From positions 55,189 through 119,188 of the forward strand of contig JAGHIE010000008.1 of the NCBI GenBank assembly GCA_017887325.1: a stretch of 64,000 nucleotides of DNA. Direction: 5' to 3'. The notes beneath the pieces are model-generated. The model ran no database searches. It had not been told where the DNA came from and was given only the letters and a program-made list of their open reading frames with translations. Shown piece by piece: positions 1 to 64,000 of the stretch (position 1 is its first letter; the number at the start of each line of letters is the position of its first letter). The translations under genes and the position numbers were made by a program. The stretch is from Oscillospiraceae bacterium (GTDB lineage: Bacteria > Bacillota > Clostridia > Oscillospirales > Ruminococcaceae).

Positions 1-88
1 GAACTTTACCTATCTCTACTCCAGATTTTTGCAACATAGTTCCCATAGCACCATCTAAAACTATCATTTTATCTTTTAAATTTAACAT
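1..88 (-). CDS. metH: Methionine synthase (homocysteine S-methyltransferase domain), N-terminus only, truncated by window edge
   Basis: Minus-strand reading from ATG at 88 gives MLNLKDKMIVLDGAMGTMLQKSGVEIGKV..., containing the DGAMGTMLQ motif typical of MetH/BhmT N-termini; overlaps the stop of the upstream gene. Confidence 0.8.
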   Translation of the reverse strand, partial: MLNLKDKMIVLDGAMGTMLQKSGVEIGKV

Positions 89-780
89 CTTGTCCCCTTC
101 TTTCTAAATGCACAGTTTTCTCTATTATTACAATAATCACATTTATTTTCTCTTTTATCTTTTTCTGTTTTTGAAAGTCCTATAATAGCAGTAACTGACT
201 TACAAGGTGTCATCATAAAACTTCTTGTTGTAGTCAAACCTATTTTTTTAGTAGCATCTAGTAGATCTATTATATCTTTTCCTGCTTGCAAAGGTAAATC
301 ACCATATCCTGGGCTATATCTCCAAGTTATATTGTATCCTTCTTTTTTAGCATTTTCTTCTATATCTTTTTCTATCATATCTGCAATACTTTCAACAGCT
401 ACACTCCCACAACTGTCTAATATAACAGATACTTCTGGCTCAATATATGTTTTTATTTTTATTTGTCTATCTAACTCATTGCCTAAAGTTATAGCAATAA
501 GATATATATAATCACAATTTCTCAAATGATTTACTATATCTTTACCTTTTAAACATACAGATGTATTATCAATACTTATTGTTTCATCATCTATAACTTT
601 AATAGAAAACTTTTTATAAACAAATAAACTCTTTATATATTGCAAAGATTGCTTTATTGTATCGTTAATAAGTTTTAAAAAATTGTCAGTTACATTTTCG
701 CTACCATTTGATGCTGAACTTGACATATATCTTAAAACTTCTTTTATATCTAATTCCTCAAGTTTTGTATTTATTATCAT
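82..780 (-). CDS. Vitamin B12-dependent methionine synthase activation-domain protein (stand-alone)
   Basis: 232-aa ORF; RYSPGYGDLPL and TPCKSVTAIIGLS resemble the MetH reactivation domain; between metF and metH start. Confidence 0.8.
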   Translation of the reverse strand: MIINTKLEELDIKEVLRYMSSSASNGSENVTDNFLKLINDTIKQSLQYIKSLFVYKKFSIKVIDDETISIDNTSVCLKGKDIVNHLRNCDYIYLIAITLGNELDRQIKIKTYIEPEVSVILDSCGSVAVESIADMIEKDIEENAKKEGYNITWRYSPGYGDLPLQAGKDIIDLLDATKKIGLTTTRSFMMTPCKSVTAIIGLSKTEKDKRENKCDYCNNRENCAFRKKGTRC

Positions 781-789
781 AGTCCACCT

Positions 790-1683
790 TTATTTATTAC
801 TAGATGTAATAATGTTTTTTATACTATTTGTAATATTTGTTGCAACATCTACATTATTCATTGTATATAAATGAATACCCCTAACATCGTTTGCTACTAA
901 ATCAATTATTTGATTTGTTGCATAATAAATCCCAGCATCTTTTAATGCAATTGGATCATCTGAATATTTACTTAAAATCTTAGTTAAAGCTCTAGGCAAA
1001 CTAGCCCCACACATTGATACAATTCTTTGTATTTGATTTTTATTCACAATAGGCATTATTCCTGCTTCAACAGGTATGTTTATATTTGCTTTTTGAAGTT
1101 TATCCATAAAAGTATAAAAATGTTCATTATCAAAAAACAATTGAGTTATTAAACTTGTTACACCTGCATCTATTTTTCTCTTTAAGTTTTCTATATCTTG
1201 ATATATAGTGTCACAATCAGAATGACACTCTGGATAACAAGCTCCTAAAACATTAAATGAGTCATCATATTTTTTTATAAATTCAACTAAATCACTAGCA
1301 TACTTAAAATCGTTTTTAGGTATTACTGTATCCGATTTATCCCCTCTTAAAGCTAAAATATTTTGAACATTATTTTTTTTAAGATTGTCTAAAGTTTTGA
1401 TTATGTCTTCTTTAGTTGAATTTAGACAAGTTAAATGTGACACAGGTTCTATATTGTATTCGCTTTTTATTAATGAAGCTATTTCGCAAGTTTTATTTTG
1501 TTGTGTATCACTTCCACCTGCACCATATGTAACACTTATAAAATCTACTGGTAATCCTCTAAGCCCATATAGAGTATTATAAACAGTGTCTATTGAATTT
1601 GTTTTTTTAGGTGGGAATACTTCCAACGAGTATACGACTTTTTTGTGTTTAAATAAATTTTCTATATTCATTCTACCCTCCAA
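790..1683 (-). CDS. metF: Methylenetetrahydrofolate reductase
   Basis: SLEVFPPK, SVTYGAGGS, LALRGD and QLFFD motifs of MetF. Start may be the internal Met at about 1671. Confidence 0.93.
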   Translation of the reverse strand: MEGRMNIENLFKHKKVVYSLEVFPPKKTNSIDTVYNTLYGLRGLPVDFISVTYGAGGSDTQQNKTCEIASLIKSEYNIEPVSHLTCLNSTKEDIIKTLDNLKKNNVQNILALRGDKSDTVIPKNDFKYASDLVEFIKKYDDSFNVLGACYPECHSDCDTIYQDIENLKRKIDAGVTSLITQLFFDNEHFYTFMDKLQKANINIPVEAGIMPIVNKNQIQRIVSMCGASLPRALTKILSKYSDDPIALKDAGIYYATNQIIDLVANDVRGIHLYTMNNVDVATNITNSIKNIITSSNK

Positions 1684-1691
1684 AATACACC

Positions 1692-2465
1692 CTATTTTAT
1701 ATTAAATAAATCACAAGTATTTTTATTTGCTATATCAATCATTTCTTGAGTGCTAACACCTTTTAATAAAGCCATAGCTGTTGCTGTATATTCTATCAAA
1801 CTTGAATCACAGCGTTTTCCTCTAAAAGGAGTAGGCGCCATATAAGGACAATCTGTTTCTAATAACAATCTATCAACAGGAATTTCTAAAACAGCTTCTT
1901 TTGCTTTTTTAGCATTGTTAAATGTCAAAACTCCTGTAAAGCCTAAATACATACCAAGTTTTACAATTTCTTTTGCTGTTTCAGCAGAACCTGAAAAACA
2001 ATGAACAACACCTTTTGGTTTATATTTTTTCAATAACTCCATAGTGTCTTGAGTTGCTTCTCTAGAATGTATTATTACAGGTAAATCTAATTCCTTTGCC
2101 AAAATTAATTGTTCTTCAAAAACTTTTTGTTGCTGTGCTGGACTTGCACCATCTGTATAATGGTAGTCAAGTCCAATTTCACCTATAGCAACAACTTTTT
2201 CATTTTTTGCAAGATCTCTTAATATATCAATATAATTATCTGGTAAATTCTCACAATCTCCAGGATGTATGCCTACACTACAATAAAAAAACGGATATTT
2301 ATTTGCCAATTCTATGCTATTTTTTGATGTTTGAATACTACATCCAATATTTATAACATTTGTTACCCCAGACTCTTGTATTTTTTTTATTACTTCGTCT
2401 AAATCATCAGCAAAAGCTACATCATCATAATGAGCATGTGAATCAAATATATTATTATAACTCAA
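1692..2465 (-). CDS. tatD: TatD family metal-dependent hydrolase
   Basis: FDSHAHYDD, GEIGLDYHY, HSREA, LLETDCPYMAP motifs. Confidence 0.93.
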   Translation of the reverse strand: MSYNNIFDSHAHYDDVAFADDLDEVIKKIQESGVTNVINIGCSIQTSKNSIELANKYPFFYCSVGIHPGDCENLPDNYIDILRDLAKNEKVVAIGEIGLDYHYTDGASPAQQQKVFEEQLILAKELDLPVIIHSREATQDTMELLKKYKPKGVVHCFSGSAETAKEIVKLGMYLGFTGVLTFNNAKKAKEAVLEIPVDRLLLETDCPYMAPTPFRGKRCDSSLIEYTATAMALLKGVSTQEMIDIANKNTCDLFNIK

Positions 2466-2481
2466 ATTTATCTTCCTTTAA

Positions 2482-4431
2482 TTATCTAATTTTAGCACCA
2501 GCTGGTATACTTTCATCAACCATGATAACTTTTACATCACCATTTGGACAGTCAGCAGCAAGTACCATACCATTACTCATAACGCCTCTTAATTTAACAG
2601 GTTTTAAGTTTGATACGATAATTACATTTTTACCTATTAAATCTTCAGGTTTATACCATGTTGCAATACCTGATACAACTTGTCTTGTACCTTCTCCATC
2701 ATCTAATTGTAAACATAAAAGTTTATCAGATTTTTTTACTGGTTCGCATTCTAAGATTTTTGCAACTCTAAGTTCAACTTTAGAGAAATCCTCAATACCA
2801 ATAATTACACCTTCAACTTCTTCTTTTTCTTCTTTTTTAGTTTCTTTTTTTAGTGCTTTTTGTTTTTCTTCAATTTCTTTTGCAATTTCTTCTAACATTT
2901 TCTTTTCATCAATTCTTGCAAAAAGAGGTGTTGCTTCATTAACTTTACCTTCTTTTAAAGCACCAAATTCATTTAAAGATTCAATATCTTTTATGTCACA
3001 ATTGATTTGACCAAAGATTTTTTCAGCAGTTTCTGGTAAAAATGGAATTAATAATACAGCAATAAATCTAATTGTTTCTAATAGATTATATAAAACAGTT
3101 CTTAATCTGTCTGCATTTGCTTCGTCTTTAGCTAGAGCCCATGGTGCTGTTTCATCAATGTATTTATTGCTACGACGAGCTAAAGCCATAACAGCTTCTA
3201 AAGCGTCAGCAACTTTAAATTCATTCATTAATCTAATAACTTCTTTAGCTGTATCAACACTAAATTGTTTTAATTCGTTGTCTAAATCTTCACAAACATT
3301 TTTATTAACAACTTCACCAGCAAAATATTTGTTACTCATAGCAACTGTACGATTTACTAAGTTACCTAAAGTATTAGCTAAATCTGCATTAAATCTGCCA
3401 ATAAGTGATTCATAAGTTATAGAACCATCTTGAGCATAAGGCATTTCTCTTAAACAATAATATCTTACACCATCAACAGTAAATCTCTTAGCTAATTCAT
3501 CAGCATACATAACATTACCTTTAGATTTACTCATTTTATCTTCACCGAATAACATCCATGGGTGACCAAATATTTTCTTAGGTAATGGTAAATCTAAAGC
3601 CATTAACATGATTGGCCAATAGATTGTATGGAATCTTAAAATATCTTTACCGATGATATGAACATCACAAGGCCAATATTTGTTAAATTGCTCACTGCTT
3701 CCGTCTGGGTCATAACCAATACCTGTGATATAGTTTGTTAAAGCATCTATCCAAACATAAACTACATGTTTAGGGTCAAAATCTACAGGAACTCCCCATT
3801 TAAAAGATGTTCTAGATACACATAAATCTTGTAATCCTGGTTTTAAGAAGTTGTTTACCATTTCTCTTTTTCTTGATTCTGGTTGAATAAAGTCAGGATG
3901 TTCTTCAATATATTGCATTAATCTATCTTGATATTTGCTCATTTTAAAGAAGTATGATTCTTCTTTTGTTTTTTCAACTTTTCTACCACAGTCTGGGCAA
4001 CAACCATCAACTAATTGTGTTTCTGTCCAGAAACTTTCACAAGGAGTACAGTATAAACCTTCATACTCACTCTTATAGATATCACCTTGTTCGTAGAATT
4101 TTTTAAATATTTTTTTAACCACTTCTTCATGGTCTTTATCTGTTGTTCTAATAAATTTATCATAAGAAAAATTCATTAAATCCCAAGTGTCTTTAATTTC
4201 ACCAGCAATTTTATCAACATATTGTTGTGGTGTCATATTTGCTTTTTGTGCTAATTCTTCAATTTTTTGTCCATGTTCATCTGTACCTGTTTGGAAAAAT
4301 ACATCTTTTCCCATTAATCTTTGAAATCTTGCAACAGCATCACTTAAAATAATTTCATAAACATTACCTATATGTGGTTTTCTTGATGCATATGCAATAG
4401 CAGTTGTTAAATAATAAGTTTCTTTACACAT
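2482..4431 (-). CDS. metG: Methionyl-tRNA synthetase with C-terminal tRNA-binding (EMAP-like) domain
   Basis: YYLTTAIAYASRKPHIGN class I signature, KMSKSKGN motif, C-terminal FSKVELRVAKI...SNGMVLAA domain; T-box upstream. Confidence 0.96.
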   Translation of the reverse strand: MCKETYYLTTAIAYASRKPHIGNVYEIILSDAVARFQRLMGKDVFFQTGTDEHGQKIEELAQKANMTPQQYVDKIAGEIKDTWDLMNFSYDKFIRTTDKDHEEVVKKIFKKFYEQGDIYKSEYEGLYCTPCESFWTETQLVDGCCPDCGRKVEKTKEESYFFKMSKYQDRLMQYIEEHPDFIQPESRKREMVNNFLKPGLQDLCVSRTSFKWGVPVDFDPKHVVYVWIDALTNYITGIGYDPDGSSEQFNKYWPCDVHIIGKDILRFHTIYWPIMLMALDLPLPKKIFGHPWMLFGEDKMSKSKGNVMYADELAKRFTVDGVRYYCLREMPYAQDGSITYESLIGRFNADLANTLGNLVNRTVAMSNKYFAGEVVNKNVCEDLDNELKQFSVDTAKEVIRLMNEFKVADALEAVMALARRSNKYIDETAPWALAKDEANADRLRTVLYNLLETIRFIAVLLIPFLPETAEKIFGQINCDIKDIESLNEFGALKEGKVNEATPLFARIDEKKMLEEIAKEIEEKQKALKKETKKEEKEEVEGVIIGIEDFSKVELRVAKILECEPVKKSDKLLCLQLDDGEGTRQVVSGIATWYKPEDLIGKNVIIVSNLKPVKLRGVMSNGMVLAADCPNGDVKVIMVDESIPAGAKIR

Positions 4432-4459
4432 AATAATATCCTCCTATTTTTACAAAACA

Positions 4460-4725
4460 AAAAACTCTCGCCTTGAAACTTTTCAAGGACGAGAGTATCA
4501 ATTTACTTACTTTCGTGGTACCACCTTAAATTTATTTGTATAAAATTTAATACAAACCTCATTTAGCTATAACGGGCACCCCGTTGAGTTCTAACTTATT
4601 AAAGCTCAAACCCACAGCTCCAAGACCATCTTCTGCAAACACTTCTTTGTTTAGGTTTCAGCAAATCCTAAACTCTCTGTAAAAGGTTATTTACATACTC
4701 TTCTTTTCAACGCTTTTAATACAAT
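4460..4725 (-). promoter_or_regulatory. T-box leader, Met specifier, upstream of metG
   Basis: Minus strand carries AAGGTGGTACCACG (4512-4526) followed by terminator CTCTCGTCCTTGAAAAGTTTCAAGGCGAGAG-TTTTTT (4460-4495); ATG triplet in GAAGATGGTC (4627-4629) is the candidate specifier. Confidence 0.88.
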
Positions 4726-4773
4726 ATCTAATATAAGTATATAACATATATTAATAAAAAGTCAAGATAAGCA

Positions 4774-6114
4774 CTACCTTCTAAAACTTTCTAAGTTTTT
4801 AACATTCTTATAATAGTAAATGCATAAGAATACACCAGCACCTACCCAAGCTAATATATCAGCAACAGCAATACCGTTAAATCCTAATATAACAGGGAAG
4901 ATAAATGACATTCCTAATCTTATACCTAATTCTAAAAATCCAGATATCATAGAAACCATAGAATTTCCTAAACCTCTTAATGCACTACCATATACAATCA
5001 ATAAACCTAAAACAGCATATAGTGTTGAGCTTATTAACAAGTATTCTCTTGCATATTTTGCCATTTCTGCTGATTTGTCTCCTGAAATAAACAAACTTGT
5101 TAAAACAGGGCCTAGGAAGAATATTACAGACATGCCTATTACAGCTGTTGTAACTACAATTATTATTGATTTTTTAACCCCGTCTTTAATTCTGCCAAAT
5201 TCTCTAGCTCCCAAGTTTTGAGCAACATATGTAGTTAAAGCAAGACCTAATGAAAACATTGGTTGATGACATAATTGTTGAACTCTACTAGCTGCTGTAT
5301 ATGCTGCCACTACTGTTGACCCAAAACCATTTATAATTACTTGTAATATTAAAATACCAAGACCTGTAACAGAGTTTTGGAAAGCAGTAGGCAAACCTAT
5401 TCTAATAAGTTCTACAATCATTTGAGTGTCTATTCTCCAGTCGCCTTTTTTTAGTCTTAAAATAGGATGTTTAAAGTACATATAAACTAAACATAATAGA
5501 TAAGATATACCTTGAGCAATAACTGTGGCATATGCAACACCTGCTACACCCATATTAAATGAAAGCACAAACAATAAGTCTAATCCTACATTTAATATAG
5601 AAGCTACTATTAAGAAATACAACGGTGTTTTACTATCTCCAACTGCTCTTAAAATAGCTGAAATAAGATTATAAAATATGATTGCTATTACACCAAAGAA
5701 AGATACTTGTAAATATGCTACCGAGTTATCCATTATATCGCTTGGTGTATTCATAAGTTTTAATACTGGTCTTGTTGTCAATGTACCTAAAATAGTAACT
5801 ACCACTGAAATAGCAAGCGCTAAAATATTAGACATAGCCATAGCTTTTCTAACGCCGTCATAATCACCTGCACCAAATTTATGTGATACTGTAATAGAAA
5901 AACCAGCAGTAAGTCCCATAGCAAATCCTATAATAGTAAACAAAAACGAACCTGTAGCACCAACGGCAGCTAATGCAGTTGGTCCTACGTATTTTCCAAC
6001 TACCATAGCATCTATCATTGAATAAAATTGTTGAAATATATTACCTAATAACATAGGTATAGCGAATAAAATAATCAGCTTTGAGGGACTACCCTTTGTC
6101 ATATCTTTTGTCAT
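4774..6114 (-). CDS. MATE family efflux transporter
   Basis: 446-aa polytopic protein; MTKGSPSKLIILFAIPMLLGNIFQQFYSMIDAMVVGKYVG is typical of MATE. Confidence 0.9.
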   Translation of the reverse strand: MTKDMTKGSPSKLIILFAIPMLLGNIFQQFYSMIDAMVVGKYVGPTALAAVGATGSFLFTIIGFAMGLTAGFSITVSHKFGAGDYDGVRKAMAMSNILALAISVVVTILGTLTTRPVLKLMNTPSDIMDNSVAYLQVSFFGVIAIIFYNLISAILRAVGDSKTPLYFLIVASILNVGLDLLFVLSFNMGVAGVAYATVIAQGISYLLCLVYMYFKHPILRLKKGDWRIDTQMIVELIRIGLPTAFQNSVTGLGILILQVIINGFGSTVVAAYTAASRVQQLCHQPMFSLGLALTTYVAQNLGAREFGRIKDGVKKSIIIVVTTAVIGMSVIFFLGPVLTSLFISGDKSAEMAKYAREYLLISSTLYAVLGLLIVYGSALRGLGNSMVSMISGFLELGIRLGMSFIFPVILGFNGIAVADILAWVGAGVFLCIYYYKNVKNLESFRR

Positions 6115-6150
6115 AAAAATCTCCCCTTATGAACATTGTTAAATCTGTTA

Positions 6151-6600
6151 TTAATCAATTGTTAGATCATATAAAATTGCATCTTCTATTGGATTGTTGT
6201 AATAATTTTTTCTTTCCCCTACTTTTACAAATCCTATTTTTTCATAAAAGTTTATTGCTACATTATTAGATTTTCTAACTTCTAACATATATCTCTCAAT
6301 ACCTTCTGATTTTGCTAACTCAATTAATTTATCCATTAACATTAAGCCCAGTTTTTTCCCTCGATATTGATTAGATACAGCTATGTTAGTAATATCTCCC
6401 TCTGACAATATGTGTCTTACATTCACAAAGCCTATAACCTTTTTATCATCTAGCAATACAAGTGTCCTTGCTAAATCGTTATCGATTTCTTCTTCAATAC
6501 TTTTCCTGCTCCACTTTTCAACAAAATTTTCGCAGTATATTTTAAAAACTCCATCTACATATTCTTTTGACATTTTCACAACTGAGTAATTATTTTCCAT
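6151..6600 (-). CDS. GNAT acetyltransferase, RimI-like
   Basis: ITNIAVSNQYRGKKLGLMLM and NNVAINFYEKIGFVKVGERKNYY motifs. Confidence 0.8.
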   Translation of the reverse strand: MENNYSVVKMSKEYVDGVFKIYCENFVEKWSRKSIEEEIDNDLARTLVLLDDKKVIGFVNVRHILSEGDITNIAVSNQYRGKKLGLMLMDKLIELAKSEGIERYMLEVRKSNNVAINFYEKIGFVKVGERKNYYNNPIEDAILYDLTID

Positions 6601-6608
6601 GATATAAA

Positions 6609-9167
6609 CTACCCCTTTGCTTCTAACCAGTTATCTCCAATGTTAGCATCACATATTAATCTTACTGATAAGTTAACAGCATTTTCCATTTCTTCTTTTA
6701 ATATATCTGCTATCATTTTTGCATGTTCTTTTGGAGCTTCTATAATAAGTTCGTCGTGTACTTGTAATATCAATTTTGCATCAATATCCAATGTTTTTAG
6801 CTTATTATATACTTTTATCATTGCTATTTTTATTATATCAGCAGCAGTTCCTTGAATTGGTGTGTTTAGTGCAATTCTTTTTGCATTTGCTTGAACAATT
6901 TTATTTGTAGAATTAATTTCTGCCAAATCTCTTTTACGATTATATATTGTTTTTACATAACCATTCTCTTTAGCATACTCAACTACATCTTCCATATATT
7001 TTTTTACACCATTATAAGTTTTCAAATATTCATCTATATAAGCTTTTGCCTCTGCAACTGATACATGTATATCTTTTGACAAAGAAAAAGCACCTATTCC
7101 ATAAACTATACCAAAGTTTATAGCTTTCGCTCTGCCTCTTAATTCTGATGTTACTTGTTCTATTGGTGTTTTAAATACCTTCGAAGCAGTCATAGTATGA
7201 ATATCTACATTATCTATAAATGCTTGTTGCATATTTTTATCATCTGCAATATGAGCTAATATTCTAAGTTCAATTTGTGAATAGTCTGCATCTATTAATG
7301 TATAACCATCTTTTGCCACAAAGAACTCTCTTATTTTTGACCCTTGTTCAGTTCTTATAGGAATATTTTGTACATTAGGTTCAGTTGAACTGATTCTACC
7401 GGTTCTAGTTTCAGATTGATTAAAAGTAGAATGAACCCTTCCGTCTTCCATAATAACTTTTTCAAGTCCAACTATATATGTTGAATGAAGTTTTGTAAGT
7501 CTTCTATAATCAAGTAAACATTCTATAATAGGGTGTTTACCAAGCAAACCTTCTAAAACCTCTGCATTTGTAGAATAACCTGTCTTTGTTTTCTTTTTAG
7601 CTGGTAGCCCTAAATCTTCAAACAATACAACACCTAATTCTTTTGTTGAATTTGGATTAAATTCTCTACCCGCATAATCAAAAATCTTTTGTTTTATATC
7701 ATCTATTTGATGTTGTAAACTTACGCCATATTCTTTTAATTTTTCTAAATCTATTTTGAAACCTTCTTGCTCCATACTAGCCAAAACTTCACACAAAGGC
7801 AATTCAATATCCTCTAAAAGAGATAACATCTGTTCTTCTTCTAGTCGCTTTAATATTTCATCACACAAATAACTAAAAGGAGCGACATTTTGATATTCTT
7901 CTTGTACATCAAAAGCGCTGTATGGCAAATATTTTTGTATCAAATTAGATAATTCATAATTTTTTGACGATACATTTAAAAGATATGCACCAAGCTCTAA
8001 ATCAAATTTTAAATTAGTTAAATTTAAATGATTGTCGTTTGCTAATTTAAAAAATCTTTTTGCCATAAATGTTCTTTTTGGTAAGTCAGATTTTAAAATA
8101 GTTTGCAAAATTACATCGTCTACATTATCTTTACATATAACTATTTTGTCATTAAATGTAAAATATAGATTATCTTCAATCAAAAGAAAATCTATTTTAC
8201 CATTTTCTTTCAATAGATTATTTATTTCTTCAATTGTTAAATTCTCTAAAACTTCTATCTCAATTTTTTTGTTGTCGTTTTGTTCATCTTCTGCTTGAAG
8301 TTGCCCTATTGATTTAACACCTAATTTATCAAAAAAGCTAAACAACTCTAAATCAGTCAAAATATCTGATACTTTTTGTTCGTCTTTTTCTTTAATTGAT
8401 AAGCTTTCTAAATCACAATCTAATGGAACTTCTAAATAAATTGTTGCTAACTCCTTGCTTAAAAATGCGTTGTCTTTTCCTTCTATTAAAAGCTTTTTAA
8501 CTCTAGGAGTCATTTTTATTTCATCTATATTTTCATATAAATTTTCTACTGTTTGACTTTCTTTTATTAAATTCAAAGCAGTTTTTTCTCCAATTCCTTT
8601 TACACCAGGAATATTGTCAGAACTATCTCCCATTAAAGCTTTTAAATCAATAATTTGTATTGGTTTAATGCCATAATCAAGTTGTATTTGTTCTATATCA
8701 CAATGTAGATTTTCTTTAGTTTTAACCAAACATACATTAGTATTTTCTGTTATTAACTGAAGTGAATCTCTATCACCTGTAGCTATGACGCATTTAATAT
8801 TTTTTTCGTTACACATTCTTGATAATGTGCCTAATATATCATCTGCCTCATAACCTTCTTTTTCTAATATGGTATAACCCAAAGCTCTTAATAAATCTTT
8901 TAAAGGTTGCATTTGACTTCTTAATTCTTCTGGCATACCTTTTCTATTTGCTTTATATTCTTCATATTGTTTGTGTCTAAAAGTTTTTGCCTTTAAATCA
9001 AAAGTAATCGCTACTAAATCTGAAGGATAGTCCTTTTGCAATTTTAATAATATATTGAGAAATCCAAAAATAGCATTTGTATACATTCCCTTTTTATTCA
9101 TAAGTGCCCTTACTCCATAAAAAGCACGATTCAATATACTATTTCCATCTATTGCAAGTAATTTCAT
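6609..9167 (-). CDS. polA: DNA polymerase I
   Basis: 5' nuclease N-terminus MKLLAIDGNSILNRAFYG; polymerase motifs DADYSQIELRILAHIA, INFGIVYGIG, LILQVHDELIIE. Confidence 0.96.
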   Translation of the reverse strand: MKLLAIDGNSILNRAFYGVRALMNKKGMYTNAIFGFLNILLKLQKDYPSDLVAITFDLKAKTFRHKQYEEYKANRKGMPEELRSQMQPLKDLLRALGYTILEKEGYEADDILGTLSRMCNEKNIKCVIATGDRDSLQLITENTNVCLVKTKENLHCDIEQIQLDYGIKPIQIIDLKALMGDSSDNIPGVKGIGEKTALNLIKESQTVENLYENIDEIKMTPRVKKLLIEGKDNAFLSKELATIYLEVPLDCDLESLSIKEKDEQKVSDILTDLELFSFFDKLGVKSIGQLQAEDEQNDNKKIEIEVLENLTIEEINNLLKENGKIDFLLIEDNLYFTFNDKIVICKDNVDDVILQTILKSDLPKRTFMAKRFFKLANDNHLNLTNLKFDLELGAYLLNVSSKNYELSNLIQKYLPYSAFDVQEEYQNVAPFSYLCDEILKRLEEEQMLSLLEDIELPLCEVLASMEQEGFKIDLEKLKEYGVSLQHQIDDIKQKIFDYAGREFNPNSTKELGVVLFEDLGLPAKKKTKTGYSTNAEVLEGLLGKHPIIECLLDYRRLTKLHSTYIVGLEKVIMEDGRVHSTFNQSETRTGRISSTEPNVQNIPIRTEQGSKIREFFVAKDGYTLIDADYSQIELRILAHIADDKNMQQAFIDNVDIHTMTASKVFKTPIEQVTSELRGRAKAINFGIVYGIGAFSLSKDIHVSVAEAKAYIDEYLKTYNGVKKYMEDVVEYAKENGYVKTIYNRKRDLAEINSTNKIVQANAKRIALNTPIQGTAADIIKIAMIKVYNKLKTLDIDAKLILQVHDELIIEAPKEHAKMIADILKEEMENAVNLSVRLICDANIGDNWLEAKG

Positions 9168-9312
9168 ATGATACCTCTCTCATTATAATGTACATTTAAA
9201 AGTATTCTCTATTAGTTGAATTTTTATTAGTATTCATTTATAATTGTCTAGAATATAGTTTGTAGTATATCACTTCAAATTGCTTTTTTCAATAATAAGG
9301 AGCGATAAATTT

Positions 9313-10284
9313 ATGGAAAATTTGAAAATAGGCAAACATAACATAAAAAGAACTGCTGGTTTGGCACCTATGGCATCTGTAGCAGATAAAGCTTATAGAT
9401 ATATGTGTAAAAAATATGGAGCTTCTTTGGTTGTAGGAGAAATGGCTAGTGCTAAAGGACTATGCTATTCTGATAGAAAAACTGCTGAACTTTTAGAATG
9501 TACAGCAAATGAATATCCAATGGCGATTCAACTTTTTGGTAGTGAACCAGAATTTATGGCAAAAGCTTGTAAAATAGCCGAAAAATATGAACCACAATTT
9601 ATAGATATTAACATGGGTTGTCCTGTACAAAAAGTTGTTTCTACCGGCGCTGGTAGTGCACTTTTAAAAACACCAGAACTTGCATGTGATATTGTAAAAG
9701 CTTGTGTTAACGCAACAGATATTCCAATAACTGTTAAAATTAGACGAGGCTTTGATAATAACAATATTAACGCCGTGGAAATGGCTTGTATGTTAGAAGA
9801 AGCAGGTGCAAGTGCTATAGCTGTTCATGGTAGAACTAGACAACAAATGTACACACCTGGTGTAGATATCGACATTATTAAAAAAGTTAAAGAAGCTGTA
9901 AAAGTTCCTGTTTTTGGTAACGGAGATGTTTTTGACCCTATATCTGCTAAAAAAATGTATGATTACACTAATTGTGATTTAGTGTTAGTGGCTAGAGGTA
10001 GTTATGGAAGACCTTGGATTTTTGAAGAAATAGAAACATATCTTGAACAAGGTGTAATATTACCAGAAAAATCTTTAGATGAAAAATTAGACATAATGTT
10101 GGAACATATTTCTTTAATATGTGAATTTAAAGGTGAAAGAATTGCTATGAGAGAAGCCAGAAAACATGCTGCTTGGTATTTAAAAGGTATGCATAATGCT
10201 GCTAAATTTAGAAATCTATGTGCATCTTTAGAAAAATATGAGGATATTAAAAACTTAGTACTAGAAGTAAAAAAATATAATTAA
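9313..10284 (+). CDS. dusB: tRNA-dihydrouridine synthase
   Basis: GLAPMASVADKAYR, INMGCPVQKV, VHGRTRQQMY motifs; ATG at 9313 preceded by AAGGAG. The ORF-track start 9280 is probably too early. Confidence 0.9.
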   Translation: MENLKIGKHNIKRTAGLAPMASVADKAYRYMCKKYGASLVVGEMASAKGLCYSDRKTAELLECTANEYPMAIQLFGSEPEFMAKACKIAEKYEPQFIDINMGCPVQKVVSTGAGSALLKTPELACDIVKACVNATDIPITVKIRRGFDNNNINAVEMACMLEEAGASAIAVHGRTRQQMYTPGVDIDIIKKVKEAVKVPVFGNGDVFDPISAKKMYDYTNCDLVLVARGSYGRPWIFEEIETYLEQGVILPEKSLDEKLDIMLEHISLICEFKGERIAMREARKHAAWYLKGMHNAAKFRNLCASLEKYEDIKNLVLEVKKYN

Positions 10285-10296
10285 TCAACTATGTAA

Positions 10297-10348
10297 AAAA
10301 CGTCAAAATAAAATGTAAATATTTACTTTTTGTTTTGACGTTTATTTT
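10297..10348 (+). terminator. Rho-independent terminator after dusB
   Basis: Near-inverted ACGTCAAAATAAAATG / TTTTGTTTTGACGT with T-rich tail. Confidence 0.6.
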
Positions 10349-10425
10349 ATTGATTTTTTATTGTAAATAATATATACTTATAATGTATGCTTTAATATAA
10401 ATAATTTATAGATGAGGAGAGTTAT

Positions 10426-13400
10426 ATGAATAAAAAATTCAAACAAATTTTATCAGCAATATTAGCTGGAACTTTTATTGCTGGTTTAATCATCACATCG
10501 GCACAAATTGCAAAAGCTCAAGAACCCGATGAAGTCATAAATAATGACTACATAAATGAAACACTTACAGAAGATTTTCATAATCAAAATAATGAAAACT
10601 CAGATAATGTTATACAATCAAATGATGAAACAGACTCTTCAACTAACGAAAATACTAATAATGAAATATTAAACGAAATCACAGATTCAGAAACACAACC
10701 TAATGTTGATGAAACTCCTGTTCAAGATGAAAACAGTGATATGTCACAAAATGAAGTGATTTCTGAAGAAAGTAATATAGGAGAAAACTCAGACGAATAT
10801 GAAGTTCCTACTGCAACTGATAGTTTCAGATATCAAAATGGTCACAATATAACTAACCAAGAAGTAGAAACCGATTCTCCATTTGTAAGTTTCTATGCTA
10901 TAGATAACAGCAAAGCTTATAATCCTGTAACACCCGACGGCAGACGCCCTACTGCTAATGCAATAGATGTTTCCAGATGGCAAGGTACTATTGATTGGAA
11001 CAAAGTAAAAGCAAGTGGCGATGTTGACTTTGCTATTTTAAGAATTGCTTCCGGATGGGATATACACGAACAAGGAGATAAATGGGTAGTAAGCACATCT
11101 TCTGGTGACGCAAAATTCAAAGAATACGCAAAGCAATGTGAAAAACTAGGTATTCCTATTGGTGGATATTTCTTCTCATATGCTGATTCTGTAGAAGATG
11201 CAAAAAAAGAAGCTCTATTAGCAATAGAAATGTTAAAAGATGTTAAAATAGACTATCCTATATATTATGACTTAGAAGATAATGCAACAACTGGTACACA
11301 ATCACCACAAACAATTGCACAAATGGCAAAAGTTTTTAACGATACTTTATCAAGTGCTGGGTATCAAGTAGGTGTATATGCTAGTAAAAGTTGGTTTGAA
11401 AATCAACTATCAGACCCTTATTTTGATACACAAAGACAATGGGTAGCTCAATATTACAACCAATGCACATATAAAGGTAATTATGAAATGTGGCAATATT
11501 CCTCTACTGGTACTGTTAATGGTATAAAAGGTTCTGTTGATATGAACTATTGGTATGGAGATTCTCCTACTTCATCTACAAAAGTAACAGCATATGTTGA
11601 CTCTAAAGAAGAAACAATAACAGTTACTGCCACAAATGTAAAAAATGCAAAATCTGTATCTTTTCCAGTATGGACTTCTAGCAATGGTCAAGATGATTTA
11701 ATATGGCATAAAGCTAAACAAATTGGTTTAAACACTTGGAGTGCTGTTATTCCTATCTCTTCACATAAAAATGAGAAAGGTCAATACAATATACATGCTT
11801 ATGTAACAGACTCTTATGGAAATGAAACTTTTAAAAGTAGTACATCTTGCTTTTTAAGTGATATTATTTGCTCTGAAATTACAGCAACACCTACAAAAGA
11901 TACTGATGCTAGTGTAAATGTTAATATCAAAGGATTAGTTTCTAACCATTCCATCACAAAAGTTACTGCTGCTGTTTGGAGCGATGTTAATGGTAAAGAT
12001 GATTTGATTTGGTATTCTCCTAAAAAACAATCTAATGGAAACTATACTTTCAACTTTAAACCAATTGACCACAAATTAAGCACAGGTAAATATTTTATAG
12101 AAGTATATGCTACAGATAGTTCTGGGCTAAACAAAATGGTGGGTTCTATAAATTACAATATGCCTAATTCAGTTAAACCTACTATAAATGCTGTAAGTAA
12201 TTACACAACAAAATCTATTGATATAACAGTAACTTCTGATGCTAACTTAAATTCAGTTTCTGTTCCTGTTTGGAGTCATAATAACGGACAAGACGATATT
12301 AAATGGTATGCAACTAAAAAACAAAGTGGAAACAAATGGACTGTTTCTGTCCCTATTTCAAATCACAAAAATGATAAAGGATATTATTCCGTTCATTGTT
12401 ATTATAAATATAATGGTGTAGATACTCCTATAGCAAATACCACAGTTTTATACCAAGATTACTCTGATGTAAAAGTAACAACAAAAACTACAAACTCAGA
12501 AACAGGAGAATTTAAAGTAACTATTAGTAATATATCTAACAGTGAATACATTTCTAGTATTAGTGTTCCTGTTTGGAGTGATAATGGTGGACAAGACGAT
12601 ATAGTTTGGTATAATCCTACAAAAGAAAATAGTACAACATATTCACTAACTATTAAGCCAAACAATCACAAAGGTGATTCTGGAATATATTATGTAGATA
12701 CATACTTTAATTTAACTAATGGAACAAGTATCGCTGTTAACAAAACTAAACATAATGTTATTATAAATTCTAATCCTACTATTGTAGCTAAACCAAATAC
12801 TGCTAATGATGCTATAAATATTACTATTAGTAACCTAAAAAATGCTCAATCAGTATCTGTTCCAGTATGGACAGAAAACAATGGCCAAGATGATTTAAAA
12901 TGGTATCCTGCTGATAAACAAAATAGTACAACATGGACTCTAACAGTTCCTATAATTAATCATAAAAATGAATTGGGTAAATATGTTATCCATGTATACT
13001 ATGTAAACTCATCTGGCAAACAAATATTTGCTGGATCAACAACTTCTGAATTAGAAAAAATCAAGATATCTTCTATTAGCACAACAACTCTAAATCAAGA
13101 TAGTGGTTTGTTTAAAGTTTCTATTAAGGGAGTAACATCTCCAAGTCCTATAAAATCTATCTCTGTTCCTGTTTGGAGTAATGATAATGGGCAAGATGAT
13201 ATAAGATGGTATTCTGCAATTTATGATGGTAATAATTCATACTCATTAATTGTTGATCCTTCAAACCATAAAAACAGCTTGGGATATTATTCTATTCATG
13301 TGTATGGAACAGATGGAAGAAATGTTCAAATGTTTTTAGGAAGCACTAGTCATAATGTTAAAAAAGTTTCAGGACCTAGTATTTCTGTATCACCAGATGT

Positions 13401-14001
13401 AAATCACGAATATATTTTAGTTAGAGCATCAGGATTACAAGATGCAAAATCTGTAAGTTTTCCAATATGGACAGAAAGTAACGGTCAAGATGATTTAAAA
13501 TGGTATGCAGCAACACAACAAAGTGATAAATCTTGGACAGCCAAAATCCCTATTTCAAATCATAAAAATCAAACTGGAAAATATTATGTTGATGCATACT
13601 ATACAAACACATCAAATGAATTTAAAAAGTTTGATAGTTCTTCTGTAACAATACAAGGAATAACAGCTAAATCAATATCTGCTAACTTAATAAATAATAA
13701 TCAATTTAAAGTTATAATATATGGAGTATCTTCTCCAGCTGGAATTAAACAAGTTCAATTCCCTGTATGGAGCGAAAAAAATGGTCAAGATGACATTATT
13801 TGGTACACTGCAAAAAACGAAGGAAATGGAACATATTCTTTTACTGTAGATATTTCTAAGCACAAAAATGATAGTGGAAAATATTATATACATGCTTATG
13901 CATCTGATAATCGTAATATATCTAGTTTAGTAGCAAATACAACAATAGATATAACAAAAACATATACAAAAAACTTTGGATTAATTTCTAAAGTAGAATA
14001 G
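10426..14001 (+). CDS. Secreted GH25-type lysozyme with eight C-terminal GBS_Bsp-like repeats
   Basis: Signal peptide; low-complexity N/E/D linker; GH25 motifs AIDVSRWQGTIDWNKVK and YDLEDN; eight copies of (V/I)W(S/T)xxNGQDD(L/I)xWY. Confidence 0.88.
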   Translation: MNKKFKQILSAILAGTFIAGLIITSAQIAKAQEPDEVINNDYINETLTEDFHNQNNENSDNVIQSNDETDSSTNENTNNEILNEITDSETQPNVDETPVQDENSDMSQNEVISEESNIGENSDEYEVPTATDSFRYQNGHNITNQEVETDSPFVSFYAIDNSKAYNPVTPDGRRPTANAIDVSRWQGTIDWNKVKASGDVDFAILRIASGWDIHEQGDKWVVSTSSGDAKFKEYAKQCEKLGIPIGGYFFSYADSVEDAKKEALLAIEMLKDVKIDYPIYYDLEDNATTGTQSPQTIAQMAKVFNDTLSSAGYQVGVYASKSWFENQLSDPYFDTQRQWVAQYYNQCTYKGNYEMWQYSSTGTVNGIKGSVDMNYWYGDSPTSSTKVTAYVDSKEETITVTATNVKNAKSVSFPVWTSSNGQDDLIWHKAKQIGLNTWSAVIPISSHKNEKGQYNIHAYVTDSYGNETFKSSTSCFLSDIICSEITATPTKDTDASVNVNIKGLVSNHSITKVTAAVWSDVNGKDDLIWYSPKKQSNGNYTFNFKPIDHKLSTGKYFIEVYATDSSGLNKMVGSINYNMPNSVKPTINAVSNYTTKSIDITVTSDANLNSVSVPVWSHNNGQDDIKWYATKKQSGNKWTVSVPISNHKNDKGYYSVHCYYKYNGVDTPIANTTVLYQDYSDVKVTTKTTNSETGEFKVTISNISNSEYISSISVPVWSDNGGQDDIVWYNPTKENSTTYSLTIKPNNHKGDSGIYYVDTYFNLTNGTSIAVNKTKHNVIINSNPTIVAKPNTANDAINITISNLKNAQSVSVPVWTENNGQDDLKWYPADKQNSTTWTLTVPIINHKNELGKYVIHVYYVNSSGKQIFAGSTTSELEKIKISSISTTTLNQDSGLFKVSIKGVTSPSPIKSISVPVWSNDNGQDDIRWYSAIYDGNNSYSLIVDPSNHKNSLGYYSIHVYGTDGRNVQMFLGSTSHNVKKVSGPSISVSPDVNHEYILVRASGLQDAKSVSFPIWTESNGQDDLKWYAATQQSDKSWTAKIPISNHKNQTGKYYVDAYYTNTSNEFKKFDSSSVTIQGITAKSISANLINNNQFKVIIYGVSSPAGIKQVQFPVWSEKNGQDDIIWYTAKNEGNGTYSFTVDISKHKNDSGKYYIHAYASDNRNISSLVANTTIDITKTYTKNFGLISKVE

Positions 14002-14005
14002 TCAA

Positions 14006-14042
14006 AAAAGATACAACTTATTAAAGTTGTATCTTTTTTTGT
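14006..14042 (+). terminator. Rho-independent terminator after lysozyme gene
   Basis: AAAGATACAACTT-ATTA-AAGTTGTATCTTTTTTT. Confidence 0.85.
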
Positions 14043-14111
14043 ATTATTATTGTATCTTATTTTTTTATTTGGTATAATGTTATTAAACTTATTTTATATT
14101 GGGGTGTTATT

Positions 14112-15179
14112 ATGGAGTTAAAAATTAAATTAAGTAGTCAATTAAAAGACAAACCTGTTGATGAAAACAATTTAGGTTTTGGTAAAATATTTACTGATCA
14201 TATGTTTACAATGGACTACACTATTGAGGAAGGTTGGCACAATGCGCAAATAGTTCCTTTTGGACCTATTGAATTAAATCCATCTGCAACTTGTCTTCAC
14301 TATGGTCAAGAAGTATTTGAAGGAATGAAAGCGTATAGAACTGAATCTGGGGATATTAAATTATTTAGACCTGAAGAAAACTTTAAGCGTCTAAACATTT
14401 CTTGCGATAGATTGTGCATTCCTTTATTTGATGAAGAATTTTTATTAAAAGCATTAGTTGAACTTGTAAAAATAGATGCTGATTGGGTACCTCATACTGA
14501 TGGTGCAAGTTTATATATCAGACCATTTATCATTGGTACTGAGGATTCATTAGGAGCACATGCTTCCCATAAATATAAATTTATAATTATAATGTCTCCA
14601 TCTGGAGCTTATTATGCTAGTGGTATTAATCCAGTTAAAATTTATGTAGAAACAAACTATGTTAGAGCAGTTATTGGTGGTACTGGTTTTGCTAAAACTG
14701 GTGGTAACTATGCTGCATCATTAAAAGCTCAAGACGTTGCTGCAGAACAAGGATATTCTCAAGTATTATGGCTTGATGGTGTTGAACGTAAATATGTTGA
14801 AGAAGTTGGAGCTATGAATGTATTCTTTGTAATCGGTGATGAAGTTGTTACTCCTAAATTACAAGGAAGTATTCTAGCTGGTATTACTCGTAAATCTGCT
14901 ATTGAAATTTTAAAATCTTGGGGATTAAATGTTAATGAAAGAAAACTATCAATTGATGAAATAGTTGAAGCTAGCAAAAATGGTACTTTGAAAGAAGCAT
15001 TTGGTACTGGTACTGCTGCTGTTATTTCTCCTATTGGTGAATTAAAATATGGTGACTATATCATGAACATTAACGATGGAAAAATCGGTGAAATATCTCA
15101 AAAATTATATGATACATTAACTGGTATACAATGGGGCAAAATTGAAGATAAATTCAATTGGGTTTATGATGTAAAATAA
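14112..15179 (+). CDS. ilvE: Branched-chain amino acid aminotransferase
   Basis: 355 aa; CLHYGQEVFEGMKAYR and GTGTAAVISPIGE typical of this family. Confidence 0.93.
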   Translation: MELKIKLSSQLKDKPVDENNLGFGKIFTDHMFTMDYTIEEGWHNAQIVPFGPIELNPSATCLHYGQEVFEGMKAYRTESGDIKLFRPEENFKRLNISCDRLCIPLFDEEFLLKALVELVKIDADWVPHTDGASLYIRPFIIGTEDSLGAHASHKYKFIIIMSPSGAYYASGINPVKIYVETNYVRAVIGGTGFAKTGGNYAASLKAQDVAAEQGYSQVLWLDGVERKYVEEVGAMNVFFVIGDEVVTPKLQGSILAGITRKSAIEILKSWGLNVNERKLSIDEIVEASKNGTLKEAFGTGTAAVISPIGELKYGDYIMNINDGKIGEISQKLYDTLTGIQWGKIEDKFNWVYDVK

Positions 15180-15241
15180 TTATTATGGCAACTACTTAAT
15201 AATTAGTAGTTGCCATAATTAATGTAAACGGAGGTTTTAAT

Positions 15242-16105
15242 ATTAGAAATTTTGAATATATAATTGAAGAAAAATATAATAATTTAACAGTTCAAGAATA
15301 CCTTATGAAAATTCATGGTTTTTCAAAAAGAATTATTACAAGAATTAAAAGAGAACCGGAAAATATTTCATGTAATGGAAAACATATACGAATGGTTGAT
15401 AATTTAAAAACTAATGATATATTAAAGATTACTTTATCAGAACAATCAACTCTTATTCCAAATGGAAATTTAAATGTTGATATTGTCTATGAAGATGATG
15501 ATATAATTATATTTAACAAACCTGCAAATATGCCTGTACACCCTTCTTTACTACATTATGATGATACATTAGGTAATTTTTTCACATATTATACAAATAG
15601 TAAAAATCAACAAATAACATTTAGACCAATAAATAGATTGGACAGTAACACACAAGGGCTATGTTTAGTAGCAAAAAATTCTCTTGCTGCCAATTTATTA
15701 TCACAAAAAGTAAAAAAAGAATACACTGCTGTTGTTTGTGGTAATGTTAAAGACGATTACGGCATTATTAATGCTCCTATAGCTAGAGAAAATGATACAA
15801 TAATTAAAAGGTGTGTTGCACCACATGGCCAAGAAAGCATAACTGAATATTATGTTGAAAAAAGAAATAATAAATATTCACTAGTTAGAATAAATTTGCA
15901 TACTGGTAGAACTCATCAAATAAGAGTGCATTTTTCATATTTAGGCTATCCTTTGGCTGGAGATGACTTATATGGTGGAGATTGTAGCGATATTCATACA
16001 CAAGCTTTATGTTGTAATAAATTATTTTTTGAGCACCCAATATTGCATAAAAAAATGGAAATTTGCATAAATATACCAAACGATATGTTAAATCTTCTAA
16101 AGTAA
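15242..16105 (+). CDS. RluA/RluD family pseudouridine synthase; likely ATT start
   Basis: INRLDSNTQGLCLVAK, HTGRTHQIRVHFSYLGYPLAGDDLYGG motifs. In-frame extension upstream of the 15305 ATG gives (M)RNFEYIIEEKYNNLTVQEYL, with GGAGG 7 nt before ATT at 15242. Confidence 0.8.
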   Translation: MRNFEYIIEEKYNNLTVQEYLMKIHGFSKRIITRIKREPENISCNGKHIRMVDNLKTNDILKITLSEQSTLIPNGNLNVDIVYEDDDIIIFNKPANMPVHPSLLHYDDTLGNFFTYYTNSKNQQITFRPINRLDSNTQGLCLVAKNSLAANLLSQKVKKEYTAVVCGNVKDDYGIINAPIARENDTIIKRCVAPHGQESITEYYVEKRNNKYSLVRINLHTGRTHQIRVHFSYLGYPLAGDDLYGGDCSDIHTQALCCNKLFFEHPILHKKMEICINIPNDMLNLLK

Positions 16106-16158
16106 CTAAATATTTTCATACAATATATGTGCATTGTTATAAAATTACATTTAAACAC

Positions 16159-16187
16159 TTGAATATTATGCATTAAAGTGATAGAAT
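16159..16187 (+). promoter_or_regulatory. Promoter of the amino-acid ABC transporter
   Basis: TTGAAT - 17 nt - TAGAAT; flanked by inverted copies TATGTGCAT (16126-16134) and ATGCACATA (16188-16196). Confidence 0.55.
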
Positions 16188-16229
16188 ATGCACATAACTT
16201 AAATAATTATACAAAAAGGAGTTTTATAT

Positions 16230-17006
16230 ATGAAAAAAATATTTTCTGCAATATTAGCTAGTTGTTTAGCTTTAACTACATTCGTTGGTTGTTCAAATAG
16301 TAATGATAAATTTGTTGTTTCTACAAATGCTGCTTTTTATCCATATGAATATATTGGTGAAGACAATAAAGTAGTAGGTATTGATATTGATATCGCTAAA
16401 GCGATCGCTGAAGAAGCTGGCAAAGAATTAAAAGTTGACGATGTTGAATTCGAAGCTGCTTTAGCTGCTGTTTCTACTGGTCATGCTGATGCTGCATTAG
16501 CTGGAATTACAGTTAATGATGAACGTAAAAAAACTTTAGATTTCTCAGAACCATATGCAACAAGTATTCAATACATTATTGTTAAAGAAGATTCTGATGT
16601 TAAAACAATAGAAGATTTAGCAGGATTTAAAATTGGTGTACAAAATGGTACTACTAGCCAAACAATTTTAGATTCAGAAAGCAAAGAAGGCGTTTTAAAA
16701 GATACAAATACCAAAGTTGAACCTTATAAAACATCTTTACTTGCAGCTATGGACTTAAAAACAGATACAGTAGATGCAGTAGTTGCTGACTCTTTATTAG
16801 CTGAAAACATTGTAAAAGAAAACGAAGGTTTAAAATGCTTAGAATTAGTTTATGCTGATGGTTCTACAACAAAAGAAGAATATGCAGTAGCTGTTAAAAA
16901 AGGTGATAAAGAAACTTTAGAACTAGTAAACAAAGTTATTAAAGAACTAAAAGATTCTGGCAAAATTGATGAATTATTATTAAAACACTTAAATGGTGAA
17001 GATTAA
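16230..17006 (+). CDS. Polar amino-acid ABC transporter substrate-binding lipoprotein
   Basis: Lipobox LTTFVGCS; VSTNAAFYPYEYI, GIDIDIAKAIAEEAG, GVQNGTTSQ typical of the family 3 SBP. Confidence 0.93.
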   Translation: MKKIFSAILASCLALTTFVGCSNSNDKFVVSTNAAFYPYEYIGEDNKVVGIDIDIAKAIAEEAGKELKVDDVEFEAALAAVSTGHADAALAGITVNDERKKTLDFSEPYATSIQYIIVKEDSDVKTIEDLAGFKIGVQNGTTSQTILDSESKEGVLKDTNTKVEPYKTSLLAAMDLKTDTVDAVVADSLLAENIVKENEGLKCLELVYADGSTTKEEYAVAVKKGDKETLELVNKVIKELKDSGKIDELLLKHLNGED

Positions 17007-17110
17007 TATTGATTTTTAAAATTTTATAATATATAATTTACTTAAAGCAGCAGGATTTTTAAAATCCTGCTGTATAAATTTGTCTTTAAATTTATAAAGG
17101 AGGTTTTATT

Positions 17111-17824
17111 TTGGATTTCTTTAGCAATTTTTCAAATCAATTTTATTTAACTTTTATCAAAGATAATAGATATAAAGTATTTATTGAAGGTTTTGGAAAT
17201 ACTATACTAATAGCAATTTGCGCTACTATAATAGGTGTATTGATAGGTACTTTAATAGCTATATATCGTGTAAGCTATGCTCAATCAGACAAAAAAAATC
17301 CTATTAAGAAATTTATAAACTTTATTCTTACAGCCTATGTTGCTATAATTCGTGGTACTCCTGTTGTTCTACAAATTATGATTATGTACTATTTAGTACT
17401 TGTTGCAATAAAAGATTATGCTGTAGTAATTGCAATTATTGCGTTTGGTCTTAACTCTGGTGCATATGTATCCGAAATTATCAGAGGCGGTATTCTAGCA
17501 GTTGATAAAGGTCAAATGGAAGCTGGTCGTTCTTTAGGTTTAAGCAAATCTGAAACAATGAAAAGTATTATAATTCCTCAAGCTATAAAAAATTGTCTAC
17601 CTTCATTAGGTAATGAATTTATTGCTGTATTAAAAGAAACATCCGTTGTTGGTTATATTCCAGTAACTGATTTAACAAAAGCTAGTAACCTTATAACTGG
17701 TGTTACATATAATGCATTCTTCCCATTAATTTCAGTGGCTGTAGCTTACTTTATTTTAGTTGCTGGTTTGACTGCATTATTTAGAAAAATGGAAAGGAAG
17801 TTGGCTCAAAGTGATAGAAGTTAA
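17111..17824 (+). CDS. Amino-acid ABC transporter permease (TTG start)
   Basis: [19 protein letters not shown] and [28 protein letters not shown] loop. Confidence 0.93.
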
Positions 17825-18533
17825 AAATTTAAAAAAATCATTTGGTGATAACCATGTTTTAAAAGAAATTAATGAAACTATTCACCAAGGCGAAAAAGTT
17901 GTAATCGTTGGGCCATCTGGCTCTGGTAAAAGTACATTTTTGCGTTGTTTAAACTTACTAGAAGTTCCTACTAGTGGAGAAATCTGGTTTGAAGGACAAA
18001 ATATTACAAGCAAAGACTGTAATATAGATAAAACAAGACAAAAAATGGGAATGGTTTTCCAACACTTTAACCTTTTCCCTCACCTAACAATATTACATAA
18101 CATTACTTTAGCTCCTGTAAAATTAAAATTACAAACTAAAGAAGAAGCTGAAAAAAATGCAATGCGTTTACTAGAAAGAATTGGTTTAGCTGATAAAGCT
18201 CATACATATCCTGCAATGCTTTCTGGTGGACAAAAACAACGTATAGCTATAGTTAGAGCTTTGGCTATGAATCCTGATGTTATGTTATTTGATGAACCAA
18301 CTTCTGCTTTAGACCCTGAAATGGTTGGTGAAGTTTTAGCACTTATGAAAGAACTTGCTGACGACGGTATGACAATGGTAGTTGTTACACATGAAATGGG
18401 ATTTGCAAGAGAAGTTGCTACAAGGGTTTTATTTATGGACGGTGGATATATCAAAGAACAAAATACTCCTGAAGAATTCTTTACTAATCCTCAAGACCCT
18501 AGATTAAAAGAGTTTTTATCTAAAGTTTTATAA
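17811..18533 (+). CDS. Amino-acid ABC transporter ATP-binding protein (GlnQ-like)
   Basis: [37 protein letters not shown] motifs. Confidence 0.95.
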
Positions 18534-18535
18534 AT

Positions 18536-18570
18536 AAAAAAGATATTCCTTTATGGAATATCTTTTTTAT
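18536..18570 (+). terminator. Bidirectional terminator
   Basis: AAAAAAGATATTCCTTTATGGAATATCTTTTTT. Confidence 0.85.
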
Positions 18571-19121
18571 TTTTGTATACCATAAGTTTGAGTTAAAGAG
18601 TCCATAAATATTGGTAATTTAGGTGTGTATACAGTAAAAATTATAAATATAATAACGATAAATAAAGCTATAGTAAATGCTACATATTTATTTAAACATT
18701 TAGATGTGTGCTTATAATAATGACATGCTAATGATTGACCATATAATATTGCTAAAAATAAAATTATTATATCCACCACTACTAGCTCTACACCAAAAGC
18801 CCCAGTGTAAAAATAAAATAAAAATGGAATTGTTATTATTGCAACAACTAAAGATATCAACATAGCTGTAAACCATTTATCAGAATTAATGCTGTTTGTT
18901 TTTTTTATATATTTATAATACAATGCCCACCATAAAATTATAGGTAGTACAACCATTTTACAATGTTCCCAAACGCTTTCATTTACAGGAACAAATAATC
19001 CTATAATAAAATTTTCACCTAAAATATCAAATAAAAAATGAAATAATGTACCTACAGCAAATAATATTAAACTAGAAATCAATATATAATACTTACTGCA
19101 TTTTTGTGTTAATTTATTCAT
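18567..19121 (-). CDS. Conserved membrane protein of unknown function
   Basis: Multi-TM protein; start moved to MNKLTQKCSKYY behind GGAGG. Confidence 0.7.
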   Translation of the reverse strand: MNKLTQKCSKYYILISSLILFAVGTLFHFLFDILGENFIIGLFVPVNESVWEHCKMVVLPIILWWALYYKYIKKTNSINSDKWFTAMLISLVVAIITIPFLFYFYTGAFGVELVVVDIIILFLAILYGQSLACHYYKHTSKCLNKYVAFTIALFIVIIFIIFTVYTPKLPIFMDSLTQTYGIQK

Positions 19122-19215
19122 AAAAATTCCTCCTATATACTTATTTAAAGTATATGAGAAATTTTTCAAAAAATTCTAAAAAAGCAAGGTTTTAAAACCT
19201 TGCTTTTTTATTTTA

Positions 19216-22200
19216 TTAAGCATTTACTTTAACAGCAAATTTTACATTTTCACCATTTACATTCCATTCCATTGTAAATCCGTCTAAGCTATCAACAACT
19301 AATTCATCAGCTAATACATCATATTTAACTGTATCCCAGTTATTTTTCAAAATATTAGCAATTTTTTCATTACCTTGTGTTGAAACAATGATATGGTCTG
19401 TAACATTGAAGTTTGCTTCTTTTCTCATAGATTGGATTTTACTAATAATTTCTCTTACAAAACCTTCTTCTATAAGTTCTTCTGTTAAGTGAGTATCTAA
19501 AATTACTGTAATACCTTTATCTGTAACAGCTTCAAAACCTTCTTTTTTAGTTGTTTCAATTAATAATTCTTCTTCTGTTAAGCTAATATCTCCATCAGAT
19601 AAAGTAATTGTAATTGAACCATTAGCATCTAACTCTGCTTTTGCTTTACTACCATCTAAATTAGCTAAAGCTGTTCTGATTTCACCAATTTTCTTACCAT
19701 ATTTTTGACCTAAAATTCTTAATTGTGGTTTAAATACATAAGAAACGAATCCACTAGCATCATCAACAAAGTTTACTGCTTTAACATTCAATTCTTCTTC
19801 GATAATTTCTTTATACATTTCGTCTAATTTCACATTAGAGTTAACACTAATGCTAGAAATAGGTTGTCTGTTTTTGATATTAGCACCATTTCTTGCTGAA
19901 CGACCTAAGATAACTATTTGTAAAACTTGTTCCATATTTTCTTCTAAAGCTTTATCAATATATTTATCATCAGCTACAGGGAAATCACATAAATGGATAC
20001 TTTCTGGAGCATCTTTATCTATACTGCAAACTAAGTTTCTGTAAATATCTTCTGTCATAAATGGAATTAATGGAGCAGATAATTTACATACAGTAACTAA
20101 AGCTGTGTATAAAGTCATATATGCATTGATTTTATCTTGTGACATTTCTTGAGCCCAGAAACGTTCTCTACTTCTTCTTACATACCAGTTACTCATTTCG
20201 TCAACAAATTCTTGTAAAACTCTTGCAGTTTCTGGTATACGGTAATTTTCTAAGTTATCATCAACAACTTTAATCAAGCTGTTTAATTTAGATAATAACC
20301 ATTTATCCATAACTGTTAAGCTTGATAAATCTAAGTTATATTTTGTTGCATCAAATTTATCAATATTTGCATACAACACAAAGAATGCATATGTGTTCCA
20401 CAATGTAGACATGAATTTGCGTTGTCCTTCTTGAACTGCTTTACCATAAAATCTATTTGGTAACCATGGAGCTGAATTTGAATAGAAATACCAACGAATA
20501 GCATCTGCTCCATATGTAGCTAATGCTTCAAATGGGTCAACTGCATTACCTTTAGATTTACTCATTTTTTGTCCGTGTTCATCTTGAACATGGCCTAAAA
20601 CAACAACATTTTTAAATGGAGCTTCATTAAATATTAATGTTGAGATTGCTAAAAGTGAATAGAACCAACCACGAGTTTGGTCAACACCTTCAGAAATAAA
20701 GTTTGCTGGGAATTGTTGTTTAAACACATCTTGATTTTCAAATGGATAGTGATGTTGAGCAAATGGCATAGAACCACTATCAAACCAACAGTCAATAACT
20801 TCTGGAACTCTAACCATTTGTTTACCACATTTTTCACATTTAATAGTAACACCATCAATGTATGGTCTGTGTAGTTCGATATCATCAGGACAGTTATCTG
20901 ACATTTGTTTTAATTCTTCAATGCTTCCGATAGAATGTTTATGACCACATTCACATTCCCAAATGTTTAAAGGTGTACCCCAGTAACGATTACGGCTAAT
21001 ACCCCAATCTTGTACATTTTCTAACCAGTCACCAAAACGACCTTTACCAATACTTTCTGGAATCCAATTAATTGTATTGTTATTTCTGATTAAATCATCT
21101 TTAACAGCTGTCATTTTAACAAACCAAGATTCTCTTGCGTAGTAGATAAGTGGTGTATCACATCTCCAACAATGAGGATAACTATGTTCAAAGTTTGGAG
21201 CATCAAATAATAAACCTCTTTCTTCTAGGTTCATTAAAACATGTTTATCAGCATCTTTACAGAACATTCCAGCCCATAAAGTTTCTTCTGTCATTTCACC
21301 TTTGGCATCTACTAATTGTACGAATGGTAAATCATATTCTCTACCTACTTGAGCATCGTCTTCACCGAATGCAGGAGCAATATGAACAACACCTGTACCG
21401 TCTGTTAATGTAACATAATCAGCGCAAGTTACATAATAACATTTTTTATCAGGTTTAGCGAAATCAAATAATGGGATATATTCTTTATATTCTAAGTCTT
21501 TACCTACAAATTTTTCTAAAACTTCTACATCTTCGCCTAGTATTTTTTCTACTAAAGCACTAGCCATGTAAATAACTTCATTATCTTTTCTAACTTTTAC
21601 ATATTCTTCTCTAGGGTTTACACACAATGCAACGTTTGATGGTAAAGTCCAAGGAGTTGTTGTCCAAGCTAAAATATATGCATCTTCATCTTTAACTTTA
21701 AATCTTACAATAGCAGAACGTTCTTTTACATCTTTATAACCTTGTGCAACTTCGTGGCTTGATAAAGGTGTACCACATCTTGGGCAGTAAGGAACAATTT
21801 TAAATCCTTTATATAACAAACCTTTTTCCCAAATTTGTTTTAATGCCCACCATTCACTTTCAATGAAGTTGTTATCATAAGTTACATAAGGGTTTTCCAT
21901 ATCAACCCAAAAACCTACTGTTTGAGAAAAATCTTCCCACATACCTTTATATTTCCAAACGCTTTCTTTACATTTTTCAATAAAAGGTTCTAAACCATAG
22001 TTTTCGATTTGATCTTTACCATTAATACCTAATAGTTTTTCAACTTCTAATTCTACTGGTAGTCCGTGAGTATCCCAACCAGCTTTTCTAGGAACATTAT
22101 AACCTTTCATTGTACGGTATCTAGGAATCATATCTTTAATAACCCTTGTTAAAACATGGCCGATATGAGGTTTACCATTAGCTGTAGGAGGACCATCATA

Positions 22201-22329
22201 AAAAGTATATGTTTCTCCTTCTTTTCTGCTATTAACAGATTTTTCGAAAATTTTGTTTTCACGCCAAAAATCTTCAATCATTTTTTCGCGTTCAACAAAG
22301 TTCAAATTAGTAGACACTTTTTGATACAT
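19216..22329 (-). CDS. ileS: Isoleucyl-tRNA synthetase
   Basis: DGPPTANGKPHIGH (HIGH) and KMSKSKGNAVDP motifs; 1037 aa; T-box upstream. Confidence 0.96.
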   Translation of the reverse strand: MYQKVSTNLNFVEREKMIEDFWRENKIFEKSVNSRKEGETYTFYDGPPTANGKPHIGHVLTRVIKDMIPRYRTMKGYNVPRKAGWDTHGLPVELEVEKLLGINGKDQIENYGLEPFIEKCKESVWKYKGMWEDFSQTVGFWVDMENPYVTYDNNFIESEWWALKQIWEKGLLYKGFKIVPYCPRCGTPLSSHEVAQGYKDVKERSAIVRFKVKDEDAYILAWTTTPWTLPSNVALCVNPREEYVKVRKDNEVIYMASALVEKILGEDVEVLEKFVGKDLEYKEYIPLFDFAKPDKKCYYVTCADYVTLTDGTGVVHIAPAFGEDDAQVGREYDLPFVQLVDAKGEMTEETLWAGMFCKDADKHVLMNLEERGLLFDAPNFEHSYPHCWRCDTPLIYYARESWFVKMTAVKDDLIRNNNTINWIPESIGKGRFGDWLENVQDWGISRNRYWGTPLNIWECECGHKHSIGSIEELKQMSDNCPDDIELHRPYIDGVTIKCEKCGKQMVRVPEVIDCWFDSGSMPFAQHHYPFENQDVFKQQFPANFISEGVDQTRGWFYSLLAISTLIFNEAPFKNVVVLGHVQDEHGQKMSKSKGNAVDPFEALATYGADAIRWYFYSNSAPWLPNRFYGKAVQEGQRKFMSTLWNTYAFFVLYANIDKFDATKYNLDLSSLTVMDKWLLSKLNSLIKVVDDNLENYRIPETARVLQEFVDEMSNWYVRRSRERFWAQEMSQDKINAYMTLYTALVTVCKLSAPLIPFMTEDIYRNLVCSIDKDAPESIHLCDFPVADDKYIDKALEENMEQVLQIVILGRSARNGANIKNRQPISSISVNSNVKLDEMYKEIIEEELNVKAVNFVDDASGFVSYVFKPQLRILGQKYGKKIGEIRTALANLDGSKAKAELDANGSITITLSDGDISLTEEELLIETTKKEGFEAVTDKGITVILDTHLTEELIEEGFVREIISKIQSMRKEANFNVTDHIIVSTQGNEKIANILKNNWDTVKYDVLADELVVDSLDGFTMEWNVNGENVKFAVKVNA

Positions 22330-22374
22330 AAAAATCTAACCCTTTCTAAAATATATTAAGAATTATAAGTAAAA

Positions 22375-22625
22375 ACAAAAAATCTTTGCCCTTAGTGAAA
22401 AGGACAAAGATTGTAACTTCGATTTAAACCACCTTATTCAACATACCAACATATGCGTTCCTTTTAACGGTGGAACACCGACAAAGCTTACTTTAAATTT
22501 CACCTTTGCAACTCATAGAGTGATATTCAATAAAAACCTAATCATACTGGGCTTTCACTGTCCCCAACTCGCTATAATTTTCAGTTAATATCTACTGTCT
22601 CCGTCATAGTTTTTACTATTTATAA
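22375..22625 (-). promoter_or_regulatory. T-box leader, Ile specifier, upstream of ileS
   Basis: Minus strand AATAAGGTGGTTT (22428-22440) plus terminator AATCTTTGTCCTTTTCACTAAGGGCAAAGATTTTTT (22377-22412); candidate ATC specifier in GAATATCACTC (22522-22524); AGCGAG...GGGGA stem I region. Confidence 0.82.
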
Positions 22626-22699
22626 CATTAAAATTGTATCACACCATATCAAAAAAATCAATAGTGTTTATTATAAGTTTTTATACTGTTTGTATTATA

Positions 22700-23320
22700 C
22701 TAACAGTTATATTTTTCTATAAAATGCTCATTATACAGATCCCAATATTTACTGTAAGTACCATATTCTCCACTCAAATTAAGTTGATACATTCTAAAAG
22801 TTACCAAAAAATTTTTAGGTTGTACTATCTCTTTATAGCTATATTTATATTCCATACCTAACCTTTTCATAACATTTCCACTTTTTATATTATTGATATC
22901 ATGTGTCGCTGTAATATAAGGTATTTTATCTCTTTTTAGTACTTCTATTACAGCGTTGCAACCTTCTGTAATAATTCCATTTCCCCAAAATTCTTTTTTT
23001 AATCCATATCCTAAATCATAACTATCATTATCACTTACATTTATATACCCTATTGGAATATTATTTTCTTTTAAACACACTGCATAATGATAACTTTTTT
23101 CTCTATTATAATTATTGAAATATCTTTCTTCTAAATGCAATCTTGCTTTTGTTTTATCTTTTATTGGATACCATGGCAAAAATGTGTTTACTTCTTCATC
23201 TCTTAAAATTTCAAAAGCATAATCTACATCTTCTTCCACAAATTTTCTTAGTATTAGCCTATCTGTTTCTATTCTAGGGGTATTAGTAGTATTTTCGACT
23301 CTGATCATCATATTAATCAC
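22700..23320 (-). CDS. GNAT acetyltransferase (RimJ/RimL-like)
   Basis: IETDRLILRKFVEEDVDYAFEIL, YGLKKEFWGNGIITEG. Confidence 0.82.
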   Translation of the reverse strand: MINMMIRVENTTNTPRIETDRLILRKFVEEDVDYAFEILRDEEVNTFLPWYPIKDKTKARLHLEERYFNNYNREKSYHYAVCLKENNIPIGYINVSDNDSYDLGYGLKKEFWGNGIITEGCNAVIEVLKRDKIPYITATHDINNIKSGNVMKRLGMEYKYSYKEIVQPKNFLVTFRMYQLNLSGEYGTYSKYWDLYNEHFIEKYNC

Positions 23321-23404
23321 CTCATTTTGAATATTAACATATTAATATAAACAAAACAAGTGTGTAACCTCTCCCCAAAGGTTACACACTGTATCATCAG
23401 TTAA

Positions 23405-24409
<1,005 letters not shown>

Positions 24410-24474
24410 CTAAAATAATAAATATTTCTAATCAATTTATTTATCAGAGTCTTTTATTATCTGACTTTATACAC

Positions 24475-24503
24475 ATTATACATTGTATGATGTCTTATGT
24501 CAA
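24475..24503 (-). promoter_or_regulatory. ilvC promoter containing a candidate GntR operator
   Basis: Minus strand TTGACA - 17 nt - TATAAT; GACATAAGACATCAT (24487-24501) overlaps the -35 and spacer. Confidence 0.7.
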
Positions 24504-24521
24504 TAGTATTTTTAAAAAAAA

Positions 24522-25205
24522 TTATTCTATTTTCATTCCCAAAGCTTCTAGAGCATGTATTATGTGTATTTTCATGGCATATCTAGCTCCTTCAGCATTT
24601 CTATTTTTCAAAAATTCCATTAATAATCTATCATCATTCATATTATGATTGGATAAGTTTTCATTCTTTTGAAGTAATCTTACGCCACTTTCGATAGATT
24701 CAAATATTATAGGAAATAACTGTGACATAAAGTCATTATGTGTTGCTTTAGCAATCGCTTTATGAAACTCTTGTTCTTCCAATGTTCTATCTTCACCTTT
24801 TAATATTTTTTCGTCTATTTTATTTCCCCATTTTAGTATTTCTTCAAGTTCTTTGTCAGTTGCTCTTTTTGCCGCTAAATAAGCATTTTCTGGCTCAAAA
24901 ATTAATCTCATTTCAAATAAATCTTTAACATTTGCATTATTATCAACTAAATCACTAAGACCTGCATATTCTAAATTACTTGCAAAATCAGTAACAAAAG
25001 TACCTTTTCCCCTATGAATTTCTAAAATCCCTGCTGTTACCAAAATTCTTACGGCTTCTCTTATAGTAGTTCTACTTACCCCAAACTCATTTGCAAGTTC
25101 ATTTTCATTAGGTAGTTTATCCCCACTTTTAAATCTTTCTTGCTCTTTTATAATAAAAGTTAATTCATCAGCAACACTTTCCGACAACATTTTATTTTGT
25201 TTCAT
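24522..25205 (-). CDS. FadR-subfamily GntR transcriptional regulator
   Basis: LPNENELANEFGVSRTTIREAVRILVTAGILEIHRGKGTFV winged-helix; all-helical C-terminal (FCD-type) domain. Confidence 0.92.
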   Translation of the reverse strand: MKQNKMLSESVADELTFIIKEQERFKSGDKLPNENELANEFGVSRTTIREAVRILVTAGILEIHRGKGTFVTDFASNLEYAGLSDLVDNNANVKDLFEMRLIFEPENAYLAAKRATDKELEEILKWGNKIDEKILKGEDRTLEEQEFHKAIAKATHNDFMSQLFPIIFESIESGVRLLQKNENLSNHNMNDDRLLMEFLKNRNAEGARYAMKIHIIHALEALGMKIE

Positions 25206-25388
25206 AATTATAAATTCCCCTTAGTTTAATTATGAGTCTATTATATATTAATTTTGCGCAAATAGCAACAATAAATATGATGTCTGATGTCTTTGTTTGT
25301 AAATTAATTTTCTTTACTATAATCTTATAAACTGATATAATATTATATAATATTATTTTTAAATATAATACTGAAATGAGGTTATTTT

Positions 25389-26411
25389 TTGTCAGTTACA
25401 ATAAAACAAATAGCAGAGTACGCAGGTGTATCTCGTGGTACTGTTGATAGAGCTTTAAATAATAGAGATGGTATAAATCCAACTGTTGCAAAACGAATTA
25501 AAAAAATTGCTCAAGAATTGGGTTATACTCCAAATAGAGCAGGAAAAGCTCTTGCTAGTAAAAAAAATCCTATTCAAATAGGTGTAATTTTAAATAGTAT
25601 TGGGAATACTTTTTTTGATGATGTAATAAAAGGTATTAAGTTTGCCCAAGAAGAATATAGAGATTTTTCTTTAAATGTCCATTTAATAGAGTTAAAAGGT
25701 TATGATGTAAACAAACAATTAGAGAAAATTGATGAATTAGTAGAAAAAAATGTTAACGCAATTGTTTTAACTCCTATAAATGATGAAATAATTTCTTCTA
25801 AAATTAATGAACTTACAAATAACAATATATCTGTAATAAAATTAAACTCTGATTTAGAAAATACAGAAGATGCTGTTTATATCGGTTGTGATTATGAAAA
25901 AAGTGGTTCTACTGGCGCTGGACTTTTAAGATTATTCAGAAAAGAAAATGATACTAATATAGGTATTATAACAGGTTCAGTAAAAATGTTAGGTCATAAT
26001 CAACGCATAAGAGGTTTTTTAAATGTTTGCAAAAAAGATTTTGAAAATGCAAATGTAGTAGAAATAGTAGAAAATAACGATGATAATGATATTTCATATG
26101 AAGTTACTAAACAACTTCTCACAGAACATAAAGTTGATGCTTTATATTTCTGTGCTGGTGGTGTTATTGGTGGTATTAAAGCAGTCGATGAAATTTGTAA
26201 AGATAATAGACCTATAATTATTTGCTGTGACGATACCCCTGAAATCAAAGAGTTATTAATACAAGATAAAATAAATGCTACTGTTTGCCAACAACCATTT
26301 AATCAAGGATATGAAAGTATAAAAAGTATTTTTAATAAACTTATGGTTGGAGAATTTAACTTTAAAGAATTATATATGCAAAATGAAATAAAGATAAAAT
26401 ACAACATTTAG
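25389..26411 (+). CDS. LacI-family transcriptional regulator (TTG start)
   Basis: TIKQIAEYAGVSRGTVDRALNNRDGI HTH; periplasmic-binding-like domain. Confidence 0.9.
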   Translation: MSVTIKQIAEYAGVSRGTVDRALNNRDGINPTVAKRIKKIAQELGYTPNRAGKALASKKNPIQIGVILNSIGNTFFDDVIKGIKFAQEEYRDFSLNVHLIELKGYDVNKQLEKIDELVEKNVNAIVLTPINDEIISSKINELTNNNISVIKLNSDLENTEDAVYIGCDYEKSGSTGAGLLRLFRKENDTNIGIITGSVKMLGHNQRIRGFLNVCKKDFENANVVEIVENNDDNDISYEVTKQLLTEHKVDALYFCAGGVIGGIKAVDEICKDNRPIIICCDDTPEIKELLIQDKINATVCQQPFNQGYESIKSIFNKLMVGEFNFKELYMQNEIKIKYNI

Positions 26412-26457
26412 ATATCATAAATTTAAAATTTATTCATAATAAATGTAATTTTAGATA

Positions 26458-26517
26458 TTGACACTAGTATACCTAAATGATATAATTTAGATAAAGATAA
26501 TAGTAATCATTACTATT
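26458..26517 (+). promoter_or_regulatory. Promoter and Fur/PerR-type operator upstream of perR-rubrerythrin
   Basis: TTGACA (26458-26463) - 17 nt - TATAAT (26481-26486), then perfect 19-bp palindrome AATAGTAATCATTACTATT (26499-26517). Confidence 0.82.
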
Positions 26518-26535
26518 TAGTTTAGGAGTGATATT

Positions 26536-26916
26536 ATGAAGTATTCAAAACAACGAGAGTTAATTTTAACTACCGTTAGAAAAAATCTAATTCACCCTAC
26601 TGCTGACCAAGTTTATTCTATAATACGAAAAACTATGCCGAATATTAGCTTAGGTACTGTTTATAGAAATTTGAATTTACTTGCCGAAAATGGTGATATT
26701 ATCAAAATTAGTCTACCAAATCAAAGTGATAGATTTGACGGCACTTTAGAACCTCACTACCATATGATTTGTAATAAATGTAACAAGGTATTCGACATTA
26801 AATTAGATAACTTAAAAGGATTATCCGATGATATATTTAAAAACTATCAATTTTCCGTTGAAAACTTTGATTTAATTATTAATGGAACTTGTTGTGAGTG
26901 TAAACAATCACAATAA
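26536..26916 (+). CDS. perR: Fur-family regulator, PerR-like
   Basis: SKQRELILTTVRKNLIHPTADQVYSIIRK, HYHMICNKCNKVFDI, CCEC; followed by rubrerythrin. Confidence 0.85.
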   Translation: MKYSKQRELILTTVRKNLIHPTADQVYSIIRKTMPNISLGTVYRNLNLLAENGDIIKISLPNQSDRFDGTLEPHYHMICNKCNKVFDIKLDNLKGLSDDIFKNYQFSVENFDLIINGTCCECKQSQ

Positions 26917-26949
26917 AATATATTTATAGAAAGGTTAAAGGTGATTTAT

Positions 26950-27489
26950 ATGAATTTAAAAGGATCAAGAACAGAAGCTAATTTATTAGCAGCATTCGCT
27001 GGAGAAAGCCAAGCTAGAAACAAATATACTTATTATGCAAGCAAAGCAAGAAAAGAAGGCTACAATCAAATAGCTGCTTTATTTGAAGAAACAGCTAACA
27101 ATGAAAAAGAACATGCAAAAATTTGGTTCAAATTATTACATGATGGTGAAATCGGTTCTACAGAAGAAAACTTAAAAGATGCAGCTGCTGGCGAAAACTA
27201 TGAATGGACAGATATGTACGCAGAATTCGCTAAAGTTGCTAAAGAAGAAGGTTTTGATAAAATTGCATACTTATTCGAAGCAGTAGGTAAAATTGAAAAA
27301 GAACATGAAGAAAGATATTTAAAATTATTAGAAAATGTTGAAAATGGTTTAGTATTCTCTAAAGATGGAGATACAATCTGGAAATGTCAAAATTGTGGTC
27401 ATATTCACATTGGTAAAACAGCTCCACAAATTTGCCCAGTATGTGCACATCCTCAATCATTCTTCGAAGTAAAAGCTGAAAATTATTAA
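26950..27489 (+). CDS. rbr: Rubrerythrin
   Basis: Ferritin-like [16 protein letters not shown] plus C-terminal rubredoxin [22 protein letters not shown]. Confidence 0.96.
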
Positions 27490-27504
27490 TAGAAATTATA
27501 AATA

Positions 27505-27545
27505 TAAAAAAGGTAGTTGATTTTAAATCAACTACCTTTTATTTT
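27505..27545 (+). terminator. Terminator between rubrerythrin and GH38 gene
   Basis: AAAAAAGGTAGTTGATTTTAAATCAACTACCTTTTA. Confidence 0.85.
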
Positions 27546-27547
27546 TA

Positions 27548-30500
27548 TTAGAAGTATAATTTTACAGTTTTAATTTCGAAAGGTCTTAAAGAAATATTCA
27601 TTTCGTTTCCTTCAACACTTTCACCGTCTTGTCTTTCTAACAAGTTACAAACAACCATTTTCTTAACTGCAAATTCACTAGATAAAGTAAAGTTTACTCT
27701 ACCACCACGACATTCGTGCATTCTAACTACTAAACAATTTTCATCTTCTGCTTTTTTAACAGCATCTATTTGAACTCTGTCAGTATCTAATTTAACTAAT
27801 GCTTTTGTATCATTCCATTTTCTATCTGAAATCATAACTGGTCTTAAGTTTAATTTATTAGCCTCTTCAATTACATTTTCATTTAAGAATGTATTAGCAT
27901 GAGGTAAAATAGCATATGTGAAGTTGTGAATACCCATATCAGCTGCATAGTCTGGATGTTTTGAACTTTTTAGTAAGCTTAAGTTCATAACATTGTCTTT
28001 TACACTATAACCATATTTGCAGTTATTTAGTAAACTTACACCGTAGCTATTATCTGATAAATCAGCCCATTTATGACCACAAACTTCAAATCTAGCCCAA
28101 TCCCAACTTGTATTCCAATGAGTTGGTCTTTCAACGTGACCAAATTGAATGTCATATGTAGCTTTTGTAGAACGAATATCTGTATAGAAACCAGCTTTTA
28201 ATAAGCGTTGTTTTTCATTCCAATCAACTGTTGTTTTAAAGTCAATTCTTCTACTTAATTTATAAACAATCATATCTTGTTTAATTGTAGATTTATTATA
28301 TTGATATTCAAATCTTAAAACAGTTCTTAATTCACCATTTTCAATAACTTCAACTGGTTTTACTAAGTTAGCAATTTCTTTTTTCTCTTTATAGAAAATA
28401 TCAATATCCCAAGCATCAAAACATAGTGGTTTATCTTCATAAATTTCTAAAACATTACCTAATTGTCCTTGTCTTAGTACATTTACGCTATTGTCTTTAT
28501 CAAAAATTGTTTTTAATTGACCTTCTTTAGTCCATTCAATTAAGTAGAATGGTGTTTCTATTGTGTTTTCATTTAAGTCAACGTTAGAAATAGTATCTTC
28601 ATTTTCTCTATTTTCTTCTTTAAATAGTATATTCATACCTTTAAAGCAATTCATAGGAACACATACTACATAACCATTTTCAGCTTTTTGAGAAACTAAT
28701 TTTTCACCATTTTCTAAGTAGAAGTTACCTTCTCTTTCTTCATCTATTGAGATTAATTCATCAGAAACAAAAGTATTTGCAGAATATAAAGCATATGTAT
28801 CTTTTTCTTCTTTTGTTAATGAATTCCAAGCTAAGTTTTCAGCATCTTTAACGTCAGCATTAGCTTTAGCATAGTTTACTTTTGAATCTTCATAAACTTC
28901 TCTGATAGAAGAACCAGGAATAATATCATGGAATTGGTGTAATAATAAGCATTCCCAAGAATCATTTAATTTTTGTTGAGCATATTCTCCACCTAAAATA
29001 TATGAAACAGAAGATAAAGCTTCGATTTGTAATAATGAATTTTCTAATTCTCTATTACCTTTTTTGTTATCAGCTTGAGTTGTGTATGTACCTCTATGAT
29101 ATTCTAAGTACAATTCGCCGTCCCAAGTTGCAACATATCTATCAGTATTATCAACATTTTCATGTATTTTTTTGAAGAAGTCACCTGCTCTATCTGTTTT
29201 TACATTTGGTAAACCAGGGATTTTATCCATTTTTCTTCTTAGTTCTAGCATATCACGGTTTACACCGCCACCGCCGTCACCATAACCATAAGAAACTAAT
29301 ACATCTTTAGATAATTCTTTATTTTTAAATTTGTTCCAGCTACCTAAAACAGAATGAGGGTTCATAGTACCATTGTATGTTGAGAAGTTTGAAGAAGCTT
29401 CTTGCCATTCAGTTGGAGTATCTATAAAGTATGTTAAAATTTCACTACCGTCAATACCTCTCCAACGGAATAAATCATTGGGAATAGCGTTGTATTGGTT
29501 CCAGCTGATTTTAGTTGTCATAAATGTTTCAATTTCACATAGATTTAAAATTTGTGGTAAAGCCCAGCTATAACCAAATACATCTGGTAACCATAAATAA
29601 GTACATTTTCTATTAAATTCTCTTTCAAAGAATCTTGTGCCATGTAAAAATTGTCTTACTAAAGATTCGCCACTTGTAACATTACAATCAGCTTCTACCC
29701 ACATACCACCGTCAGATTCCCATCTGCCTTCATCAACTCGTTTTTTGATTTGTTCATACATTTCTGGGCAGTCTTCTTTAATGTATTTATATAATTGTGG
29801 TTGTGTTTGTAAGAAAACATATTCATCATATCTTTCCATTAAGCGTAAAACAGTAGCAAAAGAACGTTGAGCTTTTTCTCTTGTATGTTTTAATCTCCAT
29901 AACCAAGCAACGTCAATATGTGTATGACCTACAACATGAACAGTAACTTTACTGCGTTTTTCCATGTTATCTAATTCTTTTAATAAGTTTTCTAAAGCAA
30001 CTTCAACAGAAGCATAGAATTCGTCATCATTCCAATTAACAGTTTTAAAAGCTCTGTCTAATAAAGCTATTAGGTCTTCTCTGTCTTCGTTTTCTTTTGG
30101 AAGTAAAATTACAGTTTCAATAATAGCTCTAGCAAAGTAGTATAATTCGTCAGTTGCTTTATGTAAGTAAGCGATATCAGCTTGTTTAGCTTGATGATAT
30201 AGAGTTTGAGGAACTCCACCACCCTCTAAACCTGTCCATAATAAGAATTTTAGATTAACATCTTTACCTTCTAAACCTGTAAAAATAACTTCTTCGTGGT
30301 TGCTGTCAACACCTTGATAGTCTTTATCATTTACATATAATAAAGACTCAAAATGGCTGTTATTTCCGTCACCAGTTCTACCAAAGTTGAATAAACCTAC
30401 AACTTCACAACCTTCTTTTTCAGGAAGTAATTCAACTTCTTTTTCTAACCATAGATATTTATCTCTACCAACTAAAAAATCATTTTTATCAAAAGTGCCA

Positions 30501-30652
30501 CCTTTAATTTCAGGAATATTACCTCTGTAGTGGTCATCTTTGTCTAATTCTCCATCCATTGATGTAAAAGGAGCGATATTTTGATGATTAAAATATCTTC
30601 TGCTACCTAATTCATTTGTTCTGTTTTTTAATTTGTCTACTGTTAAGAACAT
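27548..30652 (-). CDS. GH38-type alpha-mannosidase
   Basis: 1034 aa; VHVVGHTHIDVAWLWRLKHTREKAQRSF and WVEADCNVTSGESLVRQFLHG motifs. Confidence 0.93.
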   Translation of the reverse strand: MFLTVDKLKNRTNELGSRRYFNHQNIAPFTSMDGELDKDDHYRGNIPEIKGGTFDKNDFLVGRDKYLWLEKEVELLPEKEGCEVVGLFNFGRTGDGNNSHFESLLYVNDKDYQGVDSNHEEVIFTGLEGKDVNLKFLLWTGLEGGGVPQTLYHQAKQADIAYLHKATDELYYFARAIIETVILLPKENEDREDLIALLDRAFKTVNWNDDEFYASVEVALENLLKELDNMEKRSKVTVHVVGHTHIDVAWLWRLKHTREKAQRSFATVLRLMERYDEYVFLQTQPQLYKYIKEDCPEMYEQIKKRVDEGRWESDGGMWVEADCNVTSGESLVRQFLHGTRFFEREFNRKCTYLWLPDVFGYSWALPQILNLCEIETFMTTKISWNQYNAIPNDLFRWRGIDGSEILTYFIDTPTEWQEASSNFSTYNGTMNPHSVLGSWNKFKNKELSKDVLVSYGYGDGGGGVNRDMLELRRKMDKIPGLPNVKTDRAGDFFKKIHENVDNTDRYVATWDGELYLEYHRGTYTTQADNKKGNRELENSLLQIEALSSVSYILGGEYAQQKLNDSWECLLLHQFHDIIPGSSIREVYEDSKVNYAKANADVKDAENLAWNSLTKEEKDTYALYSANTFVSDELISIDEEREGNFYLENGEKLVSQKAENGYVVCVPMNCFKGMNILFKEENRENEDTISNVDLNENTIETPFYLIEWTKEGQLKTIFDKDNSVNVLRQGQLGNVLEIYEDKPLCFDAWDIDIFYKEKKEIANLVKPVEVIENGELRTVLRFEYQYNKSTIKQDMIVYKLSRRIDFKTTVDWNEKQRLLKAGFYTDIRSTKATYDIQFGHVERPTHWNTSWDWARFEVCGHKWADLSDNSYGVSLLNNCKYGYSVKDNVMNLSLLKSSKHPDYAADMGIHNFTYAILPHANTFLNENVIEEANKLNLRPVMISDRKWNDTKALVKLDTDRVQIDAVKKAEDENCLVVRMHECRGGRVNFTLSSEFAVKKMVVCNLLERQDGESVEGNEMNISLRPFEIKTVKLYF

Positions 30653-30739
30653 ATTTTTTCTCCTTATTCTTATTAAAAGTACAATGTATAAAAATACTAA
30701 TATATTATAAATATAATTTAAAAAACTTTCAATAACTTA

Positions 30740-32215
30740 TTAGAATTCTTGATTAAATTTATCAATATAGTACTGTTTTACATCATTTCTTGGTATTTTA
30801 TTATTGATATTATTCTGTTTTTCTTCGTAATTCAAATATATAGGACTTAAACTATCAAAAGTTATTGTTTGAACTAAATATTTTTTATGTTTTTCTATTT
30901 CTGTTTTGTACTTATCTTCTTTTGAAATATCACATAATTCTAATGGGTCATTTTGCAAATCAAAAAATCTGCAATTTTCTAAATTCTTTCCAACTATTAA
31001 TTTATATCTATCGCTTACTACCATATATTCACAATAAAATTCTTCTTTGCCGTCAACAATTTCATTTCTTAAACCTTCACATATAGAAAATTGTCTGGCA
31101 TTTTGTTGGTTTTCTAAGTCCATACCTTTCATTGAATATGGTATTTTTGCATTTACATAATTTAAAATAGTTGGTGCAATATCAATATTAGAGCTTAAAT
31201 TATTATTTATCACCCCACTATGTTTATTATTAGGATATTTTATTATTAGTGGAACTTTTGCCAAAGGTTCATACATATAATTTGATTTTAACATCATATG
31301 ATGATATCCCATATAATCTCCATGGTCACTTGTGTATATAATTAATGTATTATCATACAAACCTTTTTCTTTTAACAGATTTATAATTCTACCAATATTA
31401 TCGTCAATTTGTGTAATGCTTCCATAATAATGAGCCATTATTCTTCTTAATCTTTTTTCTGTCAAGTTTTTATGATCAAAATATCCTTTATGATGCTCAT
31501 AATCAACATCAGAAACTTCATTTGTATAACCGTCTAACAAAGTTAAATCATCTGGATTATACATAGTGTCATATGGAGCTGGTGGGTCAAATGGGTGATG
31601 AGGTTTTACATAACTTACTAACATCATATTTCCTTCATCTGTCCAATTTTCAATTTCTTCTAATGCTTTATCTGTTATCCATGTAGTAGAATGATGTTTT
31701 TCATCTAAATTTGATTTTTGTGCACCATATGTATCCCAATATTCTTCTTTTGCCTTTTCTCTATACTCTTGTCTTTGGTCTACAATATCATTTACATCTA
31801 TCAAATTATTTTCCATTAAATATTTATGATAATCATCATCAAATCTACCATCACCATCTTGTTCTGCTAAAAACATTTTATCAAACCCAACATCTAAATA
31901 TGTAGGTGTAGAATGCATTTTACCAACAACAGTCGTATTATATCCTATTTGTTTTAACAATTTAGGATAAGTATCTATTCCACTTGGTAGTGTACAATGA
32001 TTACTCCATCCCATATGTTGATGTGTATATAAACCACTCAATAAAGAGTATCTAGAAGGTGTACAAACAGGATATGTACAATAATGTCTAGTGTGTAATA
32101 CTCCGTCATTTGCTAAATTATCAAGATTTTTTGTTTTTACATCTTTGTTTCCATAAGCACCAATACAATCGTATCTGTGTTGATCTGACATTATAAAAAG
32201 TATATTATTTTTCAT
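30740..32215 (-). CDS. Sulfatase (Cys-type, cytoplasmic)
   Basis: MSDQHRYDCIGAYGN; CTPSRYSLLSGLY maturation motif; no signal peptide. Confidence 0.9.
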   Translation of the reverse strand: MKNNILFIMSDQHRYDCIGAYGNKDVKTKNLDNLANDGVLHTRHYCTYPVCTPSRYSLLSGLYTHQHMGWSNHCTLPSGIDTYPKLLKQIGYNTTVVGKMHSTPTYLDVGFDKMFLAEQDGDGRFDDDYHKYLMENNLIDVNDIVDQRQEYREKAKEEYWDTYGAQKSNLDEKHHSTTWITDKALEEIENWTDEGNMMLVSYVKPHHPFDPPAPYDTMYNPDDLTLLDGYTNEVSDVDYEHHKGYFDHKNLTEKRLRRIMAHYYGSITQIDDNIGRIINLLKEKGLYDNTLIIYTSDHGDYMGYHHMMLKSNYMYEPLAKVPLIIKYPNNKHSGVINNNLSSNIDIAPTILNYVNAKIPYSMKGMDLENQQNARQFSICEGLRNEIVDGKEEFYCEYMVVSDRYKLIVGKNLENCRFFDLQNDPLELCDISKEDKYKTEIEKHKKYLVQTITFDSLSPIYLNYEEKQNNINNKIPRNDVKQYYIDKFNQEF

Positions 32216-32226
32216 TTATATCCACC

Positions 32227-33195
32227 TTAGTAATTTTCTTTTTTGCCACTTTTATAAGCTCTGTATGCACAATCCATAAATTCACTTAAAGCTACCGCTT
32301 CATTTATGCCTAAACAGCTTTCTTCATCTTTAACAATACTATCAACCCATTGTGTAATAGGGTCTTTTATAGCACAATCTAAATTATCAATTACAACCCA
32401 TTTATTATCTGTTTTTTCATTAGCATATGATACAACATTATCACGAACAAATAAAGAACCTTTTGTTCCAGACAATTCAACAACAAAAGGATAATTCTTA
32501 GATGCAAATCCTGTTTCACTAACACCAATAGCACCATTTTCAAACTCCATAACTGTTACAGCGTTGTCTTCTACACCTTTTCCAAAAGCACTTGTAAAAC
32601 AAGATTGCATATTTTTAGGTTTACCAATTAACCAGTGTAACAAATACATAGGATGAGCACCTAAATCCATCATTGCTCCTCCACCACATTGTTTTTCATC
32701 ATAAAAATGGTCTGGCAACCAACCTGCGCTTGTTCCATCATGTGATTTTCTAACTCGTGCATATGTTATAGTTCCTAAATCTCCACTTTCTATCATTTTC
32801 TTTGTAAATTGTAGTTCTGCTGTACATTGATGTGGATATGATATTGTAAATTTAACATTATTTTTTAATACTGCATCTCTAATTTCATATGCTTCTTTAC
32901 TTGTTGTAGCTAAAACTTTTTCTGTAAAAATATGTTTTTTAGCATTTGCTGCTTTGCATAACATATCTTTATGGTCTACTGTTTTAGCAACCATTGCAAT
33001 AGCATCGATATCTTTTCTTTTTAGTAATTCATCGTAATCTGGTATAAATTCGCAATTTAATTCTTCTGCCCACTTTTTCCCTATTTCTGCATCATAATCC
33101 CATACAGCTACGATATTAACATCTTTATTTTCTTTTAATTTTTCTGCATATTCTCTTGAATGAACATGCCAATAACTAATCATTGCTACATTCAT
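32227..33195 (-). CDS. Gfo/Idh/MocA family oxidoreductase
   Basis: Rossmann N-terminus; HIFTEKVLATT and GGGAMMDLGAHPMYLLHWLIGKP. Confidence 0.9.
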   Translation of the reverse strand: MNVAMISYWHVHSREYAEKLKENKDVNIVAVWDYDAEIGKKWAEELNCEFIPDYDELLKRKDIDAIAMVAKTVDHKDMLCKAANAKKHIFTEKVLATTSKEAYEIRDAVLKNNVKFTISYPHQCTAELQFTKKMIESGDLGTITYARVRKSHDGTSAGWLPDHFYDEKQCGGGAMMDLGAHPMYLLHWLIGKPKNMQSCFTSAFGKGVEDNAVTVMEFENGAIGVSETGFASKNYPFVVELSGTKGSLFVRDNVVSYANEKTDNKWVVIDNLDCAIKDPITQWVDSIVKDEESCLGINEAVALSEFMDCAYRAYKSGKKENY

Positions 33196-33421
33196 TTTAA
33201 ACCCTTCTTTACTAAAAAATCTCTACAATCATTATATATTAGTAATTTTTGCTTTTCAATTAACAAGAGTAAAATATTATGTATAAAAAGTATATATTAC
33301 AATATAAAAAAGCGATAATTAATTTTAATATTTAATTTATATCACAATTAGTTTTTATTGACATAAAACTTAAAGTGTATTATCATAAATTATGAATATA
33401 TTTTTAAGAGGTGAAAACATA

Positions 33422-34723
33422 ATGGACCAGGTAGGGATATGGGTATTAACTTTAATATTTGTATTTTTAACTTTTCTATTTTCTTATTATGAAAAAGCAT
33501 TGCAATTATGTAGTTTTACTAAGTTAAAACAATTAGTAGAAGATAGTGACAATCCAAGTATAAACATTAACAATCTATCTAAGGAAAAAATCAAGCGAAA
33601 ATCAATTATTTTAAATCTAAATTCAATAATATGTTCTACAATTAGTTGCGTGCTACTATATAAAGGTATTAACTATCTATCAAGAAAATATTTAATGGAA
33701 GTTATAAATAGATATGCTATACTCAACCCAATTTTTATAATTTTATCTTTATTAATATCAATAATAATTATATTAATTATAGGATATACTTTACCAAAAA
33801 AATTACACACAGAAAACAGTGAAGCTTTTATACTAAATAATTATAAAACTATAAATATATCATCTTTCTTATTTACTCCTATTTCTGTTTTTATATTATT
33901 TATATCAAAAAAATTTGCTGGATTATTTGGAGTAAAAGATTCAACATTAAATCGAGAAGTAACTGCTGAAGAAATAATGTCAATGGTTGATGTTGCAGAA
34001 CAAAAAGGTGATATTCAACAAGAAGAATCTCAAATGATAAATAATATTTTCGATTTTGATGATAGTTGTGCTTCAGATTTAATGACACACAGAACAGATG
34101 TTGTTGCTGTTGAAATAAATGACAAAATAAGTGATGTAGTTTATTACGCTATTAATAAAGGTTTTTCAAGAATTCCTGTTTATGAAAATGATATAGATAA
34201 CATAAAAGGTGTTATAAATGTTAAGGACCTATTATGCTTAGTAGGATGTAAAAATGTTGAAGATTTTAATTTATCAGATTTTATTAGAGAAACTCTTTAT
34301 GTTCCAGAAGCTAAAAGTTGTATAGATTTATTTAAAGTATTTAAAGAACAAAAAGCTCATATTGCTGTTGTTGTAGATGACTATGGTGGTACTTCTGGTA
34401 TTATCACATTAGAAGATTTATTAGAAGCTATTGTAGGCAATATTCAAGACGAATATGATAATGAAATTGAACAAATATCACAAATCTCTGATAACATAAT
34501 CATTTTTGATGGTGCCGTAGATTTAGATGATGTTGAAGAAAAACTTTCAATTAAAATAGAACATGATGAAGAAACAGATACTTTAGGTGGTTATATTGTT
34601 GAAAGCATTGGTAGAGTACCAGATGACAATGACCATGTTAGTATAGTAGTAGAAAACATTAAATTCACAACAATTCTTATAGAGGATAGAAGAATTGTAA
34701 AAGTAAAAGCTGAAATATTATAA
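33422..34723 (+). CDS. HlyC/CorC family protein (DUF21-CBS-CBS-CorC_HlyC)
   Basis: MINNIFDFDDSCASDLMTHRTDVVAV, IAVVVDDYGGTSGIITLEDLLEAIVGNIQDEYD; start at MDQVGIW. Confidence 0.9.
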   Translation: MDQVGIWVLTLIFVFLTFLFSYYEKALQLCSFTKLKQLVEDSDNPSININNLSKEKIKRKSIILNLNSIICSTISCVLLYKGINYLSRKYLMEVINRYAILNPIFIILSLLISIIIILIIGYTLPKKLHTENSEAFILNNYKTINISSFLFTPISVFILFISKKFAGLFGVKDSTLNREVTAEEIMSMVDVAEQKGDIQQEESQMINNIFDFDDSCASDLMTHRTDVVAVEINDKISDVVYYAINKGFSRIPVYENDIDNIKGVINVKDLLCLVGCKNVEDFNLSDFIRETLYVPEAKSCIDLFKVFKEQKAHIAVVVDDYGGTSGIITLEDLLEAIVGNIQDEYDNEIEQISQISDNIIIFDGAVDLDDVEEKLSIKIEHDEETDTLGGYIVESIGRVPDDNDHVSIVVENIKFTTILIEDRRIVKVKAEIL

Positions 34724-34756
34724 AAAAGTCACTTCGTAATGAAGTGACTTTTTTTA
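34724..34756 (+). terminator. Bidirectional terminator
   Basis: AAAAAAGTCACTTCGTAATGAAGTGACTTTTTTT. Confidence 0.9.
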
Positions 34757-36265
34757 AGCTTGTTTATTAAAATATTTATGTGCAAATATTGTTCCTATAA
34801 ACATTAATGAAATAGATACTATTAATGGAATTACAAAGTTTCCCGTTGCCCCCATTATAACATAACCTATCATACAACATACAGCTACTAATGAAGCGTA
34901 TATAATTTGTGTAGAAACATGATCCATATGATTGCAACCAGCACCTGTTGAAGACAATATTGTTGTATCAGATATTGGAGAAATATGGTCGCCATATACA
35001 GAACCTGCTAATATAGAACCCAATACTGGAATTAATAAGTATGCTGTATCTGAATGATTGCAAATACTTATTCCAATAGGAATTAACAATGCCATTGTTC
35101 CCCAAGATGTGCCAGTAGAAAATCCTAAAAATCCAGCAACAATAAAAATTATTACAGGTAATAACATTACAGGGAAAGAAGTCTTTTCAACTAAACCACT
35201 TATAAACCCGCCTGTATTTAGATACTCATCACTACAAATAGCTCCTATACTCCAAGCAAGTATCAATATTGTAAATGCAGGAACCATTGATTTTATCCCT
35301 TGTGTTATGCTTCCCATAAAATCATTGAACTTAACAACTTTTCTAGGGATAAACAATAAAAATGTTACTATCAATGCACCAAAGCTACCTAAAACTAAAG
35401 ATAATGATGAATTACATTGACCAAATGATTCAAAGAAAGTAGTTTTCCCTGAGAAAAATCCTCCAGTATAAGCCATAGCTAATACTGATAAAATTATTAA
35501 TGATAATATAGGAATAACTAAATCATATACTTTACCTTTTTCACTTTGTCTTAGTACATTAAAGTCTTCTTCATTAACTTCCTCTTTATTTGAAAATACA
35601 TCGCCTGTTTTTATTGCATTATTTTCAAATTTAGCCATAGTTCCAAAATCTTTATTTGATATACAAATAAATAATATCATTATAATTGTTGTTATAGCAT
35701 ATAGGTTGTATGGAATTGTATTTATAAAAGTCATCATTCCATTTTCAACACCACCATCTTGCATATATGTTGCAACTGATGCTCCCCAACTAGAAACAGG
35801 AGCAATAATACAAACTGGAGCTGCTGTCGCATCTAATAAATATGCTAATTTAGCACGAGAAATTCTGTGTTTATCAGTTACCGGACGCATAACTGTTCCT
35901 ACTGTTAAACAATTAAAGTAATCGTCAATAAATATTAAGCAACCCAAGAAAACAGTAGCTAATGATGCTCCTCTTCTTGATTTTATTTTACTACTAGCCC
36001 ATTCTCCATAAGCTGAAGAACCTCCTGCTTTTGTAACTACTACAACTAACGAACCTAATAAACCTAAAAATATTAAAATATTAACATTAGAACCAATTCT
36101 ACTTCCCATAATTTCGAAAGTAGTAGTTACCATATGAATAATATTTCCACCAGAATATATCAATGCCCCTGCGAAAATACCAATTAAAAGAGAAGATATA
36201 ACTTCTTTAGTAATTAAAGCAAGCGCTATTGCTATAATCGGAGGAAGTACAGATAACCATTCCAT
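34754..36265 (-). CDS. NhaC-type Na+/H+ antiporter family protein
   Basis: FSTGTSWGTMALLIPIGI and GDHISPISDTTILSSTGAGCNHMDHVSTQ motifs; start refined to MEWLSVLPP. Confidence 0.88.
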   Translation of the reverse strand: MEWLSVLPPIIAIALALITKEVISSLLIGIFAGALIYSGGNIIHMVTTTFEIMGSRIGSNVNILIFLGLLGSLVVVVTKAGGSSAYGEWASSKIKSRRGASLATVFLGCLIFIDDYFNCLTVGTVMRPVTDKHRISRAKLAYLLDATAAPVCIIAPVSSWGASVATYMQDGGVENGMMTFINTIPYNLYAITTIIMILFICISNKDFGTMAKFENNAIKTGDVFSNKEEVNEEDFNVLRQSEKGKVYDLVIPILSLIILSVLAMAYTGGFFSGKTTFFESFGQCNSSLSLVLGSFGALIVTFLLFIPRKVVKFNDFMGSITQGIKSMVPAFTILILAWSIGAICSDEYLNTGGFISGLVEKTSFPVMLLPVIIFIVAGFLGFSTGTSWGTMALLIPIGISICNHSDTAYLLIPVLGSILAGSVYGDHISPISDTTILSSTGAGCNHMDHVSTQIIYASLVAVCCMIGYVIMGATGNFVIPLIVSISLMFIGTIFAHKYFNKQA

Positions 36266-36355
36266 AATATATTCCTTTCTTATTTTATTCGCAAGAATAA
36301 ATATACCATTTATATGAATAAAATGCAATAATAAAAGAAATAATCTATCTATCTT

Positions 36356-36727
36356 CTAAAAATTGGAGTCTTTTTGTACGGTTATTAGTTGTTTTATTCC
36401 AACAAATATTATCAAAGCCCCAAACAATTTTCTTATCAAACTTTCATCGATTATATTTGATATAACTGAACCAATAAGAGCTCCTATCAAACCAAAAACA
36501 ATTGCTTTAAGCAAAACCTGTTTCTCTATCAATTTATTTTTATAATGAAATATCAATGATAAGATTGAAATTGGAATAAAAAATATTAAGTTAATAAATT
36601 GATTTTCTAACTGTGAAAAAGAGGTAAATATTGAAAAACATATCAAAAGAATAAAACCTCCACCAAGTCCCATAGAAGCAGTTATTCCAGACAACAATCC
36701 AACAATAATTAAAAATATTATATACAT
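36356..36727 (-). CDS. TSUP (TauE/SafE) family half-size permease
   Basis: GLLSGITASMGLGGGFILL motif; 123 aa. Confidence 0.8.
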   Translation of the reverse strand: MYIIFLIIVGLLSGITASMGLGGGFILLICFSIFTSFSQLENQFINLIFFIPISILSLIFHYKNKLIEKQVLLKAIVFGLIGALIGSVISNIIDESLIRKLFGALIIFVGIKQLITVQKDSNF

Positions 36728-36735
36728 AACACACC

Positions 36736-37116
36736 TTAACCTATAATCATTCTAAATCCTGATATAATTATTAGTATTGCAAAAATTCTTTGTATTAATT
36801 TATTATTTATTTTTGATAAAATTTTAGCACCTATAAATGCTCCTACTAATCCAAAAGGTATTAATATCATAAGTTCGTAAATATTTATTTTTACTCCACT
36901 TATATAATAAGAAACAGCACTAAATATTGTAAGTGGTAATATAATTGCAACTGATGTTGCATGAGCTTTTATTGGCTCTATTTTTAAATTTTGTAGTAAT
37001 GGAACAACTGCAACTCCACCACCAGAACCAAATAAACCATTTAAAAATCCAGATATTATTCCTAATAATCCTACTTTTATATTGTCTTTTACTTTCAAAA
37101 TATCACTTCTCCTCAT
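36736..37116 (-). CDS. TSUP (TauE/SafE) family half-size permease
   Basis: GIISGFLNGLFGSGGGVAVVPLL motif; 126 aa; adjacent to the second half. Confidence 0.82.
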   Translation of the reverse strand: MRRSDILKVKDNIKVGLLGIISGFLNGLFGSGGGVAVVPLLQNLKIEPIKAHATSVAIILPLTIFSAVSYYISGVKINIYELMILIPFGLVGAFIGAKILSKINNKLIQRIFAILIIISGFRMIIG

Positions 37117-37194
37117 ATTTTATTATGAAGTAAAATTTAATATTTTATACACAACAAATAAAACCTACAAACTATAAAAGCTTGTAGGTTTTAT

Positions 37195-37512
37195 TTATAT
37201 AAATTTCAATACAAATTCTGATATGTACACAACAACGGTTGCTGATATTGCAACAATTAATAAACTTCTTCCTTTTTTTGCTAATATCACAGAAACTATA
37301 AGCCCTAGTGTTGCTGATATTATATTGCTTGTAGAAAATAAAATTTCAGGAAATGTCATAGATGCTAAAACAGCATAAGGAACATATGACAAGAATGATT
37401 TTATAAAATTATTTTTTATTTTTCTTCTAAAAATTGTAAAAGGCAACATTCTAGGAAGATATGTTAGCAAAGCCATAATAAAAATGCAAATTAATATTCT
37501 CATGTAATTCAT
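37195..37512 (-). CDS. azlD: AzlD-family branched-chain amino acid exporter subunit
   Basis: 105-aa TM protein, TYLPRMLPF motif; pairs with AzlC. Confidence 0.85.
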   Translation of the reverse strand: MNYMRILICIFIMALLTYLPRMLPFTIFRRKIKNNFIKSFLSYVPYAVLASMTFPEILFSTSNIISATLGLIVSVILAKKGRSLLIVAISATVVVYISEFVLKFI

Positions 37513-37514
37513 CG

Positions 37515-38234
37515 CTATACTTCTTCCTCCTCATAGTCTTTTATAGGGAATAGTTTAGCACAAATTCCAGATGCAATAACTGCACATATTATTATTATCC
37601 AGCCTGATGACAATTGTTTTAAAACTGGAAGTATTCTTATACCACAACTTATTATTGTAGATATTATTATAGTAATAAGTATCGCTTTATTTTGTGTAGC
37701 TGGTGGAATTATTATTGCTATGAACATAGCATAAACAACTATTCCCAATGCACTTTGCACAGAATATGGTAAAATAGTTGAACATACAGCTCCTAAAATA
37801 GTTCCTGTTACCCAACCAACATAAGGCATTATTACAAGTCCACTCAAATAAGAAGATGTTATAACTCCTTTTTGTTGCATTGAAACTGCAAAGACTTCAT
37901 CTGTTATGCCAAAAGATAATATTAATCTTCTTAAAATAGATATCTTACTGTCAGCTTTTTGAGAAACAGATAATGACATCAGCATATACCTAATATTTAT
38001 TATAAATGTTGTTACTGCTAATTCAATATATGAACCTCCATTGAGCATTAATGATACTCCTGCAAACTGACTAGCAGAAGTCAGATTAGTAGCTGATATT
38101 AAAATAGCAACCCAAATCGGAAATCCACCTTCTGTTGCCACCATACCAAAACTAAAAGAAACTGAAATATATCCTAAACATATAGGAAGTCCATCATATA
38201 AACCTTGTCTAAAAGAAATTCTATTCATTATCAC
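37515..38234 (-). CDS. azlC: AzlC-family branched-chain amino acid exporter subunit
   Basis: GLYDGLPICLGYISVSFSFGM; SASQFAGVS motif. Confidence 0.9.
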   Translation of the reverse strand: MIMNRISFRQGLYDGLPICLGYISVSFSFGMVATEGGFPIWVAILISATNLTSASQFAGVSLMLNGGSYIELAVTTFIINIRYMLMSLSVSQKADSKISILRRLILSFGITDEVFAVSMQQKGVITSSYLSGLVIMPYVGWVTGTILGAVCSTILPYSVQSALGIVVYAMFIAIIIPPATQNKAILITIIISTIISCGIRILPVLKQLSSGWIIIICAVIASGICAKLFPIKDYEEEEV

Positions 38235-38405
38235 TTATCCTTATTTTTATTAATAAATAAATTATACTATGTTGTTAAAAAAAATTCAAATATTTATTAA
38301 TATTAATAAAACAATTATTGATACGCACATTAAAATAAACTTATTTTGACAATTTATTATATATTATAAACATAAAATCCCTTGCTAAAATAGCAAGGGA
38401 TTTTT

Positions 38406-41021
38406 TTAACCTCTTATTTTTGATGTTATTAATTTTATAATTTGAATAACAACCATAGATGCTAAAGAGAAGCCATATATTACTAAAACTTGATATAAGT
38501 TCATAGGAGTTACTGAGAATATTCCTTGAACAACAGGAACAAATAAAGCAACATTTAATAATAATAAGTCAACTAAAATAGCAATTATTAAAGCTCTGTT
38601 GTTAAACATTTTTTTACTACCCAATATTGCTCTTTCAGATTTACTACTAAATCCATGCCATACACGGCTTAAGCACAATGTAGCAAATGCCATTGTTGAA
38701 GCAAGTCCAGCTCCTCCAGCCTTATTACCTATAATAAATGCACCCATTACAGCTAATGAAATTATAAAACCTTGTACTAATATATCTATAATAAAGTCTT
38801 TTGTCAAAATAGATTCATTAATATTTCTAGGTTTTTGTTTCATTACATGTTTACTATGTGGCTCTAAACCTAATGCAATAGCTGGGAAACCGTCTGTCAA
38901 TAAGTTTATAAATAACAAATGAACTGGTGCAAATGGTACTGGTAAAGCAAATAATGATGAGAATATTACAGCAAATATAGCTGCCATATTACCAGATAAC
39001 AAGAATTTAATAGCTTTTTTAATATTAGCATATACGTTTCTACCATTTTCAATAGCTTTTACTATTGTAGCAAAGTTGTCATCTGTTAATACCATTGATG
39101 CAGCATCTTTTGCTACTTCAGAACCTGTAATACCCATAGCAACACCAACATCAGCTTGTTTTAATGCTGGAGCATCGTTTACACCGTCACCTGTCATAGA
39201 TACGATATATCCTTTTTCTTGCCATGCTCTTACAATTCTTATTTTGTGTTCTGGTGAAACCCTAGCATATACAGAAATCTTATCAACAAAGTTTTTAAGT
39301 TCTTCATCTGTCATGTTATCAATTTCAACACCATCTACTGCTTCATCGATAGTTTTTAATATACCAATTTCTTTAGCAATAGCAGAAGCTGTAACTTTGT
39401 GGTCACCTGTAATCATTATAGGTCTAATTCCTGCAGAAATACAGTCTTTAACAGCTTGTTTAGATTCTTCTCTTGGTGGGTCCATCATTGCAATTAATCC
39501 TACAAAAGTAAGATTATCTTCTGAACTTTCATCTACTTGTACATCATCGCCTAAAACTTTATAAGCTAAAGCTAATACACGCAAACCACTTTCAGAGAAA
39601 TATCTATTTATTTCACTAATCTTATTAACATCATCTTGTGTTAATTCGTCTATACCTGTTTCTCTTTCAATTTTTTTACAACGTGCAAATAATACATCTA
39701 CAGCACCTTTTGTAACCATTAAATTTCTTCCATTAAAATTATGAACAGTTGACATCAATTTTCTATCAGAGTCAAATGGAACTTCTGCAATTCTAGGATA
39801 TGTATCCCTTATTACAGTTTCATCTTCCATGCCATGTTTATCTGTAAAGTTTACAATAGCAACTTCTGTTGGGTCACCAATTTCTTTACCATCAATATTA
39901 GTAGCATCATTACATAAGATACCCATAGTTAAAATCATTTTATCTAAAGGTCTTTCAATATCGCATTTGTTTTCTTCAACAATCTCATTGTTTACACAGT
40001 ATTTTTTAACTGTCATTTTATTTTGTGTCAATGTACCTGTTTTATCTGAACAAATTATTGATACACTACCCAAACCTTCAACAGCTTGTAATTTTCTTAT
40101 AATAGCATTTTCTCTTGCCATTTTTTGTGTACCAAATGATAAAACTATTGTTACGATAGAACTTAATGCTTCTGGTATAGCAGCAACTGCTAAAGCAACG
40201 GCAAACATAAATGCGTCCATAATAGGTTGCTTATGATAAATACTAACTGCAAATATAATTGCACATAAAATTAAAATACCAATAGATAGCTTTTTACCAA
40301 AGTTATCTAAGTTAACTTGTAGTGGTGTTTTCTTTTCTCTAGTATCTTTTAACAATTGAGCAACTTTACCTATTTCAGTATTCATACCAATATCTGTAAC
40401 TACAAAACTTGCTCTACCATATGTTACAAAAGAACCTGAGTAAACCATGTTTTTTCTATCCCCTAAAGGAATATCTTTATCTTCTAAAATACTATCTTCT
40501 TTTTCAATATTTACACTTTCACCTGTTAATGAACTTTCATTAACCTTTAAACTATAATTTTCTAAAATACGACCATCTGCGCAAATATAGTCCCCTGCTT
40601 CTAAGAAAACTATATCACCTACTGTAACTTCATTTGAGTTAATAACAACCAGATTATCATCTCTCATAACCTTTGCCATAGGTGCACTAAGCGCTTTTAA
40701 ACTATTTAATGATTGTTCTGCTTTTATATGTTGTACAGTGCCTAATATAGCATTTATAATCAAAATTGTAATAATTACTACTGCACCTTCAATATCTCCT
40801 AAAAACATTGATGTAATCGCTGCAATAATAAGAATTATAACCAAGAAGTCTTTAAATTGTTCCAAAAAGATTTGAAATGGTTTTTTCTGTTTCCCTTCTT
40901 GAATTTCATTTTTTCCGTACTTTTCTAATCTGGCATTTGCTTCTTTAGTTGTTAGACCAGAACTTTTACTTGATAAATCTTGTAGTAATTGTTCTTTACT
41001 TTTACTATAATTATTTGCCAT
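38406..41021 (-). CDS. P2-type cation-transporting ATPase; probable Mn2+ exporter
   Basis: DKTGTLTQNKMTVKK, MITGDHKVTA, MTGDGVNDAPALKQADVGVAMG; TM4 motif AAIPEALSS; yybP-ykoY-like leader upstream. Confidence 0.92.
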   Translation of the reverse strand: MANNYSKSKEQLLQDLSSKSSGLTTKEANARLEKYGKNEIQEGKQKKPFQIFLEQFKDFLVIILIIAAITSMFLGDIEGAVVIITILIINAILGTVQHIKAEQSLNSLKALSAPMAKVMRDDNLVVINSNEVTVGDIVFLEAGDYICADGRILENYSLKVNESSLTGESVNIEKEDSILEDKDIPLGDRKNMVYSGSFVTYGRASFVVTDIGMNTEIGKVAQLLKDTREKKTPLQVNLDNFGKKLSIGILILCAIIFAVSIYHKQPIMDAFMFAVALAVAAIPEALSSIVTIVLSFGTQKMARENAIIRKLQAVEGLGSVSIICSDKTGTLTQNKMTVKKYCVNNEIVEENKCDIERPLDKMILTMGILCNDATNIDGKEIGDPTEVAIVNFTDKHGMEDETVIRDTYPRIAEVPFDSDRKLMSTVHNFNGRNLMVTKGAVDVLFARCKKIERETGIDELTQDDVNKISEINRYFSESGLRVLALAYKVLGDDVQVDESSEDNLTFVGLIAMMDPPREESKQAVKDCISAGIRPIMITGDHKVTASAIAKEIGILKTIDEAVDGVEIDNMTDEELKNFVDKISVYARVSPEHKIRIVRAWQEKGYIVSMTGDGVNDAPALKQADVGVAMGITGSEVAKDAASMVLTDDNFATIVKAIENGRNVYANIKKAIKFLLSGNMAAIFAVIFSSLFALPVPFAPVHLLFINLLTDGFPAIALGLEPHSKHVMKQKPRNINESILTKDFIIDILVQGFIISLAVMGAFIIGNKAGGAGLASTMAFATLCLSRVWHGFSSKSERAILGSKKMFNNRALIIAILVDLLLLNVALFVPVVQGIFSVTPMNLYQVLVIYGFSLASMVVIQIIKLITSKIRG

Positions 41022-41068
41022 AAATATCCTCCTTTTTAATTCAAATAAAATCTTTTACGCAAAACGAA

Positions 41069-41216
41069 AAGACTTTTAATATAATCTCAATCTACATGAA
41101 ATTATATTAAAAGTCTTGTCACCTAAAATTAAGGCCATAGCACCAGGCTTTAAAGCCGAGATTGTTGGTACTATATCAAGCAATACAACTTGCGACTACT
41201 CCCTTTTAACTTTTAG
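41069..41216 (-). promoter_or_regulatory. yybP-ykoY-type Mn2+ riboswitch with overlapping terminator
   Basis: Minus strand AAAAGUUAAAAGGGAGUAG...GCUAUGGCCUUAAUUUUAGGUGACAAGACUUUU; P1 3' strand GACUUUU is also part of the terminator 5' arm (terminator 41069-41117, then TTTTCGTTTT). Confidence 0.82.
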
Positions 41217-41293
41217 CAGATTCAGTATATCATATAATTATTAATAAATCATTAACACAATAAAATTATTATATTTTATTATTGACAAAATTA

Positions 41294-41326
41294 CAGCGAG
41301 TAAACAAAACCATTTACTCGCCATAT
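41294..41326 (-). terminator. Terminator after lexA
   Basis: GGCGAGTAAATGGTTTTGTTTACTCGC then T-rich on minus strand. Confidence 0.65.
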
Positions 41327-41327
41327 T

Positions 41328-41906
41328 TTAAAAATATCGTATTGAAGCCACAACTTTGCCTAATATGCCAACATCTTCTACAATGATAGGTTCATATGTT
41401 TCATTTTCTGGTTGCAATCTAAAATGTCCATTTTCTTTAAAGAAAGTTTTTACAGTTGCTTCACCATCAACCATAGCAACGACAATTTCTCCATTTCTTG
41501 CAACAGAAGTTTTTTCTACAACTACTATATCTCCGTCAAATATTCCTACTTCTATCATACTTTCACCTTGTATTCTTAAAGCAAACATATTTTCAGTATC
41601 AAAAGCAGAACTATCAAAAGGAATATATCCTTCTATATCTTCTATAGCTGTTATAGGCTGTCCTGCAGCAACAGCTCCCAATATTGGAACTCTAGCAACA
41701 TTAGAGTTAGGCAATCTGATTGACCTATTAGAATTGCTTTCTTTTATAATTAACCCATTTTCACATAATTGATTTATATACTTTTGAACTGTTGATGTTG
41801 ATTTTATATCTAATGCTTTACAAATTTCTCTAACTGTAGGAGACATTCCTTCAGAAATTCGCTCTACTATGTAATCATATATTAATTTACCTTTTTCGTT
41901 TATCAC
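41328..41906 (-). CDS. lexA: LexA repressor
   Basis: N-terminal HTH, VPILGAVAAGQPITA cleavage region, GESMIEVGIFDGDIVVVEK protease motif. Confidence 0.95.
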   Translation of the reverse strand: MINEKGKLIYDYIVERISEGMSPTVREICKALDIKSTSTVQKYINQLCENGLIIKESNSNRSIRLPNSNVARVPILGAVAAGQPITAIEDIEGYIPFDSSAFDTENMFALRIQGESMIEVGIFDGDIVVVEKTSVARNGEIVVAMVDGEATVKTFFKENGHFRLQPENETYEPIIVEDVGILGKVVASIRYF

Positions 41907-41928
41907 TATATCACACCTTTATTAAAAC

Positions 41929-42086
41929 ATATGTACTTTTCTATATTATAACAATACATAATACAAATTACAAACATTATTTAATATGTACAAAAAATGT
42001 TTAATAAATACCGACATAATAACAGATATTCTGATTTATTTTTATTTCACTATTTGTACATATTTTGTTAACAAAAAAATATGTAC
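41929..42086. promoter_or_regulatory. Four ATATGTAC/GTACATAT sites, candidate LexA operators
   Basis: Copies at 41929-41936, 41984-41991, 42056-42063 (reverse), 42079-42086; first two flank the lexA promoter TTGTAA-17-TATAAT; last two form an inverted repeat. Confidence 0.5.
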
Positions 42087-42103
42087 TTGTTGTATAATGA
42101 TAT

Positions 42104-42209
42104 TACTCATTATATGAGTGAGTTTTTATACTCTACCCTCCTCAATAAATACCCCTCAAGTAAGTATTTACTAAAGATGCGATGAAGCCCCCACTTCATC
42201 GCATTTTTA
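42104..42209 (+). ncRNA. Candidate small RNA with three hairpins and C-rich exposed segments
   Basis: TATAAT at 42093-42098; hairpin ACTCA/TGAGT (42105-42119); ss ACCCTCCTC; hairpin TAAATAC-CCCTCAAGTAA-GTATTTA; terminator TGCGATGAAG-CCCCCA-CTTCATCGCA-TTTTT (42178-42208); no ORF in the track. Confidence 0.6.
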
Positions 42210-42250
42210 GTATCTAAAATAAGTCTAAACTAACTATAATAGGTGATTAT

Positions 42251-42496
42251 ATGAATTTAAATTACGATTTGGATATACATCATATGACAGTAGCTGAAGC
42301 TAAGAAAACAATTGAAAGAACAGTTATGTCTTTGCCAGATAAATATTCGCAAATAACCGTTATACATGGATATTCAAATGGAAACAAACTTTTAAATATG
42401 GTTAGAGGAAAAAGTTTAAAGTGTAAAAGAATTAAACAAAAAATTCTTACACTAAATCAAGGTGAAACAATATTAATACTAAATAAAAAATCGTAA
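42251..42496 (+). CDS. Stand-alone Smr-domain protein
   Basis: LDIHHMTVAEAKKTIERTV...ITVIHGYSNGNKLLNMVRG resembles the Smr/MutS2 C-terminal domain. Confidence 0.82.
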   Translation: MNLNYDLDIHHMTVAEAKKTIERTVMSLPDKYSQITVIHGYSNGNKLLNMVRGKSLKCKRIKQKILTLNQGETILILNKKS

Positions 42497-42525
42497 TCTT
42501 AAAATTAAGATTACGATTTTTTATT
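42489..42525 (+). terminator. Terminator after smr gene
   Basis: AATCGTAATCTTAAAATTAAGATTACGATTTTTTATT. Confidence 0.88.
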
Positions 42526-42526
42526 A

Positions 42527-43621
42527 TTATTTAAAGAAACGATGTCCTTCAATTTCTGTTATAAATGTTAAACTTGTTTCAAACCATTTAGCACTTGATG
42601 CAGATGCCCAAGCTGGAGCATAGAAATATAAAGCTCCTTGTGCTACATTACTTCCAGCCATAGCTTTTCTAACAGCTTCATATGTGCTAGCTTCTGGTTC
42701 TCTTTGTGTCCAATAATTTTCAACATCATCAAATTGACCTGATTGTTCAATAACGCCTCTCAAAGTATTAGGGAACAATGGTGATTTAACTCTGTTTAAA
42801 ATTACTTCTGCAACCATTTGCTTGTGTATATCACTACCACCACCAATTTCTCTACTAACAAGTCTTGCTAATAGATTTACATCTTCTTCTGTACCATTAT
42901 ATGGAACACTAGTTGAAAAAGATTGGTTAACAGGTTGTGACACTTGTTCAATTTTTAAAACTTCATTTACTGGTAAAGAAACTACTTTATCAGCAACAAC
43001 GATTGTTTCACTTAAATTTCCGTCTAAAAATACTTTTCTGTAAGTTGTAACTTTTTCTCCTGGAGTACCAGCTTTTACAACTACTTTTCTTTCATTAGGA
43101 GCTAACTCTCTATCAATACCTTCTGTTCCGTATGGAATTTGTTGTTTTTCTTGATATTCTTCATAAGTTACTCTATTAACAGTAATTGTATCTCCGTTTT
43201 TCAAGATACTGTCAACAGATGGAGTAACTCTGTCGATATCTCCTAATTTAATATTTGCTTTATCTAAAGCTTCTTGTACAGTGTTATTGCTAACTACAAC
43301 ATTAGTTGTAACACCATCTACAGTTACAGGAACTTCAAAAGCTCTATAAATTGTTAATGTTGCTTTATCATCTTCAAATCCTGTAAAAGTACAAGTATCA
43401 TTTTCTTCTAAAGTAATGCCTTCTTGTTTTAATATTGATTTAGCATCACTTTGAACTGTATAAACTGAATATTTTTTGTCACCATCAATAATTTCTACTG
43501 TATTAGAAATTCTAGTGACACCTGTTAAGACTGTGGATACGATTGTACAAATGATACATAGTAAAAATAAAAAAACTATTCGTTCTTTTACTCTAAACAA
43601 TGTATTTTTAATGTTCATCAT
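42527..43621 (-). CDS. Cell-wall hydrolase: DUF348/G5 domains plus SleB/CwlJ-type hydrolase domain
   Basis: VNVVVSNNTVQEALDKANI repeat, G5-like segment ERKVVKAGTPGEKVTTYRKVFLDG, C-terminal LARLVSREIGGGSDIHKQMVAEVILNRV...ALYFYAPAWA. Confidence 0.88.
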   Translation of the reverse strand: MMNIKNTLFRVKERIVFLFLLCIICTIVSTVLTGVTRISNTVEIIDGDKKYSVYTVQSDAKSILKQEGITLEENDTCTFTGFEDDKATLTIYRAFEVPVTVDGVTTNVVVSNNTVQEALDKANIKLGDIDRVTPSVDSILKNGDTITVNRVTYEEYQEKQQIPYGTEGIDRELAPNERKVVVKAGTPGEKVTTYRKVFLDGNLSETIVVADKVVSLPVNEVLKIEQVSQPVNQSFSTSVPYNGTEEDVNLLARLVSREIGGGSDIHKQMVAEVILNRVKSPLFPNTLRGVIEQSGQFDDVENYWTQREPEASTYEAVRKAMAGSNVAQGALYFYAPAWASASSAKWFETSLTFITEIEGHRFFK

Positions 43622-44169
43622 AAAGTTTCTCCTTTTCAATTTGCAGTTTATTTTTATACTTCCTGCTTCTTATCAAAGAATTCTCTAGTCTTTCTTTCAA
43701 ACGATATAATCTTTGATGTCTATTTGTCTAATAAATATTTTAAACTTCATTTACTTTTAAAAATCTTTCTACCGTTTGGCTTTTAATATTATATTGTCTA
43801 TTTCGATTATTGTCAATGTGTATAAGTATGGTTAATTTGTTTATTTTTTACAATAATAAACTTTGATTGGTTGTTTTTTCTTTTAAAAATTATTGTTTTT
43901 TTACTTTTTTTGTAACTTTTCACCTATAAAAAATAACTCGTTTTTTATCTTTTTGCTAAATCAATCCTTTTTATTTTCATTGTATATTTTTAACATAAAT
44001 TTATTATTATTTATAATTATTATGCACATTTTTTATATGTCATCAAATTATTATAAATTAATTTATTTACAGTTTATTTATAATTTACTCTCTAAATTTA
44101 ATTAATTAAATAATTTAACAAATCACATTGTTTGTATGTACATTTTATACAATATTATATGTTTCAAAA

Positions 44170-44215
44170 AAGAAGATAAATATACTTATTGTATATTTAT
44201 CTTCTTTTACTATAC
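44170..44215. terminator. Strong hairpin in intergenic region
   Basis: AAGAAGATAAATATAC-TTATT-GTATATTTATCTTCTTTTA; T/A runs on both sides. Confidence 0.7.
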
Positions 44216-44276
44216 TAATAGTTATTTTATTTATGTAACCTACAATCATAACGCTTACAAACAACTTATAATTTTA

Positions 44277-45494
44277 TTAAAGTTGTTTGTTTTTGTTTTT
44301 ATTTTTAACATATGTATTAATACTTATACCACACAATAAAATTACAGGAAATATTATTGCTGACAAAATACCAATCTTTAAATTGTCATTAAAATGTTTA
44401 GAAACAGCTCCTACAACTGCCGGTCCTAAACTACAACCTAAATCTCCTCCTAATGCTAAAAAAGCAAACATAGCTGTGCCACCATTTCTTATACTTCCTG
44501 CTGACATACTAATAGTTCCAGGCCACATAATCCCAACAAACAAACCTGCTGATGCACAGCCTATTAATCCTAAAACTGAACTTTGTGATAAACTTGCTAC
44601 TAAATAGCTCACTATACATAATGTAGCGCTTAATTTCATAAACTTACTCAAAGATATCTTTTCACTATATTTACCATAAAATGCTCTTGATGTTCCCATA
44701 AATACTGCAAATGATAATGGACCTGCCAAATCTCCTATAGTTTTTGAAACGCCAAGTCCTTTTTCTGCAAATATAGATGCCCATTGACTGATTGCTTGTT
44801 CTGTTGCACCTGCACATACCATTAACAAAATCATTAACCAGAATATTCCATTTTTAAACAAAGTTTTGACACTTGATTTATCCATATGTTCTTCTGTTAA
44901 TTCTGGCATAGGCAATTTTGTAAAACTTATTGCATTTAAAATAGGAATTAATGCCCAAGCTATTGCTAAATATCTCCAATGCTCTATTCCAATTATTACA
45001 AAATAAAGAGTTGAAACTACAACAACTAACACATGTCCCCAACAATAAAATGAATGTAACAAACTCATTACCCCTGCTTTATTATCAGTTGGACAACCTT
45101 CAACAATAGGTCCTACTAAAACTTCCAAAATTCCTCCACCTATTGCGTATACAATTACTGCAATAAGTAATCCTATAAAACCATTCATTAATACTTCTGG
45201 AAATACAACTAATCCAATTAATCCTATTGCACAACATATTAACGCCAATAACATAGAAGCTCTATAACCTATCTTATCAATAAATTTAACACATATTAAA
45301 TCGACAAGTAGCTGAACACCAAAATTGACTGATATTAACATTGCAATTTTTTCTAATCCAATATTATATGTATTTTGAAAAGTTACAAATAATAATGGTG
45401 CAAAATTAACTATGATTGCTTGTGAAATATATGCCACAAAACAACCTCGTATCGTCTTTTCATAGCCATTTTTCATTTTTCTTTTTACCTCCAT
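44277..45494 (-). CDS. MFS transporter
   Basis: 12-TM-like protein of 405 aa; GHVLVVVVSTLYFVIIG, FAVFMGTSRAFYGKY. Confidence 0.85.
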   Translation of the reverse strand: MEVKRKMKNGYEKTIRGCFVAYISQAIIVNFAPLLFVTFQNTYNIGLEKIAMLISVNFGVQLLVDLICVKFIDKIGYRASMLLALICCAIGLIGLVVFPEVLMNGFIGLLIAVIVYAIGGGILEVLVGPIVEGCPTDNKAGVMSLLHSFYCWGHVLVVVVSTLYFVIIGIEHWRYLAIAWALIPILNAISFTKLPMPELTEEHMDKSSVKTLFKNGIFWLMILLMVCAGATEQAISQWASIFAEKGLGVSKTIGDLAGPLSFAVFMGTSRAFYGKYSEKISLSKFMKLSATLCIVSYLVASLSQSSVLGLIGCASAGLFVGIMWPGTISMSAGSIRNGGTAMFAFLALGGDLGCSLGPAVVGAVSKHFNDNLKIGILSAIIFPVILLCGISINTYVKNKNKNKQL

Positions 45495-45611
45495 TTTTTC
45501 ATCTTTCTACATTATATATACATAAATTTTTTTAGTCAATAAATATGTTTTGACTTTTTATATTTTCATATATATAATGTAAGATAATATATTTATAAAG
45601 GTGATATACTT

Positions 45612-46217
45612 ATGTTTAATAAACAAATAAAAGAATATAGATATGAAAATTTTACTTCTGAAGATTTTAAAGAAATGGAGCTTGATTCAATAAAATTTGA
45701 TAATTGCAATTTTAAAGGTGTTTCAATGTCTGATATAATTACAAGAAATTGTTATTTTAACTGTTGTAATTTTGCTTTTGCATCACTTAATGGTTCAAGA
45801 CACATTAATTCTTCTTTTGTAAATTGTCAATTTGCTAGTGCAAATCTTTTTTCTAGTACATTTAAAGATTGTAAATGTATAGGAAGTGGATTTGTTGATG
45901 CTGATATTACTGGTATAGAAATAATAAGAGGCAATTACGATTTCTGTTGTTTCCAAGATAGCGATTTTAGTGGAATGACACTAACTGATATTTCATTCAA
46001 AAATGCCGATTTTAGAAAAGCAGATTTTAGAAAAGCTAAAGTGCAAAACTGCAATTTGACTAGCGCCATTTTAAGTGGAGCAAAATTTAATAATGCTGAT
46101 ATAAGAGAAAGTATTTTAGACGGAGTTTATTTGAAAGATGTTTGTTTTGCAAAAACTAAAATTGATTTGCAACAAGCAGTGTTAATAGCTGAAAGTATGG
46201 GTGCTTATGTATATTAG
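45612..46217 (+). CDS. Pentapeptide-repeat protein
   Basis: Runs of (A/C/S)(N/D)(F/L)xx: FDNCNFKGVSM, CNFAFASLNGS, FKNADFRKADFRKAKVQNCNLTSAILSGAKFNNADI. Confidence 0.9.
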   Translation: MFNKQIKEYRYENFTSEDFKEMELDSIKFDNCNFKGVSMSDIITRNCYFNCCNFAFASLNGSRHINSSFVNCQFASANLFSSTFKDCKCIGSGFVDADITGIEIIRGNYDFCCFQDSDFSGMTLTDISFKNADFRKADFRKAKVQNCNLTSAILSGAKFNNADIRESILDGVYLKDVCFAKTKIDLQQAVLIAESMGAYVY

Positions 46218-46342
46218 TTTTATATGCACTAGCAGTTTACAATAAAAATTTATACTGTATGCCACTATTAAAATATATAAAAATATGATAGAATGTATCG
46301 TATGTGTTTATATAGCTATTAATGAAAGGAAATTTTTATAAA

Positions 46343-47947
46343 ATGATTAATGTTCAAAATGTAAGCATAAACTTTAGTGGACAAGACTTATTTTCCAATG
46401 TTAATTTAAAATTTTTACCTGGTAACTGTTATGGTGTTATTGGTGCTAATGGTGCTGGAAAATCAACTTTTCTAAGAATTTTATCTGGCGAATTAGAACC
46501 AACTAAAGGTGAAGTTATAATTGATAAAAAAACTCGTATGTCTGTTTTAAAACAAAATCACTTTGCATACGATGAATTTAATGTTTTAGATACAATTATT
46601 CAAGGTAATCCTAGATTATATGAAATAATACAACAAAAAGATGCTTTATATGCAAAAGAAGACTTTTCTGAAGAAGATGGAAATTTAGCTGCAGAACTAG
46701 AAGCTGAATTTGCAGAACTTAATGGTTGGGATATTGAAACAGATGCTGGTAGATTAATTCAAGGACTTGGATTATCTCTAGATTTACTTTATGCTCCTAT
46801 GAGTTCATTATCCGACAAAGAAAGAGTTAAAATATTACTTGCTCAAGCATTATTTGGTCACCCTGATATTATTTTATTAGACGAGCCTACAAACCACTTA
46901 GATATATCTTCTATCAGTTGGTTAAAAGATTTCTTAATGGATTACGAAGGTACTGTTATAGTTGTATCCCATGACCGTCACTTCTTAAATAATGTTTGTA
47001 CTCATATTGTTGATATTGACTACACTAAAATTAAAATATATGTTGGTAACTATGATTTCTGGTACGAGTCTAGTATGTTAATGCAAAAAATGATTAAAGA
47101 CCAAAATCGTAAAAAAGAAGATAAAATTAAAGAGTTACAAAGCTTCGTTTCTCGATTTTCTGCTAACAAATCAAAATCTAAACAAGCTACAGCTCGTAGA
47201 AAACTTATCGACAAACTAACTTTAGAAGAAATGCCTGCTTCATCAAGAAGATATCCATTTGTTGGGTTTACTATAGAAAGAGAAGTTGGTAATGATATTT
47301 TAGAAGTAAATAACTTATCAAAAACAATTGACGGTGTTAAAGTTTTAGACAATATCTCATTTAGAGTTAACAAAAATGATAAAATAGCATTTGTTGGAGA
47401 AAACGAGATAGCAAATACTACATTATTTAAAATCATTATGGGTGAATTAGAGCCTGATAGTGGTGATTTCAAATGGGGTATCACTACATCTAGAAGTTAT
47501 TTCCCTAAAGACAACTCAGAGTTTTTTGATGACTGTGATTTAAGTATTATTCAATGGTTACAACAATACTCTAAAGATGATACAGACTCATATTTAAGAA
47601 GTTTCTTAGGTAAAATGCTATTCTCCGGAGATGATGTTTTAAAACCAGTAAAAGTATTATCTGGTGGTGAAAAGGTTAGATGTATGCTATCAAGAATGAT
47701 GATGTTTGACTCTAATGTTTTAGTTTTAGACCAACCAACTAACCACTTAGACCTAGAATCTATTACTGCCGTAAATAATGGTATGGTTGATTTTAAAGGT
47801 ATATTACTATTTTCATCTTTTGACCATCAATTTATTGATACAGTTGCTAATCGTATTATAGAATTTTCTCCAGACGGAAAAATGCTTGACCGTACTTGTA
47901 CTTATGATGAATTTTTAGAGTACAAAGCAAATCTTAATAAAAATTAA
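46343..47947 (+). CDS. ABC-F family ATP-binding protein with degenerate second ATP site
   Basis: NBD1 GANGAGKST / LLDEPTNHLD; NBD2 GENEIANTT / VLDQPTNHLD; NBD1 signature LSDKERV, NBD2 signature LSGGEKV. Confidence 0.93.
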   Translation: MINVQNVSINFSGQDLFSNVNLKFLPGNCYGVIGANGAGKSTFLRILSGELEPTKGEVIIDKKTRMSVLKQNHFAYDEFNVLDTIIQGNPRLYEIIQQKDALYAKEDFSEEDGNLAAELEAEFAELNGWDIETDAGRLIQGLGLSLDLLYAPMSSLSDKERVKILLAQALFGHPDIILLDEPTNHLDISSISWLKDFLMDYEGTVIVVSHDRHFLNNVCTHIVDIDYTKIKIYVGNYDFWYESSMLMQKMIKDQNRKKEDKIKELQSFVSRFSANKSKSKQATARRKLIDKLTLEEMPASSRRYPFVGFTIEREVGNDILEVNNLSKTIDGVKVLDNISFRVNKNDKIAFVGENEIANTTLFKIIMGELEPDSGDFKWGITTSRSYFPKDNSEFFDDCDLSIIQWLQQYSKDDTDSYLRSFLGKMLFSGDDVLKPVKVLSGGEKVRCMLSRMMMFDSNVLVLDQPTNHLDLESITAVNNGMVDFKGILLFSSFDHQFIDTVANRIIEFSPDGKMLDRTCTYDEFLEYKANLNKN

Positions 47948-47959
47948 GGTGGTGTAATA

Positions 47960-48169
47960 ATGGAACAAAAAAAATTAGATAGAATTAATGAACTAGCTAG
48001 AAAAGCAAAAGTAACTGAATTATCAGAAGAAGAAAAAGCAGAACAAAAAAAATTAAGAGCTGAATATATAGAAGCTTACAGAAAAAGTTTAAGAGCTCAA
48101 CTTGACAACATGGTTATTGTTGACGCTGATGGAAATAAAACTTTTGTAAAAGATAGAAGAAAACAATAA
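47960..48169 (+). CDS. DUF896 (YnzC-like) small protein
   Basis: KLDRINELARKAKVTELSEEEKAEQKKLRAEYIEAYRKSLRAQLDNM. Confidence 0.93.
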   Translation: MEQKKLDRINELARKAKVTELSEEEKAEQKKLRAEYIEAYRKSLRAQLDNMVIVDADGNKTFVKDRRKQ

Positions 48170-48181
48170 TATATAAAAATA

Positions 48182-48222
48182 AGACAACTATTGTAAGTTT
48201 ACAATAGTTGTCTTATTTATTT
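48182..48222. terminator. Bidirectional terminator
   Basis: AAGACAACTATTGTAAGTTTACAATAGTTGTCTTATTT. Confidence 0.8.
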
Positions 48223-48766
48223 AATGCATACTATAATTTATTTTTACCATATGTATATGGTCTTCCCAAATTCCGTTAATGTTTAAATAATACTTTGATA
48301 TTCCTTCATTTTGAAAATTATTATTTTTCAACACCTTTAAAGAAGCCTTGTTTTTTGGCATAACATTTGCCTCTATTCGATGCAATTTTAATTCGTTAAA
48401 CGAATAATCTACCAACATAGCTACAGCCATTGTCATGTATCCTTTATTAATATATTCTTTATCTAGCTTATACCCTAAGAAAGCTGAACAAAAAGGTCCC
48501 CATACTACATTATTTAATGCTATAACACCTATTATCTTTTTTGGTTTCTGTACTAATTTTATATAGAAACGATACGATGTTTTATTTATTCTTTCCTTTT
48601 CTTCGTTTTCCAACATTTTCTTTTGGTAATCGTAAGAGTAAAATTCTTCATTTCTTAATGGTTCAAACTCCTCTAAAAACTCCCTATTTCGTTTATAATA
48701 ATCTAAAACCTCATCTACGAGAGATACTTTAGATGGTATAAGTTCAATATAGTTATTTTCTAACAT
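48221..48766 (-). CDS. GNAT acetyltransferase (RimJ-like)
   Basis: GYKLDKEYINKGYMTMAVAMLVDYSFNELKLHRIEANVMPKNKASLKVLK. Confidence 0.88.
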   Translation of the reverse strand: MLENNYIELIPSKVSLVDEVLDYYKRNREFLEEFEPLRNEEFYSYDYQKKMLENEEKERINKTSYRFYIKLVQKPKKIIGVIALNNVVWGPFCSAFLGYKLDKEYINKGYMTMAVAMLVDYSFNELKLHRIEANVMPKNKASLKVLKNNNFQNEGISKYYLNINGIWEDHIHMVKINYSMH

Positions 48767-48794
48767 AAAACACCTACTATTCGCTATAACAATC

Positions 48795-49637
48795 CTATAT
48801 ATTCTTAAGACTTTCTTCTTTTAAAAGTCTACCTTCTCTTAGTAATTCTTTTAATTCTTCACTATTATCATTTTCCATAGCTTGTTTGTATTCTTGCAAT
48901 TTTTCTATTATAGTATCTATTTCAAATAACAAAGCTTTTTTATTTAGCATAAATAAATCAGTCCACATATTTTCATCTAACTTTGCAACTCTTGTTAAAT
49001 CTTGAAAGCTACCTGCTGAAAAACCACTTTCTTGTTTTGCTGATGGACTTTTCATATAAGCGTTAGAAACTACATGGGCAAGTTGAGAAGTAAAAGCTAT
49101 AACTCTGTCATGTTCTTCAGGAGTAGTTACAACTATTTTCCCAAATTGCAATTTTTGTGCAAAATATTTTATAAATTCTGTTATATGTGCAGGAGTATCC
49201 TCAAAAGGTGTAACTATAAAACTAGCATTATCAAATAAATTATCTAGTGAATATTCAAATCCAGAAAATTCTCTACCAGCCATTGGGTGAGCACCTACAA
49301 ATAAAACACCTTTATCTTTTAATGGTTTATAAACTCTATCAACTATACCTTGTTTAATACCACAAGTATCCATTACTAGACTATCTCTTTTAAAGTTATC
49401 TAAATTTTCTAATATAAAATTAATACTTTGTGTTGGATGTAAACTCACAATAACTAAATCCATATTTTTTAAATTATCTGTTGTATGCAAATCTTCATCT
49501 ATCGCTTTGCACTCTAAAGCCAATTTTACACTATTTTCATTTATATCTAATCCATATACTTTATGGTCAGTATATTTCTTTATAGATTTACAAAAAGAAC
49601 CACCTATCAAACCAAGTCCTACTACTGCAATATTCAT
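48795..49637 (-). CDS. tyrA: Prephenate dehydrogenase
   Basis: MNIAVVGLGLIGGSFCKSIK, GAHPMAGREFSGFEYS, AFTSQLAHVVSNA. Confidence 0.92.
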   Translation of the reverse strand: MNIAVVGLGLIGGSFCKSIKKYTDHKVYGLDINENSVKLALECKAIDEDLHTTDNLKNMDLVIVSLHPTQSINFILENLDNFKRDSLVMDTCGIKQGIVDRVYKPLKDKGVLFVGAHPMAGREFSGFEYSLDNLFDNASFIVTPFEDTPAHITEFIKYFAQKLQFGKIVVTTPEEHDRVIAFTSQLAHVVSNAYMKSPSAKQESGFSAGSFQDLTRVAKLDENMWTDLFMLNKKALLFEIDTIIEKLQEYKQAMENDNSEELKELLREGRLLKEESLKNI

Positions 49638-49650
49638 AAAATATCCCCCA

Positions 49651-50661
49651 CTATATTTGTTTACCTTCAAACTCTACATATGCCTTTATTGTTTTCATAA
49701 CATTATCAAATTGTTCTGGTGTTAATGATTGAGCACCGTCACAAAGTGCTTTTTTAGGATTGTTATGAACTTCTATCATTATACCATCAGCCCCACAAGC
49801 GATTGAAGCTTTTGACATAGGTTCTACTAAATCTGTTAAACCTGTTGCATGACTAGGGTCAACTATTATAGGTAAATGTGTTTCTTTCTTTAAGAAAGGT
49901 ATTGAAGCTAAATCTAAAGTATTTCTCATAGCTGTTTCAAATGTTCTTATCCCTCTTTCACATAATATAACATTTGTATTTCCTCCAGCCATAATATATT
50001 CAGCACTCATTAAAAATTCTTCGATTGTATTAGCCAATCCCCTTTTTAATAAGATTGGTTTATTACAATGACCTAATTCTTTTAATAATTCAAAGTTTTG
50101 CATATTTCTAGCACCAACTTGAATTACATCAACATCTGAAAATAAATCTAAATGTGATAAACTCATAATTTCAGTAACAATAGGCATGCCTGTAACTTCT
50201 TTTGCTTTTAATAATAATTTTAATCCGTCATCTCTCAAGCCTTGAAAAGCGTATGGAGAAGTTCTTGGTTTAAAAGCTCCACCTCTTAAAAAGTTTGCGC
50301 CACTTTTCTTTACAGCTTGTGCAACTTCTATTATTTGTTCTTCTGACTCTATAGAACAAGGGCCAGCAATCATTCCAAAATATCCACCACCTATTTTTCT
50401 GTCAGATACTTCTACAATAGTATCTTTTGGGTGGAATTTTCTATTAACAGCTTTGTATGGTTCTGATACTCTTTTTACATCTTTAACTATTTCATTTGCT
50501 TTAACCATATCAATATCTACCTTAGATGTATCTCCTACTAAGCCTATTAATGTTGTATGTGTCCCTTGACTGTAATGATTTTTCAAACCCAAATCTTCAA
50601 ATTGTTTTAAAAGTTTATCTATACTATCTTTTGGTGCATTATCTTTTAATATTACTATCAT
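49651..50661 (-). CDS. aroF: 3-deoxy-7-phosphoheptulonate synthase (AroF-type)
   Basis: GPCSIESEEQI, GGAFKPRTSPYAFQGL, ILLKRGLANTIEEFLMSAEYI, IVDPSHATG. Confidence 0.93.
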   Translation of the reverse strand: MIVILKDNAPKDSIDKLLKQFEDLGLKNHYSQGTHTTLIGLVGDTSKVDIDMVKANEIVKDVKRVSEPYKAVNRKFHPKDTIVEVSDRKIGGGYFGMIAGPCSIESEEQIIEVAQAVKKSGANFLRGGAFKPRTSPYAFQGLRDDGLKLLLKAKEVTGMPIVTEIMSLSHLDLFSDVDVIQVGARNMQNFELLKELGHCNKPILLKRGLANTIEEFLMSAEYIMAGGNTNVILCERGIRTFETAMRNTLDLASIPFLKKETHLPIIVDPSHATGLTDLVEPMSKASIACGADGIMIEVHNNPKKALCDGAQSLTPEQFDNVMKTIKAYVEFEGKQI

Positions 50662-50695
50662 GTTATTCATTCTCCTTTTATTTTTATACAATAAA

Positions 50696-50733
50696 AACCG
50701 GTAACTTTTTTTACTACTAAAAAGTTACCGGTT
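50696..50733 (-). terminator. Attenuator terminator upstream of aroF-tyrA
   Basis: Minus strand AACCGGTAACTTTTT-AGTAGTA-AAAAAAGTTACCGGTT followed by TTTATTG; 35 nt upstream of the aroF start. Confidence 0.85.
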
Positions 50734-50761
50734 ATAGCTAATCTAAATAATAAATTTAAAT

Positions 50762-50854
50762 TTATCGGTTTTTTATAGCAGCAAAAAAAGCTCGAACAGA
50801 AATGTTCAAGTAATAGTAATAATAATAGTTTTTGTTCAATACTAAATTATTCAT
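50762..50854 (-). CDS. 30-aa leader peptide with six consecutive Tyr codons (attenuation peptide)
   Basis: MNNLVLNKNYYYYYYLNISVRAFFAAIKNR*; preceded by AAAGGA; followed by hairpin CUUGAAC/GUUCGAG and the aroF terminator. Confidence 0.85.
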   Translation of the reverse strand: MNNLVLNKNYYYYYYLNISVRAFFAAIKNR

Positions 50855-50934
50855 AACTAAATTCCTTTCTTTGCTTTTGTACTTTAAAGTGTAATACTAT
50901 TTTTATTATTTGTCAAGATTTTTTTCATACAAAA

Positions 50935-50972
50935 CAAAAAAACAGTTAATTTTAAAAATTAACTGTTTTTTA
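50935..50972 (-). terminator. Terminator after NSS transporter
   Basis: AAAAAAACAGTTAATTTTAAAAATTAACTGTTTTTT. Confidence 0.85.
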
Positions 50973-50975
50973 TCA

Positions 50976-52373
50976 TTATTTTATTACTCCAAATTTTTGT
51001 AAGTATCCAAAAACAAATATCACAATTATAACAACTGGTAATCCATATTGCATATAACCTTTTATCCATTTTGGTAGTTTTAAACCTACACCTTCATTAG
51101 CTTCTGCAAAGAACTTTTTAAAGCCCCAACCATATTTTGTTACACAGAATAATAAGTAAACTAATGAACCTAAAGGTAATAAATTATTTGTAATAATAAA
51201 GTCTTCTAAGTCTAAAATAGTACTTCCTTCACCAAATGGTGTTACATTTGACCAAACACTAAATCCTAATACACAAGGAATACTTAATACAATTATAGCT
51301 ATTAAATTTATTATAATTGCTTTTTTTCTGCTCCAATTCCAAAGATCAGATGCAAAAGAAATTATATTTTCAAATATAGCGATAACTGTAGTTAACGCTG
51401 CAAATGACATAAATATAAAGAATAATGTTCCCCATATTCTACCACCAGCCATATTGTTAAATATATTTGGTAATGTTACAAATACAAGTCCTGGTCCTTG
51501 TCCTGGATTTACACCAAATGAGAAACAAGCTGGGAAAATTATTAATCCTGCCAATAAAGCTACTGATGTATCCAATATAGCAATATTTAAAGATTCGCCT
51601 AATAAACTGCGTTCTTTATCAATATAGCTACCAAATATAGCTAATGAACCAATACCAATACTCAATGTAAAGAATGATTGTCCTAACGCAGCAAAAACAG
51701 TATTTAAAACACCATTTTCAACCATCTTACTAAAATCTGGTAATAAATAGAATTTTAAACCTGCACCAGCTCCTTCAAGTGTTACAGCTCTTATAACTAA
51801 GATTATCATAATGATAAATAAACTAGACATCATAAACTTAGTTACTTTTTCAACGCCTTTTTGTAATCCAAAAGAACAAATTACAAAACCAATTACAACA
51901 GCACAAACCATTGCAAATAACATGATAGGTGTATTAGAAATAGTTTTGTTAAATACTTCTCCTGTTTGATTAGCATCTAAACCAACAAAGTCCCCTTTTA
52001 ACATCTTAACAAAATATGTTAACATCCAACCTGTAACAGTGGTATAAAACATCATTAAAATGTAGTTACCTGCCATAGCAACATATCCATGTATATGCCA
52101 TTTTGAACCTTTTGGTTCTAATGCTTGGAAAGATTTAGCAGCACTTTTTTGGCTAGCTCTACCAACTGCAAATTCGCAAACCATTATAGGTAAACCTAAT
52201 GCTAACAAGAATAGTATATAGATAATTACAAAAGCTGCTCCTCCATATTGTCCAACAATATATGGAAAACGCCACACATTACCTAAACCTATCGCACAAC
52301 CAGCAGACAAGAAAATAAATCCTAATCTTGAACCTAATCTTGCTCTGCTTTCTTCTTTTTTATGCAAAGACAT
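50976..52373 (-). CDS. Neurotransmitter:sodium symporter (NSS/SNF) family transporter
   Basis: SRLGFIFLSAGCAIGLGNVWRFPYIVGQYGGAAFVIIYILFL typical NSS N-terminus. Confidence 0.93.
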   Translation of the reverse strand: MSLHKKEESRARLGSRLGFIFLSAGCAIGLGNVWRFPYIVGQYGGAAFVIIYILFLLALGLPIMVCEFAVGRASQKSAAKSFQALEPKGSKWHIHGYVAMAGNYILMMFYTTVTGWMLTYFVKMLKGDFVGLDANQTGEVFNKTISNTPIMLFAMVCAVVIGFVICSFGLQKGVEKVTKFMMSSLFIIMIILVIRAVTLEGAGAGLKFYLLPDFSKMVENGVLNTVFAALGQSFFTLSIGIGSLAIFGSYIDKERSLLGESLNIAILDTSVALLAGLIIFPACFSFGVNPGQGPGLVFVTLPNIFNNMAGGRIWGTLFFIFMSFAALTTVIAIFENIISFASDLWNWSRKKAIIINLIAIIVLSIPCVLGFSVWSNVTPFGEGSTILDLEDFIITNNLLPLGSLVYLLFCVTKYGWGFKKFFAEANEGVGLKLPKWIKGYMQYGLPVVIIVIFVFGYLQKFGVIK

Positions 52374-52542
52374 TTTCAAACCTCTTTTCTTATTCAATTT
52401 TCAATATACTCACTTTAGCACATAAAATCGCAAAAGTGTTAAATCAATTGTAATGATACTTGTTTTATATAGTTTTGTCAATAGAAAATCAATAATTTTA
52501 TTATAATTAATTCATTATTTGACATAACTTACTATAAAAACA

Positions 52543-52578
52543 AAATCGCTTGTATAAATTATACAAGCGATTTTTCAT
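52543..52578 (-). terminator. Terminator after the sugar isomerase operon
   Basis: AAAATCGCTTGTATAAATTATACAAGCGATTTTTC. Confidence 0.75.
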
Positions 52579-52581
52579 TTA

Positions 52582-53457
52582 TTATCCTAATTCAGAAACA
52601 TATCTTTTTAAATTTTCTAAACCTATTGTAATTCCTTCGATAGGATCTTCCATACCTTCAAACTCAATAGCTAATGTACCATCAAATCCTGCTAATTTTA
52701 AAGCTGATAAACAATGTTTAACTGGTACATCACCATGACCTATGATAGCACCTCTTAATAATGTGCCATTTCTGCTTTGGAAAAATCCTTTTCCTGGATT
52801 TTGTCCCATAGGAGATTTAACATGGAAATCTTTTGCATGAGCATAAAAAGCATATGGTGCAACTCTGCCAACTGCTGTTGCAGGATTTTCGTCAGCACAT
52901 AAGAAATTTCCCATATCTACTAATAATCCAAAGTTTTTATGTGCAACTCTATTAACTAATTTTTCTACTCTGTCACTGTCTTGAGAGAAACAACCATGAT
53001 TTTCTATCATAGTTTTTATACCTTTAGTTTCAGCATATTCTGTGATTTCTCTACAAGCATCTGCCAAAATATCTAAAACATCATCAAATCCAGTATAACC
53101 TCTTTTATCTTTAGGATATCCTGCTGTACAGTCATGTCTTACACTATCAACGCCTAAAATTTCTGCTAAATCTATCATATGTTTTATGCGTTCTACTTCT
53201 TTTTTAGTATCTCCGTCACAACCATTTAATAAATCAGCACCAAAAGTAAAGTTTGAAATTTTAATTCCAACTCTTTCAGCTTCTTTTTTTAATTCTAAAG
53301 CATATTCTTCATCAGAAATGCTGTCGTCATGTCTTAAAGATTCTATTTCTATAGCATCAAAACCAATTTCTTTAGCCTTTGCAATACAATCTTTTTGTGT
53401 CATTTTTCCGCTCCACATTAATTTTGCAAAGCTGTATGTACTAACTGAAAATACCAT
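52582..53457 (-). CDS. Sugar phosphate isomerase/epimerase (xylose isomerase-like TIM barrel)
   Basis: MIENHGCFSQDSDRV, LLVDMGNF, AHAKDFH, GHGDVPVKHCLSALK. Confidence 0.88.
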   Translation of the reverse strand: MVFSVSTYSFAKLMWSGKMTQKDCIAKAKEIGFDAIEIESLRHDDSISDEEYALELKKEAERVGIKISNFTFGADLLNGCDGDTKKEVERIKHMIDLAEILGVDSVRHDCTAGYPKDKRGYTGFDDVLDILADACREITEYAETKGIKTMIENHGCFSQDSDRVEKLVNRVAHKNFGLLVDMGNFLCADENPATAVGRVAPYAFYAHAKDFHVKSPMGQNPGKGFFQSRNGTLLRGAIIGHGDVPVKHCLSALKLAGFDGTLAIEFEGMEDPIEGITIGLENLKRYVSELG

Positions 53458-53473
53458 GATAAAATCCTCCAAA

Positions 53474-54535
53474 CTATTTAATAACTACTTCATGACCAGT
53501 TTTTGCTGATTCATATAAAGCATCTAAAATAGCCATTATTTCAATACCGTCTTGTGCTGTTGAAATACATGTTGTATCATCTGTTACACAAGAAACAAAG
53601 TGATTAATTTCATTTGCAAATAAATTATCAAAACTTAATGCTGTTGGTGTTGTTAAAGTAACATTTGTCATATATCCGTTTTCTTCAGAATATAATTCTA
53701 ATTCTGGGCTTAATTTAGCACCTGATTTTTCACCGAATAATTCTATTTCACCTTTATCTTGTTTTAAGTTTAAACTAAAACTTGCTTCTACTTGTAAAAC
53801 AGCACCATTATCAAATCTAATCATACCTGTAGCTAAATCTTCTACATTGAATACATCTTCATCAGATTTACCTGATGATGAATATCCTGCTTTATCTTTT
53901 ATATGGCTTCTATCTCCTAATTTGTTAAATGTTGCACCATATACAGAAATTGGTTTTGGTTTTCCCATTAAATAACGAACTAAGTCGATAACATGAACAC
54001 CTAAGTCAATAAGTGGTCCACCACCTGATAGTTCTTTATTTCCAAACCAACCACCTGGAGAACCTTTTCTTCTTAAATATGTTGCTTTTGAGTAATATAA
54101 ATCTCCAAAGTAGTCTTTTTCAATAAAGTCTTTTAAAATTGCACAGTCATTACCAAATCTTCTTACAAAACCAATCATTAAAAGTTTGCCATTTTTTTCA
54201 GCTGCTTCTTTCATTTTTTCAGCTTCTTCTTTAGAAGTTGCCATTGGTTTTTCACATAAAACATGTTTACCTGCATTTAATGCTGCAATTGTACAAGGAG
54301 CATGAGCACTATTCCATGTACAAACACTTACAGCGTCAATTTCTTCTAACGCTAACATGTCGTTCATATCTGTAAAACGGCGATCTACTCCATATTTATC
54401 GCCCATCATATTTAGTTGTTCTTCGTTTATATCACAAAAAGCGTATAATTCAACATTTTCATTTTTTTGATATGCTTTTATATGTTCATTTGATATACTA
54501 CCTACACCAATAATACCAACTTTAATCTTACTCAT
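53474..54535 (-). CDS. Gfo/Idh/MocA family oxidoreductase
   Basis: KVGIIGVGSISNEHIKAY, HVLCEKPMATS, GGGPLIDLGVHVIDLVRYLMGKP. Confidence 0.93.
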   Translation of the reverse strand: MSKIKVGIIGVGSISNEHIKAYQKNENVELYAFCDINEEQLNMMGDKYGVDRRFTDMNDMLALEEIDAVSVCTWNSAHAPCTIAALNAGKHVLCEKPMATSKEEAEKMKEAAEKNGKLLMIGFVRRFGNDCAILKDFIEKDYFGDLYYSKATYLRRKGSPGGWFGNKELSGGGPLIDLGVHVIDLVRYLMGKPKPISVYGATFNKLGDRSHIKDKAGYSSSGKSDEDVFNVEDLATGMIRFDNGAVLQVEASFSLNLKQDKGEIELFGEKSGAKLSPELELYSEENGYMTNVTLTTPTALSFDNLFANEINHFVSCVTDDTTCISTAQDGIEIMAILDALYESAKTGHEVVIK

Positions 54536-54560
54536 AATAATTCTCCTTTAATTACATTTA

Positions 54561-55403
54561 TTAATAAAATTTTCTCAAGAAATTTGTTGCTAATTCAATA
54601 TCAGCACATGGATTTTCTCCAACTTCTCTTTCGATAGTTAAAAATCCTTTGTATCCAATATCATCTAAAGCTTTTAAATAATTTTCAAAGTCTACATTTC
54701 CTTGACCTAATGGTAATTCTTTAAAATATTCAGAAGCTTTTATTTCTTCTTCAATATCTATTCCATACAAAATTTCAGGTGATTTATCTTTTAATTTAAT
54801 ACCATCTTTTGCATGTGTATGTACAATGTAATCTTTTAAAGTATATACAGCTTGTACTGGATCATCTCCTGTAACCATAACAAAGTTTGCTGGGTCTAAG
54901 TTAACATCAACACCCTTAGAATTTAATTTGTCTAAGAAATTTTTTAAAGTACAAGCTCTTTCAGGACCAGTTTCTATAGCAAAATGTGCATCTAAACTAT
55001 CTGCATATTCACTTAATTCTAAACAAGCTTTATGCATAACTTCATATCTTGGGTGATTTTCATCTTCTGGAATTACACCTATATGAGTTGTAACAATATT
55101 TGTTTCTAAGTCTTTTGCTAAATCTAAAATTCTTTTTGATTTTTCTATTAATTGAGGATTTAATTCAGAATTTCCAAATCCCATACCTAAATCTCCACAT
55201 AATGCAGAAACTTTTAATCCATGAGATTTTATTAAATCTAAAAGTTCTTTTCTTTTTTGTTTATCTAAGTTATCAGGGTCAAATTCTCCTCTAGTTGCAT
55301 ATACTTGTATGCCTTCTAAACCTAATTTTTGTGCATTTTGAAGTGCTGATTTATAATCACATCTAAATGATTCTAATAATACACCTATAGGTAGTCTATT
55401 CAT
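54561..55403 (-). CDS. Sugar phosphate isomerase/epimerase
   Basis: TIM-barrel motifs: FAIETGPE, VNLDPANFVMVTGDDP, VHTHAKDGIK, PLGQGNVDFENYLKAL. Confidence 0.9.
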   Translation of the reverse strand: MNRLPIGVLLESFRCDYKSALQNAQKLGLEGIQVYATRGEFDPDNLDKQKRKELLDLIKSHGLKVSALCGDLGMGFGNSELNPQLIEKSKRILDLAKDLETNIVTTHIGVIPEDENHPRYEVMHKACLELSEYADSLDAHFAIETGPERACTLKNFLDKLNSKGVDVNLDPANFVMVTGDDPVQAVYTLKDYIVHTHAKDGIKLKDKSPEILYGIDIEEEIKASEYFKELPLGQGNVDFENYLKALDDIGYKGFLTIEREVGENPCADIELATNFLRKFY

Positions 55404-55530
55404 ATGGTTTAACCTCCAATATTTTTTCTTGTTATTACGATACTTATATTATATAATAAAAAAAGACATTGTAAACAAATCATATTGCTATATTATGAAA
55501 CAATATTGCTTTTTAATGGAGATTATAAAA

Positions 55531-56337
55531 ATGGCTATTTATGAAAAACACAACTACAAAGACCCTTCTTTTCCTATAATTTTTCACTTTGACTCTAAAG
55601 ATACTAATAACGATATTTTCTTTCCACATTGGCATGAAAATATTGAGATGTTATACTTTATAGAAGGACAAGCTCGTATCACTATAAATCAGCAACATAC
55701 AATTGCATCTAAAGGTGATTTAGTTGTAATAAACTCTGAACAATTTCACAACGTTAAATTAGTTGGTGAAAGTTGTAAATATTATTGTATTATAATCAAT
55801 AAAACTCTATATAACGATGATAATGAGTTGTTCCAAACAATAATTAATGATAAAATAATAACAAACTATATAAATTTATTGATAGACGAACTAAGTAACA
55901 AAAAAGAAAACTATAAAGAAATATCAAAACATATAATTGCTTCGCTATTTTTAAATTTAAAGAGAAGTTTTAAAATGACTGAAGAAGAACTATTTTTAAA
56001 TAATACAGGACATAAAAAAACTGAACTTGCAAAATCTACTATAAAATATATAAAATCAAATTATAAACAAGAAATATCAATAGATGATATTTGTAAACAC
56101 TTAGGATTTACTAAATGTTATTTATGCCACACCTTTAAAGAGGTAACAAGTCAAACAATAATTGATTATATAAATTATGTTAGATGCAGTCATGCTCAAA
56201 AACTTCTATTAACTGGGAAATATAATGTTTGTGAAAGTGCTAATATGAGTGGATTTAACTCCATGTCATATTTTTCTAAAATATATAAAAAGTTTTTTGG
56301 GAAATTACCTTCTGAAGAAATAAAAAATAGTATATAA
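55531..56337 (+). CDS. AraC-family regulator with N-terminal cupin
   Basis: FPHWHENIEMLYFIEGQARI cupin; SIDDICKHLGFTKCYLCHTFKEVT and ANMSGFNSMSYFSKIYKKFFGKLPSE HTHs; start at MAIYEKHNY behind GGAG. Confidence 0.9.
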   Translation: MAIYEKHNYKDPSFPIIFHFDSKDTNNDIFFPHWHENIEMLYFIEGQARITINQQHTIASKGDLVVINSEQFHNVKLVGESCKYYCIIINKTLYNDDNELFQTIINDKIITNYINLLIDELSNKKENYKEISKHIIASLFLNLKRSFKMTEEELFLNNTGHKKTELAKSTIKYIKSNYKQEISIDDICKHLGFTKCYLCHTFKEVTSQTIIDYINYVRCSHAQKLLLTGKYNVCESANMSGFNSMSYFSKIYKKFFGKLPSEEIKNSI

Positions 56338-56362
56338 ATTAATAATGCTAGGAGATTTTATA

Positions 56363-57187
56363 ATGTCACATAATATTCAAAAGAAAATAGCTGTAATAAA
56401 TGATTTTTCTGGATTTGGTAGGTGTTCTATAACTGTTTCATTACCTATAATATCTGCTATGAAAATACAGTGCTGTCCTATTCCTACTGCTATTTTTTCA
56501 AACCACACAGGATTTGACAGTTTTTATTACAATGACTATACTGATTATATGGAAAAATACATTGACGAATGGAAAAAACTAAATCTTACATTTAATGGTA
56601 TATATACTGGGTTTTTAGGGTCTGCTAATCAAATAGAAATAGTGGAAAGTTTTTTAAACTATTTCAAAAATCAAAATACAACAGTTGTCATAGACCCAGT
56701 TATGGGCGATTATGGCAAATTATACCCTACATACACAAAAGAATTAAGCCAAAAAATGTTTCATTTAGTTAAATATGCAGATATACTAACTCCTAATTTA
56801 ACAGAAGCATGTATTTTAACCAATACTCCATATAAAGAAGATTATACAGAAGATATACTTTATAATATGTGTGAAACATTAAGTAAACACGGTCCTAAAA
56901 AAATTGTTATTTCTGGTATTCATTTAGGTGATGATATTGGTAATTATGTTTTTGAACATGGCCGTGAACCAATTATGCTTAAAGTTCATAAAATCGGAGA
57001 AAGTCGTGCTGGTACTGGAGATGTATTTGCTTCCATAATATCTGCTGATGCTGTTAATGGAAATGATTTTTACTCATCTGTTAAAAAAGCTTCATCATTT
57101 ATAACAAAATGTATTGACCTTACTACAAAGTTAAATATTCCTATAACAGACGGGGTTTGTTTTGAGGAATTTTTAACACAACTTTAA
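56363..57187 (+). CDS. Pyridoxal/pyridoxamine kinase-like (PfkB/ThiD superfamily)
   Basis: INDFSGFGRCSITVSLPIISAMKIQCCPIPTAIFSNHTGF; VIDPVMGDYGKLYPTY; GTGDVFAS. Confidence 0.88.
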   Translation: MSHNIQKKIAVINDFSGFGRCSITVSLPIISAMKIQCCPIPTAIFSNHTGFDSFYYNDYTDYMEKYIDEWKKLNLTFNGIYTGFLGSANQIEIVESFLNYFKNQNTTVVIDPVMGDYGKLYPTYTKELSQKMFHLVKYADILTPNLTEACILTNTPYKEDYTEDILYNMCETLSKHGPKKIVISGIHLGDDIGNYVFEHGREPIMLKVHKIGESRAGTGDVFASIISADAVNGNDFYSSVKKASSFITKCIDLTTKLNIPITDGVCFEEFLTQL

Positions 57188-57201
57188 AGGAGATTTTTAA
57201 A

Positions 57202-57699
57202 ATGAACAACAACAATCAAGTTAAAAACATTGTTATGGGTGCAATATTTGCAGCTATAATATATGTTACAACAGCATTCTTACACATTCCTTCTTATACA
57301 GGTTATTTGCATATTGGTGACGGATTTATCTACTTAGTATCCTGTCTATTGCCTACACCATATGCTATCGGTGCTTCTGCTATTGGTGCTGGTTTATCAG
57401 ACGGACTTTCTGGATATGTAATGTGGATTATTCCTTCTGTAATAATAAAATCCCTTACTGCCTTATGTTTCTCTAGAAAAACCGATAAAATCATTTGCAA
57501 AAGAAATTTATTTGCATTATTTCCTTCTTTAATATTATGCGTTGGAGGTTATTATTTAGCAGATGCTATTATGACTTCTAATTTCGTTGCTCCTTTAGCT
57601 GGTATGTTCGGAAATCTTTGTCAAGTAATTGCTAGTAGTATTTTATTTGTTTTACTTGGATTAGCTTTAGATCGCATGAACTTTAAAAAAAGAATATAG
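57202..57699 (+). CDS. ECF transporter S-component (probable vitamin B6 substrate)
   Basis: GYLHIGDGFIYLVSCLLPTPYAIGASAIGAGLSD resembles ECF S-components; directly follows the kinase gene. Confidence 0.82.
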   Translation: MNNNNQVKNIVMGAIFAAIIYVTTAFLHIPSYTGYLHIGDGFIYLVSCLLPTPYAIGASAIGAGLSDGLSGYVMWIIPSVIIKSLTALCFSRKTDKIICKRNLFALFPSLILCVGGYYLADAIMTSNFVAPLAGMFGNLCQVIASSILFVLLGLALDRMNFKKRI

Positions 57700-57733
57700 A
57701 TAATAAAAAATAATGGTAGGTTTAAACCTACCA

Positions 57734-58102
57734 TTATTTTTTATTTATATGTTCCTTTATTTTTTCAAAGGTTTCTTGACTAATATCATGTTCTATCTTA
57801 CAAGCATCTGCCAATGCAACTTCTTCACTAACCCCAATACTTTTAAAAAATGCTGTTAAAATACAGTGTCTTTCATAAATCCCCTCAGCAATTTTTTTAC
57901 CTTCATCTGTTAAAGTAATTTGATTTGTTTTGCTATCTACAACAATATATTCTGCTTTTTTTAACAATCCCACTGCATGACTAACACTAGGTTTGCTAAA
58001 TCCCATTGCATTTGCTATATCTATTGATCTTACAAAACCTGTTTTGTTATGTAACATCAATATGGTTTCTAAATAATTTTCACCTGATTCCTGTAATTTC
58101 AT
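57734..58102 (-). CDS. DtxR/MntR-family metalloregulator
   Basis: SGENYLETILMLHNKTGFVRSIDIANAMGFSKPSVSHAVGLLKKAEYI...EHDIS. Confidence 0.9.
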   Translation of the reverse strand: MKLQESGENYLETILMLHNKTGFVRSIDIANAMGFSKPSVSHAVGLLKKAEYIVVDSKTNQITLTDEGKKIAEGIYERHCILTAFFKSIGVSEEVALADACKIEHDISQETFEKIKEHINKK

Positions 58103-58157
58103 ATATTCACCACCCTTATAACTATCAATATAACATACATTCTATATTTTTTCAAAT

Positions 58158-59039
58158 TTATAATCTCTTTTCAAAATTACCTAGTACACCTGTTCCTTCA
58201 CTAAATATAATGAACGCTTTAGGGTCCTTTTCATAAACAATTTCTTTTATTTGGTTTACTTCATATTTTGAAATAACTGTTATAAATATTAAAGTTTCTT
58301 CTTTAGTATATGCACCATTACCATTCCAAGAAGTAACACCTCTGCCCATATCATAAAGAATTCTTTGTGGAACATCTTTGCATTTTGTAAATACAATTGC
58401 CATTGTATTTATATTTTGTAAGTGAGTTTTATCTATTATAAATGAAAATGCAATAATATAAATTACAGAGTATATTGCTGTTTCAATGTTGAACATAAAA
58501 CCACATATTGCATATAAAACTGTATTTACAATCATGCTAAGCTTTCCTATAGAGAAATTTTTATATTTGCTTGAAAAATAAAATCCTAATATATCTATAC
58601 CACCAGCACAACCACTAGCTCTTAATATAATTCCTACTCCAGCACCAGAAACTACACCACCTATCACACAAGCAGCTAAAACATCTTCTAAAATAGGTGT
58701 CTTTGGAATTGGTATAATTGTAAAGAATATTGTTTGAAAAACTATACTAAATAATGTTTTTATAAAAAAGTTTTTTGATATCTTAGAAAATGCTAAAAAC
58801 AACAATGGAATATTAAGTAAAAAGTTAATAATACCAGATAACTCAATATCTTTACTCATTCCCATAAAATCTGTCATAATAGTTCTTATTAATTGTGCTA
58901 TACCTACTACCCCACCATTATATAAATTAGCCGGTACAATAAATAAATTTGTTCCAAAACAAAAAATAAATGTCCCCACTAAAATAATGAAATATTGTTT
59001 TAATATTCTTTTATAGTCTAATTTTTTTGTATTTTGCAT
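58158..59039 (-). CDS. YitT family membrane protein (DUF161/DUF2179)
   Basis: FCFGTNLFIVPANLYNGGVVGIAQLI; GASGCAGGIDILG-like segment ILRASGCAGGIDILGFY; C-terminal DPKAFIIFSEGTGVLGNF. Confidence 0.92.
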   Translation of the reverse strand: MQNTKKLDYKRILKQYFIILVGTFIFCFGTNLFIVPANLYNGGVVGIAQLIRTIMTDFMGMSKDIELSGIINFLLNIPLLFLAFSKISKNFFIKTLFSIVFQTIFFTIIPIPKTPILEDVLAACVIGGVVSGAGVGIILRASGCAGGIDILGFYFSSKYKNFSIGKLSMIVNTVLYAICGFMFNIETAIYSVIYIIAFSFIIDKTHLQNINTMAIVFTKCKDVPQRILYDMGRGVTSWNGNGAYTKEETLIFITVISKYEVNQIKEIVYEKDPKAFIIFSEGTGVLGNFEKRL

Positions 59040-59100
59040 TTTATTTTTAACCTCCTCAAAACCTTAAACAAAACCAACCAGCTATGGTTGGTTTTGTTTT

Positions 59101-60066
59101 TTATTTATTTACTTGGTTTTGTATATCCCCATTTAAAAATGATTTTACATTGTTGTAAACTACTGACAGCAATCTTTCTCTTGTTTCTTTTGGTGCCCAT
59201 GCAGTATGTGGAGTTATTAAACAATTTTTAGCAGTCAATAAAGGATTATCATCTCTTATTGGTTCAACTGAAACTACATCTACACAAGCATATTTTAACA
59301 TATCATTATTTAATGCTTCTGCTAAATCATGTTCATTTACCACAGGTCCTCTAGATGTGTTGATAAATATTGCATCTTTTTTCATTTTTTCAATATTTTC
59401 TTTTCTAATTAAATTTTTAGTTTCATCTGTTAAAGGACAATGTATTGACACAATATCACTATTCTCTAGCATTTCATCTAAACTTGTAAATTTAACATAT
59501 GGATAATTTTTCTTATATTCATCTCTAATAGTTCTTGTATAAACTAAAACATCCATATCAAAAGCATTTGCAAGCTTAGCAACTTTTTGAGCTATATTTC
59601 CAAAACCTACAAGTCCAATTGTTTTACCTGCTAGTTCCATTAAACCATTTTCATAAAAGCAAAAATATTCACAGTTTTGCCAATCACCTTTTTTTACTCT
59701 CTCATCATGTTTTTCAACCTTATTGCAAATAGATAAAATATATGCAAATACTTGTTGAGCAACTGCATTTGTAGAATATGCAGGAACATTACATACAACA
59801 ATACCTTTTTCTTTACAATAATCTATGTCTATTGTATTAAATCCTGTTGCTGTAACTCCTATATATTTTATATTTTCACATTCATCAATAATTTCTTTTG
59901 TTATTTGACATTTATTAGTTATAACAATTTCAGCATCACCAATACGGTCTACTATTTCATCTTGGCTAGATTTATTATAAACTACAATTTCTCCTAAATC
60001 TTTAAAATTATCAAAACTCAAATCTTCAGAAGTACAAGCATAACCATCTAAAATTACTATTTTCAT
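59101..60066 (-). CDS. D-isomer-specific 2-hydroxyacid dehydrogenase
   Basis: GKTIGLVGFGNIAQKVAKLANAFDMDVLVY; SIHCPLTDETKNLI; INTSRGPVVNEHDLAEAL. Confidence 0.93.
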   Translation of the reverse strand: MKIVILDGYACTSEDLSFDNFKDLGEIVVYNKSSQDEIVDRIGDAEIVITNKCQITKEIIDECENIKYIGVTATGFNTIDIDYCKEKGIVVCNVPAYSTNAVAQQVFAYILSICNKVEKHDERVKKGDWQNCEYFCFYENGLMELAGKTIGLVGFGNIAQKVAKLANAFDMDVLVYTRTIRDEYKKNYPYVKFTSLDEMLENSDIVSIHCPLTDETKNLIRKENIEKMKKDAIFINTSRGPVVNEHDLAEALNNDMLKYACVDVVSVEPIRDDNPLLTAKNCLITPHTAWAPKETRERLLSVVYNNVKSFLNGDIQNQVNK

Positions 60067-60089
60067 AAAAATATACACCTTCCATTTAC

Positions 60090-60398
60090 TTAATCTACTA
60101 TATCATCTTTATACAGTTCTACACCGATATTATTTAAATAATCATTCATTTTTGTTATTTTTCTATTTTGCATTTTCCTATAATTTCTTGCCTTAAAATA
60201 CAAAATTAAAAAAATGATTGCTAAAACAATTTGAACTGCAACAAATATTTTTGAGATTATGTTATTACTAATAATATAAAACATCAATGTTGTAATAGGC
60301 CAAAAACACATAAAAAGCTGATAACTTTGTCTTTGTCTTTTAAATTGATATATAAAAAACACTGTAGTTATTATACAAACTATAATATGAATTAACAT
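60090..60398 (-). CDS. Small hypothetical membrane protein
   Basis: 102-aa ORF with hydrophobic segments in co-directional context; no family recognised. Confidence 0.6.
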   Translation of the reverse strand: MLIHIIVCIITTVFFIYQFKRQRQSYQLFMCFWPITTLMFYIISNNIISKIFVAVQIVLAIIFLILYFKARNYRKMQNRKITKMNDYLNNIGVELYKDDIVD

Positions 60399-60459
60399 CT
60401 CATAACCCCTCCATATTATTCGATATTAATTATATCATATTATATTTATCTTTGTAAAA

Positions 60460-62058
60460 TTATTTTTGTTGTTGTAGTACGGTTATTGTATCTACTATTT
60501 CTCTAAATACAGGAGAAGCATCTTCATTGCCATAAGAAGCATCTTCTGCTAAAACAACAACTGCATAATTTTTTTCATTTGATGAGAAAAATCCAGCAAA
60601 CCAACCATTACACAATTCTTCTCCATTTTCATAAACACCTGTTTGAGCAGTTCCAGTTTTTCCACCTGCTGTATTCAAAAAAGGTTTAGCATTTTGCCCA
60701 TCTTTTTCCATTACACAGGATATCAAATAATCTTTTATTGTGTTTGCTATATCCTCTGATAATGCTTTTATAGGTTCTTGATACTTTACTTCCTCTATTT
60801 TATCATTTTGATATATACCTTTTATTAATTTTGGTGTAGGAGTTACTCCACCGTTTACAATACAACTTACCATCTGAGCTAATTGTACTGGTGTTGCAGA
60901 AAGAGTTCCTTGTCCAAAACTAAAATTTGCTAATTCTCCTTTATTTTGTAATTCTTCAAAAGATGGTAAATATCCTGAATCTGTGTGTATTCCTTTAGCT
61001 AATTCATATCCTTTTCCAAAAGACATATCATTTGCTATTCTTATAAAATTTTTATTGTTTAATCCCAAACCTAAATTTATAAAGTATGGATTACAACTTT
61101 CCATTAAAGCTGTTTTCATGTCTAATACTCCATGTCCATCTAATTTATGACAATTTATATGACTATTGTATAAGTCAAAATATCCGGTACAATTGTAAGT
61201 CGTATTTGATGATATCCCATCATATAACGCTGTAGCTGTCGTTACTATTTTAAAAGTAGAACCAACATTTGTATCTGTAAACGCTCTATTTATCATAGGT
61301 TTTCCTTTTTCATCAGTAACGCTTTTTTGTAAATTATATCTATTATAGTTTGGAAAACTACAACTTGCTTTTATCTCTCCCGTATCACACTCCATAACAA
61401 TAATTGCGCCTTTGTCTAAATATTTATTCCCTATATTTTCACATATTCTTTGTATATCTTTATCTAAAGTAGTAACTACACCATCTGTTGTACTATCACC
61501 ATAATCTATCTCTGGCTCTATCTCATTCCTACAAACACCCAAGGCGTCAACAGTATATGTTAATGAAGTAGTTTTATCAATTTTTAAAATATCATCATAA
61601 CCCTTTTCTAAACCTGTAATTCCTTCCCCTTTATTATCCAAATACCCCACTATATGATTAGCTAATTGCTTTTGAGAATATCTATCATATACAGTAAACA
61701 CTTTTATTCCATTTGCTTGAATATTCAAAGTATCTACTTCACATAAAAAAGGTTTGCCTTCTTTAACAATTTCATCTATTTCTGAACTTGTTATTCCTAC
61801 TTTATGCTCTTTTAAAATTGATACAGCTTCTTCTGTAGGTGTTACACTAGCAATATATTTATATTCTTCATTCACTATTTTTTCAATATTACAATCATAT
61901 ATATTTTTTCTTTGAGAAGGTAATTCTAAAGTATAGTATGATTGATTTAAAGCAGTTTGTTTATACTCAGTATTTGATGCTATCACACCTATTTTAAAAA
62001 ACAAAAACATAAAAACTAAACAGAAACATAAAAAAACTATTGAAACTTTTTTTACCAT
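60460..62058 (-). CDS. Penicillin-binding protein (PBP2/FtsI-like transpeptidase)
   Basis: STFKIV, SCN, KTGTAQ active-site motifs; N-terminal TM; start at MVKKVSIV behind GGAGG. Confidence 0.92.
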   Translation of the reverse strand: MVKKVSIVFLCFCLVFMFLFFKIGVIASNTEYKQTALNQSYYTLELPSQRKNIYDCNIEKIVNEEYKYIASVTPTEEAVSILKEHKVGITSSEIDEIVKEGKPFLCEVDTLNIQANGIKVFTVYDRYSQKQLANHIVGYLDNKGEGITGLEKGYDDILKIDKTTSLTYTVDALGVCRNEIEPEIDYGDSTTDGVVTTLDKDIQRICENIGNKYLDKGAIIVMECDTGEIKASCSFPNYNRYNLQKSVTDEKGKPMINRAFTDTNVGSTFKIVTTATALYDGISSNTTYNCTGYFDLYNSHINCHKLDGHGVLDMKTALMESCNPYFINLGLGLNNKNFIRIANDMSFGKGYELAKGIHTDSGYLPSFEELQNKGELANFSFGQGTLSATPVQLAQMVSCIVNGGVTPTPKLIKGIYQNDKIEEVKYQEPIKALSEDIANTIKDYLISCVMEKDGQNAKPFLNTAGGKTGTAQTGVYENGEELCNGWFAGFFSSNEKNYAVVVLAEDASYGNEDASPVFREIVDTITVLQQQK

Positions 62059-62249
62059 GATTAACCTCCACATTGTTTATTCATTCATTATTTTAACCAT
62101 AAATTATGATTTATTTGCCTTTAATTGCAAATACTTCATAAAGTGTAAAATAAATTTAAATTAAATTTGCAAAAACACTTGAAATATATCGAAAAAAATG
62201 GCAATATAAATATGTATAAATAAAATATAATGGGAGGATTGTACAATAT

Positions 62250-63782
62250 ATGGCACATCAATATGTTTTGATTCTTGACTTTGGTGGACAATATAATCAA
62301 CTTATAGCTCGTAGAGTTAGGGAATGTAATGTTTACTGTGAAGTTAAGCCTTATAAAACTTCTATTGAAGAAATTAAAAAATTAAATCCAACAGGTATTA
62401 TCTTTACTGGTGGACCTAACAGTGCTTATGATGAAAATGCACCTAAAGTAGATCCTGAAATTTTTAATTTAGGAATCCCTGTTTTAGGACTATGCTATGG
62501 TTGTCAACTTATGGCACAAACTTTAGGCGGTAATGTTAAAAACGCTGATGCTAAAGAATTTGGTAAAACTGAAACTAACTTCAATACAGATTCTTTACTA
62601 TTCAAAGGTCTTTCTGACAAAGGTATCACTTGGATGAGCCACAATGACTTTATAGATGTTTTACCAGAAGGATTTACTTCTGTTGCTCATACTGCTGACT
62701 GTCCTGTTGCAGCTATGGAAAATGTAGAAAAGAAATTTTATGGTATGCAATACCATCCAGAAGTTAACCACACAGAAAATGGTACAATAATGCTTAAAAA
62801 CTTCCTTTACGAAGTTTGTGGCTGTGTTGGCGACTGGAATATGGAAAACTATGCACAAACAGCTATAAATGATATTAGAGAAAAAGTTAAAGACGGTAAA
62901 GTTTTACTTGCTCTTTCTGGTGGTGTAGATAGTTCTGTTGCTGCAGCACTTTTATCTAAAGCTGTTGGTAATCAATTAACATGTATCTTTGTTGACCATG
63001 GTTTAATGCGTAAAAACGAAGGCGATGAAGTTGAAGCTGCTTTTGCAGATTGGGATATAAACTTTATTAGAGTTAATGCTGGTGAACAATTCTTAGGAAA
63101 ACTTGCTGGTGTTGATGATCCTGAAACTAAACGTAAAATTATCGGTGAAGAATTCATTAGAGTATTTGAAGCAGAAGCTAAAAAAATCGGTGCTGTTGAC
63201 TTCTTAGTTCAAGGTACAATCTACCCTGATGTTATTGAGTCTGGTGCTGGTGACGCTGCTGTTATTAAATCTCACCACAATGTTGGTGGTTTACCTGACT
63301 ATGTTGATTTCAAAGAAATTATAGAACCATTACGTCTTCTTTTCAAAGATGAAGTTAGACAATTAGGTATTGAACTTGGTTTATCTGAAAAATTAGTTTG
63401 GCGTCAACCTTTCCCAGGTCCAGGTCTTGCTATCAGAATCATTGGCGAAATCACTCAAGAAAAAATCGACATTTTACAAGATGCTGACTATATCTTTAGA
63501 GAAGAAATTGCTCTTACTGGTTTAGATAAAGATATTCACCAATACTTTGCTGTATTAACTTCTATGCGTTCAGTTGGTGTTATGGGTGACGGTAGAACAT
63601 ATGACTACACTCTTGCTTTAAGAGGTGTTACTACTACTGACTTTATGACTGCTGACTTTGCTAGAATCCCTTACGATTTACTTGCAAAAATTTCAAGTAG
63701 AATTGTAAATGAAGTTAAATGTATCAACAGAATTGTGTATGATGTAACTACTAAGCCACCTTCCACAATCGAGTGGGAATAA
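62250..63782 (+). CDS. guaA: GMP synthase (glutamine-hydrolysing)
   Basis: [11 protein letters not shown] glutaminase, [26 protein letters not shown]-terminus [11 protein letters not shown]. Confidence 0.97.
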
Positions 63783-63951
63783 ATTGAAAAACTCTGAAAA
63801 CCCAGTAATAATGCGGGTTTGCAGGATTTCAAAACCCTTGTTGATAAGATTTTGATAAGATTGCACTTGAACACCTTTATCGGATGTATCAAGTGGTTTG
63901 TGGGTAAAGAGTAATTTCTGAAGGCTCACAAAAAACACCATATTAACATTA

Positions 63952-63990
63952 AACCCCGTACTGACGGAATAAAGTCAGTACGGGGTTTTT
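63952..63990 (+). terminator. Strong terminator downstream of guaA junction
   Basis: ACCCCGTACTGAC-GGAATAAA-GTCAGTACGGGGT-TTTT. Confidence 0.85.
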
Positions 63991-64000
63991 GTCGTTTGCA

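Follow-up and report, generated by a model that had tools for sequence, protein, structure and literature searches.

Comparative sequence analysis identifies a C-rich small RNA gene beside lexA in Oscillospirales

What does the short C-rich segment between lexA and a downstream Smr-domain gene encode in an Oscillospiraceae genome, an RNA gene of its own or the leader of its neighbor? In the 64,000-nucleotide stretch of DNA analyzed here (the window), lexA is at 41328-41906 on the - strand (Pfam Peptidase_S24 and LexA_DNA_bind, and synteny) and is the divergent neighbor of the segment in nearly all genera. The Smr-domain gene follows at 42251-42496 on the + strand (Pfam Smr 25.0 bits, just under the 25.7 cut-off). 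Judged by its sequence, the segment is an independent small RNA (sRNA) gene of ~108 nt, with predicted ends at 42105 and 42212 on the + strand and with the Smr-domain gene outside it. A TATAAT box precedes it, and the RNA itself comprises a hairpin at its 5' end, the linker CUACCCUCCUCAAUAAAUACCCCUCAAG and a terminator that is strong.

Folding of the + strand from 42100 gave -33.2 kcal/mol, compared with -9.6 ± 2.9 kcal/mol in shuffles (z = -8.1; none of 200 dinucleotide shuffles was as stable), and the covariance model described below matches the RNA at 38.6 bits. The -10 box TATAAT (42093-42098, + strand) is kept in homologues; together with the fold it marks the probable promoter and transcript ends. 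All helices are on the + strand: the 5' hairpin (42105-42119), the counterpart of which covaries in other genera, a second helix (42120-42133), hairpin 2 (42146-42170), found only in the window's genus, and the intrinsic terminator (42171-42212) with a CCCCCA loop at 42188-42193. In one homologue (L005) the terminator stem carries a compensatory change to GTGATGAAG/CTTCATCAC. A sequence-only reading of the same DNA had placed the TATAAT box, the first C segment (ACCCTCCTC, 42135-42143) and the CCCCCA loop exactly as we find them, and its second C-run (CCCTCAAGTAA) is present, one base off, at 42153-42163. By contrast, its three hairpins become four helices, the terminator at 42171-42210 counted among them, and hairpin 2 is specific to the window's genus; the reading also missed the promoter element and the lexA linkage described below. 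A tRNA search found none at the sRNA. No Rfam family, RsaE/RoxS included, matched the window or the homologues at gathering score, and the matches from permissive scans were implausible. Phage or plasmid origin was rejected, as no match was credible.

Homologues were recovered in 18 genera belonging to two families of one order (six genera in f1, twelve in f24). A DNA search returned three sister species at 87-88% and a second genus, a pattern search within the family a third genus, and a gapped pattern run across the order 20 genomes, most of them in the second family, f24, and one (L063) judged spurious; a covariance model added genera g12, g5 and g180. When the same model was searched class-wide, strong matches fell only in f1 and f24, and the RNA thus appears restricted to the order; weak matches outside it (E > 1e-4, 20-24 bits) were judged to be chance. 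The nearest named relatives by LexA are Ruminococcus-like MAGs and Candidatus Faeciplasma, from which the order would be Oscillospirales. Aligned among the sister species, the RNA shows almost no change, in contrast to the DNA ahead of it and to smr, both of which have diverged. Across the 18 genera, linker and stems are conserved between diverging flanks, far beyond chance. The central claim of the sequence-only reading, an autonomous sRNA with exposed, selected C segments resembling an anti-Shine-Dalgarno (anti-SD) sequence, is strongly supported; the homologues keep their own promoter and terminator.

The members share a common plan of 5' hairpin, linker and terminator. The linker (42133-42160, + strand) is nearly invariant in the 18 genera and follows the pattern CUACCCUCCUCAA-N(2-8)-ACCCCUCAAG with slight variation; its two C-rich segments, ACCCUCCUCAA and ACCCCUCAA, hardly vary and are for the most part unpaired. 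Partition-function calculations on the window give seed 1 (ACCCUCCUCAA, 42135-42145, + strand) an unpaired probability of at least 0.97. Within seed 2 (ACCCCUCAAG, 42151-42160, + strand), recognized by linker conservation, CCCUCAA is unpaired with a probability of at least 0.91 and the UAC directly before it lies inside hairpin 2. The C-run of seed 2 lies there in the loop of this genus-specific hairpin, and seed 2 is partly closed. Two of the three exposed C-runs that had been proposed are conserved; the third, in the terminator loop, is lineage-specific: its conservation extends no further than the window's genus and g8 and does not reach f24, and it was discarded as a conserved seed. In a 16-member plain MAFFT alignment, not fitted to the structure, the 5' stem is paired in 79.4% of cells, compared with 33-49% when slid, and its covariation lies above all 500 shuffles (0/500); as these shuffles do not preserve relatedness, the comparison with slid stems counts for more. 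Covarying stems around unchanging seeds point to selection for a sequence that the stems keep exposed. C-rich stretches that are both conserved and exposed, and that complement the Shine-Dalgarno (SD) sequence, place the RNA in the broad Gram-positive anti-SD sRNA kind.

Of the 17 genera checked, 16 have the RNA and lexA in divergent orientation, whatever the downstream gene, the exception being g247 (L059, L060). This arrangement would fit an SOS-regulated sRNA, with LexA repressing both lexA and the RNA from their common intergenic region. Indeed, ATATGTAC/GTACATAT occurs four times in 41929-42086 (8 in 64 kb, compared with 3.9 expected), and two copies lie around the sRNA promoter. However, the ATATGTAC cluster was not found in the sister species, the conserved element of the sRNA promoter is a direct repeat, and the f24 palindrome CAAACATTTGTTTG is on the lexA side, ~120 nt from the sRNA promoter, a position on which a LexA operator was rejected as the conserved promoter element. 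We regard SOS control of the family as unlikely. The intergenic ATATGTAC/GTACATAT copies are possibly LexA operators of the window's species; the pair flanking the -35/-10 region of the sRNA forms the arms of GTACATATTTT...AAAATATGTAC.

The conserved promoter element instead consists of direct repeats with an 11-nt period. In the window these read TTCACT-N5-TACATA-N5-TTAACA (42046-42073, + strand), a putative response-regulator site that ends 19 nt before TATAAT. Alignment of 22 homologous promoters on TATAAT gave repeats that approximate TTHAAG-N5-TTCAYA-N5-TTAACA, with 19-20 nt between the last of them and the box; the usual -35 is absent. The exact pattern TTCAYA-N5-TTMACAA found htrA in 4/4 species of the window's genus and, in the sister species G003, nothing else; the reversed pattern had no matches in the genomes of the four species. 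With a scoring matrix built solely from sRNA promoters, the best match in the window is the sRNA promoter, itself a training member, while htrA scores 20.1 for the window's genome, 14-17 for its sister species, and is the top intergenic match within 400 kb of G003. Similar repeats are found in many htrA promoters and in the promoters of two OmpR-family response regulators of the same genomes, the free-standing htrA element being weak or absent by the matrix in several f24 genomes. Upstream of htrA in L141, L192 and L190 the repeats continue in 11-nt phase toward the -10, up to ~six copies.

Gram-positive PhoP boxes resemble TTAACA direct repeats with an 11-nt period, and the RNA might accordingly belong to the Pho regulon, activated by PhoP/PhoB in phosphate starvation. 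Yet in these genomes the pst promoters have another repeat, TTTACAT-N4-TTTACA as opposed to TTCAYAG-N4-TTAACAA at the sRNA, and the motif matches point to htrA. On the difference from the pst promoters Pho-box control was rejected, and we consider a Pho-regulon sRNA very unlikely. TTTACAT-N4-TTTACA occurs ahead of pstS-like genes in both families (L099, L101-L105, L110, L112, L114) and is likely a Pho box of the order.

Which regulator might bind the repeats? Two OmpR-family candidates stand out. RR1 is the regulator of an RR-HK-htrA operon, an example of which, with a WalR-like regulator, lies at L202:4982-8863. Of 22 genomes, 21 have it at 74-92% identity, and an htrA lies near it in the genomes compared. 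The promoter of the operon in G583 reads TTTAAA-N5-TTCACA-N20-TATAAT. In several f24 genomes the RR1 promoter has an element of similar sequence, spaced by 20 nt as at the sRNA. No clear element is present in RR1 promoters of the window's own genus, however, and G412 has the sRNA and no close RR1, for which reasons we limit the claim to a regulator of the OmpR family that the sRNA and htrA would have in common, RR1 and RR2 being the candidates and binding being predicted from the repeats. RR2, also of the OmpR family (L227-L234, L371, L373, L382), has TTCACA-N5-TTCACA in its promoter at ~9 nt, not 20 nt, from the -10, a box that suggests autoregulation. The WalR and PhoP promoters of Firmicutes likewise have 11-nt-period repeats, and the reverse complement of the present element, TGTTAA-N5-TRTGAA, resembles the WalR box (consensus TGTWAH-N5-TGTWAH; PMC9210968). 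The orientation is nonetheless opposite, and RR1, which scores best to YycF/WalR, does so with 258 bits, under the 340-bit WalR cut-off. Our literature search found no such sRNA under WalR or PhoP.

At the level of sequence comparison, these data establish an independent gene with a conserved fold, seeds under selection and promoter repeats in common with htrA. We infer from them, with a probability of roughly 0.7 for the model as a whole, that a stress-responsive two-component system switches on an sRNA, which then prevents translation by pairing with SD regions. An OmpR/PhoB-family response regulator of an envelope- or secretion-stress system, which would also control htrA, would bind the 11-nt-period repeats and activate transcription from TATAAT, and the resulting ~108-nt RNA would end at its own terminator. 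The 5' hairpin and the terminator would hold the linker open and so present the tandem seeds ACCCUCCUCAA and ACCCCUCAA, which would pair with the G-rich SD regions of particular mRNAs, such that ribosome binding is blocked. The RNA would thus be expressed and act in trans, with the regulator bound at its promoter and translation of its mRNA targets repressed.

The linker could alternatively function as a leader peptide (MFYPPQ in f24) or as a protein-binding C-rich RNA, and ATGTTCTACCCTCCTCAA is indeed common to most f24 members. However, the linker is 26-30 nt long depending on the member, a variation that disrupts the frame and indicates that it is not coding; some members run into a stop after six codons, those of f1 have no ATG and the third codon positions are invariant. 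On these grounds a coding linker was rejected, and we hold this explanation, in either form, to be quite improbable. Least probable is a cis-acting 5' UTR or attenuator of smr with read-through, a possibility that the sequence-only reading had itself named: smr follows at a distance of 40 nt in the window's genus and in g8, but a strong terminator precedes it, not every copy of the RNA lies ahead of smr in the same orientation, the downstream gene varies among genera (smr, a membrane protein, others), and homologues in the many genera that have other genes in place of smr keep promoter and terminator, so that the RNA is not the smr leader.

The proposed SD-pairing sRNA resembles known regulators in kind. 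The streptococcal csRNAs of the CiaRH regulon, defined by a CiaR site (TTTAAG-N5-TTTAAG) 10 nt before the -10 (PMC3091779), have two stem-loops that flank an unpaired stretch complementary to the SD, their promoters carry 11-nt-period direct repeats for an OmpR-family regulator, and htrA is in the same regulon (PMC3091779, PMC8186281, PMC4507080). The present RNA has the same arrangement of stem-loops and unpaired stretch, and 11-nt-period repeats for a putative OmpR-family regulator that would also control htrA. By contrast, its repeats are TTCAYA/TTAACA, they lie 19-20 nt from the -10 where a CiaR site would lie 10 nt away, and it occurs as one copy beside lexA, in another bacterial order, with two tandem C-rich seeds. 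RoxS/RsaE pairs with SD sequences through several C-rich regions and is expressed under ResD (PMC4409812). Several C-rich SD-pairing regions and two-component-driven expression are proposed here too, whereas fold and sequence are different, the Rfam covariance model is not matched at gathering score or in permissive scans, the promoter is shared with htrA and is not a ResD site, and the host group is another. The likeness to RsaE/RoxS and the csRNAs drawn in the sequence-only reading thus holds for the exposed SD-complementary C segments and does not extend to an Rfam match or the csRNA operator. With the CiaR box and the Rfam match both lacking, the sRNA is best seen as a separate family of a known kind, probably convergent. 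As far as the literature and Rfam searches reach, the family is new and its kind ordinary: the sRNA was undescribed in the literature searched, outside the supplements of an existing structured-RNA catalogue of human microbiomes (PMC8040213), and no base-pairing sRNA of such kind was found described in these gut Clostridia.

Targets were predicted in the window (54 start regions) and in 400 kb each of the relatives G003 and G001. In the window, the linker is predicted to pair best with the start region of metF (1672-1701, - strand; gene at 790-1671, - strand, MTHFR by Pfam), with a duplex of -26.5 kcal/mol, compared with a median of -9.2 for the 54, comprising 9 bp with seed 1 and further pairing with seed 2. 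One of 300 shuffled linkers did as well (p ~0.04 when CCCUCC was kept). Among 144 orthologue pairs of G003 and G001, accD was best (combined -44.0), with a shuffled fraction of 0.04-0.06 in these two sister species. The target prediction that the sequence-only reading had proposed thus yields metF and accD as leads, both marginal against shuffles. A further candidate, ilvE, was dropped, as it is not conserved in G003. In 3-4 sister species the start-site patterns TTGAGGAGG and TTGAGGGG picked out rplW and a gene of the GGGtGRT type, a result made uninformative by SD enrichment.

A wider reading, which we put forward as speculative and rather unlikely, is that of an order-wide envelope-stress sRNA of gut Clostridia whose tandem anti-SD seeds, similar to the anti-SD tail of 16S rRNA, would repress many biosynthetic mRNAs (metF and accD, for example), and whose position beside lexA would link envelope stress with SOS in some species; if true, the sRNA would have arisen as a convergent equivalent of the csRNAs and RoxS. 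Since the sRNA occurs in at least 18 genera, has a promoter element that predicts a regulator and a regulon (htrA), and presents a short, defined seed region, its regulation, targets and convergence with csRNAs/RoxS can be tested in cultured relatives. The best predicted target, metF, belongs to a metG-tatD-metF cluster that is itself preceded by a T-box leader (Rfam RF00230, 118 bits) at 4482-4719 on the - strand.

Follow-up and report, generated by a model that had tools for sequence, protein, structure and literature searches.

A leader peptide with six tyrosine codons and a probable ribosome-mediated attenuator upstream of aroF-tyrA in an Oscillospiraceae bacterium

Described attenuators and the aroF-tyrA locus

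The classical ribosome-mediated attenuators are those of E. coli trpL, pheL/pheA and hisL, and the usual control of such genes by amino acid starvation in Firmicutes is the T-box. DAHP synthase catalyzes the entry step into aromatic amino acid synthesis, and its regulation in the Clostridia considered here appears to have been previously undescribed. An earlier survey cites T-box control by tyrosine in other species (PMC1262725). Closest to the present locus is uORFC-13-1 of Acholeplasma, in which a short uORF containing Phe codons and a terminator precede aroF and for which attenuation has been proposed; it comprises 24 sequences from the genus Acholeplasma only, with at least one Phe codon arising from a U run (PMC8632094). 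The clostridial leaders are set apart from it by description, in that they are rich in Tyr as well as Phe, occur in many genera, and have an antiterminator that we tested. His leader-peptide attenuators have been predicted in Firmicutes, including C. difficile and Erysipelotrichales, but these carry His codons, precede his operons in other lineages, and involve no aromatic genes (PMC9413887). Table 7 of a further study lists putative attenuators before tyrA operons, including aroAIbeta > tyrA in Thermus thermophilus (PMC1173090). As listed there, these share with our locus a predicted terminator and antiterminator before the same gene pair, but they are database structure predictions in other taxa, given there with no named leader peptide. 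The open-access literature yielded no earlier description of aromatic leaders in Clostridia; subscription journals lay mostly outside this search, and a prior mention is possible. The kind of attenuation is classical; the family of aromatic leaders in Clostridia seems to be new as well as common.

We analyzed a window of 64,000 nucleotides, by which we mean the whole stretch of contig JAGHIE010000008.1 under study. On its minus strand, a promoter, a Shine-Dalgarno sequence, a leader ORF and an intrinsic terminator are followed by the genes for DAHP synthase (ATG at 50661) and prephenate dehydrogenase:

50888 to 50916, minus strand: sigma-70-type promoter, TTGACA-17-TACACT, with 10/12 consensus matches
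50863 to 50868, minus strand: Shine-Dalgarno AAAGGA of the leader ORF, 8 nt ahead of its ATG, read directly
50762 to 50854, minus strand: leader peptide ORF of 30 codons, MNNLVLNKNYYYYYYLNISVRAFFAAIKNR, read directly; aromatic leaders stand in the same place in relatives
50810 to 50827, minus strand: putative sensor, six consecutive Tyr codons, UAU UAU UAU UAC UAU UAC
50791 to 50810, minus strand: hairpin CUUGAACA-UUUC-UGUUCGAG, directly after the Tyr codons and followed by CUUUUUUUG
50696 to 50733, minus strand: intrinsic terminator AACCGGUAACUUUUUAGUAGUAAAAAAAGUUACCGGUU followed by UUUAUU, with 15 bp, an 8-nt loop and a U-tract
49651 to 50661, minus strand: DAHP synthase, called aroF here (PF00793 and PF18152, DAHP_snth_FXD domain), first gene of the regulated pair
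48795 to 49637, minus strand: prephenate dehydrogenase, tyrA (PF02153 and PF20463), second gene of the pair

The initial annotation had reported the AAAGGA motif, ORF, Tyr run, hairpin, terminator and gene order, and these are correct base for base. Transcription would start near 50881, giving a leader of about 185 nt from that start to the terminator end, most of which the ORF occupies. The locus has, at its transcript start, a short translatable ORF with a ribosome-binding site; within that ORF, a run of codons for the operon's product amino acid (six Tyr codons before aroF-tyrA); and, between the ORF and the first structural gene, an intrinsic terminator. Two terminator-like sites were found in a 411-nt stretch against 0.0 expected, and the 201-nt leader folds with z = -3.3, none of 200 shuffles being equally stable. 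At 50976-52370, a short way upstream of the attenuator and on its strand, lies a gene of the sodium:neurotransmitter symporter family, possibly an amino acid transporter.

Antiterminator pairing and a model of the switch

The terminator has a competitor within the leader ORF, formed by two strands:

50776 to 50792, minus strand: region 2, the antiterminator 5' strand AGCUUUUUUUGCUGCUA, within the leader ORF just after the hairpin, pairing over 17 bp
50703 to 50719, minus strand: region 3, the antiterminator 3' strand UAGUAGUAAAAAAAGUU, comprising the terminator loop and the start of its 3' arm

Positions 50792-50776 and 50719-50703 form 17 contiguous base pairs (z -5.5), and neither the run nor its energy was matched in any of 1000 dinucleotide shuffles. 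This pairing replaces an antiterminator proposed earlier, in which ACCG before the stop codon pairs with CGGU; that helix is only 4 bp, and the longer pairing engages the terminator loop and 3' arm, not the 5' arm. Region 2 and the terminator thus provide the mutually exclusive structures of an attenuator, with a 5' strand that would be free when a ribosome stalls and covered when it reaches the stop codon; these are computed rather than probed structures. As in E. coli trpL, pheL/pheA and hisL, there is a leader ORF with end-product codons, a 2:3 antiterminator opposed to a 3:4 terminator, and a switch set by ribosome position. The window differs from those attenuators in its poly-Tyr sensor, in its operon (aroF-tyrA), in an antiterminator that takes the terminator loop and 3' arm, in a candidate region 1 that lies in the Shine-Dalgarno area, and in matching no Rfam leader family.

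Equilibrium folding of the complete leader was set aside as evidence, since it nearly always returns the terminator, and growing transcripts were used instead. Because the full-length terminator is thermodynamically favored in most states, antitermination must be kinetic. Since the terminator loop is transcribed ahead of the 3' arm, it is at the loop that region 2 can nucleate first. We computed partition functions along the growing transcript with ribosomes placed at the Tyr codons, the start or the stop. With ribosomes on both the Tyr codons and the start, the antiterminator keeps a probability of about 1.0 until position 50699. A ribosome at the stop leaves the antiterminator scarce or absent, and the terminator follows; adding a second ribosome at the start gives a transient, partial antiterminator that is gone by 50699, when the terminator forms. 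Without a ribosome, the terminator has probability 1.0 once complete.

The remaining state, a single stalled ribosome with the start left free, ends with the terminator winning, as the 5' UTR captures region 2 through a further element:

50865 to 50875, minus strand: tentative candidate region 1, AGCAAAGAAAG, overlapping the Shine-Dalgarno sequence and able to form 11 bp with 50790-50780

The 11-bp helix between 50875-50865 and 50790-50780 is equalled by 79 of 1000 shuffles, and its role is uncertain in our model; the helix would be lost if a ribosome were queued or initiating.

Taken together, these computations suggest the following scheme. Behind the polymerase transcribing the leader, a ribosome would translate the 30-codon peptide. 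If Tyr-tRNA is ample, the ribosome would run to the stop codon and cover region 2 (50792-50776), allowing the terminator (50733-50696) to form and stop transcription. With scarce Tyr-tRNA, the ribosome would stall on the six Tyr codons and leave region 2 free to grip the nascent terminator loop (50719-50703) before the 3' arm is complete, permitting read-through into aroF and tyrA. In the absence of translation, the terminator would win. Translation of the leader ORF, ribosome stalling and the tyrosine response are inferred from this arrangement. The two Phe codons of the window leader fall inside region 2; a ribosome stalled on them would cover region 2, so Phe shortage should not open the switch, and tyrosine is probably the only amino acid sensed in the window species.

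The hairpin after the Tyr codons admits another function. Lying inside the leader ORF, it scores as a terminator-like site (50810-50783; 8 bp with 3 GC pairs, tail CTTTTTTTGC, a U7 tract), which could make attenuation two-step, with the hairpin as a weak terminator and a Tyr-stalled ribosome preventing two terminations. We consider this very unlikely: the stem is short and weak, a closely trailing ribosome would block termination at 50810-50791 at every tyrosine level, and the U-tract is needed as region 2 and so is explained without a role in termination. Nor was the hairpin retained as a competitor of the antiterminator, as it overlaps region 2 by 2 nt only and the two are not mutually exclusive. 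A pause or stacking hairpin is more likely than such a competitor, with a weak internal terminator as the alternative.

On the anatomy, the antiterminator and the leaders of relatives described below, the aroF-tyrA operon is very probably controlled by ribosome-mediated transcription attenuation that depends on tyrosine, a reading first put forward in the initial annotation.

Leaders before DAHP synthase in relatives

Conservation of the short ORF in related Clostridia had been named in advance as a way to check the reading. DAHP synthase loci came from three sources, 60 related genomes, 80 GTDB-based loci with record titles, and a family-level sample. A leader was counted if it had a Shine-Dalgarno sequence, 10-50 codons, at least 5 Phe/Tyr in 9 residues, and a position within 400 nt upstream. 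Such Phe/Tyr-rich leaders precede 69/104 related loci (21/29 and 48/75), whereas neither the reverse complement nor the sequence 500-900 nt upstream of the 104 loci yielded any. A held-out set of 40 loci, picked afterwards, gave 29/40, all new peptides, against 0/40 in the control. Combined, leaders occur in 98/144 real upstream stretches and in 0/144 reverse-complement controls, so the check came out in favor of the proposal. The remark that leader-peptide control is unusual for Firmicutes needs qualifying: predicted His attenuators (PMC9413887) and the Acholeplasma aroF uORF (PMC8632094) had already been described, and among the sampled relatives aromatic leaders before aroF are the rule, not the exception.

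These counts bear on the simplest alternative, that in so AT-rich a genome the poly-Tyr run amounts to low-complexity noise, and that nothing more than an ordinary intergenic or constitutively attenuating terminator is there. Runs of five Tyr codons number 7 in the 2.28-Mb, 24-contig genome compared with 5 for the reversed pattern, a similar frequency. By itself, then, the Tyr run is weak evidence, as it is not rare in this AT-rich genome. It gains weight because it lies within a Shine-Dalgarno-led ORF before a terminator and is conserved in relatives. The open frames around the other Tyr runs in the genome are unlike the leader ORF, and His-run leaders, sought in the same genome, showed no excess over control. 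Against noise stand both the 98/144 leaders with none in the reverse-complement controls and the antiterminator pairing, which is specific to each locus; we regard this alternative as extremely unlikely.

The leaders of relatives are diverse. Examples are MKRNIFAAEYFYFYFINKS, MKNFMFAYEYFYFYFYFTLKNKVKAIRAAII and MAYLVFAAFFFFFSWGFYFSTGSFCCKKILPFKK, and named hosts include Angelakisella massiliensis, Bittarella massiliensis and Oscillibacter valericigenes; the peptide in one same-family genome is identical to that of Angelakisella massiliensis, a species that NCBI assigns to the Oscillospiraceae (Clostridia), which makes a related clostridium the probable host of the window. In the nearest relatives, which belong to the same genus, the leaders are Phe-rich, not poly-Tyr. 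Of the 74 distinct leaders, 73 are followed by an intrinsic terminator, typically 15-60 nt past the stop, and all 29 held-out leaders have one.

The antiterminator is also conserved as a pairing. We paired the segment that begins where the aromatic run ends and closes shortly after the stop with its own terminator or with those of other loci. Pairing energies were -23.1 kcal/mol for own and -17.6 kcal/mol for swapped terminators (z -14, 0/10000 permutations), with p = 9e-11 after GC matching and a combined shuffle p = 1e-32; these p-values serve as guides, given that related sequences are not independent. The held-out loci gave the same preference (z -6.4, 0/10000). A first version of the shuffle test cut region 2 at the stop codon and was weak where region 2 follows the stop, and the stretch was later widened. 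In leaders with a UUUGUG motif, four adjacent variable pairs covary (GCGA, GUAA, GUGG and GGGC, for example, are each matched by their complement). Congeners and relatives retain the region 2 motif UUUUGCUGY in differing reading frames: the window has UUUUGCUGCU, read Phe-Ala-Ala, while two of three congeners have UUUUUGCUGU, read Phe-Cys-Cys. The same motif in different frames indicates that it is the RNA, not the peptide, that is kept there.

A protector pairing between regions 1 and 2 is significant in the relatives as a set; the window helix of 11 bp is the one that 79/1000 shuffles match. In many relatives, the codons that immediately precede the aromatic run (UUUGCAGC, read FAA) pair with region 2 (GCUGCAAA), a classical 1:2 arrangement.

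Several loci depart from the common form. Short leaders at L050, L068, L071, L079, L103 and L110 have their stop codon before region 2, and here only the leading edge of a ribosome at the stop would reach over region 2, a variant geometry. Aromatic leaders also precede aroF in MAGs assigned to other phyla, namely Treponema (L116, L107), Fusobacteria (L108) and Lentisphaerae (L101), which could reflect horizontal transfer, a wider spread or binning error. About one third of related loci have no such leader under the criteria used, among them L009, L010, L012, L022 and L025. A search for T-boxes near 20 aroF loci, nearly all leaderless by these criteria, found none.

Codon content and the following gene

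Among 68 scanned loci, the gene after aroF is that for prephenate dehydrogenase in 40 and for 3-dehydroquinate synthase (aroB) in 22, and leader composition matches this difference. The Tyr share of Tyr plus Phe codons is 0.51 in aroF-tyrA leaders versus 0.25 in aroF-aroB leaders (p = 1.4e-8), and Trp codons occur in 3/40 of the former versus 9/22 of the latter (p = 0.0025). A following tyrA thus goes with Tyr-rich leaders, and a following aroB with leaders that are rich in Phe and sometimes contain Trp. Among the tyrA operons, the window leader stands close to the Tyr end of the range; its six Tyr codons, and a composition that tracks operon type in relatives, bear out the earlier suggestion of tyrosine as the likely signal. 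We think it likely that DAHP synthase in Oscillospiraceae-related Clostridia is controlled mainly by widespread aromatic leader-peptide attenuators, with Tyr, Phe and Trp content retuned in evolution to the following genes (Tyr for aroF-tyrA, Phe and Trp for aroF-aroB) and the window carrying an extreme, purely Tyr-sensing form.

A leader peptide could also be real and yet serve only to couple transcription to translation, the main control lying in an RNA that senses tRNA (T-box-like) or binds a protein such as a repressor. T-boxes are indeed common in this genome, where nine score over the cut-off. At the leader, by contrast, the T-box covariance model gave no match, and neither did any of 4227 Rfam families at gathering score, with nothing meaningful at a relaxed threshold; 20 related loci likewise had no Rfam match at the leader. 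At about 185 nt, mostly taken up by the ORF, the leader falls short of the 219 positions of the T-box model, and an aromatic codon content that tracks operon content can be read by decoding only. We therefore judge a main control of this type to be very unlikely. The attenuator favored here differs from T-box riboswitches in that the ribosome would do the sensing.

If the attenuator reading holds across these lineages, a large bacterial group would sense aromatics at this step by ribosomes, not by T-boxes or TyrR-like proteins. About a hundred natural variants would show codon content evolving with operon content, and many small unannotated ORFs would gain a function, together with a simple rule predicting what each senses.

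Elsewhere in the window, a T-box leader scoring 118 bits lies at 4482-4719 (minus strand), directly upstream of the methionyl-tRNA synthetase gene metG (2482-4431), and a sub-threshold T-box of 77.5 bits lies at 22397-22616 (minus strand), upstream of the isoleucyl-tRNA synthetase-like gene ileS (19216-22329).
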